A stretch of 64,000 nt of DNA, from the NCBI GenBank assembly GCA_022769665.1, contig JALEIR010000036.1:20952-84951 (forward strand), in the 5' to 3' direction. Under the pieces are notes generated by a model that searched no databases, was not told where the DNA came from, and was given only the letters and a program-made list of their open reading frames with translations. A program made the position numbers and the translations under genes. Positions 1 through 64,000 of the stretch are shown here, in pieces. Source of the stretch: Lachnospiraceae bacterium (GTDB lineage: Bacteria > Bacillota > Clostridia > Lachnospirales > Lachnospiraceae). The stretch's first letter is position 1. Each line of letters begins with the position of its first letter.

Positions 1-40
1 TGCAAAGGCAGGAAAGTTCTAAACAATAAAATTATTTTAA

Positions 41-74
41 GGGCAAACCGTGTACTACGGTTTGTCCTTTTTTT
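41..74 (+). terminator. Intrinsic terminator of an upstream gene
   Basis: The arms GGGCAAACCG and CGGTTTGTCC pair around a short loop and are followed by a run of seven T. It probably ends a gene lying left of the window. A frame ending in TAA at 20-22 (last residues AKAGKF) could be that gene's tail, but too little is visible to claim it. The stretch 75-257 shows no further gene. Confidence 0.8.
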
Positions 75-257
75 GAAGTGTCATAGTTTGCAAATATACA
101 GCAGGAAAAGAAGGAAGACAGTTTTGCAATCGGTTATGGTAAGATTTTAGAAGAAAACGAATAGCTTGCTTTTCCTGTTCCTGTATGCTATCATCAATTT
201 GATAATCAAATATATTTTCAAAAGAAAATATTGATAATTTAGAATAAAGAGGAGAAT

Positions 258-689
258 ATGATGGACGGACAAAATTTTGACAACGGACAAAACAACCAGC
301 AGAGCAGTCAATCTGAACATTATCAGGATTATACTGCCAATGTACAGTATCAGGCACCCCCTGAACAGGATGCGCCAAAAAGCACAAACGGTTGCCAGAT
401 TGCATCACTTGTTCTTGGCATTCTCGGTATTCCGGGATGTTGCTGTTACGGCATTGTAGGATTTATCTTAGGATTAATCGGTCTCATTCTTGCAATTGTC
501 GGAAACAAAAAGAATAAAGGTTCAGGAGTGGGTATCGCAGGACTCATATGTTCTATCATCGCTTTGATTCTCGGCGTAATCGGAACTGTATATTATGCGA
601 TGATTCTTGTGGGAATGGCTGGTTCAGGACCTTTTGCGGAATTGATGTATGAGATGGGATATTCTGATTATTTCAACAGTTTTTATTAA
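258..689 (+). CDS. DUF4190-like small membrane protein
   Basis: Protein of 143 residues with no known enzymatic role. The first ~42 residues are polar and rich in Gln, Asn and Ser. Two hydrophobic segments follow (about 47-81 and 92-120), rich in Gly, Ile and Leu and separated by a basic loop (GNKKNKGSG). This glycine-rich two-helix layout after a disordered Pro/Gln head matches DUF4190-type proteins, and a CCC run lies in the first helix region. The start follows AAAGAGGAG with good spacing; a second ATG comes immediately after the first. The DUF2752 gene follows after 15 bases, so the two are probably cotranscribed. The family name is by resemblance only. Confidence 0.75.
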   Translation: MMDGQNFDNGQNNQQSSQSEHYQDYTANVQYQAPPEQDAPKSTNGCQIASLVLGILGIPGCCCYGIVGFILGLIGLILAIVGNKKNKGSGVGIAGLICSIIALILGVIGTVYYAMILVGMAGSGPFAELMYEMGYSDYFNSFY

Positions 690-704
690 ATCGAAATCAA
701 TGAA

Positions 705-1118
705 ATGAAAAGAAAATTAAGCCCGGAAGATGAATTATTTTATATCGGATTGGCAGTATTTCCGTTAGGTATAGCAGCTCTATGGCTATATCGGAGACTG
801 ATAAACTTTATGCCTTCCATACCTTGTTTTTTCAACACTTTTTTCGGAATGTATTGTCCGGGATGCGGCGGTACAAGGGCTATATCGGCATTATTTCATG
901 GGAAAATATTATTATCGATATGGTATCATCCGTTGGTTCCGTATTCTGCATTGGTTTATCTTGGCTTTATGCTGACAAATGGGATACATAAACTGGGAAT
1001 AAAAAAAATGAAGGGTTGGAAATTTCATATGTGGTATATTTGGACAGCATTGGGAATTATTATTGTCAATTTTATTGTCAAAAATATTTTAAGGTTAGGT
1101 TTTGGAATCCTGATGTAA
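705..1118 (+). CDS. DUF2752 family membrane protein
   Basis: Protein of 137 residues with about three membrane helices (roughly 11-30, 70-92 and 105-125). The diagnostic feature is the motif CPGCGGTRA at about residues 50-58, which defines DUF2752, a family of small membrane proteins of unknown function found widely in Firmicutes, Bacteroidetes and Actinobacteria. The paired cysteines could bind metal, but this is not shown. It lies 15 bases after the DUF4190-like gene, a pairing that suggests a shared transcript. It ends just before a bidirectional terminator. Confidence 0.85.
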   Translation: MKRKLSPEDELFYIGLAVFPLGIAALWLYRRLINFMPSIPCFFNTFFGMYCPGCGGTRAISALFHGKILLSIWYHPLVPYSALVYLGFMLTNGIHKLGIKKMKGWKFHMWYIWTALGIIIVNFIVKNILRLGFGILM

Positions 1119-1121
1119 TGA

Positions 1122-1168
1122 AAATGACCTTCAATCGTTAGATAATAACAAACGGTTGAAGGTCATTT
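1122..1168. terminator. Bidirectional terminator between convergent genes
   Basis: AATGACCTTCAA is repeated in inverted form as TTGAAGGTCATT around a loop of about 18 bases. T runs occur on both sides, so it can end both the DUF2752 transcript and the convergent lipoprotein transcript. Confidence 0.75.
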
Positions 1169-1169
1169 C

Positions 1170-1643
1170 TTAATCTTCCGAAGTCAGGTCAACATCCTCG
1201 GGCGTTTCGCCATGTAAAAATGATATGATAATTTGTATTCTTTTATAGGCTCTGTTGTAATTGCCTTGTGCATATTCTGCTGTATTTTCATTGTAGGAGC
1301 CGTTGCCGTATGCATCATGGAAGCTTTTGACAGCCGTAGTCATATAATCACCGGCTTCCCTTGCAGTATCTTCAAGATAATCAAATTCTTCAGGAAAATC
1401 AAGTTTTGCAAAGGAGCGGAAGACTAAATCCAGTTCATCCAGATATTCAAGAAGCTCAGTAACAGCGGCATCAGCATCAGAAGAGGCGTCAATACTGTTG
1501 ATTGCTGTGTCAATTTCTGAAATTTTCATACAAAAATCATCTATATCCTTTTGAAATCGGGCCATTTCAGGATCCTCACCGCATGCTGTTAACATAATAC
1601 ATAGTAAGACAGCTGCAATGAGCTTATAAATCTTCCTTTTCAA
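1170..1643 (-). CDS. Putative lipoprotein, helical, unknown function
   Basis: From the preferred start the protein has 157 residues. It begins with a short basic signal peptide (KRKIYK) and a hydrophobic core ending in the lipobox LTAC, so the cysteine at about residue 21 would be lipidated and the protein anchored outside the cytoplasmic membrane. The mature part is acidic and predicted helical, and no family was recognised. The start is taken as TTG at 1643-1641, because GGAGGGG lies six bases upstream. The longer frame starting at TTG 1658 would run through that ribosome binding site and is rejected. The gene stands alone, convergent with the DUF2752 gene. Confidence 0.7.
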   Translation of the reverse strand: MKRKIYKLIAAVLLCIMLTACGEDPEMARFQKDIDDFCMKISEIDTAINSIDASSDADAAVTELLEYLDELDLVFRSFAKLDFPEEFDYLEDTAREAGDYMTTAVKSFHDAYGNGSYNENTAEYAQGNYNRAYKRIQIIISFLHGETPEDVDLTSED

Positions 1644-1759
1644 CTTAAACCCCTCCAAATGAAAAATCTCTTTGAAAAACAGTTAATAAAAGATACCGTA
1701 TTTATTTAATTTATCATATTTTGTATTTTTAGGCAATAGAAAAAGGTTAAATCCTCCCC

Positions 1760-1789
1760 TTTACGACCAAATCCGGTATGTGGTATTAT
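1760..1789 (+). promoter_or_regulatory. Candidate promoter of metH-ilvBN
   Basis: TTTACG and TATTAT are separated by 18 bases, with a TG immediately preceding the -10 region by one base (extended -10). The leader to the metH start is only about 30 bases, leaving no room for a SAM or cobalamin riboswitch or a T-box. Confidence 0.45.
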
Positions 1790-1821
1790 TTAAGTTAAGT
1801 TTTTTCAAAAGAGAGGGTATT

Positions 1822-4344
1822 ATGACTAGAGAAGAATTTCAAAACATTACAAAATCTTATATATATTTGGACGGAGCAACAGGTTCGAATCTGGTGAAGG
1901 CAGGTATGCCATCCGGAATATGTCCGGAACAATGGATACTTGAGAACAGAAACGTCATGCTTGATTTGCAAAAGCAATACGTAATGGCAGGGACAGATAT
2001 TTTATATGCACCTACCTTTACCGCAAACCGAATCAAGCTTGCTGAATATGGACTTTCGGATAAACTGGTTTCCATGACCCGTGAACTTGTTGCAATATCG
2101 AGAGAAGCAGCTGCCTCGGCTGAAAGACCTGTGTACGTGGCGGGTGACCTGACCATGACAGGAGAACAGCTCAAACCCATGGGCAGAATGGAACCGGAAG
2201 AACTGATTGATATTTACAAAGAACAAATCATTGCACTGAAAGATGCCGGTGTGGATTTATTGGTTGTGGAAACTATGATGAGTTTGGGTGAAGCAAGGGC
2301 TGCCTTGATTGCGGCGAAAGAAGTCTGCGAACTTCCTGTCATGGTTACTATGACTTTTGAACCGGACGGAAGGACCCTTTACGGAACAGATGCGGTAACT
2401 GCGGCAGTTGTTTTAGAGAGTCTGGGAGCCTGTGCCATTGGTGTTAACTGTTCAACCGGTCCGGCTCATATGAAGAACATAGTAAAAGAAATGGCCGAGG
2501 TAACGAAATCTGTACCCATTATTGCGAAACCCAATGCAGGACTTCCTTTTTTGGATGAGCAGGGTAGAACATGTTATAGCATGGACGCCGTGGAATTTGC
2601 AAAAGAAATGAAGGTATTGACGGAAGCAGGTGCTACTGTCCTGGGCGGATGCTGCGGAACAACACCGGAATTTATCAAAGAGTTGAAAAAATCCTTCGGA
2701 AGAGAGATTACATGCCATATCAATCGAAGACAACCTGGCATCAGGTACCTGACATCCGAAAGAAAAACCGTAAGCTTTGGGCTGGACGGCAATTTTATGA
2801 TTGTCGGTGAAAGAATCAATCCGACAGGTAAAAAGCTGTTGCAGACGCAACTGCGGGAAGGCTGTATGGACAAGGTATTGCAGTTTGCAGAGGAGCAGGA
2901 ACAGGGCGGAGCAGATATTTTGGATGTGAACATGGGAATGAGCGGCATAGACGAAAAAGAAATGATGCTCAGAGCGATTGAAGAAATCAGTAGTGTCACC
3001 AGCCTGCCTCTGTCGCTGGATTCCAGTCATGTGGATGTGTTGGAGGCAGCTTTGCGGAATTATCCGGGAAGAGCGTTGATAAACTCTGTTTCTCTGGAAA
3101 AAGAAAAATTTGAAAAGCTGATGCCCATCGCTAAAAAGTATGGAGCTATGTTTATTTTGTTACCTCTTTCCGACAAGGGACTTCCGGAGAATATGGAAGA
3201 AAAGACTCAAATTATTGATACTATTTTGGAACGAGCTTATGCCCTCGGTATGGAAAAAGAAGATATCATTGTAGACGGACTAGTTGCAACAATAGGCGCC
3301 AATAAAAAGGCAGCATTGGAAACGCTGGAGACAATTTCATACTGCAAGAAAAATGGACTTGCCACAATCTGCGGATTGTCAAACATCTCTTTCGGTATGC
3401 CTGAGAGAAGCTATGTGAACGCTTCCTTTTTGACAATGGCAATCCGTGAAGGCCTGACAATGGCAATCGCAAATCCTTCTCAAGAACTTCTTGTGAGCTG
3501 TGCTTTCGCTACGGATATGCTTTTGGCGAAGGAGGAATCCGATATCCGATACATTGAATATGTGAATACCGTTGCAGAAAATCGGGCAAAAAGGGAAGCG
3601 GAGATGAAGCATAAACCTTCTGAACCGGTAATGCCCGAAAAGCAATGTGGAGAAAGTGACAAGATAGTGAACGAATCCCCAAAAGAGGTTGCGTCAGAAA
3701 TAAAGAGTGAATTGCAGAAAGCTTTGAAAAGTGCAGTCATGAAGGGGAACCGAAACGGAATAGCCGCTCTGACAAAGAATGCACTCGCCGAGGGTGAGGA
3801 CCCTGCAAAACTTTTAAATGATGTATTACTTCCTGCTATCAATGAAGTTGGTGAACTGTTTGACAAGGGAAAGTATTTCCTCCCTCAGCTTATCGGAAGC
3901 GCAGAAGCAATGAAGAATTCCATAGAAATATTGGAACCTCTGCTTCTAAAGGAGAGCGATTCTTCGGATATGCCTGTTGTTGTCATAGCAACAGTGGAGG
4001 GAGATATCCATGATATCGGGAAAAATCTGGTAGCATTAATGCTTAAAAACTACGGTTTTCGGGTGATTGATCTGGGAAAAGATGTGCCGAAAGAAAAAAT
4101 CATTCAAGCTGCAATAGAGAATCATGCACAGATAATAGCACTTTCTGCATTGATGACAACTACCATGCAGAGAATGCGTGAAGTTGTAATTTATGCACAT
4201 GAGCAGAATGTACAGGCAAAAATTATGATCGGAGGAGCCGTCATAACGAAAGAGTATGCGGACGAAATTGGCGCGGACGGTTATTCCGGGGATGCTGCAG
4301 AGGCAGTAAAAGTAGCAAAGCGATTGATAAAGGAGGAAGCATAA
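1822..4344 (+). CDS. metH: Cobalamin-dependent methionine synthase, no reactivation domain
   Basis: Transfers a methyl group from methyltetrahydrofolate through cobalamin to homocysteine. The 840 residues hold three modules. The first is a homocysteine S-methyltransferase barrel with zinc cysteines at GVNCS (~207) and GGCCGT (~274). The second is a pterin-binding domain starting near VGERINPTG (~325). The third is a cobalamin module with the base-off motif GDIHDIGKN (~727), whose His ligates cobalt. The C-terminal AdoMet-binding reactivation domain of E. coli MetH is absent, as is common in Clostridia where a separate protein supplies it; none is encoded next door. The ATG at 1822 follows GAGAGGG; a longer frame from 1780 lacks a site. 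It is followed immediately by ilvB, whose ribosome site lies inside metH. Confidence 0.93.
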   Translation: MTREEFQNITKSYIYLDGATGSNLVKAGMPSGICPEQWILENRNVMLDLQKQYVMAGTDILYAPTFTANRIKLAEYGLSDKLVSMTRELVAISREAAASAERPVYVAGDLTMTGEQLKPMGRMEPEELIDIYKEQIIALKDAGVDLLVVETMMSLGEARAALIAAKEVCELPVMVTMTFEPDGRTLYGTDAVTAAVVLESLGACAIGVNCSTGPAHMKNIVKEMAEVTKSVPIIAKPNAGLPFLDEQGRTCYSMDAVEFAKEMKVLTEAGATVLGGCCGTTPEFIKELKKSFGREITCHINRRQPGIRYLTSERKTVSFGLDGNFMIVGERINPTGKKLLQTQLREGCMDKVLQFAEEQEQGGADILDVNMGMSGIDEKEMMLRAIEEISSVTSLPLSLDSSHVDVLEAALRNYPGRALINSVSLEKEKFEKLMPIAKKYGAMFILLPLSDKGLPENMEEKTQIIDTILERAYALGMEKEDIIVDGLVATIGANKKAALETLETISYCKKNGLATICGLSNISFGMPERSYVNASFLTMAIREGLTMAIANPSQELLVSCAFATDMLLAKEESDIRYIEYVNTVAENRAKREAEMKHKPSEPVMPEKQCGESDKIVNESPKEVASEIKSELQKALKSAVMKGNRNGIAALTKNALAEGEDPAKLLNDVLLPAINEVGELFDKGKYFLPQLIGSAEAMKNSIEILEPLLLKESDSSDMPVVVIATVEGDIHDIGKNLVALMLKNYGFRVIDLGKDVPKEKIIQAAIENHAQIIALSALMTTTMQRMREVVIYAHEQNVQAKIMIGGAVITKEYADEIGADGYSGDAAEAVKVAKRLIKEEA

Positions 4345-5961
4345 ATGTTAGGAGCAGATGCCATTATAAAATGTCTAGAAGCAGAAGGGGTTACCACCGT
4401 ATTCGGCTACCCGGGTGTAGCTATCTGTCCTTTCTATAACAGTATACTGGAATCCGATATCCGAACTGTGTTGATTCGCACGGAGCAAAATGCAGCACAT
4501 GCTGCAAGCGGTGTGGCAAGAATGACGGGAAAGCCAGGTGTATGTGCTGTCACGAGCGGCCCCGGCGCAACCAATGTTATTACCGGTATTGCTACTGCAT
4601 TTGCCGACAGTATTCCTTTGATCTGTATCACGGGACAGGTAAACAGTGAACTTTTGGGAAGTGACGTATTTCAGGAAGCTGATATTACAGGTGCTGTGGA
4701 GTCCTTTGTCAAGTACAGTTATCTTGTAAAGGATGTCAATGATATTCCGAGAGTATTTAAGGAAGCCTTTTATATCGCGAATACAGGAAGAAAAGGACCT
4801 GTGCTTATAGATATTCCCATTGATATTCAAAACGCAACCATCAGCAAATTCAAATATCCGGAAGAAGTTTCCATGCGTACTTATAAGCCGACGATAAAAG
4901 GACATGCCGTACAGATTAAGAAAGTAATACGGGAGTTGGAAAAGGCAAAAAAGCCAATTATCTGTGCCGGCGGAGGTGTCCTTTTAAGCGAGGCACAGGA
5001 TGAATTGAGGAATTTTGCGGAAAAGCATAGGATTCCTGTGGTTTCCACTATGATGGGAATCGGAGTTATGCCTACAGATCATCCCCTGTACTTTGGCATG
5101 GTAGGTAATAACGGAAAGCCTTATGCAAACCGTGCCATGAACGAATCGGACTTATTGATTATGGTTGGAGCCAGGGTGGCGGATCGTGCCGTAAGTCAGC
5201 CTGATTTGATTACTAAGGATAAGGTACTTGTACATATTGATGTAGACCCTGCGGAAATCGGTAAAAATGCCGGTCCAACAATCCCGCTTGTAGGAGATGC
5301 AAAACATATTTTTGAAGACTTTGAAAAGGAAGATTTTTCCTGTAATTGTGGTGAGTGGTTGAAAACTCTCGATAGCTACCGCAGCAATATGCTCCCGAAA
5401 CGTAATCCCAATCCGGCATATGTCGACCCTGCAGTCTTTATCACAAAGCTTTCTCTTGCCATGAAGGAAGACGGTGTATATGTGGCGGATGTGGGACAGA
5501 ATCAGATTTGGTCCTGCGGATACGCGAAGGTAAAGAAGGGGAAATTTTTGACTTCGGGAGGTATGGGAACCATGGGCTATTCCATTCCTGCTGCTATGGG
5601 TGCAAAGACAGCCTGTCCGGAGAAGCAGGTAGTCGCAGTCTGTGGTGACGGGTCCTTCCAAATGTCAATGATGGAACTTGCAACCATGCGCCAGCACAAT
5701 ATTCCCGTGAAGATTGTGGTTTTGAAAAACAATTATCTCGGAATGGTTCGTGAGTATCAGCATTATACTTACAAGGATCACTATTCGGTGGTTGATTTGT
5801 CAGGCAGTCCCGATTTAGAGAAGCTTTCAGCTGCTTACGGAATTCCGTTCCTTCGTTTGGAAAATATGGAGAAATGTGATGAAATTATCGATTCCTTTTT
5901 AAAGGACGACACCTCCGTACTGTTGGAATGCCTAATTGACCCGATGGATTTGGTAAAATAG
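4345..5961 (+). CDS. ilvB: Acetolactate synthase large (catalytic) subunit
   Basis: Thiamine-diphosphate enzyme making acetolactate or acetohydroxybutyrate, the first common step to valine, leucine and isoleucine. Its 538 residues are slightly short for the family. Visible landmarks are the catalytic Glu in RTEQNAAH (~47), the central domain from about 190 to 330, and the thiamine-diphosphate motif GDGSFQMSMMEL ending in KNN (~430-465). The start codon directly follows the metH stop and is served by AGGAGG within the end of metH, so translation is probably coupled. The regulatory subunit gene follows 13 bases downstream. Placement behind metH is odd but may simply reflect a mixed amino acid operon. 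Confidence 0.93.
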   Translation: MLGADAIIKCLEAEGVTTVFGYPGVAICPFYNSILESDIRTVLIRTEQNAAHAASGVARMTGKPGVCAVTSGPGATNVITGIATAFADSIPLICITGQVNSELLGSDVFQEADITGAVESFVKYSYLVKDVNDIPRVFKEAFYIANTGRKGPVLIDIPIDIQNATISKFKYPEEVSMRTYKPTIKGHAVQIKKVIRELEKAKKPIICAGGGVLLSEAQDELRNFAEKHRIPVVSTMMGIGVMPTDHPLYFGMVGNNGKPYANRAMNESDLLIMVGARVADRAVSQPDLITKDKVLVHIDVDPAEIGKNAGPTIPLVGDAKHIFEDFEKEDFSCNCGEWLKTLDSYRSNMLPKRNPNPAYVDPAVFITKLSLAMKEDGVYVADVGQNQIWSCGYAKVKKGKFLTSGGMGTMGYSIPAAMGAKTACPEKQVVAVCGDGSFQMSMMELATMRQHNIPVKIVVLKNNYLGMVREYQHYTYKDHYSVVDLSGSPDLEKLSAAYGIPFLRLENMEKCDEIIDSFLKDDTSVLLECLIDPMDLVK

Positions 5962-5974
5962 GGAGGGCGAAAGG

Positions 5975-6475
5975 ATGAAGATGAAGAAGAGAATCTATTC
6001 GGTACTGGTTGAAAACCGTTCCGGTGTGCTCTGTAAAGTTGCAGGACTTTTTTCAAGAAGATGTTTTAATATTGATAGTCTGGCAGTAGGAGAAACGGAT
6101 GATTCCACAGTTTCCTGTATGACCATTGTCAGCAGCGGTGATGAACGGACCATTGAACAGATTGAAAAGCAATTAAACAAGAAACTGGATGTTATAAAGG
6201 TGAAAACCTTTGAAGAGCAGCAATGTATCACGCGAGAGCTGATGCTTATCAAAATAAAATACAATAAGAATAATCGCCGGGAAATTATGGAGCTTTGTGA
6301 AATCATGAAGGTTGATGTGGTGGATATGTCCAAACATTTTATGATGCTTCAGATTTGCGATACTCCCGAGAGAGTAAAGTTACTTATCAATATGCTGCAG
6401 TCAATCAGTATTGTTGAGGTTGCAAGAACCGGAACTCTGGCCCTTGCAAAGTGTGCAGAAAACGATGAAGGCTGA
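5975..6475 (+). CDS. ilvN: Acetolactate synthase small subunit, copy 1
   Basis: Regulatory subunit, 166 residues. An N-terminal ACT domain (residues ~5-78, with the typical SVLVENRSGVL and GLFSRRCFNIDSL segments) senses valine. The C-terminal half (ELMLIKIK onward, ending in EVARTGTLAL) matches the activating domain of IlvN/IlvH. It lies 13 bases after ilvB behind GGGAGG and should be made with it. A second, diverged small-subunit gene lies 108 bases downstream with its own promoter; the two differ in much of the C-terminal half. Which copy sets the feedback behaviour of IlvB cannot be told from sequence. Confidence 0.92.
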   Translation: MKMKKRIYSVLVENRSGVLCKVAGLFSRRCFNIDSLAVGETDDSTVSCMTIVSSGDERTIEQIEKQLNKKLDVIKVKTFEEQQCITRELMLIKIKYNKNNRREIMELCEIMKVDVVDMSKHFMMLQICDTPERVKLLINMLQSISIVEVARTGTLALAKCAENDEG

Positions 6476-6521
6476 TTTTACTGTTGTGATTTAAAAGTTT
6501 AAATAACTAAAGCGTTTTTTG

Positions 6522-6550
6522 TTGACATTCTTGTAAGAAGTTGTTATATT
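6522..6550 (+). promoter_or_regulatory. Near-consensus promoter for second ilvN and ilvC
   Basis: TTGACA and TATATT are separated by exactly 17 bases in the gap between the two small-subunit genes. It should give a leader of about 25 bases, so the second ilvN and ilvC can be expressed independently of metH-ilvBN. Confidence 0.8.
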
Positions 6551-6583
6551 AATGTTTAAAAGATTTATGAGGTGTTTTCTGTT

Positions 6584-7087
6584 ATGCAAAAAAAAGTATT
6601 TCAATTATTGGTTGACAATACATCCGGTGTGCTGAGCCGAATTTCCGGTCTGTTTTCCAGAAGAGGCTACAACATTGAGAGCATCACTGCCGGAGTTACG
6701 GCAGATCCCAGATTCACCCGAATCACAATTGTGGCATCGGGTGATGACGAAATTCTGGAGCAGATTGAAAAACAGGTAGCAAAGCTGGTTGATGTCCGAG
6801 ATGTGAAGGAATTAAAACCCGGCGAAAGCGTCTACCGTGAGCTTGTTTTGATAAAGGTTCGGGCTAATATGGAACAGCGTCAGGGAATTATTACGGTTGC
6901 CGACAGCTTCCGTGCCAAAATTATTGATTTTGCATCCGAGAGTTTGATGATTGAACTGACCGGTGACCAGCAGAAGATAGATGCTTTTATCAGTCTGATG
7001 GAAGATTACGGGATTCTGGAACTCGCAAGAACAGGAATAGCAGGCCTTGGAAGAGGTACAGAACACATTACATACATCGAGCAGTAA
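6584..7087 (+). CDS. ilvN: Acetolactate synthase small subunit, copy 2
   Basis: Regulatory subunit of 167 residues with the same two-part plan as copy 1: an ACT domain (LLVDNTSGVLSRI, GLFSRRGYNIESI) and a C-terminal domain with RELVLIKV and ELARTGIAGL. Its sequence is closer to the common bacterial IlvN/IlvH pattern than copy 1, for example RRGYNIESI rather than RRCFNIDSL. The ATG at 6584 is preferred because TGAGGTG lies 9 bases upstream; an in-frame GTG at 6572 overlaps that site. It is followed 66 bases later by ilvC, the usual clostridial arrangement. Confidence 0.92.
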   Translation: MQKKVFQLLVDNTSGVLSRISGLFSRRGYNIESITAGVTADPRFTRITIVASGDDEILEQIEKQVAKLVDVRDVKELKPGESVYRELVLIKVRANMEQRQGIITVADSFRAKIIDFASESLMIELTGDQQKIDAFISLMEDYGILELARTGIAGLGRGTEHITYIEQ

Positions 7088-7126
7088 ATGTTAGCTCCAG
7101 GTGATACCTGTCAGTTATAAAATTAA

Positions 7127-8173
<1,047 letters not shown>

Positions 8174-8192
8174 ACTATAGGAAATCGGAAGA

Positions 8193-8226
8193 GCAGGCAA
8201 AAGAAGCTTCTTTTGCCTGCTTTTTT
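8193..8226 (+). terminator. Terminator of ilvN-ilvC
   Basis: GCAGGCAAAAGAAG pairs perfectly with CTTCTTTTGCCTGC and is followed by six T. Confidence 0.95.
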
Positions 8227-8323
8227 ATATTCTTAAATTCTCTTTAGAAATTCTTTATCTTTTTCTGGAGTCTCCCTTTAGGTTTGAAGTTTATATTTAT
8301 CTCAACAAAAGGGAGGAAACGAT

Positions 8324-8839
8324 ATGGACTTGTCAACAATTACACTTTATTTCACAAAATACGGAGCAATTGCAATTTTTGTTATTGTTTTACTGGAATA
8401 TATGAATTTGCCGGGATTTCCGGCAGGTATTATTATGCCGCTTTCGGGCATTATGGCGGCAAAAGGAAATATTCACTTTTTCTGGGTCATGGTAATCACA
8501 GTAGCTGCAGGGCTTTTAGGCAGCTTATTACTTTATGGTCTAGGAAGAAAGGGCGGTGAAGTTTTCTTAAGGGCATATATTAACAGATTTCCGAAACAAA
8601 AAGAAGCACTGGAAAAGAATATGGAATGGATTAGGAAAAAGGGGAGCCTTGGTGTATTCTTGGGAAAGTTGCTTCCCATGGTAAGAACTCTTGTATCTAT
8701 ACCTGCGGGTGTTGTTAAAATGGACATGACTCAATATATTATCAGTTCCGTATGCGGAATTTTTATTTGGAACTTTATATTTGTAGGAGCAGGATATTTA
8801 CTGGGTGATAAAATTTTTACCATGCTTGGTGTCATGTAA
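8324..8839 (+). CDS. DedA/VTT-domain membrane protein
   Basis: Protein of 171 residues with four or more hydrophobic segments. The family landmarks are PGFPAGIIMPLSG near residue 30 and the re-entrant segment GKLLPMVRTLVSIPAGVVKM (~105-125), the equivalent of the DedA motif containing the essential Arg. DedA-family proteins act in the cytoplasmic membrane and several scramble or flip lipids (undecaprenyl phosphate, phosphatidylethanolamine). This copy is shorter than E. coli DedA proteins by about 40 residues. It is followed after 61 bases by a lipid-glycosyltransferase-like gene with a nearly identical ribosome binding region, suggesting a common role in envelope lipids. The substrate is unknown. 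Confidence 0.88.
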   Translation: MDLSTITLYFTKYGAIAIFVIVLLEYMNLPGFPAGIIMPLSGIMAAKGNIHFFWVMVITVAAGLLGSLLLYGLGRKGGEVFLRAYINRFPKQKEALEKNMEWIRKKGSLGVFLGKLLPMVRTLVSIPAGVVKMDMTQYIISSVCGIFIWNFIFVGAGYLLGDKIFTMLGVM

Positions 8840-8900
8840 GGTTTTTGAATGAACAGATATACATCTGAACATCGATACATGACAGAAAGGGAGGAAACGC

Positions 8901-10091
8901 ATGAGAATTGCATTGATGACAAACAATTACAAACCAATTATGGGTGGCGTCCCGATATCCATTGAACGTCTGGCTAAAGGGTTAAAATCATTGGGGCATG
9001 AAGTTACGATTTTTGCTCCCACTTATAAAGAGCAGGAAGAGGATGAAGATGTAATCAGATATAGTACTTTGTTAAACAGATTTATAGGCGGAATTGTACT
9101 TCCGAATCCGTTTGATTTAAGAATTGAAAAGGAATTTCAGAAAAAGGAATATGACATCATTCATGTTCATCATCCGATGTTAGTAGGCAGGACAGCAGTC
9201 TATCTATCGCAAAAATACGGAATTCCGTTGGTTTTTACTTATCACACGAGATATGAAAAATATGTGGAAAGTTATACCGGCGGAATAATTAAAGCAGAAA
9301 GACTGATGCCGTTTTATTTACATACTTTTTTAAAACATTGTAATTATGTATTTGCGCCAACCGAAGGGATTCGAAATTATCTGACGGATATTTGTAAAGT
9401 ATCACCTGAAAAGACAGGTATTTTACCAACAGGTATAGAAGAGAGAAACTATCATGTCCCGGCAACTCAAATAAATGAAATACGCAAAAAATATGATGCT
9501 CTCAACTGTCCGCTTTTTCTTACCGTATCCAGAATGGCTCAGGAGAAAAATATTGGTTTCCTTTTAGAGAGCTTATCCGAATTTAAGAAGCGTTACGGGA
9601 AGCCCTTTCGTATGTTAATGGTAGGAGACGGACCGCATAGAAAAGAATATGAGAAAGAGTGTAATACTCTTCGGATTCGCGATGAAGTTATTTTTACCGG
9701 TACGATTCCAAATGAAGAATTGGCAGCTTATTTTGGTGCGGCAGATACTTTCCTTTTTGCATCAAAGACAGAAACTCAGGGAATTGTGGTACTTGAAGCT
9801 TTTGCGGGATCCACACCGGTCCTGGCAGTTCGGGCATCCGGAGTGGAAGATTTGGTAACTGAAGGAATCAACGGAATGCTGACCGAAGAAGATAAAGATG
9901 AATACGCAGAAATGCTGATAAATTTTTACAAAGACAGCTTCAAACGTTCTGAAATGGCAGAAAATGCGTATCGGACAGGACTGACATATCATGAAGAATC
10001 AGTTGCGAAGGAGGCAGTGCGCGTCTATAATGAAGTGGTGACGGCAGCTCGGACAGCTCCCATTAAATCGGGGCTTGTAAGGCTGGGCTAA
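8901..10091 (+). CDS. GT4 glycosyltransferase, diacylglycerol glucosyltransferase-like
   Basis: Protein of 396 residues with the two-domain GT-B fold of family 4 glycosyltransferases. The N-terminal glycine motif is YKPIMGGVPISIERLAKGL, and IIHVHHP follows near residue 82. The C-terminal nucleotide-sugar domain shows VSRMAQEKNI and the retaining-enzyme EX7E motif in ETQGIVVLEAFAGSTPVLA (~290). The overall pattern resembles bacterial 1,2-diacylglycerol 3-glucosyltransferases that make membrane glycolipids, which would fit the neighbouring DedA protein. Acceptor specificity cannot be read from sequence. A two-component system follows 31 bases later and may belong to the same transcript. Confidence 0.82.
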   Translation: MRIALMTNNYKPIMGGVPISIERLAKGLKSLGHEVTIFAPTYKEQEEDEDVIRYSTLLNRFIGGIVLPNPFDLRIEKEFQKKEYDIIHVHHPMLVGRTAVYLSQKYGIPLVFTYHTRYEKYVESYTGGIIKAERLMPFYLHTFLKHCNYVFAPTEGIRNYLTDICKVSPEKTGILPTGIEERNYHVPATQINEIRKKYDALNCPLFLTVSRMAQEKNIGFLLESLSEFKKRYGKPFRMLMVGDGPHRKEYEKECNTLRIRDEVIFTGTIPNEELAAYFGAADTFLFASKTETQGIVVLEAFAGSTPVLAVRASGVEDLVTEGINGMLTEEDKDEYAEMLINFYKDSFKRSEMAENAYRTGLTYHEESVAKEAVRVYNEVVTAARTAPIKSGLVRLG

Positions 10092-10122
10092 TATGAAAAT
10101 GAGGGGATAAGAGTGAAATTGT

Positions 10123-10833
10123 ATGACCGGAAATTACAAAATTTTAGTGGTAGAGGATGACAAAGAAATCCGGGAAGGAATTGAGATTTATCTGAGGAAC
10201 CAGGGATATGAGGTTTTTCAGGCTTCAAACGGGCAGGAGGGGCTTCATGTTATAGAACAGCAGGAATTACACCTTGCAATTATAGATATTATGATGCCGG
10301 TGATGGATGGTGTTACCATGCTGATGAAGCTTCGTGCCATGAACTGTGAATTCCCTGTAATTATGCTTTCGGCTAAATCTGAAGAAGTTGATAAAATTAT
10401 GGGGCTTAATATGGGAGCAGACGACTATGTGACAAAACCTTTTACACCCCTGGAGCTATTGGCCAGAGTAAATTCCCATCTGCGTCGATATTCAAAATAT
10501 CTGGCAGCTTTACAGGATGACGGCGTAAAGGAGCATGTATATACGATTGGCGGATTGGAATTGAACGAAGATACAGTAGAAGTATCCGTAGACGGTGACC
10601 CTGTTAAATTGACACCAATGGAATTTAAAATCGTTCAGTTGCTCATCAAAAATCCGGGAAGAGTATTTTCCGCTGATGAAATTTATGAGCGAATATGGAA
10701 CGAAAAAGCGGTAAACACAGACACCATCATGGTACATGTGCGAAACATCAGGGAAAAAATTGAGATTGATCCCAAAAATCCAAAGTATTTGAAAGTTGTA
10801 TGGGGTGTGGGTTATAAAATTGATAAGCAGTGA
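10123..10833 (+). CDS. OmpR-family response regulator
   Basis: Protein of 236 residues. The receiver domain (1-~125) carries the acidic pair in VEDD, the phosphorylation Asp in AIIDIMMPVMDG (~56), Ser in MLSAK and Lys in VTKPF (~106). The C-terminal winged helix (~140-236) has the OmpR/PhoB signature LTPMEFKIVQLL, DTIMVHVRNIREKI and KVVWGVGYKI. It resembles VanR-type regulators. It lies directly upstream of its likely partner kinase gene (69 bases) and downstream of the DedA and glycosyltransferase genes, so a role in envelope homeostasis is a reasonable guess but unproven. The start is ATG 10123; the local ribosome site is weak (GAGGGGATAAGAG is far upstream). Confidence 0.9.
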   Translation: MTGNYKILVVEDDKEIREGIEIYLRNQGYEVFQASNGQEGLHVIEQQELHLAIIDIMMPVMDGVTMLMKLRAMNCEFPVIMLSAKSEEVDKIMGLNMGADDYVTKPFTPLELLARVNSHLRRYSKYLAALQDDGVKEHVYTIGGLELNEDTVEVSVDGDPVKLTPMEFKIVQLLIKNPGRVFSADEIYERIWNEKAVNTDTIMVHVRNIREKIEIDPKNPKYLKVVWGVGYKIDKQ

Positions 10834-10902
10834 CGTTACTGACGATAAGAAATATATCAGTATGAAACAATTGGCATAAATTCATAGAAAGGAAAGGAAT
10901 GT

Positions 10903-13332
10903 ATGCAGTCTGACATCAAAGAAACTGAGGGTAGTCTGAAGGAAAAATCCAATATGAGAAGACTTAACGGAAGACATGCATGGATTTTGCAGGGTTTGGC
11001 TTTAAGCCTTATCGGAGCTGTTATTTTCAGCTGTTTTTATGGAGTACTTTGTGAAAATGCAAAAAAATGGAACAATAATATTCTTGAACAGACAGGAAAT
11101 GTTTCCTGGCTCTATCAGAGCAGTTTTCTGCTATATAAGGATCTCTGTAATTCTCAAAGCGAAACCCAGCTGGAATACAAGGATATTTATTTAAGACCCG
11201 CAGAAGGTTATGAATGGCTGCTGAATGAAGCAGAACTGGAGAAGCGGAGTGCAGAACCATATTATGAATTTGCAGAGAATGCGGACGGAAGTTCTTCTCC
11301 TGTGTGCGAGGATGGAATATTATGGGATGAAGCCTCTGAAATTTGTAATGAACTGGCGAATCTGAACGGTTATTTTATGAATCTGGAAGAAAATTTCAGG
11401 ATTTTAAACAATATATACGACTATGTGATATGGGATGACGTCACCGGCAATTATGTGACAAATATGTCTTCGGAAGAAGCGGAACGGATTTTAAGCAATA
11501 ACGAAACCTATAACCGTTATTTTCTCCTTACTTTTCATTTCGACAGTGCCGGAAATGTCACTCTTGGCAAGGTTATGGGCGAGAACACGGAACGTCTGAG
11601 AAAGACGGCAAATGAGGTTGTGAGGGAGGCATCTTTATCAGAGATGATTTCTTCCACCCTGAATCATTACAGGAAATACGGAGATACAAAAAATCCCAGA
11701 AATTGTACGGTGATATTTGCTGCTTCCGCAGACAGTTGGAACAGCGCAGATGAGACTTGGGGTATTCGTTCCGACACCTATTTTGCACAGAACGGGTACT
11801 ATAATGTTTATTCTTCAACAGATTATATGGAAAACGGAGTTTCGGTGGAGATATATCGCAGCGCAGGTATTGACGGGATTCTGTTATTTTGCGTAGTGCT
11901 GTTTGCTATGCTTGGGCTTTTTCTGCCGCTTTGCGGAAAAGAAAAACCCTGGAATGAAATCAGGTTATGTGCGCTCCCTTTTGAAGTTCTGTCTATTATA
12001 GGAATCTGCATTTTTGCCGGAGGTTCATTGATAGAACAACATGTGGTATACATTGCAAGCGGTACGGCAGAAGAAACATGGATGAATTATCTGAATCTGA
12101 ATCCCGCAGGTGCATGGTGGCTTGTTACAATATACAATCTGGCTGTTATGACGGTTTATTTTTTCTGCTGGTGGTACATCGGAATTTGTACAAGAGCAGT
12201 CAAAGATATGGGTGTTGTCGCCTATATCAAAGAAAGAAGCCTGATATATCGCTTCTTCCCGTTCATCAAAGGGAAAGTACAGTTGGTTTATCGTGCGGCG
12301 CAACATCTTGACCTTACGAAAAATGCGCACAGAACGATTCTGAAACTTGTTTTGGTAAATGCGGTTGTACTGTTTATAATCAGCAGCCTTTGGTTCGGTG
12401 GCTTTGCAATAACCGTGGTATATTCAATATTGTTGTATTTTATCTTGAGGAAATATATCAGTGATCTTCAGAAAAAATATAGCGTGTTGCTTCGCGCAAC
12501 AAACCAGATGGCGGAAGGGAACCTGAATGTTTCCATCGATGAAGATCTAGGTATTTTTGAACCTTTTAAACCTCAAATTATCAGTATTCAAAACGGATTT
12601 CGGAAAGCAGTGGATGAGGAGGTAAAAAGCCAGAAGATGAAGGCAGAGCTGATTACCAACGTGTCCCATGACTTAAAGACTCCTCTTACGGCTATCATAA
12701 CCTATGTAAATCTGTTAAAAGAGGAAGGAATCTCGGAGGAGCAGAGGAGGGAATATCTGGATGTACTGGAGCGGAAATCTCTGCGTCTTAAGGTATTGAT
12801 TGAAGATTTGTTTGAGGTCAGCAAGGCAAATACCGGGAATATCACGTTGAATCTGACTGAGGTTGACATTATGAGTCTGATAAAACAAGTGTCTTTTGAG
12901 ATGGCTGATAAGCTGGAATATGCAGGCTTGGACATACGGATGAATCTGACGGAAGAGAAGATTCTGCTCGCTCTTGACAGCCAGAAGACTTACCGGATTT
13001 ATGAGAACCTTTTCGGAAATATTGCTAAGTATGCCATGAAGGGTACCAGGGTTTATGTGAACGGCTTCAAAATAGATGACAGGGTGGTAATCACCATGAA
13101 GAACATTTCCGCTCAGGAGATTACGGTAGATTCCGAAGAACTGACAGATCGTTTTGTCAGGGGAGATGCCTCAAGAAATACAGAAGGCTCAGGTCTAGGT
13201 CTGGCTATTGCCAAGAGCTTTACGGAGTTACAGGGAGGTAAGCTTGACCTAGAAGTGGACGGAGATTTGTTTAAGGTAACAACCACATGGGTGATAAAAA
13301 ACAGTTTGAATGTCAATAATACAATAAAATAA
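10903..13332 (+). CDS. Multi-pass sensor histidine kinase
   Basis: Protein of 809 residues, partner of the regulator just upstream. A first membrane helix (~27-47) is followed by a large extracytoplasmic domain (~50-325). Then come several helices in two blocks (~328-430 and ~475-510), more membrane content than a simple sensor. A HAMP-like segment (RATNQMAEGNLNVSI) leads to the phosphoacceptor helix with NVSHDLKTPLTAI (~585) and an ATP-binding domain with the N box in ENLFGNIAKYAM and G box GSGLGLAIAKS. The N box has Asn then Ile-Ala-Lys instead of the common NAIKY. The signal sensed is unknown. It resembles clostridial VanS-like kinases with an extended sensor. Confidence 0.9.
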   Translation: MQSDIKETEGSLKEKSNMRRLNGRHAWILQGLALSLIGAVIFSCFYGVLCENAKKWNNNILEQTGNVSWLYQSSFLLYKDLCNSQSETQLEYKDIYLRPAEGYEWLLNEAELEKRSAEPYYEFAENADGSSSPVCEDGILWDEASEICNELANLNGYFMNLEENFRILNNIYDYVIWDDVTGNYVTNMSSEEAERILSNNETYNRYFLLTFHFDSAGNVTLGKVMGENTERLRKTANEVVREASLSEMISSTLNHYRKYGDTKNPRNCTVIFAASADSWNSADETWGIRSDTYFAQNGYYNVYSSTDYMENGVSVEIYRSAGIDGILLFCVVLFAMLGLFLPLCGKEKPWNEIRLCALPFEVLSIIGICIFAGGSLIEQHVVYIASGTAEETWMNYLNLNPAGAWWLVTIYNLAVMTVYFFCWWYIGICTRAVKDMGVVAYIKERSLIYRFFPFIKGKVQLVYRAAQHLDLTKNAHRTILKLVLVNAVVLFIISSLWFGGFAITVVYSILLYFILRKYISDLQKKYSVLLRATNQMAEGNLNVSIDEDLGIFEPFKPQIISIQNGFRKAVDEEVKSQKMKAELITNVSHDLKTPLTAIITYVNLLKEEGISEEQRREYLDVLERKSLRLKVLIEDLFEVSKANTGNITLNLTEVDIMSLIKQVSFEMADKLEYAGLDIRMNLTEEKILLALDSQKTYRIYENLFGNIAKYAMKGTRVYVNGFKIDDRVVITMKNISAQEITVDSEELTDRFVRGDASRNTEGSGLGLAIAKSFTELQGGKLDLEVDGDLFKVTTTWVIKNSLNVNNTIK

Positions 13333-13347
13333 ATCAAGAACTTATAT

Positions 13348-13376
13348 TTGAACTAATGCTATATATGTGCTAAGAT
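13348..13376 (+). promoter_or_regulatory. Candidate promoter of leuCD
   Basis: TTGAAC and TAAGAT are 17 bases apart with a TG two bases before the -10 element. Each hexamer matches consensus at four positions, so this is moderate support. No T-box leader is present. Confidence 0.4.
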
Positions 13377-13433
13377 TGTCCTTAGAACAAAAAGCGAAAA
13401 CAGAGTGACGCTTGGAAAGGCATGGTAGAGAAT

Positions 13434-14711
13434 ATGGGAATGACAATGTCACAGAAGATTCTTGCCGCAGCGGCAGGGCTTGAAAAGGTGGAAGCCGGAC
13501 AGCTGATAGAGGCGAATCTTGATCTGGTTCTGGGAAATGATATCACAAGTCCGGTTGCCATTAAAGAAATGGAAAAATTTACGGTCAAGGGTGTGTTTGA
13601 CAAGGATAAAATCGCTCTGGTTCCCGACCATTTTGTCCCCAATAAGGATATTAAATCCGCAGAACACTGCAAATGTGTGAGAGAGTTTGCACGCAGGAAT
13701 GAGATTACGAATTATTTTGAAGTGGGTGAGATGGGAATCGAACATGCACTGTTACCGGAAAAAGGATTGACTGTGGCAGGAGATGTGATTATCGGTGCGG
13801 ATTCCCATACTTGTACCTACGGTGCACTTGGAGCTTTTTCTACAGGTGTTGGAAGTACGGATATGGCTGCAGGAATGGCAACAGGTAAAGCATGGTTCAA
13901 GGTACCCGGTGCTATCAGATTTATCCTGAAGGGAAAGCCTGCAAAGTATGTAAGCGGTAAAGATGTTATTCTGCATATTATCGGTATGATAGGGGTGGAC
14001 GGAGCTCTTTATAAGTCTATGGAGTTTGTAGGAGACGGAATTGCCAATCTGTCAATGGACGACCGTTTTACCATTGCCAATATGGCTATAGAAGCCGGCG
14101 GAAAGAATGGTATTTTCCCTGTGGACGCTCTGGCCGAGCAGTATATGAAGGAGCATTCCGAAAGGCCCTATAAGATTTATGAGGCGGATGAGGATGCTGT
14201 TTATGATGCAGAATATACCATAGATTTAAGCACACTTCGCCCTACGGTAGCATTTCCTCACCTTCCGGAAAACACACATACGATAGACGAAATCAAAGCA
14301 ATGGATGAGATTAAAATTGATCAGGTAGTTATCGGTTCCTGTACCAACGGAAGACTGGATGATTTGAGAACTGCTGCTGAAATATTAAAGGACAGGCATG
14401 TGGCTAAGGGAATGAGATGTATTGTAATTCCCGCAACCCAGGCAATATATATGCAGGCTATGGAGGAAGGATTATTAAAAACCTTTATTCAGGCAGGTGC
14501 TGTTGTCAGCACACCTACCTGCGGTCCCTGTCTCGGAGGATACATGGGTATTCTTGCGGAAGGTGAGCGTTGTGTTTCCACGACAAACCGTAATTTTGTA
14601 GGACGTATGGGTCATGTTTCTTCCGAAATATATCTTGCAAGTCCGGCCGTTGCGGCAGCAAGTGCAATTACGGGTGTGATTTCAGGTCCCGATGAGTTGG
14701 CACGAAGATAA
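13434..14711 (+). CDS. leuC: 3-isopropylmalate dehydratase large subunit
   Basis: Iron-sulfur isomerase subunit for leucine synthesis, acting with LeuD. The 425 residues match the short bacterial/archaeal homoaconitase-like LeuC. Cluster cysteines are in IGSCTNGR (~300) and [10 protein letters not shown] (~361, 364); substrate-handling motifs include [13 protein letters not shown] (~118) and [11 protein letters not shown]. The ATG at 13434 is preferred because family members begin MGMTMxQKIL; an ATG four codons earlier (13422) is only one base from GGAAAGG. The same GGAAAGG-ATG-ATG arrangement recurs before leuD. No leuA or leuB is in the window. Confidence 0.93.
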
Positions 14712-14732
14712 AATTTTCCACATGCAAATTTG

Positions 14733-14773
14733 TACCTGCGCAAGGCCGGATATTGTCCGAAAACATGCAGGTA
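14733..14773 (+). other. Stem-loop between leuC and leuD
   Basis: TACCTGC pairs with GCAGGTA, with a small inner pairing CGGA/TCCG, in the leuC-leuD gap just before the leuD ribosome site. There is no T run, so it is not a terminator. It might stabilise the upstream mRNA or affect leuD translation. Confidence 0.4.
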
Positions 14774-14795
14774 GCGGAAAGGTATGGTAACGAAT

Positions 14796-15284
14796 ATGAA
14801 AAATGCTAAAGGAATGGTTTTTAAATATGGTGACAACGTTGATACGGATGTCATTATTCCCGCAAGATATTTGAATTCCTCAGACCCTGCGGAGCTGGCA
14901 ACCCACTGTATGGAGGATATTGATAAGGATTTTGTCAATAAGGTAAAAGCCGGTGATATCATTGTGGCGGAAAAAAATTTCGGATGCGGTTCCTCCCGCG
15001 AACATGCTCCTATTGCAATAAAAGCGGCAGGTGTCAGCTGTGTTATAGCAGAGACCTTTGCCAGAATTTTTTATCGGAATGCCATCAATATCGGACTTCC
15101 CATTATAGAATGTCCGGAGGCAAGCAAGGGTATTGAAGACGGTGATGAAGTTGAAGTCAATTTTGATACCGGAATTATAACGAATCTGACGAAGGGAAAC
15201 TCATTTAAAGGTCAGGCTTTTCCGGAATTCATGCAAAAGATTATTGCATCGGAAGGGCTAATCAATTATATTAATAATAAGTGA
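14796..15284 (+). CDS. leuD: 3-isopropylmalate dehydratase small subunit
   Basis: Swivel-domain partner of LeuC, 162 residues from the preferred start. The sequence shows the LeuD landmarks [17 protein letters not shown] near the N-terminus, [16 protein letters not shown] (~65-80) and [18 protein letters not shown] 14796 gives the family's usual N-terminus; an in-frame ATG at 14784 lies one base from GGAAAGG, mirroring leuC. A hairpin precedes the gene and a terminator follows. Together LeuCD convert 2-isopropylmalate to 3-isopropylmalate. Confidence 0.94.
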
Positions 15285-15292
15285 TAATGCAA

Positions 15293-15325
15293 AGGACCTG
15301 CGGCATAGTCGCAGGTCCTGTTTTG
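15293..15325 (+). terminator. Terminator of leuCD
   Basis: AGGACCTGCG pairs with CGCAGGTCCT around GCATAGT, followed by a T-rich tail (TGTTTTG). Confidence 0.85.
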
Positions 15326-15389
15326 TAAAGTGTCATTGTTCAGATAAAATAAAAGTATTTATTCAGCAAAGAAAGGATGAAAAATTATC

Positions 15390-16754
15390 ATGGGCAGTGA
15401 AAGCAGTTCTAAAAAATATGAGATAGATATGTGTAATGGGCCTTTGTTCGGAAAAATTCTTGTGTTTTATTTTCCGCTGATGCTGTCCGGAATTTTACAG
15501 CTTCTTTTTAATGCTGCCGATATTGCTGTGGTAGGACGTTTCGCAGGGAACGAGGCGCTGGCTGCGGTTGGGTCCACCAGCTCGCTGACAAATCTGTTGG
15601 TTAATTTATTCATCGGTTTGTCTGTGGGAGCCAATGTTCTTGTTGCCAGGTTTTACGGTGCGGGGCAAAAAGATGAATTGAAAGAGATGGTGCAGACTGC
15701 TTTGGCCACCTCTGTTATAGGAGGAATTCTGCTTGTATTTATTGGATTTTTTGTTTCTAAACCTGCCCTAATCCTTATGGGGACACCGGAGGATGTGATT
15801 TCCCATTCGGTTTTATATATGCGTATCTATTTTGCCGGTATGCCATTTATGATGGCTTATAATTTCGGTGCCGCCGTACTTCGTGCGGTGGGAGATACCA
15901 AACGTCCTCTATATTATCTGCTGGTCGCAGGTGTTGTTAACGTAATTTTGAATCTGATATTTGTAATTGTATTTCAAATGGGAGTTGCAGGTGTTGCTGT
16001 TGCAACCGTAATCTCACAGGCAATTTCTTCGGGACTGATTCTGCGCTGTCTTATACGAACAGACAGTGTATACCGCCTGGAATTAAAAGGGATTCGGATT
16101 TCCGGCGACAAGCTAAAGAAAATGTTTCAAATTGGACTTCCTGCAGGATTGCAGGGGTCACTGTTTTCTATTTCCAATGTTTTAATACAGTCTTCCGTGA
16201 ACAGCTTTGGTTCTGTTGCTATGGCCGGCAACACGGCAGGAAGCAATATTGAAGGCTTTGTTTACACAGCTATGAATTCTTTCTATCAAGCTGCAATCAG
16301 CTTTTGCGGACAGAATTACGGTGCAAAAAAGTATAGAAGAGTAGGTAAAGTCTTACTTATATGTGAGATTCTTGTCATTGCGGTCGGCCTTATCATGGGA
16401 AACGGAGCATATCTGTTTGGGGGAACTCTGTTAAAGCTATATACAACAGATGAAGAGGTGATTCGCTACGGTATTTTACGAATGGCATATATCTGTATTC
16501 CCTATTTTCTATGTGGAATGATGGATGTGATTGTCGGGGCGCTCAGAGGAATCGGATATTCCATCATGCCAATGCTGGTATCCCTGACAGGAGCTTGCCT
16601 GTTCCGTGTAATTTGGATTTATACCGTATTCAGCAGTTATCGAACATTGCCCTGCCTGTATATCTCTTATCCTATCAGCTGGAGCCTGACTTTTCTGGCA
16701 CATTTTATCTGTTTTATGATTGTCTATCGAAAGCTTCTGAGAAAAGAAACTTGA
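15390..16754 (+). CDS. MATE family multidrug/metabolite exporter
   Basis: Protein of 454 residues with about twelve membrane helices in two homologous halves. Family landmarks include PLMLSGILQLLFNAADIAVVGRF near the N-terminus, the MGT PEDV loop, and AGMPFMMAYNFGAAVLRAVGDT in the middle. Members export drugs or metabolites in exchange for Na+ or H+; the substrate cannot be deduced. The ribosome site is AAAGGATG, 13 bases upstream of ATG. The gene is monocistronic in appearance: a terminator lies before it, and the ruvAB promoter overlaps its last codons. Confidence 0.92.
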   Translation: MGSESSSKKYEIDMCNGPLFGKILVFYFPLMLSGILQLLFNAADIAVVGRFAGNEALAAVGSTSSLTNLLVNLFIGLSVGANVLVARFYGAGQKDELKEMVQTALATSVIGGILLVFIGFFVSKPALILMGTPEDVISHSVLYMRIYFAGMPFMMAYNFGAAVLRAVGDTKRPLYYLLVAGVVNVILNLIFVIVFQMGVAGVAVATVISQAISSGLILRCLIRTDSVYRLELKGIRISGDKLKKMFQIGLPAGLQGSLFSISNVLIQSSVNSFGSVAMAGNTAGSNIEGFVYTAMNSFYQAAISFCGQNYGAKKYRRVGKVLLICEILVIAVGLIMGNGAYLFGGTLLKLYTTDEEVIRYGILRMAYICIPYFLCGMMDVIVGALRGIGYSIMPMLVSLTGACLFRVIWIYTVFSSYRTLPCLYISYPISWSLTFLAHFICFMIVYRKLLRKET

Positions 16755-16779
16755 AACATATGTTCGTGTGTGGTATAAA
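16751..16779 (+). promoter_or_regulatory. ruvAB promoter with LexA (SOS) box
   Basis: TTGAAA and TATAAA are 17 bases apart, the -35 overlapping the stop of the preceding exporter gene. The sequence GAAACATATGTTCG at 16753-16766 matches the Gram-positive LexA operator CGAACATATGTTCG at 12 of 14 positions and covers the -35 and spacer. LexA would block this promoter until DNA damage. Confidence 0.8.
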
Positions 16780-16846
16780 GTATATGTATTAAAAATATAT
16801 AGAGGCCATGTGTAAGCAACAGGGCTGACAGCAGAAAGGATTATTC

Positions 16847-17458
16847 ATGATAGCGTATGTGAACGGAATAGTGGAGGATATAGCCGAGGACAATGTAGTT
16901 CTCGATGTAAACGGGCTGGGCTATAATATCAAAATATCTGCGGATACTGCTTCACGACTGCCGGGAATCGGTGAACCGGTAAAACTGTATACCTATACCT
17001 GTGTCAGAGAAGATGCATTCCTGTTATACGGGTTTCTTACACGAAGTGATCTGGAGATATTTAAGAAGCTGATTACTGTAAACGGTATTGGCCCTAAGGG
17101 AGGGCTTGCAATTCTTTCCGTTATGGACGGAGACGATTTGCGTTTTGCCATCCTTTCAGGGGATGTAAAGGCTATATCAAAAGCCCCGGGCATCGGTTCA
17201 AAGACAGCACAAAGGGTCATTCTGGATTTAAAAGATAAAATATCATATGATGATACAATGATTGAAAAAGAAATATCTGCAACAGTTTCCGGAAATTCTT
17301 TTAAAGCTGATACACCGCAAAAGAAAGAGGCCATAGAAGCTTTAATATCTCTGGGATACGGACAGACGGAAAGTACAAAAGCCGTAAATGCCATTGAAGG
17401 AATAGAAAACATGGATTCCGGTGCTATATTGAAGGCAGCATTGAAAAAAATGTTTTAG
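16847..17458 (+). CDS. ruvA: Holliday junction DNA helicase subunit RuvA
   Basis: Binds four-way junctions and loads RuvB for branch migration. The 203 residues show an OB-fold N-terminus (MIAYVNGIVEDI), tandem helix-hairpin-helix motifs (LITVNGIGPKGGLAILS and ISKAPGIGSKTAQRVI), and a flexible linker. A C-terminal three-helix domain contacts RuvB (EAIEALISLGYG). The ATG follows AAAGGATTATTC. It is followed by ruvB, and the pair sits behind an SOS-type promoter, as expected for DNA repair genes. Confidence 0.96.
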   Translation: MIAYVNGIVEDIAEDNVVLDVNGLGYNIKISADTASRLPGIGEPVKLYTYTCVREDAFLLYGFLTRSDLEIFKKLITVNGIGPKGGLAILSVMDGDDLRFAILSGDVKAISKAPGIGSKTAQRVILDLKDKISYDDTMIEKEISATVSGNSFKADTPQKKEAIEALISLGYGQTESTKAVNAIEGIENMDSGAILKAALKKMF

Positions 17459-17515
17459 CCGGAAATACATTATATCCGGAAAAAGGATGATAAAAAAACA
17501 GAAGGAACTGATAAT

Positions 17516-18508
17516 ATGCCGGGCAAGAGAATGATTGAAACAAACATAACAGAAGAAGATGTGAAGATAGAAGGCTCTCTCCGGCCTCAGACCCTTGATG
17601 ACTATATTGGTCAATCTAAGGTAAAGGAGAATCTGAAAATTTATATTGAAGCTGCCAAAAGAAGAGGAGATGCTTTGGACCATGTGCTTTTTTACGGCCC
17701 TCCCGGTTTGGGAAAAACAACTCTTGCCGGGATTATCGCCAATGAAATGGGGGTTCACTTAAAGGTAACCAGCGGACCGGCTATAGAAAAGCCGGGCGAA
17801 ATGGCAGCAATTTTAAACAATCTGGAAGAGGGAGACCTTTTGTTCGTAGATGAAATTCACCGTTTGAACAGGCAGGTAGAAGAAGTCCTTTATCCTGCCA
17901 TGGAGGATTATTGCATTGATATCATGATTGGAAAAGGTTCAACAGCCCGTTCGGTACGTCTAGAACTTCCCAAATTTACTCTGGTAGGGGCTACCACAAG
18001 AGCGGGACTTCTGACTGCTCCTTTGCGGGACAGATTTGGTATGATACATCATCTTGAGTTTTACACAGTGGAGGAGTTGCAGATGATTATCATGCATTCG
18101 GCCAAGGTGCTTGAAGTGGAAATTGAGGCCGGAGGAGCGCTGGAAATGGCAAAACGAAGCAGAGGAACGCCACGACTTGCGAATCGTATATTAAAGCGTG
18201 TACGGGATTTTGCTCAGGTAAAATATGACGGCACCATAACGGAAGAGGTAGCCAGAACAGCGTTGGATTTAATGGATGTGGATAAGCTGGGTCTTGACCA
18301 TATTGACCGCAATATGTTGATTACCATGATACAAAAATTTGACGGAGGACCTGTTGGACTAGATACACTTGCAGCGGCAATCGGTGAGGATGCAGGAACA
18401 ATCGAGGACGTGTATGAACCTTATTTGATTAAAAACGGTTTTATAAACAGAACACCCAGAGGAAGGGTAGTTACGGATTTGGCTTACCATCATTTGGGAT
18501 TACAATAA
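17516..18508 (+). CDS. ruvB: Holliday junction branch migration ATPase RuvB
   Basis: AAA+ motor of the RuvAB complex, 330 residues. N-terminal signature [12 protein letters not shown]; Walker [12 protein letters not shown] (~62-72); Walker [11 protein letters not shown]; sensor 1 GATTRAG; arginine finger region APLRDRFG; C-terminal winged helix ending [10 protein letters not shown]. Length and motifs are normal. The ATG follows AAGGAA with a seven-base spacer, 57 bases after ruvA. RecU, the likely resolvase partner, is encoded about 30 kb downstream (48005). Confidence 0.96.
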
Positions 18509-18529
18509 TTGTAATAAAATATATTTTTC

Positions 18530-18558
18530 TTGCCTGCATGAAGATAATGTTATATAAT
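18530..18558 (+). promoter_or_regulatory. Promoter of zapA-like gene
   Basis: TTGCCT and a perfect TATAAT are separated by 17 bases, about 40 bases upstream of the start codon. Confidence 0.7.
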
Positions 18559-18598
18559 TAACCTCGTGGTGGTGCTTTATACAAAAGGGGTGTGTAAT

Positions 18599-19000
18599 AT
18601 GTCTTCTAAAACGGATACAGAAGTGATTATAGGCGGCAAGGTATTTACATTAAGCGGTTATGAAAGTGAAGAATATCTGCAGAGAGTAGCCTCTTATATT
18701 AATAATAAACTGAATGAATACAATAAGGTTGACAGTTTCCGAAGACAGCCGATGGATACTCAGGGAGTGCTTCTTCAGCTCAATATTGCCGATGATTATT
18801 TTAAGGCCAAAAAGCAGATTTCCATTTTGGAAGAGGAATTACAGGCAAAGGAAAAAGAATTATATGATTTGAAGCATGAATTAATCTCTGCGCAGATAAA
18901 GCTTGAGAGTTCCGAAGAGCAGGTTAAGACTCTCCAGCAGGATATTAATGAAAATGCGAAGAAGATTGTGCGGCTTGAAACAGAGTTAAAGAAAAAATAG
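18599..19000 (+). CDS. zapA: Cell division protein ZapA
   Basis: Protein of 133 residues. The N-terminal part (TEVIIGGKVFTLSGYESEEYLQRVASYIN) matches the ZapA beta-hairpin/helix region that dimerises and binds FtsZ. Residues ~70-133 form a long charged coiled coil, longer than in E. coli ZapA but usual in Firmicutes. It promotes Z-ring bundling at mid-cell. The ATG at 18599 follows AGGGGTG; a longer frame starting at 18566 lacks a site and overlaps the promoter region. The gene has its own promoter and terminator, so it is monocistronic despite following ruvAB. Confidence 0.85.
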   Translation: MSSKTDTEVIIGGKVFTLSGYESEEYLQRVASYINNKLNEYNKVDSFRRQPMDTQGVLLQLNIADDYFKAKKQISILEEELQAKEKELYDLKHELISAQIKLESSEEQVKTLQQDINENAKKIVRLETELKKK

Positions 19001-19005
19001 GTTTT

Positions 19006-19035
19006 AGCTGTCCGTAAAGGACAGCTTTTCTTTTT
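19006..19035 (+). terminator. Terminator of zapA
   Basis: AGCTGTCC pairs with GGACAGCT around GTAAA, followed by TTTCTTTTT. Confidence 0.92.
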
Positions 19036-19058
19036 AATGAATTTGAAAAGAGGGATTT

Positions 19059-21275
19059 ATGAAAAACGGTAACCATGTGGAACTTCTTGCACCGGCCGGT
19101 AACCCGGATTCATTTTACGGTTCCGTAAACGCAGGTGCTGATGCTGTTTATCTTGCAGGAAACCGATTCGGTGCAAGAGCATACGCAGATAACTTTACTA
19201 CAGATGAACTTCTGGAATGTATTCGTTACGGACATCTGAGAAATATTAAATTATATTTAACCGTCAACACTTTGATAAAAGAAAATGAGATAAACGAGTT
19301 ATACGACTACATGAAGCCTTTATACGAAGCCGGCTTGGATGCTGTAATTGTACAGGATTTCGGTGTTTTTCATTACCTTAGAGAACATTTTCCGAATCTT
19401 GAACTGCATGCAAGCACACAGATGACATTGTGCAGCAGCTTCGGCGCACGTTTACTAAAAGAAATGGGAGCAACACGCATTGTCCCTGCAAGGGAATTGA
19501 GTTTAAGAGAACTGAAAAAAATAAAAGAAAATGTGGATATCGAATTGGAAGTGTTTATTCATGGAGCAATGTGTTATTGCTATTCAGGACAATGTCTTTT
19601 CAGCAGTGTTCTCGGAGGAAGAAGCGGGAACAGAGGACGCTGCGCACAGCCTTGCAGGCTGCCGTATTCTGTTATTACAAACGATAAAAAGAGTACAGAG
19701 GCTTATTACTTAAGCTTGAAAGATATGTGCACCATTGATTACATCCCTGAACTATTGGAAGCGGGAATCGATTCATTTAAAATAGAAGGCAGAATGAAAA
19801 AGCCGGAATATGCAGCAGGAGTCACAGCAATCTATCGTAAATATATAGACTATTATTATGCCTTGAAAGATAAATTCGGGAAAGAAACTGCGAAGGAAAA
19901 GTTTTGTGTGGAGCAGTGCGACAGGGATAATTTAAAAGATTTGTACATCAGAAGCGAAATACAGGATGGGTATTTTAAGAAGCACAACGGAAGAGAAATG
20001 ATAACCATTTGCAGCCCATCTTATAACGGCAGTAATGAAAAACTTCTGGAGAAAATACAAAAAGACTATCTTTCCGGAAAGGACAAGCTTCCTGTCAATA
20101 TAAGAGCGGTTTTCTGTGAGAAGGAGGCTGCAGAAATAACCCTAGATTATCAGGGAGAAATGATTACCGTAACAGGGGAAACTGTCGAAACGGCAAACAA
20201 ACAGCCAATTACGGAAGATAATATCAGAAAACAATTGGGAAAACTGGGAGACAGCTCGTTTTACGCGGAGAAAATGCAGATTCAAGTGAGTAATCATGCT
20301 TTCTATTCCTTAAAACAAATAAATGAACTGCGTCGACAAGCAGTTTTCGCTCTGGAGAATAAGCTTTTGTCTGAAAAACTGAATCGGGCAGGAAAAGTTT
20401 CTTGCCTTTGTAATGCAGATTCTGAAGAAAGAAAATTTGAATGTGACAATTATTCGTATCGGGAAAATGATTTCAGTATTTCCGTAGAGACAAGGGAGCA
20501 ACTGATTGCACTAAACGACTGGACAAAAAGACATGTTAAATATTCTCCGTCAATTGTGTATGTACCGGGTGATTTGCTGGAGAATGAAGAAATATGGAGT
20601 ATTTGCAAAGATTTAGCGAATTATTGCTCGGTTTTTGTTTCGATGCCCTATATTTTAAGAGAAGATGACAAAGCATATCTGCAGGAATTGTATAAACAGG
20701 TAGCGAATTCTGCGTTTTTGGAGGGATTTTTGATTCGTTCCGCTGACGGAATCGGCTTTTTGGAGCAATTTGACAAGAAATGCAAGTGGCATCTGGATAC
20801 TAATATATATGTATGGAATCGTGACGCTTTACAACAGCTTGGAGAAAAGGCAGACAGCTTCTGCCTGCCGTATGAATTAAAGGCTTCAGAACAACGCAAA
20901 CTGCTGAAAAGCGGATTTTGCTTCGAAAAGATTATTTATGGCAGAATCCCAATGATGATTACGGCAAACTGTGTTTTAAAGACATCTGACAGATGCATGA
21001 AAAACAACAAAGTGAAAAGTATTCTGGTTGACCGTTACGAAAAGGAATTTCCTGTGATGCGTAACTGCCGTCATTGTATAAATACTATTTATAACAGTGT
21101 TCCGCTGTCCCTGCATCGTGAACTGCAAAAATGGAACGGTTCTGTGAGAATGAGGCTTCAGCTTACAGTGGAAGACAGAGTAGAAACGGAAAAGCTTCTG
21201 ACATTTTTCATTACAGGAGAGGGAAATGCACCGGAAGAATATACGACCGGACACGAAAAACGTGGTGTGGAATAA
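19059..21275 (+). CDS. U32 family protein, RlhA/TrhP-like RNA hydroxylation enzyme
   Basis: Protein of 738 residues. The N-terminal U32 domain (~8-330) begins LLAPAGNPDSFYGSVNAGADAVYL and contains the family signature EVFIHGAMCYCYSGQC (~168-183), followed by CAQPCR. These cysteines are thought to hold an iron-sulfur cluster. A long C-terminal part corresponds to the DUF3656-type extension. Although historically called collagenase-like proteases, characterised relatives (RlhA, TrhP) hydroxylate rRNA or tRNA cytidine/uridine using prephenate. The extended form suggests an RlhA-like role on 23S rRNA. That target is inference. The gene stands between a terminator and the ftsW-like gene. Confidence 0.85.
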   Translation: MKNGNHVELLAPAGNPDSFYGSVNAGADAVYLAGNRFGARAYADNFTTDELLECIRYGHLRNIKLYLTVNTLIKENEINELYDYMKPLYEAGLDAVIVQDFGVFHYLREHFPNLELHASTQMTLCSSFGARLLKEMGATRIVPARELSLRELKKIKENVDIELEVFIHGAMCYCYSGQCLFSSVLGGRSGNRGRCAQPCRLPYSVITNDKKSTEAYYLSLKDMCTIDYIPELLEAGIDSFKIEGRMKKPEYAAGVTAIYRKYIDYYYALKDKFGKETAKEKFCVEQCDRDNLKDLYIRSEIQDGYFKKHNGREMITICSPSYNGSNEKLLEKIQKDYLSGKDKLPVNIRAVFCEKEAAEITLDYQGEMITVTGETVETANKQPITEDNIRKQLGKLGDSSFYAEKMQIQVSNHAFYSLKQINELRRQAVFALENKLLSEKLNRAGKVSCLCNADSEERKFECDNYSYRENDFSISVETREQLIALNDWTKRHVKYSPSIVYVPGDLLENEEIWSICKDLANYCSVFVSMPYILREDDKAYLQELYKQVANSAFLEGFLIRSADGIGFLEQFDKKCKWHLDTNIYVWNRDALQQLGEKADSFCLPYELKASEQRKLLKSGFCFEKIIYGRIPMMITANCVLKTSDRCMKNNKVKSILVDRYEKEFPVMRNCRHCINTIYNSVPLSLHRELQKWNGSVRMRLQLTVEDRVETEKLLTFFITGEGNAPEEYTTGHEKRGVE

Positions 21276-21300
21276 GATTAAGTAGGAAAAGGTATCTGAA

Positions 21301-22623
21301 ATGAAAGAATATATTACAGAATTATCGAAATATGGAATTACAGCGTGCATGCTGATTTATACGATAAGCAGTTATGTCTGTTTTATTCCGGTAAAAGAAA
21401 AGAGAAAAGAAAATATCGGATTATATATCTTTCAGTGTGTTTTCCTTTTCATGACACAACTTCTGTGCTTTGCTAACCTGACTGTTGCCAGCGGAAATTA
21501 CGAGTATATTTTTCTCTATGTTTTTGTGCAGATTTTTCTGCTTGCCATTATTGCAATGGTTCCCTTGATTTATGAGACAGTGAATCGGTTTTTGTTAAAT
21601 AATATGTGTATGCTTCTGGGAACGGGATTATGTATTATATCCAGATTGTCTTTTAAAAAATCAGTGAAGCAGTATATCATCGCATTGGCATCTCTTACCA
21701 TTTCACTTATGATACCCTACTTTCTGTCAAGGGTTCACTTTCTGAAAAAGCTGACATGGGTATATGGTCTCGTCGGATTTGGTGTTTTGAGCACTGTATT
21801 GCTTTTGGGAGAGATAACACATGGTTCAAAAATTACATTCACAATGTTTGAAAATATAACATTTCAGCCGTCTGAATTTGTGAAAATTATTTTTGTGTTT
21901 TTCCTTGCAGGAGCATTATGGGAAAAACGAACATTCGACAGAGTCGCCCTGACGGCTGTATTTGCAGGTGCCCATGTAATCGTACTGGTTCTGTCAAAAG
22001 ATTTGGGAAGCGCTCTTATTTTTTTTGTGGGCTATGTTTTTGTGGTATTTACCGCAACAGGAAATATTCTCTACCTTCTTCTGGGCGCTGCCGGTGGAAG
22101 CGGAGCGGCATATGCTGCTTATAAAATATTTTCACATGTACAAACCAGAGTTCTTGCATGGCGGGATCCATGGAGCCATCTGACAGATGAGAGTTGGTCC
22201 ATTACACAATCACTCTTTGCCATGGGCAGCGGAAGCTGGTTTGGAATGGGGCTTTTAAAGGGCAATCCAAAATCCATACCCTATGTGGATCAGGATTTTA
22301 TTTTTTCATCCATATGTGAAGAATTGGGCGTTATTTTCGGTGTATGTTTGATACTGATTACCTTAAGCTGTTTTATCAATATTTGTAAGATTGCAGTCGA
22401 AGTGAAGGACCGCTTTTATCAATTAATTGTATATGGTATCGGAATCATGTATATATTTCAAATTTTCCTTACTGTAGGCGGAGGTATGAATCTGATTCCG
22501 TTGACAGGTGTGACGCTTCCGTTTATCAGCTATGGCGGAAGTTCCTGCATGACAACAATGATGATGTTTTTTATTGTACAGGGAATTTATATCCGTATGC
22601 AACAGGAAGGAGGGAAGGCATGA
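21301..22623 (+). CDS. FtsW/RodA/SpoVE family protein with extra N-terminal helices
   Basis: SEDS-type peptidoglycan glycosyltransferase of 440 residues. The C-terminal ~330 residues carry the family pattern: ITFQPSEFVKIIFV, SKDLGSALIFF (containing the catalytic Asp region), RVLAWRDPW, QSLFAMGSGSWFGMGL and LPFISYGGSS. About 95 residues of additional hydrophobic sequence (three or four helices) precede the canonical start. Its stop overlaps the start of the penicillin-binding protein gene (ATGA), so the polymerase and transpeptidase are probably made together as a pair. Whether it serves elongation, division or sporulation is not evident. Confidence 0.9.
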   Translation: MKEYITELSKYGITACMLIYTISSYVCFIPVKEKRKENIGLYIFQCVFLFMTQLLCFANLTVASGNYEYIFLYVFVQIFLLAIIAMVPLIYETVNRFLLNNMCMLLGTGLCIISRLSFKKSVKQYIIALASLTISLMIPYFLSRVHFLKKLTWVYGLVGFGVLSTVLLLGEITHGSKITFTMFENITFQPSEFVKIIFVFFLAGALWEKRTFDRVALTAVFAGAHVIVLVLSKDLGSALIFFVGYVFVVFTATGNILYLLLGAAGGSGAAYAAYKIFSHVQTRVLAWRDPWSHLTDESWSITQSLFAMGSGSWFGMGLLKGNPKSIPYVDQDFIFSSICEELGVIFGVCLILITLSCFINICKIAVEVKDRFYQLIVYGIGIMYIFQIFLTVGGGMNLIPLTGVTLPFISYGGSSCMTTMMMFFIVQGIYIRMQQEGGKA

Positions 22624-24035
22624 GTACAAAAACATCCATTATCGTAAGCTGTGGATTGTTTACGACGCTATTTTTGTTTATGGCCGGTTTCCTTGTCCGT
22701 TTTGTATCGGAAAACCAACAGGACATGGTGAATAATAGCTATAATTCCCGCCAGGAAATTCTTTTATCCCAAAACTACAGGGGAACCATCTATTCCCGTG
22801 ACGGAGAAATCCTTGCTGAGACAGTTATGGATTCTGCTCAAAATGAGACAAGAGTTTACCCTTTTGAAAATCTTTTTTCTCATGTGGTGGGATATTCTAC
22901 CAACGGAAGAATGGGGGTAGAAGCTCAGGCAAATTATTATCTGATTAATACAAATACTTCAATCAGCAATAAAGTCGCTAACGATATGGCCGGCGTTAAA
23001 AACCCGGGAGATAATGTGTTTACAACTCTTGATGTCCAAATACAGCAAGTGGCGGATGAACAGCTGAGCATCTATAAAGGAGCTGTTGTGGTAACTGAGG
23101 TTTCTACCGGAAAAATTCTTGCAATGGTTTCTCATCCTGATTTTGATCCAAATGAGATTTCGGAAATTTGGTCATCTTTGATTTCCGACAGTGAAAGCTC
23201 TGTCCTTGTAAATCGTGCAACACAGGGGCTTTATCCTCCGGGATCAACTTTTAAAATAATTACTGCCCTGGAATATATCAGAGAAAATCCGGATTCTTTT
23301 CAAAAATACAATTTTAAATGTCCGGGATATTATAAGTATGACGGTAACCGTATTAATTGTTATCACGGTATCAGTCACGGTAATGTGGACTTTGAGCGTT
23401 CCTTTGCAAAATCATGTAATTCATCTTTTGCAAATATTGGAATGACATTGGATAGAGCTTCTTTTTCAAATACACTTCAAGAATTGCTGTTTGGGGGAGA
23501 GCTTCCGCTAACCTTAAGTTATTCTCAAAGCAGTACAGTGGTATCTACAGAAATGTCCGACAATGATATGATGCAGACCTCAATAGGACAGGGTCAAACA
23601 CAGATTACACCGATTCATCTAAATATGATTACGAGTGCCATTGCAAATGACGGCATTTTGATGAAGCCTTATGTGGTAGAGCATGTGGAAAATGCAGAAG
23701 GGAATGTTATTAAAAATTTTAAATCGCAGGAATACAGAAGAATAATGACCGATGAAGAAGCTGCGATTTTGAGAGAATTAATGACAGCTGTAGTAGAAGA
23801 AGGTACTGCGAAAAAATTGTCCGGGTTGAGCTATACGGCTGCGGGAAAGACAGGTTCTGCCGAGTATGGTTCCGTAAAAGGGGAAAGTCATGCATGGTTT
23901 ACAGGCTTTGCTCCGGCAGAAAATCCGGAAGTTTGTGTTACGATTATCGTCGAGGGTGCCGGCAGTGGCGGCGATTATGCGGTACCTATTGCAAGAAGAA
24001 TATTTGATGCCTATTTTCGGGAAACAAAAAAATAA
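22620..24035 (+). CDS. Class B penicillin-binding protein (transpeptidase)
   Basis: Monofunctional peptidoglycan transpeptidase, 471 residues, partner of the SEDS protein with which it overlaps by four bases. An N-terminal membrane anchor (~5-30) precedes a short dimerisation region (YRGTIYSRDGEILAET) and the catalytic domain. The active-site motifs are all present: PGSTFK (Ser ~206), SCN (~263) and KTGSAE (~408). The N-terminal pedestal is small compared with PBP2/FtsI proteins, like the PbpA proteins paired with RodA in Actinobacteria. It acts on the outer face of the membrane. Confidence 0.92.
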   Translation: MSTKTSIIVSCGLFTTLFLFMAGFLVRFVSENQQDMVNNSYNSRQEILLSQNYRGTIYSRDGEILAETVMDSAQNETRVYPFENLFSHVVGYSTNGRMGVEAQANYYLINTNTSISNKVANDMAGVKNPGDNVFTTLDVQIQQVADEQLSIYKGAVVVTEVSTGKILAMVSHPDFDPNEISEIWSSLISDSESSVLVNRATQGLYPPGSTFKIITALEYIRENPDSFQKYNFKCPGYYKYDGNRINCYHGISHGNVDFERSFAKSCNSSFANIGMTLDRASFSNTLQELLFGGELPLTLSYSQSSTVVSTEMSDNDMMQTSIGQGQTQITPIHLNMITSAIANDGILMKPYVVEHVENAEGNVIKNFKSQEYRRIMTDEEAAILRELMTAVVEEGTAKKLSGLSYTAAGKTGSAEYGSVKGESHAWFTGFAPAENPEVCVTIIVEGAGSGGDYAVPIARRIFDAYFRETKK

Positions 24036-24107
24036 GTTGCGCTTCCATAAGGATTGGTCTATACTGTTTTTAGTTGTGTACAGGCACACCAATCAGGAGG
24101 AATTGCA

Positions 24108-24560
24108 ATGATAGAAGCAACAAGCTGTGGTGGTGTGGTAATATTTCGTGGAAAAATTCTTCTTTTATACAAGAATTATAAGAATAAGTATGAAGGTTGG
24201 GTTTTACCTAAAGGCACTGTTGAGCAGGGAGAAGAATTCAAGGATACTGCGCTCAGGGAAGTGCTGGAGGAATCGGGAGCGAAAGCCACCATCATAAAGT
24301 ATATCGGGAAAAGCGAATATTCATTTACGGTTCCCGAGGATATCGTGGAGAAAGAAGTACATTGGTATCTGATGATGGCAGACAGTTATTACAGCAAGCC
24401 ACAAAGAGAAGAGTTTTTTGTAGACTCCGGTTTTTACAAGTATCATGAGGCTTTCCATTTATTAAAATTTTCGAATGAAAAGCAAATATTGGAAAAAGCA
24501 TACAATGAATATCTGGAATTGAAAAAAAACAATTTATGGGGCAGCCGAAAATACTATTAA
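24108..24560 (+). CDS. Nudix hydrolase
   Basis: Protein of 150 residues. The Nudix box is visible from GTVEQGEEFKDTALREV to LEESGA (about residues 39-61), with the REVLEE core that binds Mg. An N-terminal strand SCGGVVIF and WVLPKG complete the fold. Members hydrolyse nucleoside diphosphates linked to another group; the general pattern resembles Ap4A or (d)NTP hydrolases but specificity is unknown. ATG 24108 follows AGGAGGAATTGCA, a near-ideal site; upstream in-frame codons lack one. It is convergent with the HD-GYP gene, with which it shares a terminator. Confidence 0.88.
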   Translation: MIEATSCGGVVIFRGKILLLYKNYKNKYEGWVLPKGTVEQGEEFKDTALREVLEESGAKATIIKYIGKSEYSFTVPEDIVEKEVHWYLMMADSYYSKPQREEFFVDSGFYKYHEAFHLLKFSNEKQILEKAYNEYLELKKNNLWGSRKYY

Positions 24561-24573
24561 GTATTTTCGGCTG
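24542..24573. terminator. Bidirectional terminator
   Basis: CAGCCGAAAATAC pairs with GTATTTTCGGCTG; T-rich tracts lie on both sides. It serves the Nudix gene and the convergent HD-GYP gene. Confidence 0.85.
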
Positions 24574-24581
24574 TTTGTCAT

Positions 24582-25634
24582 TCAGAGATTTTTGATTATT
24601 TGAAATTGAGGATTTTCCATCAAATCAAGAATTTGATTATTTTCATTTTTTAGTATCGGTCTTGAAAGCGTACCGGGATGAATAACAAATACTTCCCATA
24701 CGGATTCATCATTTAACTGAACCGTCGATCCAATCTGTGCGTCAGCTATTCGTTTCATCAATGGAATCAATAATGTCGGATCGTACTTTTGCATGTCCCT
24801 TTCAAAATTTCCCAAAATTTGAAGAGGCGTAAGGGCATTTCTATAGGCTCTGGGAGAAGCCATGGCAATATAAGTATCTATAATGGCAATATATTTTGCG
24901 AAAATATCAATTTTACTACCTTTCATATGGTACGGGTAACCGCTTCCGTCCATTCTCTCGTGATGCATAATGACTGCATTTTTAATTCTGTTATCAAGAG
25001 TGGTATTTCTGATAATACTGTAACCGATTTCGGGATGTTTCTTTACCATTGCGTATTCTTCGTCCGTTAACTTTCCCGGTTTCCATAAGAGATCATAAGG
25101 GAGCTTCAGCTTACCTATGTCATAATAAAAGCCGGAGAGTATCAAAGCATTTTTATCCTCACCCCGCATACTAAGCCAGTCCGCAAAAGTACCTGCAAGC
25201 AGGGCGGAATTAAGGCAGTGGTTAAAAGTAAGTTCGTCTTCATTAGGTACCAGATTATAGAGAAAATCCAAAAGAGCAGAACCGTTTTGGTATGTGGATT
25301 GAATATCCTGATAGATAGATAACAGGGCATCGTCAGGAATCTGCAATCCGGTTGTAGCAAAAGCAAGCATCATCTGTTTGTAGAGCATAAGACTGTCAGA
25401 ATGCTTTTGCTCAAATAGTTTGAATGCTTCGTTATATCTAATTTTTTCATAATGAGTGGTAGCAAGATCTATATCCTCTTTTATTGTAACACACATAATG
25501 GAATACCGTTTCAGACGCTCCAAAACATTTTCGTCAACAACGGTATCTGCGGAAAAAAGCTTTTTCCCTTGGTATTCAACGTCTTCCCCAAGAATCATTC
25601 CGGGCTGTAGCGCCATACGTGCTATGGATTTCAT
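24582..25634 (-). CDS. HD-GYP domain protein with altered HD motif
   Basis: Protein of 350 residues. The HD-GYP domain spans roughly 120-300. It keeps His139 (TFNHCLNSA), HHERMDGSGYP (224-234) and later helices, but the defining His-Asp is Tyr171-Asp172 (FYYDIGKLKLP instead of the usual HDIGK). Intact HD-GYP proteins hydrolyse cyclic di-GMP with a two- or three-iron centre; loss of the first HD His should impair metal binding, so this copy may bind rather than degrade the nucleotide. The N-terminal ~115 residues form an unrecognised domain. RBS GGAGGC lies just upstream. The gene is divergent from a decayed chemotaxis receptor. Confidence 0.85.
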   Translation of the reverse strand: MKSIARMALQPGMILGEDVEYQGKKLFSADTVVDENVLERLKRYSIMCVTIKEDIDLATTHYEKIRYNEAFKLFEQKHSDSLMLYKQMMLAFATTGLQIPDDALLSIYQDIQSTYQNGSALLDFLYNLVPNEDELTFNHCLNSALLAGTFADWLSMRGEDKNALILSGFYYDIGKLKLPYDLLWKPGKLTDEEYAMVKKHPEIGYSIIRNTTLDNRIKNAVIMHHERMDGSGYPYHMKGSKIDIFAKYIAIIDTYIAMASPRAYRNALTPLQILGNFERDMQKYDPTLLIPLMKRIADAQIGSTVQLNDESVWEVFVIHPGTLSRPILKNENNQILDLMENPQFQIIKNL

Positions 25635-25748
25635 CTATAATGCCTCCTCGTGGTTCTTCTTTTTTAGTATAAAATATTTTGCAAAAAAGTCAACAGTCCA
25701 TAACGGTTTTGTCGAATTGTTGTCAAATATGTATACTTTTGTCAGAAT

Positions 25749-26289
25749 ATGGAGTATAATCTTTTAAAGAATATAAGAACGGTTGGTATTCTCAGTATAG
25801 GAACATCCCGCAGTTTTACGGATGGGCAATCTAAAGAAAATCTTGCACTGACTGCACAGGCAACTGCGGGTGAAATTGATTCAACCTTGGCTATGATAGA
25901 GCAATCTGTAAACAGCTTGAGTCAGATTACTGTAACAACAATCACTGATTTTCATAAGTTTCAAACTTCCTCCTCATATGTAAAAGAGTGTACAGATGCG
26001 CTGAAAACTGCTGTACAAACCTTTGCAGAAAACATCATACTGCAGTGGCCGATAAAATATTCTTACATTGACGCAAAAGCTGACTGACATTTCGGAGACA
26101 ATTGCAAATATCAGTGCAACCATTCAGGAATCAAGTACAGGCATTCAGAAAATTGCGGAGGAGACCTCAAGCATGACCGAGGAGACCTCAAGCATGACCG
26201 CGGAGACCGCAAATAATACAGAATTGGCGACAGAGAGTAAAGAAACTGTACAGGAACTTGCAAAGATTGTGGAACAGTTTAAGTTATAG
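25749..26289 (+). pseudogene. Decayed methyl-accepting chemotaxis protein
   Basis: Two overlapping frames together give scattered pieces of a chemoreceptor. The first (25749-26087) holds an N-terminal stretch, ENLALTAQATAGEIDSTLAMIEQS, typical of the segment before a Cache sensor domain. The second (from about 26068) gives LTDISETIANISATIQESS and an ending ELAKIVEQFKL, typical of the signalling domain C-terminus. Membrane helices, most of the sensor and the conserved hairpin tip are missing, and at least two frameshifts lie between the pieces. It contains a 21-base tandem duplication (see repeat). No other motility gene is in the window. Confidence 0.75.
26158..26199 (+). repeat. Tandem 21-bp duplication in chemoreceptor relic
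   Basis: Two exact consecutive copies of a 21-base unit (26158-26178 and 26179-26199) encode EETSSMT twice, and a partial third copy (GCGGAGACC) follows. Each unit is seven codons, a heptad length that keeps the coiled coil in register. Confidence 0.9.
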
Positions 26290-26336
26290 CAGAAGAGTCA
26301 ACGGATTTTCTCCTGATTTAAAGTTACATCTTTTGG

Positions 26337-26365
26337 GTTACAAACAGGAAAGCTTATGTTATAAT
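26337..26365 (+). promoter_or_regulatory. Promoter of ytfI-gerW cluster
   Basis: GTTACA and a perfect TATAAT lie 17 bases apart, with an extended -10 TG (TGTTATAAT). The start of the first gene is about 50 bases downstream. The spacing fits the main vegetative sigma factor better than a forespore sigma. Confidence 0.55.
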
Positions 26366-26418
26366 ATGGAATGTAATTCATTGTCCGGCAGAAAGTATGT
26401 GTTCAAAGGAACTATGTT

Positions 26419-26748
26419 ATGGTATTACAGCTTACTTATCAGCCTGATTTGTATCTTGGCAGGAGCATAAAAAAGAAAAAACTGGATAAACTGAAAAAGA
26501 AGCTGGAAAATACCCCCTTGCTTTCCGGTGTGTTTTTGATTACCATTTCAAAAAATTCCTCAGACCAGCTTGAAATCTTTGACGCTAAACAGCTTGCACA
26601 AAAATACTATGAAAATAATCCGCCTCATGTGGTGGGAATAGCGGGAAATTATGACGAAGCAGTAGAAACAGTGGAACAAATAGTTCGGGAATGTCTGTGT
26701 AAAAGAGGTGATTGCGCCCTGAAGGAGTATCTGTTATGTGGGATGTAG
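26419..26748 (+). CDS. Conserved hypothetical protein before ytfI-gerW
   Basis: Protein of 109 residues, not recognised. It is soluble, with a basic segment at ~15-27 (RSIKKKKLDKLKKKL) and a hydrophobic strand GVFLITIS. The second half is helical and ends in a cysteine-bearing segment (CLCKRGDCALKEYLLCG). ATG 26419 is chosen because AAAGGA lies eight bases upstream and the frame stays open to the next gene, whose start it overlaps by 13 bases. The overlap and shared promoter indicate cotranscription with the sporulation-linked DUF2953 and GerW genes. Confidence 0.65.
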   Translation: MVLQLTYQPDLYLGRSIKKKKLDKLKKKLENTPLLSGVFLITISKNSSDQLEIFDAKQLAQKYYENNPPHVVGIAGNYDEAVETVEQIVRECLCKRGDCALKEYLLCGM

Positions 26749-27617
26749 TTTTATCTGTTTTGTCAATTTTCGGTGGCATCCTTCTGGTATTGCTGATTTT
26801 TGCGGCTGTATTTCTGCTCCTAGTGCTTTTTTATCCAATTACATATCGTGTCAGAGGGCAAAAAACAGTTGAGGAAAAATGGATTCTGGCAAAAATAAAA
26901 TGGCTTTCCGGACTGTTGCAGATCAAATATTCCTACCCTGAACCGGGAAATGTTACGGTTAGGCTGTTTGGCAGGAAAGTATTTGATACCAATGAGAAGA
27001 GGACAAAAAAGAAACAACAGGAAAGCAATACGGATAAAAGTACTGCGAAATCCGAAGAAAAAACGAAAGAACAGTCATTTGAGCAACAAACAGAATTATC
27101 TTCAAGCGATAGTGAAAGGAAAAACAAAACAAAAGAAGTATCTGAACCAAACAAAGTATCGGGAGAAAACATTCAGAATGATAATAGTGAAGTTCACACG
27201 AAAGAACAGGAGTCTTCAAACACCGAAAAAATTGATAAAATAAGAAAATACACGCAAATTCTGAAGGAAAAAGAAACGGCAGAGCTTTGGAAACATGTAA
27301 AGCTTCGGTTGTTGAAGATATTAAAAAGTATTCGTCCCAGACATATCAGGGCAGATATTATTTTCGGTACCGGGTCTCCGGATACGACCGGATATGTTTT
27401 CGGAATATATGGAATGCTATCACCATACCTTGGGAAAAAGGTAAATGTAACCCCGGATTTTACGCGCGCTGTCTTTCAGGGAGACGCCGATATTTCAGGC
27501 CACATTACCGTATTTGTATTGATGATAAACGGCTTAAAATTATTGCTTGACAAAAGGCTTCATTTATTCCTGAAAAAGTGCAAAAAAATCGACAATGTAA
27601 CGAAGCAGAAAGAGTAA
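26736..27617 (+). CDS. ytfI: DUF2953 (YtfI-like) sporulation-associated membrane protein
   Basis: Protein of 293 residues. One strong N-terminal membrane helix (~7-32, FGGILLVLLIFAAVFLLLVL) is followed by a small basic domain and a long, highly charged low-complexity region (~95-180: Lys, Glu, Ser, Gln). The C-terminal DUF2953 part contains IRADIIFGTGSPDTTGYVFG and a YLGKKVNVTPDF segment. In Bacillus subtilis ytfI sits beside ytfJ (gerW), exactly as here, so a spore role is likely though the biochemical function is unknown. ATG 26736 follows AAGGAG; the start codon 24 bases earlier has no site. Confidence 0.82.
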   Translation: MWDVVLSVLSIFGGILLVLLIFAAVFLLLVLFYPITYRVRGQKTVEEKWILAKIKWLSGLLQIKYSYPEPGNVTVRLFGRKVFDTNEKRTKKKQQESNTDKSTAKSEEKTKEQSFEQQTELSSSDSERKNKTKEVSEPNKVSGENIQNDNSEVHTKEQESSNTEKIDKIRKYTQILKEKETAELWKHVKLRLLKILKSIRPRHIRADIIFGTGSPDTTGYVFGIYGMLSPYLGKKVNVTPDFTRAVFQGDADISGHITVFVLMINGLKLLLDKRLHLFLKKCKKIDNVTKQKE

Positions 27618-27637
27618 AGATAAGCAGGAGGAAAGAA

Positions 27638-28054
27638 ATGGCAGATAAAGAAAACTTTCAGGGAGTTGTAGAATCATTATTAAAAGGAATGGATACAGTG
27701 CTTTCAACAAAGACTGTTGTTGGAGAAGCAACTCAGGTAGGTGATACCATTATTTTACCACTTGTTGATGTATCTTTCGGAGTTGGTGCAGGAGCAGGAA
27801 ATAATGGGCAAAAGAATTCAGCATCAGGAGCAGGAGGACTTGGCGGTAAAATGACTCCAAGTGCAGTTCTTGTCATTAAAGACGGTTCCACCAAACTTGT
27901 TAACATCAAGAATCAGGATACTGTCACAAAAATCCTGGATATGATTCCGGATATTGTAGACAAATTTACAAAGCCCAAAGAGAAGGATGATATGTCCGAT
28001 GCGGAGGTAGTTGATATTGCTTTCCCTGAGGATAAGAAGAATCCTGAGCAATAG
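27638..28054 (+). CDS. gerW: Spore protein GerW (YtfJ) family
   Basis: Protein of 138 residues. It has the family pattern ESLLKGMDTVLSTKTVVGEAT, IILPLVDVSFGVGAGAG, a glycine-rich loop, and PSAVLVIKDGSTKLVNI followed by a C-terminal helix (DMIPDIVDKF) and acidic tail. In B. subtilis the protein is made in the forespore under sigma F/G and is needed for efficient L-alanine germination. ATG 27638 follows GGAGGAAAGAA. It is next to the DUF2953 gene, the conserved order in sporulating Firmicutes, and so supports the view that this organism makes spores. Confidence 0.9.
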   Translation: MADKENFQGVVESLLKGMDTVLSTKTVVGEATQVGDTIILPLVDVSFGVGAGAGNNGQKNSASGAGGLGGKMTPSAVLVIKDGSTKLVNIKNQDTVTKILDMIPDIVDKFTKPKEKDDMSDAEVVDIAFPEDKKNPEQ

Positions 28055-28116
28055 TTCTGCATATAATAGAGCGAGAAATAAAGTTTATACAGAGAATGCC
28101 TGTACGGAAGGGTACT

Positions 28117-28257
28117 ATGAAGAAGCTGATAGGTTTGGTCGCTTTCTTGATTGCAATCGGTATGCTTTTTATGCTGATTACCCACAATCGTCTGGTTGGT
28201 CTGATTATCATCGCTCTGTTGTTGTTTGTAGGCTATAATTGTTTTTGCGGCGATTGA
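28117..28257 (+). CDS. 46-residue predicted membrane micro-protein
   Basis: A short open frame reads MKKLIGLVAFLIAIGMLFML, then a turn (ITHNR), then LVGLIIIALLLFVGYNCF and ends CGD. It would form a two-helix hairpin membrane protein with a basic N-terminus and cysteines at the C-terminus. GGAAGGG lies about five bases upstream of the ATG, and the frame fills most of the gap between gerW and the J-domain gene. Transcription with the sporulation cluster is likely. Function is unknown; small hydrophobic proteins are common among spore-membrane proteins, but no family is recognised. Confidence 0.65.
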   Translation: MKKLIGLVAFLIAIGMLFMLITHNRLVGLIIIALLLFVGYNCFCGD

Positions 28258-28270
28258 GAGGCTGGTTCAA

Positions 28271-28795
28271 ATGATTGATTGGGAAGAAATAGCTTGTACC
28301 GGTGATGAGGACAAGCTGAAAAGCGCAAAATTATGGCTTTTTCAGGAAAACATTCGACTTGAAAATGAACGTAGAGAGCTGGATGCCTCCCGTGATAAGT
28401 TTTTGGATGAACGCGTCAGATTTCGACGTGATTTGGAGGAACTAAATCGTCGCACGGTGCAGGAAAGGAAAAGGCTTAAGGAAGAAAATTTGTTCTTTGA
28501 AAAGAAAATGGCAATCTTGCAGGACGGTTTCCGGCAGCTGGAAGAGGATAGAAAAGCTTTGGACAAACAGAAAAAAGAGCTTTCCGCATTAAACATCCGA
28601 AACAGAGAACAGGAAGAAGATTTACTATCGGAAAATACCGTCCGCAGACTTTTTTCCGGAATAAACAATACATTGGCTCTGAGAAAGCGATATAGGGATT
28701 TGATTAAAATTTTTCACCCGGACAATCTGTTCGGAGACGAAGAACTGGTTCAAATGATCAATAAAGAGTACTTGAGAAGGAAAGAAGAGCTTTAG
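28271..28795 (+). CDS. Coiled-coil protein with C-terminal J-like domain
   Basis: Protein of 174 residues. Residues ~25-120 are an almost unbroken, highly charged coiled coil (Glu, Arg, Lys, Leu). The C-terminus (~123-174) resembles a DnaJ J-domain: RKRYRDLIKIFHPDN carries the invariant HPD (149-151) after a basic helix, followed by ELVQMINKEY matching J-domain helix III. J-domains recruit and stimulate DnaK. A J-domain at the C-terminus behind a coiled coil, without zinc or substrate domains, is an unusual layout. It is last in the gerW cluster and is followed by a terminator. Confidence 0.75.
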   Translation: MIDWEEIACTGDEDKLKSAKLWLFQENIRLENERRELDASRDKFLDERVRFRRDLEELNRRTVQERKRLKEENLFFEKKMAILQDGFRQLEEDRKALDKQKKELSALNIRNREQEEDLLSENTVRRLFSGINNTLALRKRYRDLIKIFHPDNLFGDEELVQMINKEYLRRKEEL

Positions 28796-28820
28796 TTTAC
28801 ACGAATATAGATAAAAAAAG

Positions 28821-28845
28821 AGCAGGTCAATGACCTGCTTTTTTC
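28821..28845. terminator. Bidirectional terminator before rpmB
   Basis: AGCAGG and CCTGCT pair around TCAATGA, with six T on the plus strand and an A run on the other side. It separates the gerW cluster from the convergent rpmB. Confidence 0.85.
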
Positions 28846-28855
28846 GGTTTCGAAT

Positions 28856-29041
28856 TTAAGCTCTTTCTACCTTGCCGGACTTCAGGCAGCTGGTGCAGAC
28901 ATGCATTCTCTTAGCACCACCGTTTACTTTGCACTTTACACTCTTTACATTAGAGTTCCAGATTGCATTGCTTCTTCTATGAGAATGGCTCACATTGTTA
29001 CCGAAATGTACGCCTTTTCCACAAACATCACACTTAGCCAT
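28856..29041 (-). CDS. rpmB: Ribosomal protein L28, zinc-ribbon form
   Basis: Large-subunit ribosomal protein of 61 residues. It has the paired cysteines CDVC (4-7) and CTSC (49-52) of the zinc-binding form, plus the L28 core HSHRRSNAIWNSNV. The ATG follows GAGGAGGTGTCAAA. It is a lone gene with its own promoter, convergent with the sporulation cluster. Zinc-ribbon L28 is the usual form in Clostridia; zinc-free paralogues exist in some bacteria under Zur control, but none is seen here. Confidence 0.97.
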   Translation of the reverse strand: MAKCDVCGKGVHFGNNVSHSHRRSNAIWNSNVKSVKCKVNGGAKRMHVCTSCLKSGKVERA

Positions 29042-29082
29042 TTTGACACCTCCTCGACATTAAGTAAGTTCGCAACAGTGAT

Positions 29083-29111
29083 ATATTACCAGAAAAATAT
29101 TGGAAAAGCAA
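29083..29111 (-). promoter_or_regulatory. Candidate rpmB promoter
   Basis: Read on the minus strand, TTGCTT and TAATAT are 17 bases apart, about 40 bases upstream of the rpmB start. The rest of the 204-base gap to the next gene is very A/T-rich and shows no gene. Confidence 0.45.
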
Positions 29112-29245
29112 GTAAAAAAAATACTTTTTTATTTTTTTTCGTATTTATTGTTTCCTTTTTAGGGGAAAGCTGTTAGAATACAATATATATGTCTGTTTAA
29201 TAGGTATATAAAGGACAACAATTCGGAAAGGAAAGGATATTAAGT

Positions 29246-29605
29246 ATGAAAGGTTCTTATTTGAATACTCATATGGGAAATATTGTCATCGACAATGAAG
29301 TGATTGCACAATATGCAGGCAGTGTTGCTGTAGAATGTTTTGGTATAGTCGGAATGGCCGGTGTAAGTATGAAAGACGGTCTTGTTAAGCTACTGAAGAT
29401 GGACAGCCTGACCAGAGGTATCAGCGTCTCCCTTAACAATCATAAGTTAATTCTTGATTTCCATGTAATTGTAGCTTACGGAGTAAGCATTCTTGCCGTT
29501 GCGGACAATTTGATTGATAACGTAAAGTACAAGGTAGAAGAATTTACAGGTATCGAAATCGAAAAAATAAACATCTATGTCGATGGTGTCAGAGTGATTG
29601 ATTAA
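29246..29605 (+). CDS. Asp23/Gls24 (YloU) family protein
   Basis: Protein of 119 residues with the DUF322 pattern: an N-terminal strand GNIVIDNEVIAQYAGSVAVE, the GIVGMAG loop, a strand-rich core, and the end EEFTGIEIEKINIYVDGVRV. Family members are cytoplasmic and associated with membranes or stress; precise function is unknown. It is followed 13 bases downstream by the fakA-like gene, the yloU-yloV order found across Firmicutes, and the two are probably cotranslated. Confidence 0.92.
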   Translation: MKGSYLNTHMGNIVIDNEVIAQYAGSVAVECFGIVGMAGVSMKDGLVKLLKMDSLTRGISVSLNNHKLILDFHVIVAYGVSILAVADNLIDNVKYKVEEFTGIEIEKINIYVDGVRVID

Positions 29606-29618
29606 GGAGGAGCTTGTT

Positions 29619-31289
29619 GTGAGTTTACAAAAAATCGACGCTAAGATGCTTTCAACGATGTTCTTAGCGGGTGCAAAAAATCTTGAAAATAAGAAAGAAT
29701 GGATAAATGAACTAAATGTATTCCCCGTACCTGACGGTGATACGGGTACCAATATGACCATGACCATCATGTCCGCTGCAAAGGAAGTTTCCGCCCTTGG
29801 GAATTCTGCAGATATGGAGTCTATCTGTAAGGCTATTTCCAGCGGATCATTGCGGGGAGCAAGAGGAAATTCAGGTGTAATTCTTTCTCAGCTTTTCAGA
29901 GGATTTACAAGAAGGATAAAAGAAGAGGAGATTATCACAATTCCTGTTTTGGCGGATGCTTTTGACAAGGCTGTTATGAAGCCGAAGGAAGGTACCATCC
30001 TGACAGTTGCAAGAGGCGCGTCCGAAAAAGCGAAAGAACTTGTTGAAAGCGGTACTGAGGATATGGAAACTTTCCTTTCCGCTGTTATTGAGCATGCGAG
30101 ATATGTGCTGAGCCAGACGCCTGAAATGCTGCCCGTATTAAAGCAGGCAGGCGTTGTGGATTCCGGCGGGCAGGGACTTGTGGAAGTTCTTTCCGGCGCT
30201 TTTGATGCATTCCAAGGAAAGGAAATTGACTTAACCTTTACAGCGCCTGTTTCTATAGGCGGCGGAGTAAGCCGTTCCGCATCCTTAGAAGCGCAAGCCG
30301 AAGCAGATATAAAGTTCGGTTACTGTACAGAATTCATCATTATGCTGAATAAAACTTTTAACATTAAATCCGAGATGGATTTTAAAGCTTATCTGGAGTC
30401 AATAGGAGATTCAATTGTATGCGTTGCCGATGACGATGTCGTAAAGGTACATGTACATACCAACGATCCGGGACTTGCAATACAGAAGGCGTTGAAGTAT
30501 GGTGCACTGTCCAACCTGAAAATTGACAATATGCGTCTGGAACATCAGGAAAAGCTGTTTAAAATGTCCGAAAAGGAAAATGCTTCAAAACAACAGCCGG
30601 AAGCTGAAAATAAGCCTGCAGAACCGCCAAAGGATTATGGTTTTATTGCTGTATCCGTGGGAGATGGTATCAATGAAATTTTCAAAAGTCTTGGCGTAGA
30701 TTATATTATTGAAGGCGGACAGACCATGAATCCCAGCACAGCAGATATTTTGGATGCTGTTGAAAAGGTAAATGCCAAAACTGTATTTATTCTTCCTAAT
30801 AATAAAAACATTATACTTGCGGCAAACCAGGCGGCGGAGCTGACAACGGAAAAGGATTTACTCGTTATTCCCACCAAAACAATTCCCCAGGGCATAACGG
30901 CAGTGATTAATTTTATGCCGGAACAATCGGCAGACGAGAATGAAGAAAATATGATTCAGGAAATTGCCAATGTCAGCACCGGACAAGTAACCTACGCGGT
31001 TCGTGATACTGTAATCGATGACAAGGAAATTAAAAAAGGCGATTACATGGGAATCGGTGATAAGGGAATTCTTTCCGTAGGCACATCCGTTAATGAAGTT
31101 GCCAAAGCTACCATTGCAGAGATGGTAACAGATGATTCCGAGCTGATCAGCATTTATTACGGAAGTGATGTAACGGAAGAGGATGCAGAAGCCTTCCGCG
31201 CAATTGTGGAGGAAACACATCCCTCCTGTGATGTGGAATTGCAATATGGCGGACAACCAATTTATTATTATGTAATGTCTGTGGAATAA
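29619..31289 (+). CDS. fakA: DAK2/FakA-like fatty acid kinase (YloV family)
   Basis: Protein of 556 residues. The N-terminal DhaL-type kinase domain (1-~200) has the Mg-binding motif PVPDGDTGTNMTMT and SLRGARGNSGVILSQLFRG. A middle domain and a C-terminal DegV-like fold domain follow. In Staphylococcus FakA phosphorylates fatty acids bound to FakB (DegV) proteins. A DegV gene lies about 2.2 kb downstream (33486), beyond recG. The start is GTG 29619, because AAGGAGGAG lies six bases upstream; the TTG 29598 would place that site inside the gene. Confidence 0.88.
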   Translation: MSLQKIDAKMLSTMFLAGAKNLENKKEWINELNVFPVPDGDTGTNMTMTIMSAAKEVSALGNSADMESICKAISSGSLRGARGNSGVILSQLFRGFTRRIKEEEIITIPVLADAFDKAVMKPKEGTILTVARGASEKAKELVESGTEDMETFLSAVIEHARYVLSQTPEMLPVLKQAGVVDSGGQGLVEVLSGAFDAFQGKEIDLTFTAPVSIGGGVSRSASLEAQAEADIKFGYCTEFIIMLNKTFNIKSEMDFKAYLESIGDSIVCVADDDVVKVHVHTNDPGLAIQKALKYGALSNLKIDNMRLEHQEKLFKMSEKENASKQQPEAENKPAEPPKDYGFIAVSVGDGINEIFKSLGVDYIIEGGQTMNPSTADILDAVEKVNAKTVFILPNNKNIILAANQAAELTTEKDLLVIPTKTIPQGITAVINFMPEQSADENEENMIQEIANVSTGQVTYAVRDTVIDDKEIKKGDYMGIGDKGILSVGTSVNEVAKATIAEMVTDDSELISIYYGSDVTEEDAEAFRAIVEETHPSCDVELQYGGQPIYYYVMSVE

Positions 31290-31302
31290 ACTTTTAAACC
31301 AA

Positions 31303-31337
31303 CAGGAGACAGTTTTTAAGCTGTCTCCTGTTTTTTT
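31303..31337 (+). terminator. Terminator after fakA
   Basis: CAGGAGACAG pairs with CTGTCTCCTG around TTTTTAAG and is followed by seven T. Confidence 0.95.
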
Positions 31338-31382
31338 CAACAATTCAGCAGGATTTATGTTGTTAATATGAGGAAATAATAA

Positions 31383-33440
31383 ATGAACAGCAATACTTCG
31401 TTAATCGAATTAAAGGGTATCGGAGAAAAAACACAAAAATTGTTTCAAAAGCTCAATATTGCTACGTTGGGTGATTTACTGTCGACCTATCCGAAAGATT
31501 ATGAGATATTTCAAGACCCGGTAAAAATTAACTGTCTTTCACCCGGTGAAACAAGCGCTGTTTACGCAGCTGTGTCGGGAATTCCCAATGAGAAAAAAGT
31601 ACGCAAATTAAGCATTCTGAATGTAAATGTTACGGACGGAACAGGTGAACTGAAATTGACCTTTTTCAATATGCCTTTTTTAAAAAAGGTATTGCGTCAG
31701 GGAGGATTTTACATTTTCCGCGGAACAATCCAAAGTCATGGAAATACCTATTACATGGAACAGCCCAAAATTTTTTCCCTGAATGATTATATAGCTCAAA
31801 GTAACCGCTTAATTCCGAAATATTCTCTGACAAAGGGACTTACAAATCAAATCTTTCGCAAGGCTGTAAAACAGGCTCTTGATAAATATACCTTTGAAGA
31901 AGAATTTTACCCAAAAGAATTTGCGGAAAAATATGGACTGATTGAAGAGAAAAAAGCAATTGAAACCATTCATTTTCCGAATAATATGGAATCCCTTGCT
32001 GCTGCGAGAAAAAGACTGGTTTTTGATGAATTTTTCTCTTTCCTTTTTGGTCTAAGACAAAACAGAAAATATAACGAAGGATTAAAAAATGAATATCAAA
32101 TGTTTGAAACTGCTGATACGGTACGGCTTCTTGAGCAATTACCCTTTCCCCTGACCAAAGCGCAAAAAAGGGTGTGGCAGGAAATCAGGGAAGATATGGG
32201 CAGCCCTTACTGCATGAATCGCCTGATTCAGGGAGATGTGGGATCCGGGAAAACTATTCTTGCCATATTGGCTCTTTTGATGGTTGCCGCAAACGGCTTT
32301 CAGGGAGCATTGATGGCTCCAACAGAAGTACTTGCCGTACAGCATTACGAAAATGTTTGTGATTATATAAAGCAGTACGGTGTTCATTTAAAACCTGTTC
32401 TTTTGGTAGGTTCCATGACTTCGAAGGAGAAAAAAGATGCTTATGAAAAAATAGCCTCCGGGGAAGCAAATCTAATTATAGGAACCCATGCATTGATTCA
32501 AAGCAAAGTGAAATACAAATCGCTGGCTCTTGTTGTTACGGACGAGCAACATCGCTTTGGAGTACATCAGAGAGAAGCTTTGGCAGGCAAAGGGGAAAAT
32601 CCCCATATCCTTGTCATGAGCGCCACACCAATTCCCCGTACCCTCGCAATTATTTTGTATGGGGATTTAAAGATTTCTGTAATTGATGAACTCCCTGCAA
32701 ACAGATTACCGATTAAAAACTGTGTAGTAAATACCTCTTATCGTTCAAAAGCCTATCAATTTATCGCTAACCAGGTAAAGGAGGGAAGACAAGTCTATGT
32801 GATTTGTCCGCAGGTAGAGGAAGGTGAGCTTGAGGATTTGGAAAATGTCGTAGATTATACTGAAAAGCTCAGAAGTGTTCTTCCTACAGATATTCAAATT
32901 TCTTATCTGCACGGGAAGATGCGTCCGGTAGATAAAAACAGAATCATGGAGGAATTCGCTTCGCACAGTATTGATGTGCTGGTTTCCACAACGGTAATAG
33001 AAGTAGGAATCAATGTGCCGAATGCAACTTTAATGATGGTAGAAAATGCAGAACGGTTCGGACTTGCACAGCTTCATCAGCTCAGAGGAAGAGTGGGACG
33101 CGGAGAATATCAAAGCTATTGTATTTTTGTCTGTACGCAGGAGAAGGAAGATACCATGGAGCGCCTTCAAATTTTGAATAAATCAAACGACGGTTTTTTC
33201 ATTGCTTCCGAAGACCTAAAGCTGAGGGGACCGGGGGATATGTTCGGCATACGACAAAGTGGAGAATTTTCATTCCGCATGGGGGATATTTATTCGGATG
33301 CAGCTGTATTGAAACTGGCCTCGGAAGCCGTTGACAATCTTTTTGCAACAGACCCTGATTTACAGAAGCCTGAACATGAGAAACTATTGCATCACTTGAA
33401 TTGTGTATCCGCAAACAATGTTGACTTTCGAACAATATAA
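31383..33440 (+). CDS. recG: ATP-dependent DNA helicase RecG
   Basis: Remodels stalled replication forks and Holliday junctions. The 685 residues begin with a wedge/OB region including KGIGEKTQKLFQKLNI and GTIQSHGNTYYMEQPK. The helicase core follows: Walker A GDVGSGKTILA (~290), the DEQHRFG box (~385), SATPIPRTLA, and motif VI HQLRGRVGRG. The C-terminal RecG motif region GPGDMFGIRQSG is intact. The order yloU-yloV-...-recG is conserved in Firmicutes. It is separated from fakA by a terminator but close to the downstream DegV gene (45 bases). Confidence 0.96.
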   Translation: MNSNTSLIELKGIGEKTQKLFQKLNIATLGDLLSTYPKDYEIFQDPVKINCLSPGETSAVYAAVSGIPNEKKVRKLSILNVNVTDGTGELKLTFFNMPFLKKVLRQGGFYIFRGTIQSHGNTYYMEQPKIFSLNDYIAQSNRLIPKYSLTKGLTNQIFRKAVKQALDKYTFEEEFYPKEFAEKYGLIEEKKAIETIHFPNNMESLAAARKRLVFDEFFSFLFGLRQNRKYNEGLKNEYQMFETADTVRLLEQLPFPLTKAQKRVWQEIREDMGSPYCMNRLIQGDVGSGKTILAILALLMVAANGFQGALMAPTEVLAVQHYENVCDYIKQYGVHLKPVLLVGSMTSKEKKDAYEKIASGEANLIIGTHALIQSKVKYKSLALVVTDEQHRFGVHQREALAGKGENPHILVMSATPIPRTLAIILYGDLKISVIDELPANRLPIKNCVVNTSYRSKAYQFIANQVKEGRQVYVICPQVEEGELEDLENVVDYTEKLRSVLPTDIQISYLHGKMRPVDKNRIMEEFASHSIDVLVSTTVIEVGINVPNATLMMVENAERFGLAQLHQLRGRVGRGEYQSYCIFVCTQEKEDTMERLQILNKSNDGFFIASEDLKLRGPGDMFGIRQSGEFSFRMGDIYSDAAVLKLASEAVDNLFATDPDLQKPEHEKLLHHLNCVSANNVDFRTI

Positions 33441-33485
33441 AGGTAAAATATATTTTAGTCAGCAAGAATAATAAGGAGTAAAAAG

Positions 33486-34355
33486 ATGTCAAAAGTTGCA
33501 ATAATAACAGACAGTAACAGCGGTATTACACAGACGAATGCAAAGGAACTCGGAGTATTCGTGCTACCTATGCCTTTTATGATTAACGGACAAACTTTTT
33601 TTGAAGATATTGATTTGAATCAGGCTGAATTTTATGAAAAATTGGCTACAGGTGCAGATATCAGTACCAGTCAGCCTTCACCGGAAGCAGTGATGAATCT
33701 TTGGGATGAAGTTCTAAAAGAGTATGATGAAATTGTTCATATTCCTATGAGCAGCGGACTTTCCGGTTCCTGTCAATCAGCAATGATGCTGGCACAGGAT
33801 TATGAGGGACGTGTTCAAGTGGTAAATAATCAAAGAATTTCCGTTACGCAGAGACAGTCCTGCCTTGATGCCAAATTACTTGCCGCAAAAGGTATGAATG
33901 CCAAGGAAATAAAAGATTTTCTGGAAGCAGACAAATTTAACAGCAGCATATATATTATGTTGGATACTCTCTATTATCTGAAGAAAGGTGGAAGAATCAC
34001 ACCCGCCGCAGCGGCAATCGGTACACTTTTGAAATTAAAGCCTGTCCTTCAGATTCAGGGAGAAAAGCTTGATGCTTTTGCAAAAGCCAGAACAACAAAC
34101 CAAGGAAAGTCTATCATGATAAATGCCATCAAGGCTGATATTGAAAATCGTTTCGGAGGAGATACCGAGGACAAACATATCTGGATGCAGATTGCCCACA
34201 CAAACAACGAGGAAGCAGCCCTGGCATTTAAAGAAGAAATTCTTGAAGTTTTTCCCGGATATGATATTCATATTGATCCTTTGTCCTTAAGTGTTGCCTG
34301 TCATATCGGGCCCGGTTCTCTTGCTTTTGCATGTTGCAGGAAGATTAATGTCTGA
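33486..34355 (+). CDS. DegV family fatty-acid-binding protein (FakB-like)
   Basis: Protein of 289 residues with the DegV layout. The N-terminal strand VAIITDSNSGI (with the fatty-acid carboxylate-binding Ser/Thr), STSQPSPEAV (~60), IPMSSGLSGSCQSA (~87-100) and LKKGGRI are visible, with a second domain ending HIGPGSLAF. DegV/FakB proteins carry a fatty acid for phosphorylation by FakA, and a fakA-like gene lies just upstream of recG, so a working FakA-FakB pair is plausible. Chain specificity is not readable. AAGGAG precedes the ATG. Confidence 0.9.
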   Translation: MSKVAIITDSNSGITQTNAKELGVFVLPMPFMINGQTFFEDIDLNQAEFYEKLATGADISTSQPSPEAVMNLWDEVLKEYDEIVHIPMSSGLSGSCQSAMMLAQDYEGRVQVVNNQRISVTQRQSCLDAKLLAAKGMNAKEIKDFLEADKFNSSIYIMLDTLYYLKKGGRITPAAAAIGTLLKLKPVLQIQGEKLDAFAKARTTNQGKSIMINAIKADIENRFGGDTEDKHIWMQIAHTNNEEAALAFKEEILEVFPGYDIHIDPLSLSVACHIGPGSLAFACCRKINV

Positions 34356-34380
34356 GTAGAAGAGGAAAGTTGATACCAAG

Positions 34381-34411
34381 CAGAGTATGCCAAAACATAC
34401 TCTGTTTTTTT
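34381..34411 (+). terminator. Terminator after degV
   Basis: CAGAGTATG pairs with CATACTCTG around CCAAAA, followed by seven T. Confidence 0.92.
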
Positions 34412-34462
34412 ATATAATATGAAATTCATCCAACTCTATTGTATAGATGTTGTAGTTTTCCT

Positions 34463-34491
34463 TTTACAAAATACAATATTTATGGTAAAAT
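34463..34491 (+). promoter_or_regulatory. Promoter of topoisomerase pair
   Basis: TTTACA and TAAAAT are 17 bases apart, each matching consensus at five positions, with a TG one base before the -10. The leader is about 43 bases. Confidence 0.7.
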
Positions 34492-34539
34492 AACTATAAT
34501 TATGTATCGGTATTATTAGAAATAAGGAGTGTTCCCCCT

Positions 34540-36468
34540 ATGGCAAAAGCAAGCAACTATGATGCGTCCAGTATTACGGTTTTAGAAGGCCTTGAGGCTG
34601 TGAGAAAACGTCCCGGTATGTATATCGGCAGCGTCTCCACAAAAGGTTTAAATCACCTTATCTATGAAATCGTTGACAATTCGGTGGACGAGCATCTGGC
34701 AGGATTCTGCGATATTATCACGGTAACTTTGGAGGCGGACGGTTCCGCTACCGTTTCGGATAACGGACGAGGTATTCCCGTGGGTATGCACGAAAAAGGT
34801 ATCAGCGCCGAACGTCTTGTTTTTACCACACTGCATGCGGGAGGAAAGTTTGACAATTCGGCATACAAGACCAGCGGCGGTCTGCACGGTGTAGGTTCCT
34901 CCGTTGTAAATGCCCTTTCCACAAGACTGACTGTTACAGTCAAAACCGGTGGATTTATCTATGAGGATAAATATGAGAGAGGAAATCCTGTGATTCCTTT
35001 GGAAAACGGGCTTCTGCCTGTAAAAGGTAAAACGAGGGAAACAGGAACTACCATTAATTTTCTTCCCGATGATACTATTTTTGATAAGACTCGTTTTAAA
35101 GAAGACGAAGTAAAAAGCCGTCTGCATGAGACAGCTTATTTAAATCCTAATCTGACAATTATTTTTAAAGATTTGCGCAAAGAGGAGCCTGAATCAATCA
35201 CCTATCATGAACCGGAAGGAATTACCGGCTTTATTAAAGATATGAATAAGAATCAGGAAGTGATTCATGATGTGGTTTATTTTTCCGGAGAAAGTGAAGG
35301 TATTTCCGTAGAAGTTGCTTTTCAGTATGTCAATGAATTCCATGAGAATGTGTTGGGCTTCTGTAACAATATTTATAACTCGGAGGGCGGCACACATCTC
35401 ACAGGATTTAAAACGCAGTTTACAAACGTCATTAATACCTATGCAAGAGAACTTGGAATCCTAAAGGAGAAGGATGTGAATTTCACAGGCGCAGATGTGC
35501 GAAACGGCATGACCGCTGTGGTTTCCATTAAGCATCCCGATCCCAGATTCGAGGGACAGACCAAGACAAAGCTGGACAACCAGGATGCGGCAAAGGTAGT
35601 CAGTAAGGTAACCGGCGAGGAAATCGTACGCTTTTTCGACAGGAACCTTGAAACATTGAAAAATATTATTTCCTGTGCGGAAAAAGCAGCCAAAATCCGG
35701 AAGACAGAGGAACGGGCAAAAACAAATATGCTGACGAAGCAGAAGTTCTCCTTTGATTCCAACGGAAAGCTGGCAAACTGTGAGTCCAAAGATGCGTCTA
35801 AGTGCGAAATTTTCATTGTAGAGGGAGATTCTGCGGGAGGCAGTGCAAAGACTGCCAGAAACAGAATGTTTCAGGCAATTCTTCCCATCAGAGGTAAAAT
35901 CCTGAATGTGGAAAAAGCAAGTATCGACAAGGTGCTTGCAAATGCAGAAATCAAGACCATGATAAATGCCTTCGGATGCGGCTTTTCGGAAGGCTACGGT
36001 AATGATTTTGACATCACCAAACTGCGCTATGACAAAATCATCATTATGGCAGATGCGGATGTTGACGGCGAGCATATTTCCAATCTGTTGCTCACATTAT
36101 TTTATCGGTTTATGCCGGAACTGATTTTCGAGGGACATGTCTATATTGCCATGCCGCCTTTGTACAAAGCCATGCCTTCCAAAGGTCAGGAAGAATATCT
36201 GTACGATGACAAAGCCTTGGAAAAATACAGAAAGACTCACAAAGGTCCCTTTACCTTACAGCGTTATAAGGGCTTAGGTGAGATGGATGCGGAGCAGCTC
36301 TGGGAGACGACGTTGAATCCGGAAACCAGACGTATGAAGCTTGTGGAAATCGAAGATGCACGCATGGCATCCGAAATCACAGGTATCCTCATGGGAACGG
36401 ATGTCCCTCCCCGCAAAGCGTTCATTTATGAGCATGCAACGGATGCAGAGCTGGATTATAATGCATAA
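34540..36468 (+). CDS. parE: Type IIA topoisomerase subunit B (ParE/GyrB-like)
   Basis: ATPase subunit of a type IIA topoisomerase, 642 residues. GHKL ATP site: EIVDNSVDEHLAG, SDNGRGIPVG, KTSGGLHGVGSSVVNALS, and the QTK loop in EGQTKTKLDN (~345). TOPRIM domain: VEGDSAGGSAK (~425) and DADVDGEH. C-terminal RYKGLGEMD. It is the size of ParE or compact GyrB. It is paired with an A subunit that has no GyrA box, so the enzyme is more likely a decatenase/relaxase (topoisomerase IV type) than a true gyrase. The name parE is therefore preferred but not certain. Confidence 0.85.
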   Translation: MAKASNYDASSITVLEGLEAVRKRPGMYIGSVSTKGLNHLIYEIVDNSVDEHLAGFCDIITVTLEADGSATVSDNGRGIPVGMHEKGISAERLVFTTLHAGGKFDNSAYKTSGGLHGVGSSVVNALSTRLTVTVKTGGFIYEDKYERGNPVIPLENGLLPVKGKTRETGTTINFLPDDTIFDKTRFKEDEVKSRLHETAYLNPNLTIIFKDLRKEEPESITYHEPEGITGFIKDMNKNQEVIHDVVYFSGESEGISVEVAFQYVNEFHENVLGFCNNIYNSEGGTHLTGFKTQFTNVINTYARELGILKEKDVNFTGADVRNGMTAVVSIKHPDPRFEGQTKTKLDNQDAAKVVSKVTGEEIVRFFDRNLETLKNIISCAEKAAKIRKTEERAKTNMLTKQKFSFDSNGKLANCESKDASKCEIFIVEGDSAGGSAKTARNRMFQAILPIRGKILNVEKASIDKVLANAEIKTMINAFGCGFSEGYGNDFDITKLRYDKIIIMADADVDGEHISNLLLTLFYRFMPELIFEGHVYIAMPPLYKAMPSKGQEEYLYDDKALEKYRKTHKGPFTLQRYKGLGEMDAEQLWETTLNPETRRMKLVEIEDARMASEITGILMGTDVPPRKAFIYEHATDAELDYNA

Positions 36469-36512
36469 GTAAATTTAAGCAACTGCCTTATTGCGGCAGA
36501 ATGAGAGGAAAC

Positions 36513-38756
36513 ATGGAAGATAACAGCAGAATTATCAAAACAGAATACTCAGAGGAAATGCAGAAGTCCTTTATCAACTATGCCATGAGCGTCATTATCG
36601 CACGTGCGCTGCCGGATATCAGGGACGGCTTAAAGCCTGTACAGCGCCGTACTCTATATGACATGTATGAGTTGGGTATCCGATATGACAAGCCCTACAG
36701 AAAAAGCGCAAGAATTGTCGGCGATACTATGGGTAAATATCATCCCCACGGAGACAGCTCCATCTATGATTCCCTGGTTGTCATGACACAGGATTTCAAG
36801 AAGGGAATGCCTCTTATCGACGGGCACGGCAACTTCGGCAATATTGAGGGCGACGGCGCCGCTGCCATGCGATATACGGAGGCAAGACTGCAAAAAGTGA
36901 CACAGGAAGCTTTTCTCGCGGATTTGGATAAGGATGTGGTTGACTTCATGCCCAACTTCGACGAGACGGAAAAGGAGCCTACCGTTCTTCCTGTAAAAAT
37001 CCCTAATTTCCTGGTAAACGGTTCTGAAGGTATCGCTGTCGGTATGGCAACCAGCACACCGCCTCATAACCTGGGTGAAGTCATTGATGCCATGAAGGCC
37101 TACATGCTGGATGAAAACATTACGACAGCAGAACTTATGCGTTATATAAAGGGGCCTGATTTCCCCACCGGCGGTATTGTCACCAATAAGGATGAACTTT
37201 TGGAAATCTATGAGACAGGTGTGGGAAAGATAAAGATTCGCGGAAAGGTGGAATTTGAAAAGGCCAAGGGCGGTAAGACGAATGTTGTTATCACTGAAAT
37301 TCCTTACCCCATGATTGGTATGAATATTTCCAAATTCCTACAGGACGTAGCTGCTCTCGCTGAGACAAAAAAGACACAGGATATCGTGGATATTTCCAAC
37401 CAGTCCTCCAAGGAGGGCATCCGAATCGTGATTGAACTGCGCAAGGATGCTGACCCTGAAAATTTTGTAAATCTGCTTTACAAGAAGACTCGTCTGGAAG
37501 ATACTTTCGGTGTCAATATGCTTGCCATTTACGAGGGAAGACCGGAAATCATGGGCTTAAAAGCAATCCTGAAAGCAAATGTCGACTTCCAGTTTCAGGT
37601 TGCAACCAGAAAGTATACCAACCTTCTTGCCCATGAAATGGAAAAGAAAGAAGTACAGGAAGGATTAATCAAAGCCTGCAATGTCATTGATTTGATTATT
37701 GAAATACTTCGTGGATCCAAGGACCGTAACATGGCAAAAGCATGCCTGACGGAAGGAAAAACAGACGGTATTAAATTTAAGTCCAAGGAATCCAAAATTA
37801 TGGCGACCCAACTGATGTTCACCGAAAAGCAGGCCAATGCCATTCTGGATATGCGGCTGTACAAGTTGATTGGTCTTGAAATTGAAGCTCTGATTAATGA
37901 GCACGAGGAAACTATGGCAAATATCTATCGGTATGAGGATATCCTGGAACGACGGGATTCCATGGCACAAGTGATCATGAATGAACTGGACGGGTTCAAG
38001 AAAGAATATGGTCGTAAGAGAAGAACAGCTATTGAGAATGCCGAGGAGGCAGTATACAAGGAGAAGGAGATAGAGGAAGCAGAAATAGTCTTCCTGATGG
38101 ACCGGTTTGGTTATGCAAAGACGGTGGACATGGCAACCTACGAACGAAACAAGGAAGCGGCCGACACAGAAAATCGTTTTGTATTTACCTGTAAAAACAC
38201 AGGTAAGGTCTGTCTTTTTACAGACAGCGGACAGCTTCATACCATCAAGGTCATGGACTTGCCCTTCGGAAAGTTCCGGGATAAAGGTATCCCTATCGAC
38301 AATGTTAGCAACTTTAATTCCGAGAAGGAAAACATAGTTTATATTACGAGTCAGACAGAACTGAACTTAAGACAGGTGGTGTTCGTCACGGCTCAGTCTA
38401 TGATGAAGCTGGTAGACGGCGGAGAATTTGATGTATCCAAACGTACCGTGGCTGCCACAAAATTAAATGACGGAGATTATGTTGTCAGTGTTATGTCCGT
38501 TTTAGAACAGCGAAATATTGTCCTCCAGACGAAAGAAGGATTTTTCTTACGGTTTCCTATCGAGGAGATTCCCGAAAAGAAAAAGGGAGCTGTGGGCGTA
38601 AGAGGCATGAAGCTCGGCACAAAAGACGAGGTGGAAAGAGTTTATTATACACAAAACGGTATTGAAACTTCCATCGAATATAAAGAGAAGAAAATTATAT
38701 TAAATAATTTAAAAGCAGCCAAAAGAGACACTAAGGGCACAAAGATTAGAGTGTAG
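36513..38756 (+). CDS. parC: Type IIA topoisomerase subunit A without GyrA box (ParC-like)
   Basis: DNA-cutting subunit, 747 residues. The winged-helix region carries the quinolone pocket [13 protein letters not shown] with unaltered Ser and Asp. The catalytic tyrosine is in [10 protein letters not shown] (~120). A coiled-coil gate and a beta-pinwheel C-terminal domain follow. The GyrA box (QRRGGKG) expected at the start of the C-terminal domain is replaced by [14 protein letters not shown], so negative supercoiling is unlikely. ATG 36513 follows GAGAGGAAAC; the ATG at 36501 lies within that site. The 21 bases ending at this start are repeated exactly before rsmD. Confidence 0.85.
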
Positions 38757-38796
38757 AATAATCTTAAGCCGATTGAAAGGCAGAATGAGAGGAAAC

Positions 38797-39345
38797 ATGA
38801 GAGTAATTGCTGGGACAGCACGAAGCCTTCCCCTAAAAGCACCGGAAGGACTTGATACAAGACCTACCACTGACAGAATTAAAGAAACACTTTTTAATAT
38901 GCTGCAAGGTGATATACCGGGAGCTGTTTTTGTAGATTTATTCAGTGGAAGCGGCGCCATCGGCATTGAAGCGCTGAGCAGAGGTGCCGCCAAGGCATAC
39001 TTTGCAGACAATTCTCCAAAAGCGCTTGCCTGTATTCAGCAAAATCTGACATTTACGAAAATGCAGGACCGTGCTATAGTATTAAAACAGGATGCCTGCA
39101 GTGCACTGAGCAGTATTTTTGAAAAGGAAGCAGATATTATCTTTATGGATCCTCCTTACAATTGCGGACATGAAAAGAATGTGTTGGCATTACTTCATGG
39201 AATGCGATATGTGACAGACGATACACTGATTATTGTTGAGGCATCTCTGGATACAGATTTTTCTTATCTGGATGAATTTGGATTTTATATTGTGAAAGAC
39301 AAACGATATAAAACAAACAGGCATGTTTTTATACGCCGTCATTGA
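38797..39345 (+). CDS. rsmD: 16S rRNA (guanine966-N2)-methyltransferase RsmD
   Basis: Methylates G966 of 16S rRNA during 30S assembly using AdoMet. The 182 residues start MRVIAGTARSLPLKAP and GLDTRPTTDRIKETLFN (typical RsmD). The AdoMet loop is VFVDLFSGSGAIGIEALSRG (~47-66) and the catalytic motif is FMDPPYN (~116-122). ATG 38797 is chosen because GAGAGGAAAC precedes it and RsmD begins MRVI; earlier in-frame starts lie upstream of or within that site. The rsmD-coaD-ylbJ neighbourhood corresponds to ylbH-coaD-ylbJ of B. subtilis. Confidence 0.93.
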   Translation: MRVIAGTARSLPLKAPEGLDTRPTTDRIKETLFNMLQGDIPGAVFVDLFSGSGAIGIEALSRGAAKAYFADNSPKALACIQQNLTFTKMQDRAIVLKQDACSALSSIFEKEADIIFMDPPYNCGHEKNVLALLHGMRYVTDDTLIIVEASLDTDFSYLDEFGFYIVKDKRYKTNRHVFIRRH

Positions 39346-39365
39346 TATGATGATTTTCAAACGGC

Positions 39366-39391
39366 TATTTGTGTCGAGGACGTCACAAATA
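39366..39391 (+). other. Stem-loop between rsmD and coaD
   Basis: TATTTGTG pairs with CACAAATA around a ten-base loop, just upstream of the candidate leader peptide. There is no T run, so termination is doubtful. Confidence 0.45.
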
Positions 39392-39418
39392 AGCTTTGAT
39401 TCGACAAGAGGAGATTAC

Positions 39419-39481
39419 ATGAAAAAATTCTCTTTCGGATTTCTTGGACGAAAACGTTCTCGGAATAGGGGGTTATTATGA
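39419..39481 (+). CDS. Candidate 20-residue leader peptide overlapping coaD
   Basis: An ATG preceded by AAGAGGAGATTAC (a strong ribosome site with good spacing) opens a 20-codon frame, [20 protein letters not shown]. Its TGA stop overlaps the coaD start codon (ATGA at 39478-39481). The peptide is strongly basic (KK, RKRSRNR) with aromatic residues near the start. The coaD start has only a weaker GGGGG near it, so coupling from this frame could drive coaD translation. It could also be a chance frame or the remnant of a larger gene. No known family. Confidence 0.4.
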
Positions 39482-39972
39482 AAAGAGCAGTTTATCCGGG
39501 GAGTTTTGACCCGGTAACTTACGGACATCTTGACGTTATCAGACGAGCTTCTGAAATTTTTGATGTTTTAATCGTCAGTGTTTTAAATAATAAAGAGAAG
39601 ACACCGTTGTTTTCTGTGGAGGAACGTGTTAAGATATTAAAGGAAGCTACAAAGGACTTACCAAATGTGCAGGTTGACAGCTTTAGCGGTCTCTTAATTA
39701 ATTATGCGGAAAAGAATAATCTGCATGTGGCAGTAAGGGGGTTGCGTGCAATTACCGATTTTGAATATGAACTTCAGATTGCACAGACAAACCGAAAATT
39801 GTCAGGCGGGAAATTGGACACCATGTTCCTGACTACAAGTTTGGAATATGCATATTTAAGCTCTTCAAGCGTTAAAGAAATTGCAAGCTTTGGCGGCGAT
39901 ATCAGTCAATGTGTACCTGATTTTGTGGCAGATTTGATTTATGAAAAATATCAGATAAAAAATAAGGAGTGA
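39478..39972 (+). CDS. coaD: Pantetheine-phosphate adenylyltransferase
   Basis: Fourth step of coenzyme A synthesis: transfers AMP from ATP to 4'-phosphopantetheine. Protein of 164 residues of normal length. It starts [23 protein letters not shown], containing the nucleotidyltransferase motif (T/H)xGH in TYGH (~17). The C-terminal signature is seen at [20 protein letters not shown]. The start overlaps the stop of a possible 20-residue leader peptide. Its TGA overlaps the AAGGAG site of the next gene, suggesting coupling. Confidence 0.95.
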
Positions 39973-39977
39973 CGCCC

Positions 39978-40580
39978 ATGAGCAGTAGAATAGAGCAGAT
40001 TATTGATGAACTTGAGGAATATATCGAAAGCTGTAAGCCTAAGTTTATGTCAAATTCGGAAATTATTGTCAACAAAGATGAAATAGATGAATTAATTCGT
40101 GAGTTACGGATGAAAACTCCTGATGAAATTAAACGTTATCAAAAAATTATCAGTAACAAGGAAGCTATTCTGAATGATGCTCGCGAAAAAGCAGAAAAGC
40201 TGATTAATGAGGCAACAATTCATACGAACGAGCTAATCAGTGAGCATGAAATCATGCAACAGGCTTATGCTCAGGCAAATGAAGTAGTTACTATGGCATC
40301 CCAGCAGGCTCAGGAAATTCTTGATAAGGCAACGATTGAAGCAAATGAACTTCGTATGCAGGCTGCAAGTTACACAGAAGACCGTCTCGCTGAACTGGAA
40401 AATATTATTCTTTCAGCAATTCAGGCATCCACTTCAAATTACGAAAATCTTTTAGGCTCACTCGGACAATATCGTGATTTGATACACGGAAACCGTCAGG
40501 CACTCCATCCTACAGAAGAAGAGTTTGAAGATTTGCCTTTGGACAGTACCGGAGAAAACGGACCGGATGTGATTCAATAA
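39978..40580 (+). CDS. Coiled-coil protein between coaD and ylbJ, unknown function
   Basis: Protein of 200 residues, soluble and almost wholly helical. It starts SRIEQIIDELEEYIESCKPK followed by IIVNKDEIDELIRELRMKTPDEIKRYQ. Then comes a long Ala/Glu/Gln-rich coiled coil (REKAEKLINEAT... AQANEVVTMASQQAQEILDKA) that resembles ATP synthase b/H-type stalk or DivIVA-like proteins. The C-terminus is acidic. No catalytic motif is seen. ATG 39978 lies eight bases after TAAGGAG. It sits within the rsmD-coaD-ylbJ block; the first ~60 residues look the most specific and may define a clostridial family. Confidence 0.75.
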   Translation: MSSRIEQIIDELEEYIESCKPKFMSNSEIIVNKDEIDELIRELRMKTPDEIKRYQKIISNKEAILNDAREKAEKLINEATIHTNELISEHEIMQQAYAQANEVVTMASQQAQEILDKATIEANELRMQAASYTEDRLAELENIILSAIQASTSNYENLLGSLGQYRDLIHGNRQALHPTEEEFEDLPLDSTGENGPDVIQ

Positions 40581-40602
40581 CTAAACAAGATGGAAAACAA
40601 AG

Positions 40603-40632
40603 AACCGGTTTTCGCAAGGGAGCCGGTTTTTC
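40603..40632 (+). terminator. Terminator with GCAA tetraloop
   Basis: AACCGGTTTTC can pair (with some G-U) with GGGAGCCGGTT, closed by a GCAA tetraloop and followed by TTTTTC. It ends the rsmD-coaD block before the amidase gene. Confidence 0.7.
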
Positions 40633-40673
40633 AAATTTTTCATGCGACAAATATGATACCGGAAAGGAATTAT

Positions 40674-42047
40674 ATGTATAAGTTGTTACGTAAAGCAACA
40701 CTCTTTCTATTATTGTCCTCCTTTTTTTTAGTATTCTCGTTTCCCTTTCAAACATATGCTCAAGAACGCCTTCAGGAGATAAAGGAAAGACCTGTTATTG
40801 TTATTGACCCGGGGCATGGCGGAGAAAATCAGGGTACTCTGGAAGGAAAACTGGACGAAAAATATATGACTCTTACTACTGCTTTAGCTATGTATGAGGA
40901 ATTATGCCTATATGACAATGTTGATGTATATCTGACAAGAACAAAAGATACTGATTTGACATTAAAGGAGCGGGCGGAGTTTGCAAAAAGTGTAAATGCG
41001 GATTTCCTTTTCAGCGTTCATTATAATGCATCGGTAAATCATGATCTTTTCGGCTCTGAAATTTGGATACCGTCAGCAGCTCCTTTTAACAACTATGGTT
41101 ATCAATTCGGCTATGAGTTTTTAACACAATTGCAGGAGCAGGGGTTATTTATCAGAGGCATTAAAACCAAGCTCAATGACAAAGGACTTGACTATTACGG
41201 TATCATACGCGAAGCGGCAGCATTAGACGTCCCGGCAGTCATTTTAGAGCACTGCCATGTAGACGAATCGAGAGATGCGGATTATTGCGACAGTGAGGAG
41301 GACTACATTCAATTTGGCAAATCGGATGCAACAGCCGTAGCAAAGTATTTTGGTTTGAAAAGCAGTGTACTCAATGTGGATTACTCCGAGTATCCGTTAA
41401 AGCAGATAGATAATACATTACCTGTTTCAAAAACACTTGAGGATAATACACCACCGGACGTCTGTATCATCGAATTGGTAAATGCAGACTATGAAAAAGG
41501 AAATCTTTGTTTGAATGTTACCGCAACAGATTATGATACCCCGCTGATTTATTATGATTACAGTATTGACGGCGGTATAACCTACAGTCAAAGGACGGTA
41601 TGGCCCGGGAGCAATACACTGGAAAACAGTTATGAAGATACCTTTACTTTGAATTTAATTATACCTGACGGAAGTAAACCCTGTGTTATTGTTCGGGCTT
41701 ATAATCTGTTTGATCTTTGTACAGAGAGTAATTTATATGAGAGTCCACAAATATTTATGTATCCAAAGACAATCTCTGACGAGACAGAAACCAAAAACCA
41801 AGAGGAAGAGATTTCCGTCGCAGAAGAGGAAATTGAGTCTGACTCTAATGCTGAACCGGTGATTTCAAAACAGACGGACGAGCATCAAGAACCCGGTTTC
41901 CTTACTTTTTTGGAAATTTGTCTTGGCGTCGTAATTATACTTTTCATTATTCTGCTGATTTCTCAGACGATATCTTATCTCGGGAGGAAAAAGCGGAGAC
42001 GTCAGCGTAAAAAAGATTCGGGCGAAAACAGAAACCATCCCAGATAA
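40674..42047 (+). CDS. Secreted/anchored N-acetylmuramoyl-L-alanine amidase
   Basis: Cleaves the amide between muramic acid and the peptide stem. Protein of 457 residues. A signal peptide (LFLLLSSFFLVFSFPFQTYAQ) ends near residue 30. The Amidase_3 domain follows (~40-235) with zinc ligands in VIDPGHGGENQG, the Glu in LDEKYMTL, His in FLFSVHYNAS, and the catalytic Glu in VPAVILEHCHVDES. A beta-rich middle part and an acidic linker lead to a C-terminal membrane helix (~418-442) with a very basic tail (GRKKRRRQRKK). ATG 40674 follows GGAAAGGA; an upstream frame start (40590) precedes the terminator. It overlaps the end of ylbJ by 46 bases. Confidence 0.88.
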   Translation: MYKLLRKATLFLLLSSFFLVFSFPFQTYAQERLQEIKERPVIVIDPGHGGENQGTLEGKLDEKYMTLTTALAMYEELCLYDNVDVYLTRTKDTDLTLKERAEFAKSVNADFLFSVHYNASVNHDLFGSEIWIPSAAPFNNYGYQFGYEFLTQLQEQGLFIRGIKTKLNDKGLDYYGIIREAAALDVPAVILEHCHVDESRDADYCDSEEDYIQFGKSDATAVAKYFGLKSSVLNVDYSEYPLKQIDNTLPVSKTLEDNTPPDVCIIELVNADYEKGNLCLNVTATDYDTPLIYYDYSIDGGITYSQRTVWPGSNTLENSYEDTFTLNLIIPDGSKPCVIVRAYNLFDLCTESNLYESPQIFMYPKTISDETETKNQEEEISVAEEEIESDSNAEPVISKQTDEHQEPGFLTFLEICLGVVIILFIILLISQTISYLGRKKRRRQRKKDSGENRNHPR

Positions 42048-42943
42048 AAGACACCGGTCAAGATTGTTAAAATAACTTTATGAAAAATATAGTTTGTTAT
42101 TGATAGATTTGTTTTCCGAATACAGCTGTAAGTCTGCGCTATACAGGAAAGACCGCCGAAAGAAAGAACCATCAAACTGTAGAGCGGGAATTTTCCTCCA
42201 AGCATGGATAAACCTCCGGTAATCTCAAACAGCGGTGCAAATAACACAGGGGTTTTACCAAGAATCATATGGGGTATCAGATTCAAAAGATTGAAAAGAA
42301 TCATATACCCGCCAAGAGTCAATATACTTTGAAGAGATACAGCTACAGATTCATCCAGGGCTTCCGGCATGCCGAGACAAATGTTTTTGGGATGGCTTAA
42401 TATTTCAGTTTTCTGTACGAAGGAAACCGAACTGTCATTTGTCGATAATACGTTTTTAAATAGGGTATACCGGAGTAAAATTCCATATAGCAGCGGTATT
42501 CCGTACATTCCGAATAAATAGGGGAACGTAAGTTGCCTTCCGAGTAGTGGCAGTACAAAGCTGCAGAAATAAATCGGGCCTATATTATTACAGAAGGCAA
42601 GGAGATATTCTCCTTCTTTTTGAGTCAACAGATTATGCTCCAGCATATCCGCCGTAACCTTTGCTCCCATGGGAAAGCCGCAAAGGAAACCCAGCATGAT
42701 ACAATATATGACATTTTTTCGAACCCGAAATATGGGACCAAGTGCAGGATAGAGCACTATAGATATTTTCTCTGTCAGTCTCAGCCTTACAACGATTCCC
42801 GAAAGTATCATAAAAGGAAGAAGAGCCGGAATCATTTTCTGAAACCAGAGTTCCAAGCCCAGGGAGGCATAAGCAAAGCTCAGTTTAGAGTTGGTCAGCA
42901 TACAGAAGGTCAGAGACAGAAAGAGAAATAAGATTGTCTTCAT
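42002..42943 (-). CDS. ylbJ: Sporulation membrane protein YlbJ
   Basis: Integral membrane protein of 313 residues with eight or so helices and the Gate/nucleoside-recognition pattern seen in YlbJ and SpoVV: IPALLPFMILSGI, GFLCGFPMGAKVTADM, LLAFCNNIGPIYF. In B. subtilis YlbJ (SpoVV) is made in the mother cell under sigma E and helps move dipicolinic acid across the outer forespore membrane. It is the only minus-strand gene of this block and converges on the amidase gene, with 46 bases of coding overlap. The coaD-ylbJ neighbourhood is conserved in sporeformers. Confidence 0.86.
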   Translation of the reverse strand: MKTILFLFLSLTFCMLTNSKLSFAYASLGLELWFQKMIPALLPFMILSGIVVRLRLTEKISIVLYPALGPIFRVRKNVIYCIMLGFLCGFPMGAKVTADMLEHNLLTQKEGEYLLAFCNNIGPIYFCSFVLPLLGRQLTFPYLFGMYGIPLLYGILLRYTLFKNVLSTNDSSVSFVQKTEILSHPKNICLGMPEALDESVAVSLQSILTLGGYMILFNLLNLIPHMILGKTPVLFAPLFEITGGLSMLGGKFPLYSLMVLSFGGLSCIAQTYSCIRKTNLSITNYIFHKVILTILTGVFYLGWFLFSPESFLR

Positions 42944-43002
42944 ATGAGATACTCCGTATATAAACAGGATTTTTACAATATATGAAAGGATTTTTTCCTC
43001 TT

Positions 43003-43704
43003 ATGCGTCTCGATAAATTTTTATGTGAAATGAATTTGGGAACCCGTAGCAAAGTAAAAGAGAACATAAAAAAAGGACAGGTTAGGGTAAATGATATTGT
43101 AGTAAAGAATCCTGATTTTCAGATTAATGAAAATACAGATGTCGTCTGTTTTCAAGGGCAAAAAATAAATTATCGGAAATTTGTCTATTATATGCTGAAT
43201 AAACCACAAGGAGTTGTTTCCGCAACCCATGACAATACTGCCGGAACAGTTATAGAACTTTTGAAAGCTGAAGACAGAAGAAAAGATGTCTTTCCGGTGG
43301 GCCGGCTGGACAAAGATACGGAAGGATTTCTTTTACTGACTAACGACGGTGAACTTGCACATAATCTGCTTTCTCCCAAAAAACATGTGGATAAGACTTA
43401 TCTTGTAACGTTGGAACATGAAGCTACAGCGAAAGATTTGATTATGTTGGAAACCGGAGTTGATATCGGTGAAGATAAGCCAACACTTCCTGCAAAGGTG
43501 GTCAGAGCCGGAGACAGAAAAATACTGCTTACCATTCACGAAGGAAAATTCCATCAGGTAAAAAGGATGCTTCAGGCGGTTGGAAATCATGTGCTTTCTT
43601 TACAAAGAATTTCCTTTGGAGGGCTTTTACTGGATACCTGCCTAAGCCCGGGAGAGTACAGAGAATTGACAGAAAACGAGGTTAAATTGCTTCATGATGC
43701 ATGA
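43003..43704 (+). CDS. rsuA: RsuA-family pseudouridine synthase
   Basis: Isomerises a uridine to pseudouridine in rRNA; RsuA itself modifies U516 of 16S rRNA. Protein of 233 residues. An S4 RNA-binding domain (RLDKFLCEMNLGTRSKVKENI, residues 2-~60) precedes the catalytic domain with VGRLDKDTEGFLLLTNDGEL (catalytic Asp ~105) and IHEGKFHQVKRML. ATG 43003 is preferred because the family starts MRLDKFL and AAAGGA lies 12 bases upstream; ATG 42982 has no site. RsuA and RluB/E/F cannot be fully separated by eye. It overlaps the next gene by 11 bases. Confidence 0.85.
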   Translation: MRLDKFLCEMNLGTRSKVKENIKKGQVRVNDIVVKNPDFQINENTDVVCFQGQKINYRKFVYYMLNKPQGVVSATHDNTAGTVIELLKAEDRRKDVFPVGRLDKDTEGFLLLTNDGELAHNLLSPKKHVDKTYLVTLEHEATAKDLIMLETGVDIGEDKPTLPAKVVRAGDRKILLTIHEGKFHQVKRMLQAVGNHVLSLQRISFGGLLLDTCLSPGEYRELTENEVKLLHDA

Positions 43705-44350
43705 TATGTTAAAGAATACGGATGCGGTCATTTTTGATTTGGATGGTTCACTGGTAGACTCTATGTGGATGTGGAAAGCAATAGATATCGAATATTTAGG
43801 GAAATTCGGGATTCCGCTTCCTGAAGATTTACAGTCCAAAATTGAAGGAATGAGCTTTAGCGAAACTGCTGTATATTTTAAAGAACATTTTCATATCCCG
43901 GATTCCCTGGAAAAAATTAAAAATGATTGGAACCGGATGGCATGGGATAAATACGAAAAAGAGGTTCCACTTAAGCCCGGTATTCCTGAATTCCTGGAAG
44001 GTTGCAGCAAGCACGGTATTAAACTTGGTATCGCAACGAGCAACTCAAGGCAACTTGTGGAAAATATTGTCAGTGTACACAAACTACGTGACTATTTTTC
44101 CTGTATAATGACGGGATGTGATGTTGCACACGGGAAGCCTTCGCCGGATATTTATCTTGCTGTAGCCGATGCGTTAAAAGTAGATCCGAAGAGATGCCTG
44201 GTGTTTGAAGATATCATCCCGGGTATACAGGCAGGGAAAAATGCAGGCATGAAAGTTTGTGCTGTAGAAGATGCATATTCTCTACAGGAAAAGGAAAGTA
44301 AGCAGGCATTGGCAGATTACTATATAAATGACTTTTACGGTTTATTCTGA
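43694..44350 (+). CDS. HAD-superfamily phosphatase, beta-phosphoglucomutase-like
   Basis: Protein of 218 residues of HAD subfamily IA. Motif I is [12 protein letters not shown] (nucleophile Asp ~14); motif II Ser/Thr in LGIATSNSR (~114); motif III Lys in HGKPSPDIY (~147) and motif IV in [13 protein letters not shown] (~170). Note DGSLVDS rather than the more usual DGTLVDS. The cap is the four-helix type of phosphoglycolate phosphatases and beta-phosphoglucomutases. The substrate is unknown. Start codons ATG 43694, 43697 and 43706 are all possible; the first lies within the end of rsuA, suggesting coupling. Confidence 0.85.
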
Positions 44351-44370
44351 CTGTTATGGAGAATCGATAT

Positions 44371-46308
44371 ATGAGAAATGATTTTTTGCCTATATCACGT
44401 GAGGATATGGAAGAACAGGGAATCGAACAGCTTGATTTTGTTTATGTCATCGGGGATGCCTATGTGGATCATCCTTCTTTCGGTCATGCCATCATCAGTC
44501 GTGTACTGCAAGCTCATGGATATACAGTAGGGATTATTTCACAGCCCGACTGGAAGGACGAAAACAGTATCGCTGTTTTGGGATGTCCGAAGCTTGGGTT
44601 CCTTGTTTCTGCAGGAAATATGGACAGCTGTGTCAATCATTATTCTGTCTCGAAGAAGCACCGGTCTACGGATGCATATACTCCCGGCGGTGAAATGGGG
44701 AAACGTCCCGACCATGCAACAGTTGTCTACGGTAACTTGATACGTCGTAAATTTAAAAATTCACCTATTATCATCGGAGGCATTGAAGCGAGTCTCAGAA
44801 GGATGGCGCATTATGATTACTGGACGGATAGTTTTAAGCGTTCTGTTCTTCTGGATAGCCAGGCCGATTTGATTTCTTACGGAATGGGAGAGAAATCTAT
44901 CGTTGAAATTGCAGATGCATTGGCCGCAGGTATCTCTGTCAAAGATATTACCTATATTCAGGGTACTGTATATAAAACAAAAGATATCTCCGGTATTTAT
45001 GAACCTGTAATTCTGCCTTCTTACGACAGGATGAAGGCAGACAAAACGTTATATGCAAAAAGCTTTTCCATTCAACATGAAAATACAGACTTTTGTACCG
45101 GAAAACCTTTGATTGAAGAATATGCGGGAGGCATTTATGTCGTACAGAATCCGCCGCAGCCGCCACTTACCACGGAAGAGATGGATGCTGTCTATGCGCT
45201 TCCTTATATGCGTACATATCATCCGTCTTACGAGGAAAAGGGAGGCGTACCTGCCATTTCAGAAATCAAGTTTTCTCTTATCAGTAACAGAGGATGCTTT
45301 GGAGGCTGCAGTTTCTGCGCGCTTACATTTCATCAGGGAAGAACCATTCAAACGAGAAGTCATGAATCCATTATAGAAGAAGCAAAACTGTTAATAAAAG
45401 AGCCTGATTTCAAGGGATATATTCATGATGTGGGAGGTCCGACTGCAAATTTCAGGCATCCCTCATGCCAAAAGCAGCTAAAATACGGTGTCTGTAAAAA
45501 CAAACAGTGCCTGTTCCCCTCACCTTGTAAGAATTTGTATGTAGACCATAGTGACTATCTTGAACTTTTACGCAAGCTGAGAGCTCTGCCCGGTGTAAAA
45601 AAAGTGTTTGTCCGTTCAGGAATCAGATTTGATTATCTTCTCGCCGATTCTGATGACACTTTTTTCAGAGAACTTGTAGAACATCACATCAGCGGACAGC
45701 TAAAAGTTGCACCTGAGCATATTTCGGATGCCGTTTTAAAAAGAATGGGTAAGCCTGAAAATGCAGTGTATGAACGATTTATTGCAAAATACAAAAAGTT
45801 AAACCAAGAGCTTGGGAAGAATCAATTTGTTGTTCCTTACCTTATGTCTTCTCATCCGGGTTCCACTTTGAAGGAAGCCATTGAACTTGCAGAATATCTG
45901 CGTGATTTAGGCTATATGCCGGAACAGGTTCAGGATTTTTATCCGACACCGTCAACTTTCTCTACAGTGATGTATTATACAGGTTTAGACCCGAGAGATA
46001 TGAAGCCGGTATATGTTTGCCGTAATCCTCATGAAAAGGCCATGCAGCGTGCGCTGATACAATATCGTAATCCCAAGAATTATGATCTTGTTTTTGAAGC
46101 CTTGACAAAAGCAGGCAGAACGGATTTGATTGGATATGACAAGAAATGCTTAATCCGCCCTCCAAAAGGGACCTTGGCAAAAAACAATTGTTCGTATTCC
46201 AATGAAATGGGTAATAAAAAAGCGTCGTCATTGAAAAAGGAAGTCGGGCTCCGCCCCAAAAAGAGCAAGCACAAGACCATCAGAAACATACATTCCAAAA
46301 AGTCATGA
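44371..46308 (+). CDS. YgiQ family radical SAM protein
   Basis: Protein of 645 residues. N-terminal part [22 protein letters not shown] is typical of YgiQ (UPF0313). The radical SAM cluster motif is CFGGCSFC (~310-317), within [21 protein letters not shown]. Three more cysteines in [21 protein letters not shown] (~370-390) may bind an auxiliary cluster. It ends in a lysine-rich tail. The reaction of YgiQ proteins is not firmly established. ATG 44371 follows GGAG with a nine-base gap; the ATG at 44356 overlaps that site. Confidence 0.9.
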
Positions 46309-46356
46309 TATTATTTTGAACGTTATGAGCTATATGAAAAAGAAAGGAATTTGAAT

Positions 46357-46941
46357 ATGCAGTTAAAACGTTTATTTTCCTCAGTTTATGCAAAAGGAAC
46401 AGAGCAGTATTTGAAAACGCAAAAAAGATACGAAGTTGCACGTACTGTTCTGTACTTTGGGATATCCATATCTCTGTTTATCGCCGGCTATCTTCAGACC
46501 AAATCCAGAGTGAATCTTTTAACTGTTGTAGCGGTTCTTGGATGCCTGCCTGCAAGTAAAAGTGCTGTGAATGCTATTATGTTTCTACGCTATAACGGTT
46601 GTTCCACTCAGGCGGCAGAAGAGATTAAGAATCATTCCGGCAGCTTGAAATGTCTTTTTGACTGTGTATTTACATCATACAAAATAAATTTTTGCATCAG
46701 CCATTTAGCTGTGAGAGGAAATACGATATGCGGATTTACGGAAGACGTGAATTTCAAAGAAAGTGAGTTTTATAAGCATATTCAGGAAATTTTAAAATCA
46801 GACGGTCATAAGGAAGTTACCGTAAAAGTATTTAACAATTTGTCCAAATACATAGATCGTTTAAGTCAAATGAACGCGCTGGAAGCGGATGAGGAAAAAT
46901 CACAGGCGATTATTGAAACATTAAAAAGTGTCATGTTATAA
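46357..46941 (+). CDS. Hypothetical protein with two membrane helices
   Basis: Protein of 194 residues, not recognised. After a basic start (QLKRLFSSVYAKGTEQYLKTQKRYE) come two hydrophobic segments (~29-46 and ~53-75). A cytoplasmic-type domain follows, with cysteines at CLFDCVF and INFCISHLAVRGNTICGFTED, and a helical end (LSKYIDRLSQMN ... IIETLKSVML). ATG 46357 follows AAAGGA. The gene lies between ygiQ and a RluA-type synthase with short gaps, so it is likely cotranscribed. No motif points to a function. Confidence 0.7.
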   Translation: MQLKRLFSSVYAKGTEQYLKTQKRYEVARTVLYFGISISLFIAGYLQTKSRVNLLTVVAVLGCLPASKSAVNAIMFLRYNGCSTQAAEEIKNHSGSLKCLFDCVFTSYKINFCISHLAVRGNTICGFTEDVNFKESEFYKHIQEILKSDGHKEVTVKVFNNLSKYIDRLSQMNALEADEEKSQAIIETLKSVML

Positions 46942-46956
46942 GTAAGGAGATCTTAC

Positions 46957-47985
46957 ATGCAATCAGTGATTATTAGCAGCAACCAGGCGGGGCAACGTCT
47001 TGATAAATTTTTACATAAATTTATGCCGGAAGCCGGAAACGGTTTTCTCTATAAGATGCTTCGAAAAAAAAATATCACTTTAAACGGGAAAAAAGCGGAA
47101 GGTTCAGAAATACTTTCACTGGGGGATACCATAACCTTCTTCTTTTCTGAAGAAACATATCAAAAATTTACCGGTCTTTCTACCGAAGCCGGGGAAAAAT
47201 GTTCAAAAGAAAGTATTTCTCTTTCCGAATATAAAAATGCATATGACACTCTTCACGGAATAGAGATTATTTACGAGGACGACAATATTTTGATTGCCAA
47301 TAAACCTACGGGTATTCTTTCGCAAAAATCCGGGCGAAAAGACGTCAGTCTCAACGAATGGCTGATTGGATATCTTCTTTCAAGGAATCCCGGCTTTCAG
47401 GCTGAGTTAAATACTTTCCGCCCTTCCGTTTGCAATCGTTTGGATCGGAATACCAGCGGTATTGTTTTGTGCGGAAAATCACTTGCGGGCTCTCAATACC
47501 TAAGTAAATGTATTAAGGAACGTAGTATTGCCAAATTCTATCGAACCGTTTGCGTTGGCAATCTTAATCAGGATGCATCCATAAAGGGATATCTGGTAAA
47601 AGATACAGTCAGAAACAAGGTATCTGTTTTTGGAACACCGGATGATTTTAACAAGCAGGACGCCATTGAAACAAAATATCATCCCATTGCTCTTAAGAAT
47701 AAATACACTTTTCTGGAGGTAGAACTGATTACAGGAAAAACCCATCAGATTCGTGCACATCTTGCAAGTATCGGTTGTCCCCTGATTGGTGATTACAAAT
47801 ATGGGAACAGAAAAACAAATGATTTATTAAAAGAAAAGTTTCAATTGAATTATCAGCTTTTACATGCATACAGAGTTGTATTTCCCGAATGCAGACAAGG
47901 TATTGGTGCAACATTAAGTAAAAAGGAATTTTGTGCGCCATATCCCCAAGAATTTCGTAAAATTTTAGCTGAATTGGGATTTTGA
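46957..47985 (+). CDS. RluA-family pseudouridine synthase (RluC/RluD-like)
   Basis: Protein of 342 residues. An S4-like domain (AGQRLDKFLHKFMPEA, SDTITF region) spans ~1-75. The catalytic domain carries NRLDRNTSGIVLCGKS (~150-165; the Asp of HRLDxxTSG, here NRLDR), IIYEDDNILIANKPTG and LITGKTHQIRAHLASIGCPL. The first motif residue is Asn instead of His, as in several RluC-type clostridial proteins. Targets are likely in 23S rRNA. AAGGAG precedes the ATG. recU follows after 19 bases. Confidence 0.9.
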   Translation: MQSVIISSNQAGQRLDKFLHKFMPEAGNGFLYKMLRKKNITLNGKKAEGSEILSLGDTITFFFSEETYQKFTGLSTEAGEKCSKESISLSEYKNAYDTLHGIEIIYEDDNILIANKPTGILSQKSGRKDVSLNEWLIGYLLSRNPGFQAELNTFRPSVCNRLDRNTSGIVLCGKSLAGSQYLSKCIKERSIAKFYRTVCVGNLNQDASIKGYLVKDTVRNKVSVFGTPDDFNKQDAIETKYHPIALKNKYTFLEVELITGKTHQIRAHLASIGCPLIGDYKYGNRKTNDLLKEKFQLNYQLLHAYRVVFPECRQGIGATLSKKEFCAPYPQEFRKILAELGF

Positions 47986-48004
47986 ATATAAGAGAGGCGT
48001 TTTC

Positions 48005-48541
48005 ATGGCTACATGGAATTCCAGAGGATTAAGAGGGTCTACACTGGAGGATATGATAAACAGAACCAATGAAAAATATGCAGAAGCAGGACTTGCATTG
48101 ATTCAGAAAATACCCACTCCGATTACACCGATAAAAATGGATAAAGAACACAGACAAATTACTCTTGCATATTTTGAACAGAAGAGTACTGTAGATTATA
48201 TCGGTGCGGTACAGGGGCTTCCTGTCTGCTTTGATGCGAAGGAATGTGCAACAGATACATTTTCACTGCAAAATATCCATCCGCACCAGGTTGAATTTAT
48301 GAAAAATTTTGAAAAGCAAGGTGGTATTTCCTTTTTCCTGATTTTTTATTCCCATAAGGATGTATTATATTATCTTCCCTTGGAAATGTTGCTTTTCTTT
48401 TGGAACAGAGCCCAAAACGGCGGAAGAAAAAGTTTTCGGTTTGAAGAATTGAATCCGGCATATATATTACCGAAAAAGCACGGTATTTTGGTTCCGTATC
48501 TTGACATTCTTCAAAAGGATCTGGATGACAGAGAAGATTAA
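48005..48541 (+). CDS. recU: Holliday junction resolvase RecU
   Basis: Gram-positive resolvase of 178 residues that cuts junctions moved by RuvAB. The restriction-endonuclease-like core shows SRGLRGSTLEDMINRTNEKY, QKIPTPITPIK, KSTVDYIGA and the catalytic segment VCFDAKECA (Asp, Glu/Lys). The stalk and C-terminal strands follow (HQVEFMKNFEKQGGISFFLI). Slightly shorter than B. subtilis RecU (206 residues). The his operon promoter starts immediately after its stop codon, so it probably ends its own transcript or reads into his. Confidence 0.9.
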   Translation: MATWNSRGLRGSTLEDMINRTNEKYAEAGLALIQKIPTPITPIKMDKEHRQITLAYFEQKSTVDYIGAVQGLPVCFDAKECATDTFSLQNIHPHQVEFMKNFEKQGGISFFLIFYSHKDVLYYLPLEMLLFFWNRAQNGGRKSFRFEELNPAYILPKKHGILVPYLDILQKDLDDRED

Positions 48542-48542
48542 C

Positions 48543-48571
48543 TTGACAGGACTGCATTCTTCCGATATACT
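48543..48571 (+). promoter_or_regulatory. Near-consensus his operon promoter
   Basis: TTGACA and TATACT are separated by exactly 17 bases, immediately after the recU stop. Transcription would begin near 48578, just before a perfect palindrome. Confidence 0.85.
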
Positions 48572-48586
48572 ACTTTTAGTTTATTT

Positions 48587-48610
48587 CGCTACCATGGTAG
48601 CATGGTAGCG
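48587..48610 (+). promoter_or_regulatory. Palindrome upstream of hisZ, probable operator or 5' hairpin
   Basis: Arms CGCTACCATG and CATGGTAGCG form a perfect 10-bp inverted repeat around GTAG. Inside it, CTACCATGGTAG (48589-48600) is itself a 12-base palindrome. It sits about +10 to +33 relative to the predicted start of transcription and has no T tail. The position fits a repressor operator; TrpR-like histidine regulators are known in Firmicutes, but the binding motif is not asserted here. A 5' UTR hairpin is the alternative. Confidence 0.65.
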
Positions 48611-48638
48611 TGCTAAAGCATATGAAAAGGAAATGAAT

Positions 48639-49769
48639 ATGAGTAAACAGTTATTACATACTCCGGAAGGAGTAAGAGATATCTACGGAAATGAATATCT
48701 GAGGAAACAGGAAGTAGAAAACAGACTTCACGCGTATATGCATTTGTACGGTTATGAGGATATCCAGACCCCTACTTTTGAATTTTTCGATGTGTTTTCA
48801 AAAGAGATAGGAACAACTCCAAGCAGAGAGTTATATAAATTCTTTGACAAGGAAGGAAATACTCTTGTATTGCGGCCCGATTTTACGCCCTCCATTGCCA
48901 GATGTGCTGCAAAGTATTTCTGTGATGAGTTGATACCGTTACGTTTTTGCTATGTTGGGAATACCTTTACCAACACTTCAAATCTACAGGGGAAATTAAA
49001 AGAATCTACCCAGATGGGTGCTGAATTAATCGGTGATTCTTCTGTAGAAGCAGATGCGGAGATGATAAGCCTTGTAGTGAAATCCCTTCAAGATATCGGA
49101 TTGCAGAGATTCCAGATATCTATTGGGGAAGTAGAGTATTTTAAAGGACTTTGTGAGGAAGCAGGCTTAAACGAAGAAACAGAAATGAATTTGAGAGCTT
49201 GTATTTCCGGTAAAAATTATTTCGCTGCCCAGGAGCTTCTAAAGGAACGAGATGTAAACGAACCTTACAACAGCCGTCTGTTAAAGATTGCCGATATGTT
49301 TGGAAATATGTGTTCTCTCAGTGAGGCAAAAACTATGGTAAACAATAAACGTTCCCTGGATGCCATTCAACGGTTGGAAAAGCTGAATGAAGTATTAAAG
49401 GCATACGGTGTGGCTGAATATATCTCTTTTGATCTTGGATTGTTGAGCAAATATAAATATTACACGGGTGTCGTTTTTAAGGTATATACCTACGGAGTAG
49501 GTGACGCAATTGTCAAAGGCGGAAGATACGATAATTTATTGAGCCAATTCGGTAAGGAATCACCCGCTGTAGGATTTTGTATGCTGATTGATAATATTTT
49601 GGAAGCACTTTCCAGTCAAAAGATCGAAGTGGTACCTAACCCTGTATCAGTGCAAAAAATATATTATAATCAAAGTAATTTTTCCGAAAAGCTTAAAGAA
49701 GTACAGAAGCTTCGAAATCAGGGGCTTGCTGCCGTATTTATTTCAGATGAAAGCAGAGGAAACGGATGA
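48639..49769 (+). CDS. hisZ: ATP phosphoribosyltransferase regulatory subunit HisZ
   Basis: HisRS-like paralogue without tRNA-synthetase activity, 376 residues, that assembles with short HisG and confers histidine sensitivity. Motifs: LHTPEGVRDIYG, ELYKFFDKEGNTLVLRPDFTPSIAR (class II motif 2 like), QMGAELIG, GLLSKYKYYTGVVFKVY and GGRYDNLLSQFG. The C-terminal anticodon-binding domain of HisRS is missing, as expected. ATG 48639 is eight bases after AAAAGG; an ATG two codons earlier is possible. Its stop overlaps the hisG start. Confidence 0.93.
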   Translation: MSKQLLHTPEGVRDIYGNEYLRKQEVENRLHAYMHLYGYEDIQTPTFEFFDVFSKEIGTTPSRELYKFFDKEGNTLVLRPDFTPSIARCAAKYFCDELIPLRFCYVGNTFTNTSNLQGKLKESTQMGAELIGDSSVEADAEMISLVVKSLQDIGLQRFQISIGEVEYFKGLCEEAGLNEETEMNLRACISGKNYFAAQELLKERDVNEPYNSRLLKIADMFGNMCSLSEAKTMVNNKRSLDAIQRLEKLNEVLKAYGVAEYISFDLGLLSKYKYYTGVVFKVYTYGVGDAIVKGGRYDNLLSQFGKESPAVGFCMLIDNILEALSSQKIEVVPNPVSVQKIYYNQSNFSEKLKEVQKLRNQGLAAVFISDESRGNG

Positions 49770-50425
49770 TGAGTGACGACAGATACCTGACTTTTGCACT
49801 TGGAAAAGGAAGATTGGCCAATAAGACGCTGGAACTTTTTGAGCAGATTGGAATTACCTGTGAGGAAATGAAAGATAAAGATTCCAGAAAACTTATTTTT
49901 GTTAACGAAGAATTGAAACTTCGCTTTTTTCTGGCGAAGGGTCCGGATGTTCCTACTTATGTAGAATACGGAGCTGCGGATATCGGTGTCGTAGGCAGAG
50001 ATACAATACTTGAAGAGAACAGAAATGTTTATGAAGTTCTTGATTTAGGCTTTGGCAAATGCAGAATGTGTGTATGTGGTCCTGCTTCAGCTAAAGAGCT
50101 TTTACTTCATCATGAGAGAATACGGGTAGCCAGCAAATATCCAAGCATAGCAAAGGATTATTTTTATAATCAAAAATATCAGACTGTTGATATCATTAAA
50201 TTGAATGGTTCTGTTGAACTTGGTCCGTTGGTAGAGTTGTCTGATGTTATTGTAGATATTGTGGAAACCGGCTCTACATTAAGGGAGAACGGTCTTGAAG
50301 TTTTGGAGGAAGTATGTCCTCTTTCCGCAAGAATGATTGTCAATCCCGTCAGTATGCAGATGGAGCAGGAACGAATCAAACATCTTGTAAATAAAATACG
50401 TGCAAAGCTGGAGGAACAAAAATGA
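49766..50425 (+). CDS. hisG: ATP phosphoribosyltransferase, short form HisG
   Basis: First step of histidine synthesis, joining ATP and PRPP. The 219 residues correspond to the short form that lacks the C-terminal regulatory domain and depends on HisZ. Visible: LTFALGKGRL, DVPTYVEYGAADIGVVGRD (~70-90), and the PRPP loop DIVETGSTLRENGLEV (~167-182). Overlaps of four bases with both hisZ and hisD (ATGA) show tight coupling. Confidence 0.95.
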   Translation: MMSDDRYLTFALGKGRLANKTLELFEQIGITCEEMKDKDSRKLIFVNEELKLRFFLAKGPDVPTYVEYGAADIGVVGRDTILEENRNVYEVLDLGFGKCRMCVCGPASAKELLLHHERIRVASKYPSIAKDYFYNQKYQTVDIIKLNGSVELGPLVELSDVIVDIVETGSTLRENGLEVLEEVCPLSARMIVNPVSMQMEQERIKHLVNKIRAKLEEQK

Positions 50426-51711
50426 GAATTGTAGAGCTTTCAAGGGAGACAAAACAAAGTATTCTAAATGATTTATTAAAGAGAAGTCCTAATCATTATT
50501 CCCAATATGAAGCAACCGTCAACGAAATTATCGCCAAAGTAAAATCAGAAGGAGATACGGCTCTCTTTGAGTATACCCTGAAATTTGACAAATTTGTTTT
50601 GAATACAGAAAATATCCGTGTTACAAGGGAAGAAATAGAAGAAGCCTACGGGAAACTTGACAGCGCGCTGGTTGAGGTTATCAGGAAATCAGCTGAAAAC
50701 ATAAGAAGTTTTCACATGAAACAGCTTCGCAACAGCTGGTTTGATGCCAAAGAGGACGGCACGATACTCGGTATGAAAATCACACCGATTGCCAAGGCAG
50801 GTGTATATGTTCCCGGCGGTAAAGCAGCCTATCCTTCCAGTGTATTGATGAACGTAATTCCTGCAAAAGTAGCAGGTGTATCCGAAATCATTATGACAAC
50901 CCCTCCGGGCGCAGACGGAAAAATTAATCCCGGAACTTTGGTAGCCGCAGATATTGCCGGTGTAGATACGATATATAAAGTCGGTGGTGCCCAGGCAGTT
51001 GCCGCGATGGCTTTCGGAACTGAATCCGTTCCGAAGGTAGATAAGATAACCGGTCCCGGCAATATCTTTGTTGCTCTGGCCAAAAAGGCTGTATACGGTT
51101 ATGTAAGTATTGATTCTATCGCCGGACCCAGTGAAATCCTTGTATTGGCAGACGATACCGCAAATCCCAGATACGTGGCGGCGGACTTGCTTTCCCAGGC
51201 AGAACATGACGAACTGGCAAGTGCTATTTTAATTACTACATCAAAAGATTTGGCTCAAAAAGTATCGGAACAGGTAGATTTGTTTGTGAAACAACTTTCC
51301 AGATCGGAAATCATGCAAAAATCGTTGGATAATTATGGATATATATTGCTTGCCGAAAATATGACCGATGCGATAGATGCCGTAAATGAAATTGCTTCCG
51401 AGCATCTTGAAATACTTACCGCAAATCCTTTCGAAGTTATGACTAAGGTAAAAAATGCAGGCGCCATTTTTATGGGAGAATATGCATCAGAACCTCTCGG
51501 AGACTATTTTGCCGGTCCTAATCATATTTTACCTACCAACGGTACGGCAAAATTCTTCTCACCGGTAAATGTTGATGATTTTATCAAGAAAACAAGTATT
51601 ATTTCCTATTCCAGAGAAGCTCTTGAGAAAGTACATAAAGATATTGAAAAATTTGCGGAAAGCGAAGGCTTGACTGCACACGCAAACAGCATTAAAGTTA
51701 GATTTGAATAA
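50422..51711 (+). CDS. hisD: Histidinol dehydrogenase
   Basis: Zinc enzyme catalysing the last two oxidations to histidine, 429 residues. Landmarks: GVYVPGGKAAYPSSVLMN (~125-142), KVGGAQAVAAMAFGT, GPGNIFVALAKK, DSIAGPSEILVLAD, zinc-binding QAEHDELASA (~260), catalytic EIASEHLEI (~325) and YFAGPNHILPTNGTAKF. Everything expected is intact. Start overlaps hisG by four bases; hisB follows after 41 bases. Confidence 0.96.
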   Translation: MRIVELSRETKQSILNDLLKRSPNHYSQYEATVNEIIAKVKSEGDTALFEYTLKFDKFVLNTENIRVTREEIEEAYGKLDSALVEVIRKSAENIRSFHMKQLRNSWFDAKEDGTILGMKITPIAKAGVYVPGGKAAYPSSVLMNVIPAKVAGVSEIIMTTPPGADGKINPGTLVAADIAGVDTIYKVGGAQAVAAMAFGTESVPKVDKITGPGNIFVALAKKAVYGYVSIDSIAGPSEILVLADDTANPRYVAADLLSQAEHDELASAILITTSKDLAQKVSEQVDLFVKQLSRSEIMQKSLDNYGYILLAENMTDAIDAVNEIASEHLEILTANPFEVMTKVKNAGAIFMGEYASEPLGDYFAGPNHILPTNGTAKFFSPVNVDDFIKKTSIISYSREALEKVHKDIEKFAESEGLTAHANSIKVRFE

Positions 51712-51752
51712 TTTGTATATAAGCTGCAACAGCAGCGGAACAGCGAGGGAAT

Positions 51753-52367
51753 ATGGGCGAAATTTACAAAAGTAATCAGCAGCAAAGATTTTGTGAAATC
51801 AGCCGTAAAACGAAGGAAACAGATATTTGTATCAGTCTGAATCTGGATGGTACGGGTAAATCCGAAATTTCTACCGGAATCGGATTTTTTGATCACATGC
51901 TGGAAGGTTTTTCAAAACATGGTTTCTTTGATTTGTACTGTAAAGTGAAGGGCGATTTACAGGTAGACGGTCATCATACCGTTGAAGACACCGGTATTGT
52001 ACTTGGGCAGGCTATTGCTAAGACGGTAGGTGATAAGAAGGGAATATGCCGATACGGTTCCTTCATTCTTCCTATGGATGATGCGCTTGCACTATGTTCG
52101 ATAGATTTATGCGGAAGGCCGTATCTGAATTTTGATTGTAATTTCCCTGTCGAAAAAGTTGGCGATTTAGATACTGAACTTGTTCGCGAATTCTTTTATG
52201 CGGTATCTTACAGCGCCGGTATGAATCTGCATATAAAAATGCTGGATGGTTTGAACGCACATCACATGATTGAAGCCATGTTTAAAGCTTTTTCAAAAGC
52301 ACTGGATGCTGCAGTACGCTACGATTCCCGTATTAGTGATGTTTTAAGTACAAAAGGCAGTCTATAG
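51753..52367 (+). CDS. hisB: Imidazoleglycerol-phosphate dehydratase
   Basis: Monofunctional HisB, 204 residues. Manganese-binding motifs FFDHMLEGFSKHG (~45-57), VDGHHTVEDTGIVLGQA (~72-88) and NAHHMIEAMFKAF (~170) are present, with LDGTGKSEISTGIGFFDHM at the start of the fold. It converts imidazoleglycerol phosphate to imidazoleacetol phosphate. RBS GCGAGGGAAT. It lies between hisD and the HisIE fusion gene (10 bases). Confidence 0.95.
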   Translation: MGEIYKSNQQQRFCEISRKTKETDICISLNLDGTGKSEISTGIGFFDHMLEGFSKHGFFDLYCKVKGDLQVDGHHTVEDTGIVLGQAIAKTVGDKKGICRYGSFILPMDDALALCSIDLCGRPYLNFDCNFPVEKVGDLDTELVREFFYAVSYSAGMNLHIKMLDGLNAHHMIEAMFKAFSKALDAAVRYDSRISDVLSTKGSL

Positions 52368-52377
52368 GAGTTGAGAT

Positions 52378-53664
52378 ATGATAGTCAAAAAGTTTGTACC
52401 CTGTATTTATTTATATCATGAACATGCGGTAAAAAATCTCGCCGATACTTCTGTTGTGGAAACAGACCCTCTTCGTCTTGTTAAACTTTATAATGAAAAC
52501 AATGCAGATGAGTTGATCGTATTCGATATGTCCGAAGATGATGCGGAGCATGAAGCAGCACTAGATATTTTGAAAGGAATCTGCAGTCTGGCTGAAATGG
52601 ATGTTATAGGCGCCGGAAATGTAAAGCGGATGGAGGATATAAAGAAGCTTCTTTATGCCGGCTGTCGACGTGCTGTCCTTGATTATGAGAAAGAAGAAAA
52701 TATCAATATTACAGAGGAAGTATCCTTAAAATTCGGTGCTGACAAAATTCTTGTCTCATACAATGATCCAAAAGTGATTTCAGACCATAAAGAACTGATT
52801 GATAAATATGTTTCTTCTCTTATTTTGATGAACCCTCATCAAATCAGAGAAACAGAAGAGATAACCGATTTACCGTTTTATGTTCAGATTAGTCAGATTG
52901 CATTGAATAAACTGATGGAAATTCTATCCTATAATCAGGTATGCGGTATAACAGGGAATACAATCAATGATAATTATAAGGAGATTCTTTCCCTAAAGAA
53001 TCTCTGCAAGGAAAACGGTATTCAGGTTGAAACCTTTGAAGCGGCATACAAATGGAGTGATTTTAAGCTGAACAATGACGGCATGGTGCCGGTAGTGGTA
53101 CAGGATTACAGAACACTGGAAGTCTTGATGGTAGCTTACATGAACGAAGAAGCATACAATTATACTATTTCAACCGGTAAAATGACCTATTTCAGCAGAA
53201 GCCGAAAACAGCTTTGGCTGAAAGGAGAGACAAGCGGACATTATCAATATGTAAAAAGTCTCACAGCAGACTGTGACATGGATACCATTCTTGCAAAGGT
53301 TTCGCAGGTCGGCGCTGCTTGTCATACAGGTGCAAGAAGCTGTTTCTTCAATGAGATAACAAAAAAGGATTATGAGGAAATTGATAACCCGCTTCAGGTA
53401 TTTGAAGAAGTGCTGGATGTTATTAAAGACAGAAAAGTTCATCCCAAAGAAGGCTCTTATACAAACTATCTCTTTGACAAGGGAATTGATAAAATCCTGA
53501 AAAAGCTGGGAGAAGAGGCAACAGAAATTGTAATTGCTGCCAAAAATCCGAATTCAAACGAAGTAAAATATGAAATCAGCGATTTCCTTTATCATATGAT
53601 GGTACTTATGGTAGAAAAGGACGTAAGTTGGGAAGAAATTACTACAGAATTAGCAAATCGATAA
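52378..53664 (+). CDS. hisIE: HisF-like pseudo-domain fused to HisI and HisE
   Basis: Protein of 428 residues in three parts. Residues ~227-325 are HisI (phosphoribosyl-AMP cyclohydrolase): [48 protein letters not shown]. Residues ~335-428 are HisE (phosphoribosyl-ATP pyrophosphatase): [25 protein letters not shown]. The N-terminal ~220 residues align in pattern with HisF/HisA barrels ([37 protein letters not shown]). The catalytic Asp near the start is replaced (PCIYLYHEH for PCLDVxxG) and the glycine-rich GGGI loop is altered. It is probably a non-catalytic barrel. This matters because no hisA, hisF, hisH or hisC is nearby. Confidence 0.9.
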
Positions 53665-53690
53665 ACAATTTTGCCAATACGATATTACAT

Positions 53691-53723
53691 AAAAAAGCTG
53701 CCAATATATTGGCAGCTTTTTTT
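53691..53723 (+). terminator. Terminator of the his operon
   Basis: GCTGCCAA pairs with TTGGCAGC around TATA; A run before, seven T after. The palindrome is perfect. Confidence 0.95.
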
Positions 53724-53850
53724 ATGCATGACTCTATATAACACTTTATCAAATTATGAAAGAAAAGTCTAGTATTATTTTTCATTTTTTGTATACTTAT
53801 ATTTACAGTTCATGGACTATTACTTACTATTTACATAGCGGGAGGGATAC

Positions 53851-56800
53851 ATGAAGCACACTGACAGAGAATCAGAAGAGCAATATTTAAAAGAAACTGA
53901 ACAGGTAATTGAGAGTAATCTGGAGAATTACGGAAGAGAAGTTACCCGCATGCAATCCGAAATAGATGAAATGCTGGAACATTATCATGACAATGATGTA
54001 GAGCTCTGGACAATTCTGAACAACACCATTACGCTGAATGAACACATGAAGCGCAATCTGGAACGCAATGAGAAGGCAAAACACAAACCTTACTTTGGCA
54101 GAATTATTTTTCATGATGAGACTTTAGACAAAGAGGAATCTTTATACATCGGAAAAGGAGGTATTTCCAAAGACAATACTCATTGGATGGTGGTCGATTG
54201 GCGTGCCCCTGTTGCAAATGCATACTACGAGAACGGTCTTGGCAAATGTAGCTATGTAGCCCCCGGGGGGAAAGAACTGCCTATTGAACTACAGTTAAAA
54301 AGAACATTTGAAATTGAAGACGGAAATCTTTTGGATTACTTCGATACAGAGGTTATTGCAAATGATGAACTTCTGATGAAATATCTTTCCAGGAATAAAG
54401 AAGCTGTATTAGGCGAGATTGTTGCAACAATTCAAAAAGAGCAAAATGAAATCATCCGTAAATCGCCTTATCATAACATTATTGTCCAGGGTGTAGCCGG
54501 CTCCGGAAAAACCACAGTTGCCATGCACCGGATTTCCTTTATCCTCTATAATTACAAAGACCGTTTTAAACCGGAAGATTTTTATATTGTCGGAAGCAAC
54601 CGTATTTTGCTGAACTATATAACCGGAGTCCTTCCTGATTTGGATGTATACGGTGTCAGACAAATGACCATGGAACAGCTCTTTATCAGGCTTCTTTACG
54701 AAGATTGGGATGACAAAAAATACAGCGTCTGCTCTGCAGCCGGAACCAAAAATATTATAAAGGGAACAGAACAATGGTATTTTGATCTGGAAAAATTTAT
54801 ACGTGAACTGGAACGAAACACTATCCGCAAGGAATCTGTTTTTTTGAATCCAAGACAATTTGTGGAAGGAGTCCAAAACGGAAAATCCGGGATTTTCGAC
54901 AAAAGAGAAGATGACAAAAAAGCAGGAGTGTCTCCAAAACTTATTCAGCTTATAGACAGTTCTGCAGTAGAACGCTATATTACGCAGAACCCTTATATAT
55001 CCATACAGAGCAAAATTAACATGCTTAATGAGCGCCTGCTGGTAAAAGTGAAAGATGAGTTTATCGGAAAAGGCGTCACCTATACAGAGGAGGAGCGCAA
55101 GGCTATTCTGAAGGCTTACAGAGGCTATTACGGCAACACACAATGGAAGAAATCAATCTATGAGTTGTACACGGAATTTTTGTTATTACAGCGCAGCAAA
55201 GGGATTGATGTGGACATTCCAACCACCTCATTTGATGTATACGACTTAGCGGCTCTGGCTCTGCTTTATAAACTGGTTAAGGAGACCGAAGTAATCAGCG
55301 AGGCTCACCATATTGTCATCGACGAAGCCCAGGATTTCGGCATGATGGCATATCTCGTTTTATACACTTGTATTAAAGATTGTACCTATACTGTCATGGG
55401 AGATGTTTCTCAAAACATTCATTTCGGCTACGGTTTAAGTGACTGGGAGGCGTTGCGCAGACTATTACTAACAAATTCAATGGATTCCTTCGGTCTGTTG
55501 CGAAAAAGCTACAGAAACACGGTAGAAATATCCAATTTCGCAACAAATATTTTAAGACATGGAAGCTTTTCCATTTATCCCGCAGAGCCTATTATCCGTC
55601 ATGGAAAAGAAGTGGAAGTAGAGGAGCAGAAAGGAGTTTCGGACAATCATTTTGTACAACGAGCTGCCGAGATTTTAAGCAACTGGCAAAAAGAGGGTTA
55701 CGATACCATAGCTGTTATTTGCAGAGATAAAAAGTCCGCGCAGATTACTGCAACACATCTTTCACAGTATATTGACATAATGGAAAGTGATTTGGATAAA
55801 GTAAATTTCGGAAACGGAATTCTTGTCCTTCCAGTTGAGTATACAAAAGGTCTGGAATTTGATGCAGTTCTTATCTGGAATCCAACGAATGAGGATTATC
55901 CTACAGATGACGGTAATGCAAAGCTTCTTTATGTTGCTGCAACCCGTGCTCTTCATGAACTTCATGTACTATATCGGGAAAATCTTACCGGGCTTATTGC
56001 CGACCCGGTGGCGGAAGAAAAAAACACTGTATTCATTGAAGAAAGAAAATCTGATCAAGTAGATTACGCGAAGAAACCGGATTATCAGCCTCTCGCTTCT
56101 CCAGTGAAACCTAGAGTAAAAATAACTTCAAAGGTGATTATTACTCAAAACCAACCATCTTCATCATTGCAAAACAGTTCCCGGAAACCCTCAACGGACG
56201 ATACGATAAAGCCGATATCTGCAAAAACAGCCGTATACAAGCCAACTGCTTCCAAAATATCCTTTGGTGATATGCCGGTCACAGAAAAGCTTCGTCCTTT
56301 AGGGCATGCCAAAATTAATCTTTCTGTCCGGTGGGTATCAAAACAGCCGGATGGCCTTTATCTTCAAAGTCAGTATGGCACCATGCGTATCAGCCCGGTA
56401 AACGGCAACATTATACGTATCACCTTTTCAAAGGGTACTAAGTTGATTGAAGGTACACACCCTCTGATTTCTGTTAATAAGGTTGAGAAGAACTGGAAAT
56501 ACCGTGACAACGGAAAAGCCATTGAGCTTACCACCGGAGAAGTATCTGTCAGAGTAGATAAGACATACGGCTCCATCGCTTTTCTTGATTCAAAAGGAAC
56601 GCTTCTTCTTGAAGAAAGGAAACAGGAAAGCCGAATTTTGGAAAGCGGACGTAATTTTCTATTCATGAATTGGCAAAAAGGAGAGCAGTTGTTTGCCATG
56701 GGGCCGGAGGGACAAGGGGCTTTGAAGCTTCGTGGCAGCGCATATTATATTTCAACGGAGGATGCACTTCCTTTTCTGATGTCGGATAAAGGCTATGGAA

Positions 56801-56964
56801 TTCTTCCGGCATCACAAGGAGATGTAATCTGTTGCGATGTCCCTGCTTATGGCTCCTATCTTTCTATGGAAAACCGGGAACAACAGCAACAGCAGGATTA
56901 CTATTTTATTGCGGGTAAACAACAGCAAAACATTATGAATGCATATGCATATCTTTGCAATTAA
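53851..56964 (+). CDS. HelD-like helicase with C-terminal GH31-N-like domain
   Basis: Protein of 1037 residues. Residues 1-~710 match HelD/UvrD-like superfamily I helicases that free stalled RNA polymerase. They have an N-terminal coiled coil (residues ~8-75, the secondary-channel arm in HelD), Walker A QGVAGSGKTTVAMHRISFIL (~213), IVIDEAQDFG (Walker B), MGDVSQNI, RKSYRNTVEIS, EYTKGLEFDAV and YVAATRALHELHVLY. A Pro/Ser/Thr-rich linker (~720-815) leads to ~815-1037. That part reads like the N-terminal beta-sandwich of family 31 glycosidases (FAMGPEGQGALKLRG, DALPFLMSDKGYGILPAS, DYYFIAG, IMNAYAYLCN) but has no catalytic barrel after it. HelD alone is ~770 residues. Strong RBS GGGAGGG. Confidence 0.85.
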   Translation: MKHTDRESEEQYLKETEQVIESNLENYGREVTRMQSEIDEMLEHYHDNDVELWTILNNTITLNEHMKRNLERNEKAKHKPYFGRIIFHDETLDKEESLYIGKGGISKDNTHWMVVDWRAPVANAYYENGLGKCSYVAPGGKELPIELQLKRTFEIEDGNLLDYFDTEVIANDELLMKYLSRNKEAVLGEIVATIQKEQNEIIRKSPYHNIIVQGVAGSGKTTVAMHRISFILYNYKDRFKPEDFYIVGSNRILLNYITGVLPDLDVYGVRQMTMEQLFIRLLYEDWDDKKYSVCSAAGTKNIIKGTEQWYFDLEKFIRELERNTIRKESVFLNPRQFVEGVQNGKSGIFDKREDDKKAGVSPKLIQLIDSSAVERYITQNPYISIQSKINMLNERLLVKVKDEFIGKGVTYTEEERKAILKAYRGYYGNTQWKKSIYELYTEFLLLQRSKGIDVDIPTTSFDVYDLAALALLYKLVKETEVISEAHHIVIDEAQDFGMMAYLVLYTCIKDCTYTVMGDVSQNIHFGYGLSDWEALRRLLLTNSMDSFGLLRKSYRNTVEISNFATNILRHGSFSIYPAEPIIRHGKEVEVEEQKGVSDNHFVQRAAEILSNWQKEGYDTIAVICRDKKSAQITATHLSQYIDIMESDLDKVNFGNGILVLPVEYTKGLEFDAVLIWNPTNEDYPTDDGNAKLLYVAATRALHELHVLYRENLTGLIADPVAEEKNTVFIEERKSDQVDYAKKPDYQPLASPVKPRVKITSKVIITQNQPSSSLQNSSRKPSTDDTIKPISAKTAVYKPTASKISFGDMPVTEKLRPLGHAKINLSVRWVSKQPDGLYLQSQYGTMRISPVNGNIIRITFSKGTKLIEGTHPLISVNKVEKNWKYRDNGKAIELTTGEVSVRVDKTYGSIAFLDSKGTLLLEERKQESRILESGRNFLFMNWQKGEQLFAMGPEGQGALKLRGSAYYISTEDALPFLMSDKGYGILPASQGDVICCDVPAYGSYLSMENREQQQQQDYYFIAGKQQQNIMNAYAYLCN

Positions 56965-56983
56965 AGTATTTTTCATTCCCGGT

Positions 56984-57340
56984 TCAACGCGGTTCAATAT
57001 TCTCAAAGCGGACTATGGCAGAAGAAAACGAAGCTACCCATTCGTCAATCCTATTTTCATAATCAGCACTAATCATTTCAGCTATTTTTTCGGTGGTGAT
57101 TCCTGCCAAACTGATTTCGTTTACGTCCATGGCGTATAATAATACAACCAATATAACCGACAGCAAAAGTCTAAATCGAAATGAAGAGGGCATTTCCGAT
57201 GATTCCGGTCTTTGATGATTTTGAGCCGCTCGTCCATATAGTATTTGTTCTCTGTTGTACATGTCGTACCTGTTTTCGTTATATTTTGCACGGATTTGCT
57301 GTACCAGCTGTAATTTTTGCTCTGTCGTTACATCATTCAT
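56984..57340 (-). CDS. Small single-pass membrane protein, unknown
   Basis: Protein of 118 residues from ATG 57340. Residues 1-~50 are polar and helical (EQKLQLVQQIRAKYNENRYDMYNREQILYG). One membrane helix (~57-74, LLLSVILVVLLYAMDV) follows, then an extracytoplasmic helix ~85-118. No family or known function; the N-terminal pattern looks conserved among Lachnospiraceae but that is a memory-based impression. TTG 57349, three codons upstream, is an alternative start; both have weak ribosome sites. It is a monocistronic minus-strand gene convergent with helD. Confidence 0.65.
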   Translation of the reverse strand: MNDVTTEQKLQLVQQIRAKYNENRYDMYNREQILYGRAAQNHQRPESSEMPSSFRFRLLLSVILVVLLYAMDVNEISLAGITTEKIAEMISADYENRIDEWVASFSSAIVRFENIEPR

Positions 57341-57504
57341 ATCTGCCAACCGTATTCTAAAAGCTTATTATATGATAAGATATGTCCGTTTTAATGCAGG
57401 AAGAACCGGTTCTCAAATTTGCATTGCGAATTTTATTATGGTACAATGTGTTTGCTTAACTTCGGAGTTCCTAATTTTACAGGGAATAGAAAGGACCACA
57501 CAGA

Positions 57505-59412
57505 ATGAATAATCAAGACAGACTTGCTCTTTCTGATGATATTTTGATGAAAATCGAGAAACCTGAGCGCTATATAGGGCATGAAGTGAATTCTATAATA
57601 AAAGATAAAGAGAAAATAGATGTACGTTTTGCCATGTGTTTTCCTGATGTCTATGAAATCGGTATGTCTCATCTTGGGATTCAAATTTTATACGATATGT
57701 TTAATTCCTGGGAAGATGTCTGGTGCGAAAGAGTATATTCGCCCTGGCTTGATCTTGATGCCATTATGCGAGAAGAAAAAATCCCTCTGTTTGCATTAGA
57801 ATCCCAGGATCCTATAAAAGAATTTGATTTTCTCGGTATAACCATCCAATATGAAATGTGCTATACCAATATTCTTCAAGTACTTGATTTGTCCGGGATT
57901 CCCATAAATGCGGAAGATAGAGGAGAGGATTGTCCCATTGTCATCGGAGGCGGGCCATGCACATATAATCCGGAACCGCTTGCGGACTTTTTTGACATTT
58001 TTTACATCGGAGAGGGAGAAACCCAATATCGGCACTTGCTTGATTTATACAAAAAATGCAAGTCAGAAGGGAAAAGCCGCAAGGAATTTTTACGCAAAGC
58101 TGCTAAAGTTCCCGGTATGTATGTCCCGAGGTTTTATACTGTAGAATATAATCAAGACGGTACCATAAAATGTTTTACTCCCACAGAAGAGGGAATTCCG
58201 GCTACTGTTACAAAAGAGATTCAGATGGATGTAACCGATACTTATTACCCCATGAAACCCGTTGTACCCTTTATTAAGGTCACTCAGGACAGAGTTGTCT
58301 TGGAAATTCAAAGAGGCTGTATCCGGGGCTGCCGTTTCTGTCAGGCCGGTCAGCTTTATCGTCCTGTCAGAGAGCGTGATGTAGAAACCTTGAAAAAATG
58401 GGCAATGGAAATGTTAAAAAATACAGGACATGAAGAGATTTCCCTGAGTTCTTTAAGCTCCAGCGATTACAGCAAACTGCCTGAATTGATTGACTTCCTG
58501 ATAGAAGAGTGCAATAAAAAACATACGAATATTTCTCTTCCATCACTGCGTATTGACGCATTTTCTCTTGATGTTATGAGCAAAGTACAGGACGTGAAAA
58601 AATCCAGTCTTACCTTTGCGCCGGAAGCAGGAAGCCAACGGCTTCGAAATGTCATCAACAAAGGACTGACAGAGGATGTAATACTCAAAGGTGCTGCGCT
58701 TGCCTTTGAAGGAGGCTGGACCAGGGTTAAACTTTATTTTATGCTGGGACTTCCAACTGAGACAGAAGACGATATAAGAGGTATTGCAGAGCTTTCTAAC
58801 AAGATTGCAGCAACTTTTTTTGATACGGTACCAAAAGAAAAACGTGTAAACGGAAAGATACAGATTGTTGCCAGTACATCCTTTTTTGTGCCGAAGCCTT
58901 TTACGCCATTCCAATGGGCCCGCCAATGTACAAAGGATGAATTTATCGAAAAGGCATATCAGACCAGAAAAGCCATTTCCGAACAGTTGAATCAAAAAAG
59001 TATTAAATACAATTGGCATGAAGCTGATGCAAGCGTTCTTGAGGGTGTTTTGGCACGTGGTGACAGAAGACTTTGCCGGGTTATCAGACGCGTTTATGAA
59101 AAGGGAAGCTTTTACGATGCCTGGAGTGAATACTATAACAATGAAAGATGGTTGGAAACAATAGAAGAGTGCGGACTATCTGTTGAATTTTATACACACA
59201 GAGAACGTTCCGTTGATGAAATCCTACCCTGGGACTTTATTGACTGCGGAGTAACAAAGGAATTTTTAAAGCGTGAATGGGAAAAGGCACAAAGGGAAGA
59301 GATTTCCGAAAACTGTAAGATGAAATGCCAGGGCTGTGGAGCGGCCAAATTTGGCGGTGGAATCTGTTTTCAACAGCGCCATGAACAAGGGCTTGTAACA
59401 GGAGGATGCTGA
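57505..59412 (+). CDS. TIGR03960-type B12-binding-like radical SAM protein
   Basis: Protein of 635 residues. An N-terminal cobalamin-binding-like fold (RFAMCFPDVYEIGMSHLGIQIL ... IVIGGGPCTYNPEPLADFFD) precedes the radical SAM core with CIRGCRFC (~272-279: QRGCIRGCRFCQAGQLYRP). The C-terminus has a CxGCG-like end (CQGCGAAKFGGGICFQQR). Family TIGR03960 is normally next to TIGR03936 (DUF2344), as here, and RNase G, and is thought to modify RNA or ribosomal components; its reaction is unproven. Start ATG 57505; AGAAAGGACC upstream. Confidence 0.92.
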   Translation: MNNQDRLALSDDILMKIEKPERYIGHEVNSIIKDKEKIDVRFAMCFPDVYEIGMSHLGIQILYDMFNSWEDVWCERVYSPWLDLDAIMREEKIPLFALESQDPIKEFDFLGITIQYEMCYTNILQVLDLSGIPINAEDRGEDCPIVIGGGPCTYNPEPLADFFDIFYIGEGETQYRHLLDLYKKCKSEGKSRKEFLRKAAKVPGMYVPRFYTVEYNQDGTIKCFTPTEEGIPATVTKEIQMDVTDTYYPMKPVVPFIKVTQDRVVLEIQRGCIRGCRFCQAGQLYRPVRERDVETLKKWAMEMLKNTGHEEISLSSLSSSDYSKLPELIDFLIEECNKKHTNISLPSLRIDAFSLDVMSKVQDVKKSSLTFAPEAGSQRLRNVINKGLTEDVILKGAALAFEGGWTRVKLYFMLGLPTETEDDIRGIAELSNKIAATFFDTVPKEKRVNGKIQIVASTSFFVPKPFTPFQWARQCTKDEFIEKAYQTRKAISEQLNQKSIKYNWHEADASVLEGVLARGDRRLCRVIRRVYEKGSFYDAWSEYYNNERWLETIEECGLSVEFYTHRERSVDEILPWDFIDCGVTKEFLKREWEKAQREEISENCKMKCQGCGAAKFGGGICFQQRHEQGLVTGGC

Positions 59413-59413
59413 T

Positions 59414-60136
59414 ATGAAGCTACGCGTTAAATTTAAAAAATTTGGTGCTGTACGGTTTATCGGTCACTTAGATGTTATGCGGTTTTTTCAAAAAGCAATT
59501 CGAAGAGCCGGTCTTGATATCGCATATACCGGTGGGTACAGCCCTCATCAAATTATGACATTCGCTTCCCCCCTTGGAGTTGGGTTGGAGAGTAACGGTG
59601 AATATATGGATATTGAAGTGAATTCTCTTACTTCCTGTTCCGATGTGATAGAACGACTTAACAATGCAAGTGTACAGGGTATTGAAATTACTTCCGTTAA
59701 AATATTACCGGATAATGCGGGAAATGCCATGGCAAGTGTTGCTGCAGCAAAATACACTGTTCGTTTCAGAGATGGTCGAACACCTAATATTTCCATAGAT
59801 TCTAAGCTTCCTGTGTTTTTAAATCAGGAAAAAATAGAAATCACCAAGAAAACCAAAAAAGGAATTCGTGAATTAGATTTAAAACCCGGAATTTTTGAAC
59901 TTTCTTGGGACGGCAAGGCGTTTCATATGCTGGTAGATGCTTCAAGTGCAGGAAATATAAAGCCTATTCAAATAATAGAAGCACTTTTATCCACTGCTGA
60001 TGAAATACTGCAGGAAAATGCGCTTTTGATTACCAGGGAGGATGTCTATACAAATACAGGGACCGAAGAAAATCCCATATTTACGTCCCTGGGAGATATC
60101 GGCAGTGAACTCCTCCCAACAGTAGCGGAGGATTGA
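59414..60136 (+). CDS. DUF2344/TIGR03936 radical SAM-associated protein
   Basis: Protein of 240 residues. It begins MKLRVKFKKFGAVRFIGHLDVMRFFQKAIRRAGL and contains GYSPHQIMTFASPLGVGLESNGEYMDIE, the TIGR03936 pattern. In many Clostridia it is fused to or adjacent to the TIGR03960 radical SAM protein, as here (ATG one base after the previous stop). RNase G starts three bases after its own stop. The biochemical role is unknown. Confidence 0.92.
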   Translation: MKLRVKFKKFGAVRFIGHLDVMRFFQKAIRRAGLDIAYTGGYSPHQIMTFASPLGVGLESNGEYMDIEVNSLTSCSDVIERLNNASVQGIEITSVKILPDNAGNAMASVAAAKYTVRFRDGRTPNISIDSKLPVFLNQEKIEITKKTKKGIRELDLKPGIFELSWDGKAFHMLVDASSAGNIKPIQIIEALLSTADEILQENALLITREDVYTNTGTEENPIFTSLGDIGSELLPTVAED

Positions 60137-60138
60137 TT

Positions 60139-61455
60139 ATGAGCCGATTTATTCAACCAAAATCTACACCTGCAATTTCTGAAGAAGAACGTATGCTTCG
60201 CGATACTAATGCAGGGAAACTTCTTTTTACCCAATATAGAGAAAAGAATTGTGTTCTTCTTTTGAGAAACGATAAACTCATTGCAGCTTCTTTTCCTGAG
60301 GGGAGTAAAATCGGTGCAGTTTATCTGGCGAAAGTAAAAAATGTTGTTAAAAACATTAATGCATACTTTGTTGAAATTCAAAATGGTGAGATATGTTTTC
60401 TGCCTTTCAAAGAGGCAACACATCCTTTTGTGTTAAATCGTAAATATGACGGAAGATTATTGGAGGGTGACGAACTGCCTGTACAACTTGTAAGAGATGC
60501 CCAAAAGACTAAGCAAGCATCTGTAACCGCACATATTTCCCTTTCCAACGATTTTTTTGCACTTGTTTTTGGTACAGACCACGTAGGGTATTCATCCAAT
60601 CTAAACAAATCGCAAAAGACGGTGCTTAAGAATATTTTGACAGAAGAAAACATTTTGCGAGGTGAATCCCTTTCGCAGGACTACTTTTCTGTTAATACAG
60701 CATATTCATTACCAACCATCGGAATGATTGTCAGAACAGATGCAGCAAAATTTCTGGATGAGACATTAAATCTATCGGTTAGCGAAAGTTTTCATGAACT
60801 TTTGGAAGAGTTTCAACTGTTATTGCGAGATGCAGTTTATCACAGCTGTTTTAGTTGTCTCAGGAAATCAAAAGACATGATTTCCTTTATGCTTGATCAT
60901 TTTGTTTCTTCGGACGAATACAATGAAATGATAACAGACAACGAACCTCTTTATGCTGATTTACAAAGTTTTTGTAATCATTTTTTACCTGAGAAAAAAG
61001 TTCATTTATACAAAGATAATTTCATTTCTTTGAATAAGCTTTATCAGCTTGACAGTAAGCTTCAGACAGCTTTTCAGGAACGTGTATGGCTGAAATCCGG
61101 AGGATATCTTGTCATACAGCCAACAGAAGCACTTACTGTAATTGACGTCAATTCAGGAAAATATGAGGCTAAACGGAAAGCAGAAGAGGAGTATATTCTG
61201 AAATTAAACCGGGAAGCTGCAGAAGAAATTGCTATACAGCTCAGGTTACGGAATCTTTCCGGAATAATTATTGTTGATTTTATCAATATGGAATCAGAGA
61301 CTTCCAGACTGGACATCATACGCTATATGAAACTGCTTATCGGTAAAGATAAGGTACAAACTGTTGTTGTTGATATGACTCCGTTAGGACTTATGGAAAT
61401 CACACGTAAAAAAATAACAAAGCCTCTTTATGAGCAGTTTCATTCCGATATTTAA
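60139..61455 (+). CDS. rng: Ribonuclease E/G family protein lacking the zinc link
   Basis: Endoribonuclease of 438 residues for 16S rRNA maturation and mRNA turnover. An S1-like domain near the N-terminus (GAVYLAKVKNVVKNINAYFVEI, 50-75) precedes the catalytic DNase I-like part. Its Mg ligands are in ALTVIDVNSGKY (~336) and IIIVDFINME (~379). The sequence ends TRKKITKPLYEQFHSDI, right where E. coli RNase E/G has the CPxC zinc link that joins subunits, so tetramer assembly must differ. ATG 60139 follows GGAGGATTGATT. It is followed by a Nudix gene rather than the usual rplU cluster. Confidence 0.9.
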   Translation: MSRFIQPKSTPAISEEERMLRDTNAGKLLFTQYREKNCVLLLRNDKLIAASFPEGSKIGAVYLAKVKNVVKNINAYFVEIQNGEICFLPFKEATHPFVLNRKYDGRLLEGDELPVQLVRDAQKTKQASVTAHISLSNDFFALVFGTDHVGYSSNLNKSQKTVLKNILTEENILRGESLSQDYFSVNTAYSLPTIGMIVRTDAAKFLDETLNLSVSESFHELLEEFQLLLRDAVYHSCFSCLRKSKDMISFMLDHFVSSDEYNEMITDNEPLYADLQSFCNHFLPEKKVHLYKDNFISLNKLYQLDSKLQTAFQERVWLKSGGYLVIQPTEALTVIDVNSGKYEAKRKAEEEYILKLNREAAEEIAIQLRLRNLSGIIIVDFINMESETSRLDIIRYMKLLIGKDKVQTVVVDMTPLGLMEITRKKITKPLYEQFHSDI

Positions 61456-61480
61456 TTATATATGACAGGAGATTACTATC

Positions 61481-62035
61481 ATGGAATTGCTTCACTTTGA
61501 AAAGGTTAAAGACGGAAAATATCTAAAAAATTATGAGTTAACTTATCTGAATAAGTCCGGAAATGAAAAAAAATATGAAATTGTCAGCAGACGTGACTTA
61601 AAAGATGCTGATGATTTAGGCGGTAAACCCAGTGGTGTATCCATTGTTGCAATATGTGAAGATAAAATGTTGCTTTTACATGAATTTCGCATGGGAATCA
61701 ACAGAACAATTTATAATTTATGTGCCGGGATGATAGAATCAGGAGAAACAATTGAACAATGCATCAAAAGGGAATTATACGAAGAGACAGGTCTTAAGGT
61801 TAAAAAAATAAAAAAAATACTTCCTCCGTCATTTGCTGCCGTAGCTATTTCCGATACAACTACATACATTGCATTTGTTGAAGTTGAAGGTAATCTTGAA
61901 GATCATTCCTCAGATAACGAACAGATTGATGCCGCTTTTTATTCCAGAGAAGAAGTCAAATATCTCATCGAAACAGAACCTTTCAGTTCCAGAGCTCAAA
62001 TGGCAGCATATTTTTTCGCTGAATACGGACTTTGA
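61481..62035 (+). CDS. Nudix hydrolase, ADP-ribose pyrophosphatase-like
   Basis: Protein of 184 residues. The Nudix box GMIESGETIEQCIKRELYEE-TGL (~86-108) is complete, and the upstream strand EFRMGINRTIYNLCAG resembles ADP-ribose pyrophosphatases that use R-x-x-x-N. C-terminal ELxxxAxxAAYF is typical too. Likely hydrolyses ADP-ribose or a related sugar nucleotide; specificity is not certain. RBS AGGAGATTACT. The structured non-coding block of the mobile element begins just after the stop codon, and no host gene is disrupted. Confidence 0.88.
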   Translation: MELLHFEKVKDGKYLKNYELTYLNKSGNEKKYEIVSRRDLKDADDLGGKPSGVSIVAICEDKMLLLHEFRMGINRTIYNLCAGMIESGETIEQCIKRELYEETGLKVKKIKKILPPSFAAVAISDTTTYIAFVEVEGNLEDHSSDNEQIDAAFYSREEVKYLIETEPFSSRAQMAAYFFAEYGL

Positions 62036-62241
62036 GAGCTACATCAAACTATGCGCAAAAGGGAACGTGTTTCGCGAATGTCGGAGAATGGTCTGGGAGA
62101 CCATTTGGAGACCGTAGTGGAGAGGTGCCAGAAATTCACATCCGCTGACAGGCTTTTTGGCTACCACAGTTACGCATAAGCGTAACACCAATTCAAGGGC
62201 AAAAAGTATTCAAGTGAATTTATGGTACCTTGGAACGGAGA

Positions 62242-62286
62242 GTTGCCACGGTAGGCGGATTCAGTCCGCCGTGAGTGCTTGGCAAC
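62242..62286. repeat. Two-level hairpin
   Basis: GTTGCCA pairs with TGGCAAC, enclosing a second hairpin GGCGGA-TTCAG-TCCGCC. It is the most elaborate fold of the left part of the block and could form in RNA or single-stranded DNA. Confidence 0.7.
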
Positions 62287-62461
62287 TATTTGCGAAACAT
62301 CTGTCTTTTGCGGGCGGGAGCTGGAACCATAGTTGGCGTATAAGAAGCGGAGACCAGATTGGGAAATGGATGCGTAGTGCTTCTGAACCCCTTTAGGGGT
62401 GCCTTCCACGACGGAGCAGACATTGACCTTTCGGTAACAGCCAGTACACCCAACACAAACT

Positions 62462-62477
62462 GTTCGAACGTTCGAAC
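62462..62477. repeat. 16-bp perfect palindrome
   Basis: GTTCGAACGTTCGAAC reads the same on both strands. It could be an operator of the element or a site for strand-exchange machinery. It is not a LexA site because the half sites have no spacer. Confidence 0.75.
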
Positions 62478-62731
62478 TGCCAACAGAGTAAAATATAATC
62501 CAATCAGTCTGGCACATTGCAAATCAAATCAAATCAAACCATACCAGACCAAACCAACTACTCTCACAAAAGTCAAAAAGAAGCAGAAGAGCGCGGAGCG
62601 CTATACTTGACAATAGCAACACTTTAGAGTCACTTTGTAAAAAATATTACAATCCACACAAAAGAAAAGACAACAAAAACCAATCCAAAACAGCCGTAGC
62701 AACGGCGAAACGCACCCTTTACGGTAGGTTA

Positions 62732-62811
62732 GTACGTGCAAGCCTTGTGGCAGGGGGAGTGCCCATCCCAAGCGTAGCGTTGGGCACCCCGCGGGCACTG
62801 GGCGCACGTAC
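62732..62811. repeat. Nested GC-rich inverted repeat, candidate origin element
   Basis: GTACGTGC at 62732-62739 pairs with GCACGTAC at 62804-62811. Inside, GTGCCCA at 62759-62765 pairs with TGGGCAC at 62781-62787. It is GC-rich in an AT-rich genome and lies about 430 bases from the relaxase gene's 3' end. Such nested inverted repeats are typical of transfer or single-strand origins, but the known pMV158-type nick sequence was not recognised. Confidence 0.45.
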
Positions 62812-62846
62812 GGCGGTTCCTGCCGTCAAGGGCGTTGCGCAGGCAT

Positions 62847-62876
62847 TTGACCAGCACAATCCAACCATGATATACT
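62847..62876 (+). promoter_or_regulatory. Promoter of predicted small RNA
   Basis: TTGACC and TATACT lie 18 bases apart with an extended -10 (TGATATACT). Transcription would start near 62883. Confidence 0.65.
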
Positions 62877-62882
62877 ATAGGT

Positions 62883-62978
62883 GTTTGTCCAAGCCAGCAA
62901 GGGGGCAAAACAGCCCTTGCAGTACAGACTACTCACAGTCACAACCAGACAAGCCCAAGGACATCCAAGGGCTTTTTT
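62883..62978 (+). ncRNA. Predicted ~96-nt small RNA of the mobile element
   Basis: Between the promoter at 62847-62876 and a terminator at 62951-62978, no frame with a ribosome site exists. The RNA would start with GUGUUUGUCC, form a stem from GCAAGGG (62897-62903) and CCCTTGC (62914-62920), pass through a single-stranded CA-rich spacer and end in the terminator hairpin. Two hairpins in about 96 nucleotides is the size and form of counter-transcribed or other regulatory plasmid RNAs, but no target is identified in the window. It is transcribed toward the relaxase gene's 3' end. No family match is claimed. Confidence 0.55.
62951..62978 (+). terminator. Terminator of predicted small RNA
   Basis: AAGCCC pairs with GGGCTT, with an inner GGA/TCC pairing, followed by a run of T (TTTTTT including the stem end). 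Confidence 0.8.
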
Positions 62979-63241
62979 CATAACATGCAAACCAATCCAG
63001 ACCAGCCAAGTCCAGCAAGCTCTAAAAAACGTAAGTGTTGAAAACGTTAAGAACGGTGTTGAAGTGCTTTTTACCGAAACCCGTTTAGTTTTCATACGGC
63101 ACAGCGTAGGTCTGGGACACAGCGGACTTCCGTGGAATTATTGCGAAACTAGGCAGACAGAAGCGGAGCCAACTATGCGCAAAAGACAACTTTAACGAAT
63201 AGTTTGGCTGGTTTTCGCGCCTCCAGTAGGTGCTCCGCGCC

Positions 63242-64000
63242 TTACCACAGTTCCAGCTCGTCCTCCTCAAGTTCCTCAAGTGCTTCTCCATGCATTCCGC
63301 GTGGCTCGTATTCTGGCTCAACTTCTCGGACAAGCTCCGTGTTTTTCTGGATACTTTCGTATGCTTCGTTGCGTTCTCCATACAGCTGGCGGAGTTCTTT
63401 GCGGATTTGTCCTTCCTGTGTCATGCTTATGTCAAACATTTCGCTTATCGTTTTGTGCAGATGCTCGATTTTCGCCTTTATTCCGTTACAGAAGGTCACA
63501 AGCGGCGGTATGCTCCGCTTTACCTCCTTTAACAGCGTAAACGCCTCATTTCGGGCTTTTTGCGCTTCTGTGCGGATTATTTCGGCTTCCTGCGTTTTCT
63601 GCTGTATTTGAGCCTTTGCGTCGCTTACAATGCCTTGTGCGGTGTATCGGGCGTCCAGAAGCATCTTTTCAGCTTCACTTTCAGCTTTCTTTTTGATTTT
63701 GTAGTCCTGTATCGTTTCCGTGTACTTCTTGCCGCCTATCTGCTTACCGTTTTCATCCCGCACAACGCGCTCAAACTCCTCTATTGGCAGTTTGCATTTC
63801 AGTAGCCATTCCCGGAAGTGCTCTCGGTTTGCCGTTGAAAACTGCTCAATCGGATTTTCCCAGCGGGACTCCTTTTCCACTGTGTACCCCATTGCACGCA
63901 TTGCTGGTGACAGGTCTGGTGTCAGCTTCATTCCTCTGGTTTTCTCCACTACCGTGAACCAGCGGACATGCATATGCGGTGTTGCCTCATCGAAGTGAAT
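63242..64000 (-). CDS. MobV/Mob_Pre-family relaxase, C-terminal part (gene runs off the window)
   Basis: The frame is open to the window edge and gives 252 residues; the N-terminus lies beyond 64000. The first visible residues, IHFDEATPHMHVRWF, match the MobV motif HxDExxPHxH that binds the metal for DNA nicking. This is followed by KLTPDLSPAMRAMGYTVEKE, a long Glu/Lys/Gln/Ala-rich coiled coil (~105-165) and an acidic tail ending EELEEDELELW. MobV relaxases mobilise plasmids and integrative elements by nicking oriT. The GC content of the gene is higher than that of neighbouring host genes. It indicates a mobilisable element inserted next to the Nudix gene. Confidence 0.88.
   Translation of the reverse strand: MHFDEATPHMHVRWFTVVEKTRGMKLTPDLSPAMRAMGYTVEKESRWENPIEQFSTANREHFREWLLKCKLPIEEFERVVRDENGKQIGGKKYTETIQDYKIKKKAESEAEKMLLDARYTAQGIVSDAKAQIQQKTQEAEIIRTEAQKARNEAFTLLKEVKRSIPPLVTFCNGIKAKIEHLHKTISEMFDISMTQEGQIRKELRQLYGERNEAYESIQKNTELVREVEPEYEPRGMHGEALEELEEDELELW

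Follow-up and report, generated by a model that had tools for sequence, protein, structure and literature searches.

How a domain of glycosidases comes to stand behind a transcription motor, and what it may do there, is the question raised by one gene of a 64,000-nucleotide stretch (the window) from a Lachnospiraceae bacterium (assembly GCA_022769665.1, contig JALEIR010000036.1, positions 20,952 to 84,951). Its product begins as a HelD-type protein and ends in a β-sandwich of the kind found at the N-terminus of family GH31 enzymes (Table 1). In Bacillus subtilis, HelD inserts its arms into RNA polymerase, and its action is driven by ATP.

Table 1. Features of the fusion gene, in positions of the window
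Feature	Residues	Positions	Strand	Basis or remark
Whole fusion gene	1-1037	53851..56964	+	Single open frame from ATG to stop, 1037 aa plus stop
HelD-type motor	1-720	53851..56010	+	HelD_BACSU 1.2e-98 (whole protein), 6WVK 2.3e-71, UvrD domains
Acidic turn HYHDNDVE	44-51	53980..54003	+	Between predicted long helices 6-43 and 50-78
Walker A GVAGSGKTT	214-222	54490..54516	+	Sequence; invariant in alignment of 70 close relatives
Walker B type motif IDEAQD	490-495	55318..55335	+	Sequence; pattern in 45/45 tailed cores
Basic linker	721-804	56011..56262	+	Rich in K, P, A, and S; likely disordered
KPRVKI	753-758	56107..56124	+	Likeness by eye to the relatives' basic linker motif; pattern unmatched
GH31 N-terminal (galactose-mutarotase-like) β-sandwich	805-1037	56263..56961	+	Profile, sequence, and predicted-fold matches
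Domain start FGDMPVTEKLRPLGH	805-819	56263..56307	+	Residues conserved in tails, rare in related GH31 enzymes
Insert site	~931-934	56641..56652	+	Related enzymes hold 32-34 residues here, tails none
CCDVPAYG	994-1001	56830..56853	+	Tail-specific residues C995 and P998

The motor part

The N-terminal part carries SF1 motor motifs (Walker A, DEAQD, UvrD-C) and is related to HelD. Its score with the NCBIfam profile NF041464 (HelD_BACSU), 331 bits, lies below the curated equivalog cut-off of 419, and the window protein is therefore not classed as an equivalog of B. subtilis HelD; it is the one strong match to this profile in the window's genome, where all others score 42.8 bits or less. The match to the B. 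subtilis HelD structure 6WVK falls into two stretches (residues 63-277 and 466-711). The residues between them (~278-465), where a clamp arm inserted in domain 1A would be sought, are unaligned to 6WVK and appear as mixed helices and strands in a full-length structure model that is itself weak (pLDDT 70.4, pTM 0.39) and uncertain over some stretches of the motor too. Each of 45/45 tailed cores examined has the patterns for Walker A, DEAQD, and WRAP, which in tail-less cores occur in 26/27, 27/27, and 26/27, respectively.

B. subtilis HelD has a polymerase-entering arm with an acidic turn, as described in excerpts of two reports (PMC7749167; PMC12802891), and the acidic residues at the arm tip, D56/D57/E60 in an excerpt of the latter (PMC12802891), were compared with the turn of the window protein. 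This turn is likely the tip of a predicted secondary-channel arm. D47 and E51 in it are invariant in the alignment of 70 close relatives, and a loose arm-tip pattern, unconstrained in position, occurs in 34/45 tailed and 21/27 tail-less cores. The N-terminal coiled coil with its acidic tip is found as a prediction, then, and the predicted arm, the acidic turn, the motor motifs, and WRAP are all common to the window protein and B. subtilis HelD (6WVK, 6ZCA), a Class I RNA polymerase recycling factor. The difference lies in ~320 extra C-terminal residues, made up of the basic linker and the GH31 N-domain.

Identity of the tail

Taken alone, the tail scores 27.9 bits with the PF13802 profile against a cut-off of 27, and the family goes unlisted in a scan of the whole protein; 16/35 tails match it at E ≤0.01. 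The preliminary description of this DNA had read the region as a GH31 N-terminal domain captured without its barrel by a HelD-type motor, and had taken a structural search without a match to this fold as its refutation. The predicted fold is a galactose-mutarotase-like β-sandwich and the search returned GH31 N-domains, which confirms that observation. Fold and sequence of the N-domain (DUF4968/PF13802) are shared with the GH31 α-xylosidases and dextranase XacXyl31 (7KMP), BoGH31A (5JOU), and FjDex31A (6JR6); unlike these, the tail is basic and stands without TIM barrel and C-terminal domains. No barrel family, the part that would bring the catalytic aspartates, appears among the Pfam matches of the window protein.

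Distribution of the fusion

A protein search with residues 740-1037 gave 741 matches; the UvrD-C motor domain (PF13538) is present in every one of the best 120 of the 741, and 118 of these 120 are 997-1179 aa long. From a scan of named genomes the best 80 of 339 relatives were retained, a set that, being ordered by similarity to a tailed query, is not a fair sample: HelD and tail share one frame in 80/80, the tail being complete in 78 and cut by the contig in L124 and L127. Among the carriers are Acetatifactor muris DSM 23669, Eisenbergiella tayi DSM 26961, E. porci, Parablautia intestinalis, and Lachnospiraceae CE91-St56, the last with a complete genome. Forty-nine further loci from a genome search, chosen by whole-protein match, comprise 36 fused genes, 12 tail-less ones (L011 among them is cut by its contig), and one, L049 (refetched as L134; genome G209), in which a HelD frame of 750 codons overlaps a different frame that encodes the tail. 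L014/L108 and L009/L101 are apparently the same genes met twice.

Across an order-wide sample, the tail type (at least 259 bits) was found in 11/392 genomes, all from the window's own family group and every one in a frame of 1016-1092 aa; the next-best match, at 133 bits, falls in a frame of 786 codons, as long as a GH31 enzyme. This search scored at most seven candidates per genome, which leaves room for a stand-alone tail copy elsewhere. Short frames considered as stand-alone tails (in G066, G108, and G036) run to contig ends and were set aside.

A dN/dS analysis of 25 of 29 chosen pairs, several of them with dS >1.5 and near saturation, gave 0.046-0.267 for the tail in 23/25 pairs and 0.039-0.119 for the core in 24/25; the values for L004/L009 and L084/L101 coincide, and these are probably one pair of genes counted twice. 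Around the window's gene there is no remnant of a GH31 barrel or C-terminal part and no GH31 gene split by a frameshift, the circumstance that the preliminary description had named as fatal to its reading. The same search in 149 other loci gave a single strong match, in L096, ~5 kb from its helD. That the fusion is an artefact of assembly or frameshift, or a decaying GH31 gene, has some footing in the out-of-frame tail of L049 and yet a negligible probability, being already contradicted by the one-frame fusions in both sets of loci (80/80 and 36/49), by a tail dN/dS of at most 0.27, and by the absence of a barrel remnant beside the window's gene. The survey of relatives finds HelD with a GH31 N-domain tail to be a conserved arrangement.

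A tailed HelD frame of 1083 codons also occurs in L239 (MT836747.1), an entry from human fecal samples that is marked UNVERIFIED in a phage collection. A phage origin was considered and rejected, since this sole phage-collection match is itself a tailed HelD gene and more likely a bacterial contig. In another relative, L232 (1357-3900, minus strand), a ketopantoate reductase C-terminal domain (PF08546) stands N-terminal to a HelD-type motor in one frame, as a fusion or through a missing stop.

Origin of the tail

In a tree of 72 HelD cores (45 tailed, 27 tail-less) the tail appears as one change (SH-aLRT 96), and it was likely gained once in Lachnospiraceae. The tree comes from a quick search with SH-aLRT as its only support measure and includes 9 of the 80 named-genome loci; L011 and L033 (partial) and L130, L131, L132, and L134 (repeats of L045, L046, L048, and L049) were omitted, L049 was scored as tailed despite its other-frame tail, and L023 and L125 are identical cores. 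With long branches removed (L140, L141, and L041 also left out) the support was 97.6. L045, L046, L048, and L135 form the tail-less sister group, and the 1.4 to 3.7 kb of sequence downstream of tail-less helD genes contain no tail. Two topologies that place these sisters within the tailed clade, and so imply loss rather than gain in the sister group, survive the test (p-AU 0.169 and 0.237).

Of all GH31 proteins in the comparison, those closest to the tail are complete enzymes of ~790-860 aa from the same genomes. The tail profile gives 94.5-139 bits on 14/15 members of this subgroup and 73 bits on the fifteenth, L191, which groups with distant enzymes in the domain tree; on the other GH31 proteins fetched it gives 27.3 bits or less, or nothing. 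As the subgroup was picked by tail matches, its higher scores are partly a matter of choice, and the result is the gap to the other GH31 proteins. The window's genome has a subgroup copy of its own, L180 (G000:C74, 799 aa; 131.6 bits), a complete GH31 enzyme that has both its barrel and its C-terminal domains. The domain tree unites the 35 tails in a single clade, which adjoins the close GH31 subgroup on a long stem (1.33). Core and tail distances agree (r 0.92, 0/2000 permutations), as expected if both parts were inherited together.

Divergence of tails from GH31 enzymes

Three patterns of the related enzymes are found in 0/35 tails: LGQ.[ED]EG (14/15 enzymes), [HY]Q.N (14/15), and T[PAV]DG.[KR] (15/15). 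The last sits in the lost insert of 32-34 residues, which is present in 15/15 related enzymes, complete in 2/12 more distant GH31 proteins, and found in 0/35 tails. The residues F805, P809, G818, H819, K943, A964, S968, C995, and P998 are conserved in tails and absent or rare in the related enzymes. At the domain start, F805 occurs in 97%, P809 in 91%, and G818 and H819 each in 89% of tails (n = 35), against at most 7% for each in the 15 enzymes; C995 (94%) and P998 (83%) are at 0% in the enzymes, and the adjoining Y1000 and G1001 are common to both. K943 is present in 89% of tails, and 60% of the related enzymes have E at this position.

The tails are basic, with a median pI of 9.06 and a pI >8 in 34/35, against a median of 5.41 for the N-domains of the related enzymes, where a pI >8 is found in 1/15 (and in 2/12 of the other GH31 N-domains). 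With a pI of 8.63 and a net charge of +3, the tail of the window protein is only mildly basic, at the low end of the range. This difference amounts to one ancestral change, so that the 35 tails are not independent tests of it. HelD cores are acidic either way, with a net charge of -19 when tailed and -17 when tail-less.

In the tailed relatives, linkers (n = 116) are 65-174 residues long, net positive in 109/116, and of median pI 9.84. The linker of the window protein (~84 residues) is likely disordered; pLDDT is <50 for residues 722-801 of the full-length model, a value insufficient by itself for this call since parts of the motor are also of low confidence. A short basic-hydrophobic motif, of the type RKRISIVRN or GPKRIVVQ (as in the linkers of L072, L120, and L030), recurs in 42/116 linkers, whereas shuffled sequences give 3.4 on average. 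The linker of the window protein falls outside these 42.

Neighbourhood of the gene

Just upstream, at 52378-53664, lies a second domain fusion, a HisIE protein (PF01502, PF01503) that carries, as an addition at its N-terminus, a HisA/HisF-like region matching about half of the PF00977 profile over residues 7-127. Next to the gene's end is a short convergent ORF (56984-57349, minus strand; 121 codons) that includes a hydrophobic stretch. hisIE is near helD in 19/129 loci including the window's, 17 of them upstream on the same strand, many loci being too short to tell; it is convergent to helD in L092 and L108, and L018, with hisIE nearby, is tail-less. On these counts a conserved operon with his genes was rejected. 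A promoter scan near the gene gave 16 matches, little above shuffled sequence (mean 11.5, sd 4.6).

Possible roles of the tail

Tail and linker are basic and the enzyme relatives mostly acidic, which suggests RNA polymerase or nucleic acid as the partner. The surface of RNA polymerase is largely acidic. We favour, at a little short of even confidence, a basic docking module: in this HelD-family protein the barrel-less GH31 N-domain may help the motor to hold stalled polymerase or nucleic acids. Slightly more tentative is the proposal that a single event converted the N-domain of a glycosidase, acidic as part of the enzyme, into a basic grip on polymerase or nucleic acid, giving a new, tail-armed class of HelD in gut Lachnospiraceae. 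The partner is one that we infer, and a basic domain might just as well pack against the HelD core, which is acidic.

As a docking module, the tail would serve a motor that presumably retains HelD activity, with its ATPase motifs and predicted secondary-channel arm present. The linker begins at the C-terminal 2A head, which an excerpt on B. subtilis HelD presents as the likely moving part (PMC7749167), and its ~84 residues would let the domain reach from there to polymerase surfaces or nucleic acid. The added contact might prolong the stay of HelD on a stalled complex, or help to remove released DNA or RNA. The full-length model gives no reliable placement of the tail domain and, the model being weak, placement from it was dropped. 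Tail-less HelD persists in sister lineages, so the tail would be dispensable for the basic activity.

The same opposition of charges, an acidic core against basic tails and linkers, would also suit a regulator in cis, in which the sandwich folds back onto the HelD core and keeps the motor off until polymerase displaces the tail. The correlated core and tail distances are what contacting parts would give, and plain co-inheritance gives the same. However, the weak full-length model places the tail on the core with no confidence, and tail-less cores have nearly the charge of tailed ones, so that no matching change of the core is seen; we regard this regulator as unlikely. It is likewise doubtful that the tail brings HelD to particular sites by binding some protein other than polymerase, such as one of the nucleoid, the ribosome, or the repair machinery. 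Both the tail-specific conserved residues and the recurrent short linker motif would suit the binding of such a partner, whereas none of six window neighbours tested is conserved beside helD, the commonest being hisIE at the frequency given above, in loci of which many are too short to show it.

Gut Lachnospiraceae live on glycans, and the fold is typical of carbohydrate enzymes. The tail might then still bind a sugar or sugar nucleotide and tune polymerase recycling to carbon supply, and the preliminary description had proposed a sugar-linked or surface-tethering signal. Such a role is very improbable: the three motifs and the insert of the related enzymes are gone, the catalytic barrel is absent, and in XacXyl31, which lies outside the closest subgroup, PA14 is the sole accessory domain that an excerpt of the structural report places in the active site (PMC8245568). 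Neither catalysis nor sugar binding would be expected of the tail. The domain capture proposed at the outset stands, and the sugar or surface signal attached to it gives way to a putative docking role at polymerase or nucleic acid, to which the basic charge points instead.

Relation to known systems

The delta subunit of RNA polymerase, a partner of HelD in B. subtilis, resembles the tail only in the idea of an accessory part that aids HelD. It is a different domain, and an excerpt compares its C-terminal region with a DNA-mimicking loop (PMC7749165), in contrast to the basic linker of the window protein. The HARE-HTH domain (PF05066) is absent from the Pfam matches of the window protein and has no match in the window's genome; among relatives, tailed or not, a HARE-HTH/delta-like domain was found in 1/61 (G033, without a HelD match). 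Such a count does not discriminate, and replacement of delta was set aside as an explanation.

A survey of HelD classes gives proteins of up to 939 aa in the legend of its Figure 3, and the terms 'glycos', 'carbohydrate', and 'C-terminal extension' are absent from its main text (PMC8655204). No HelD with a glycosidase domain was found among the titles and abstract openings listed from the literature, in which 'held' is also a common word. By these comparisons the fusion is a new architecture within a known motor family. Here a protein of the transcription-recycling family has clearly taken up a domain of a metabolic enzyme, one whose closest kin can be traced, whose origin was likely single, and whose charge has changed to a measurable extent. 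Almost none of the relatives searched yielded the delta-type domain that aids HelD in B. subtilis, and the tailed and tail-less sister HelDs offer a ready comparison for the roles of extra parts in the recycling of polymerase in anaerobic gut bacteria.
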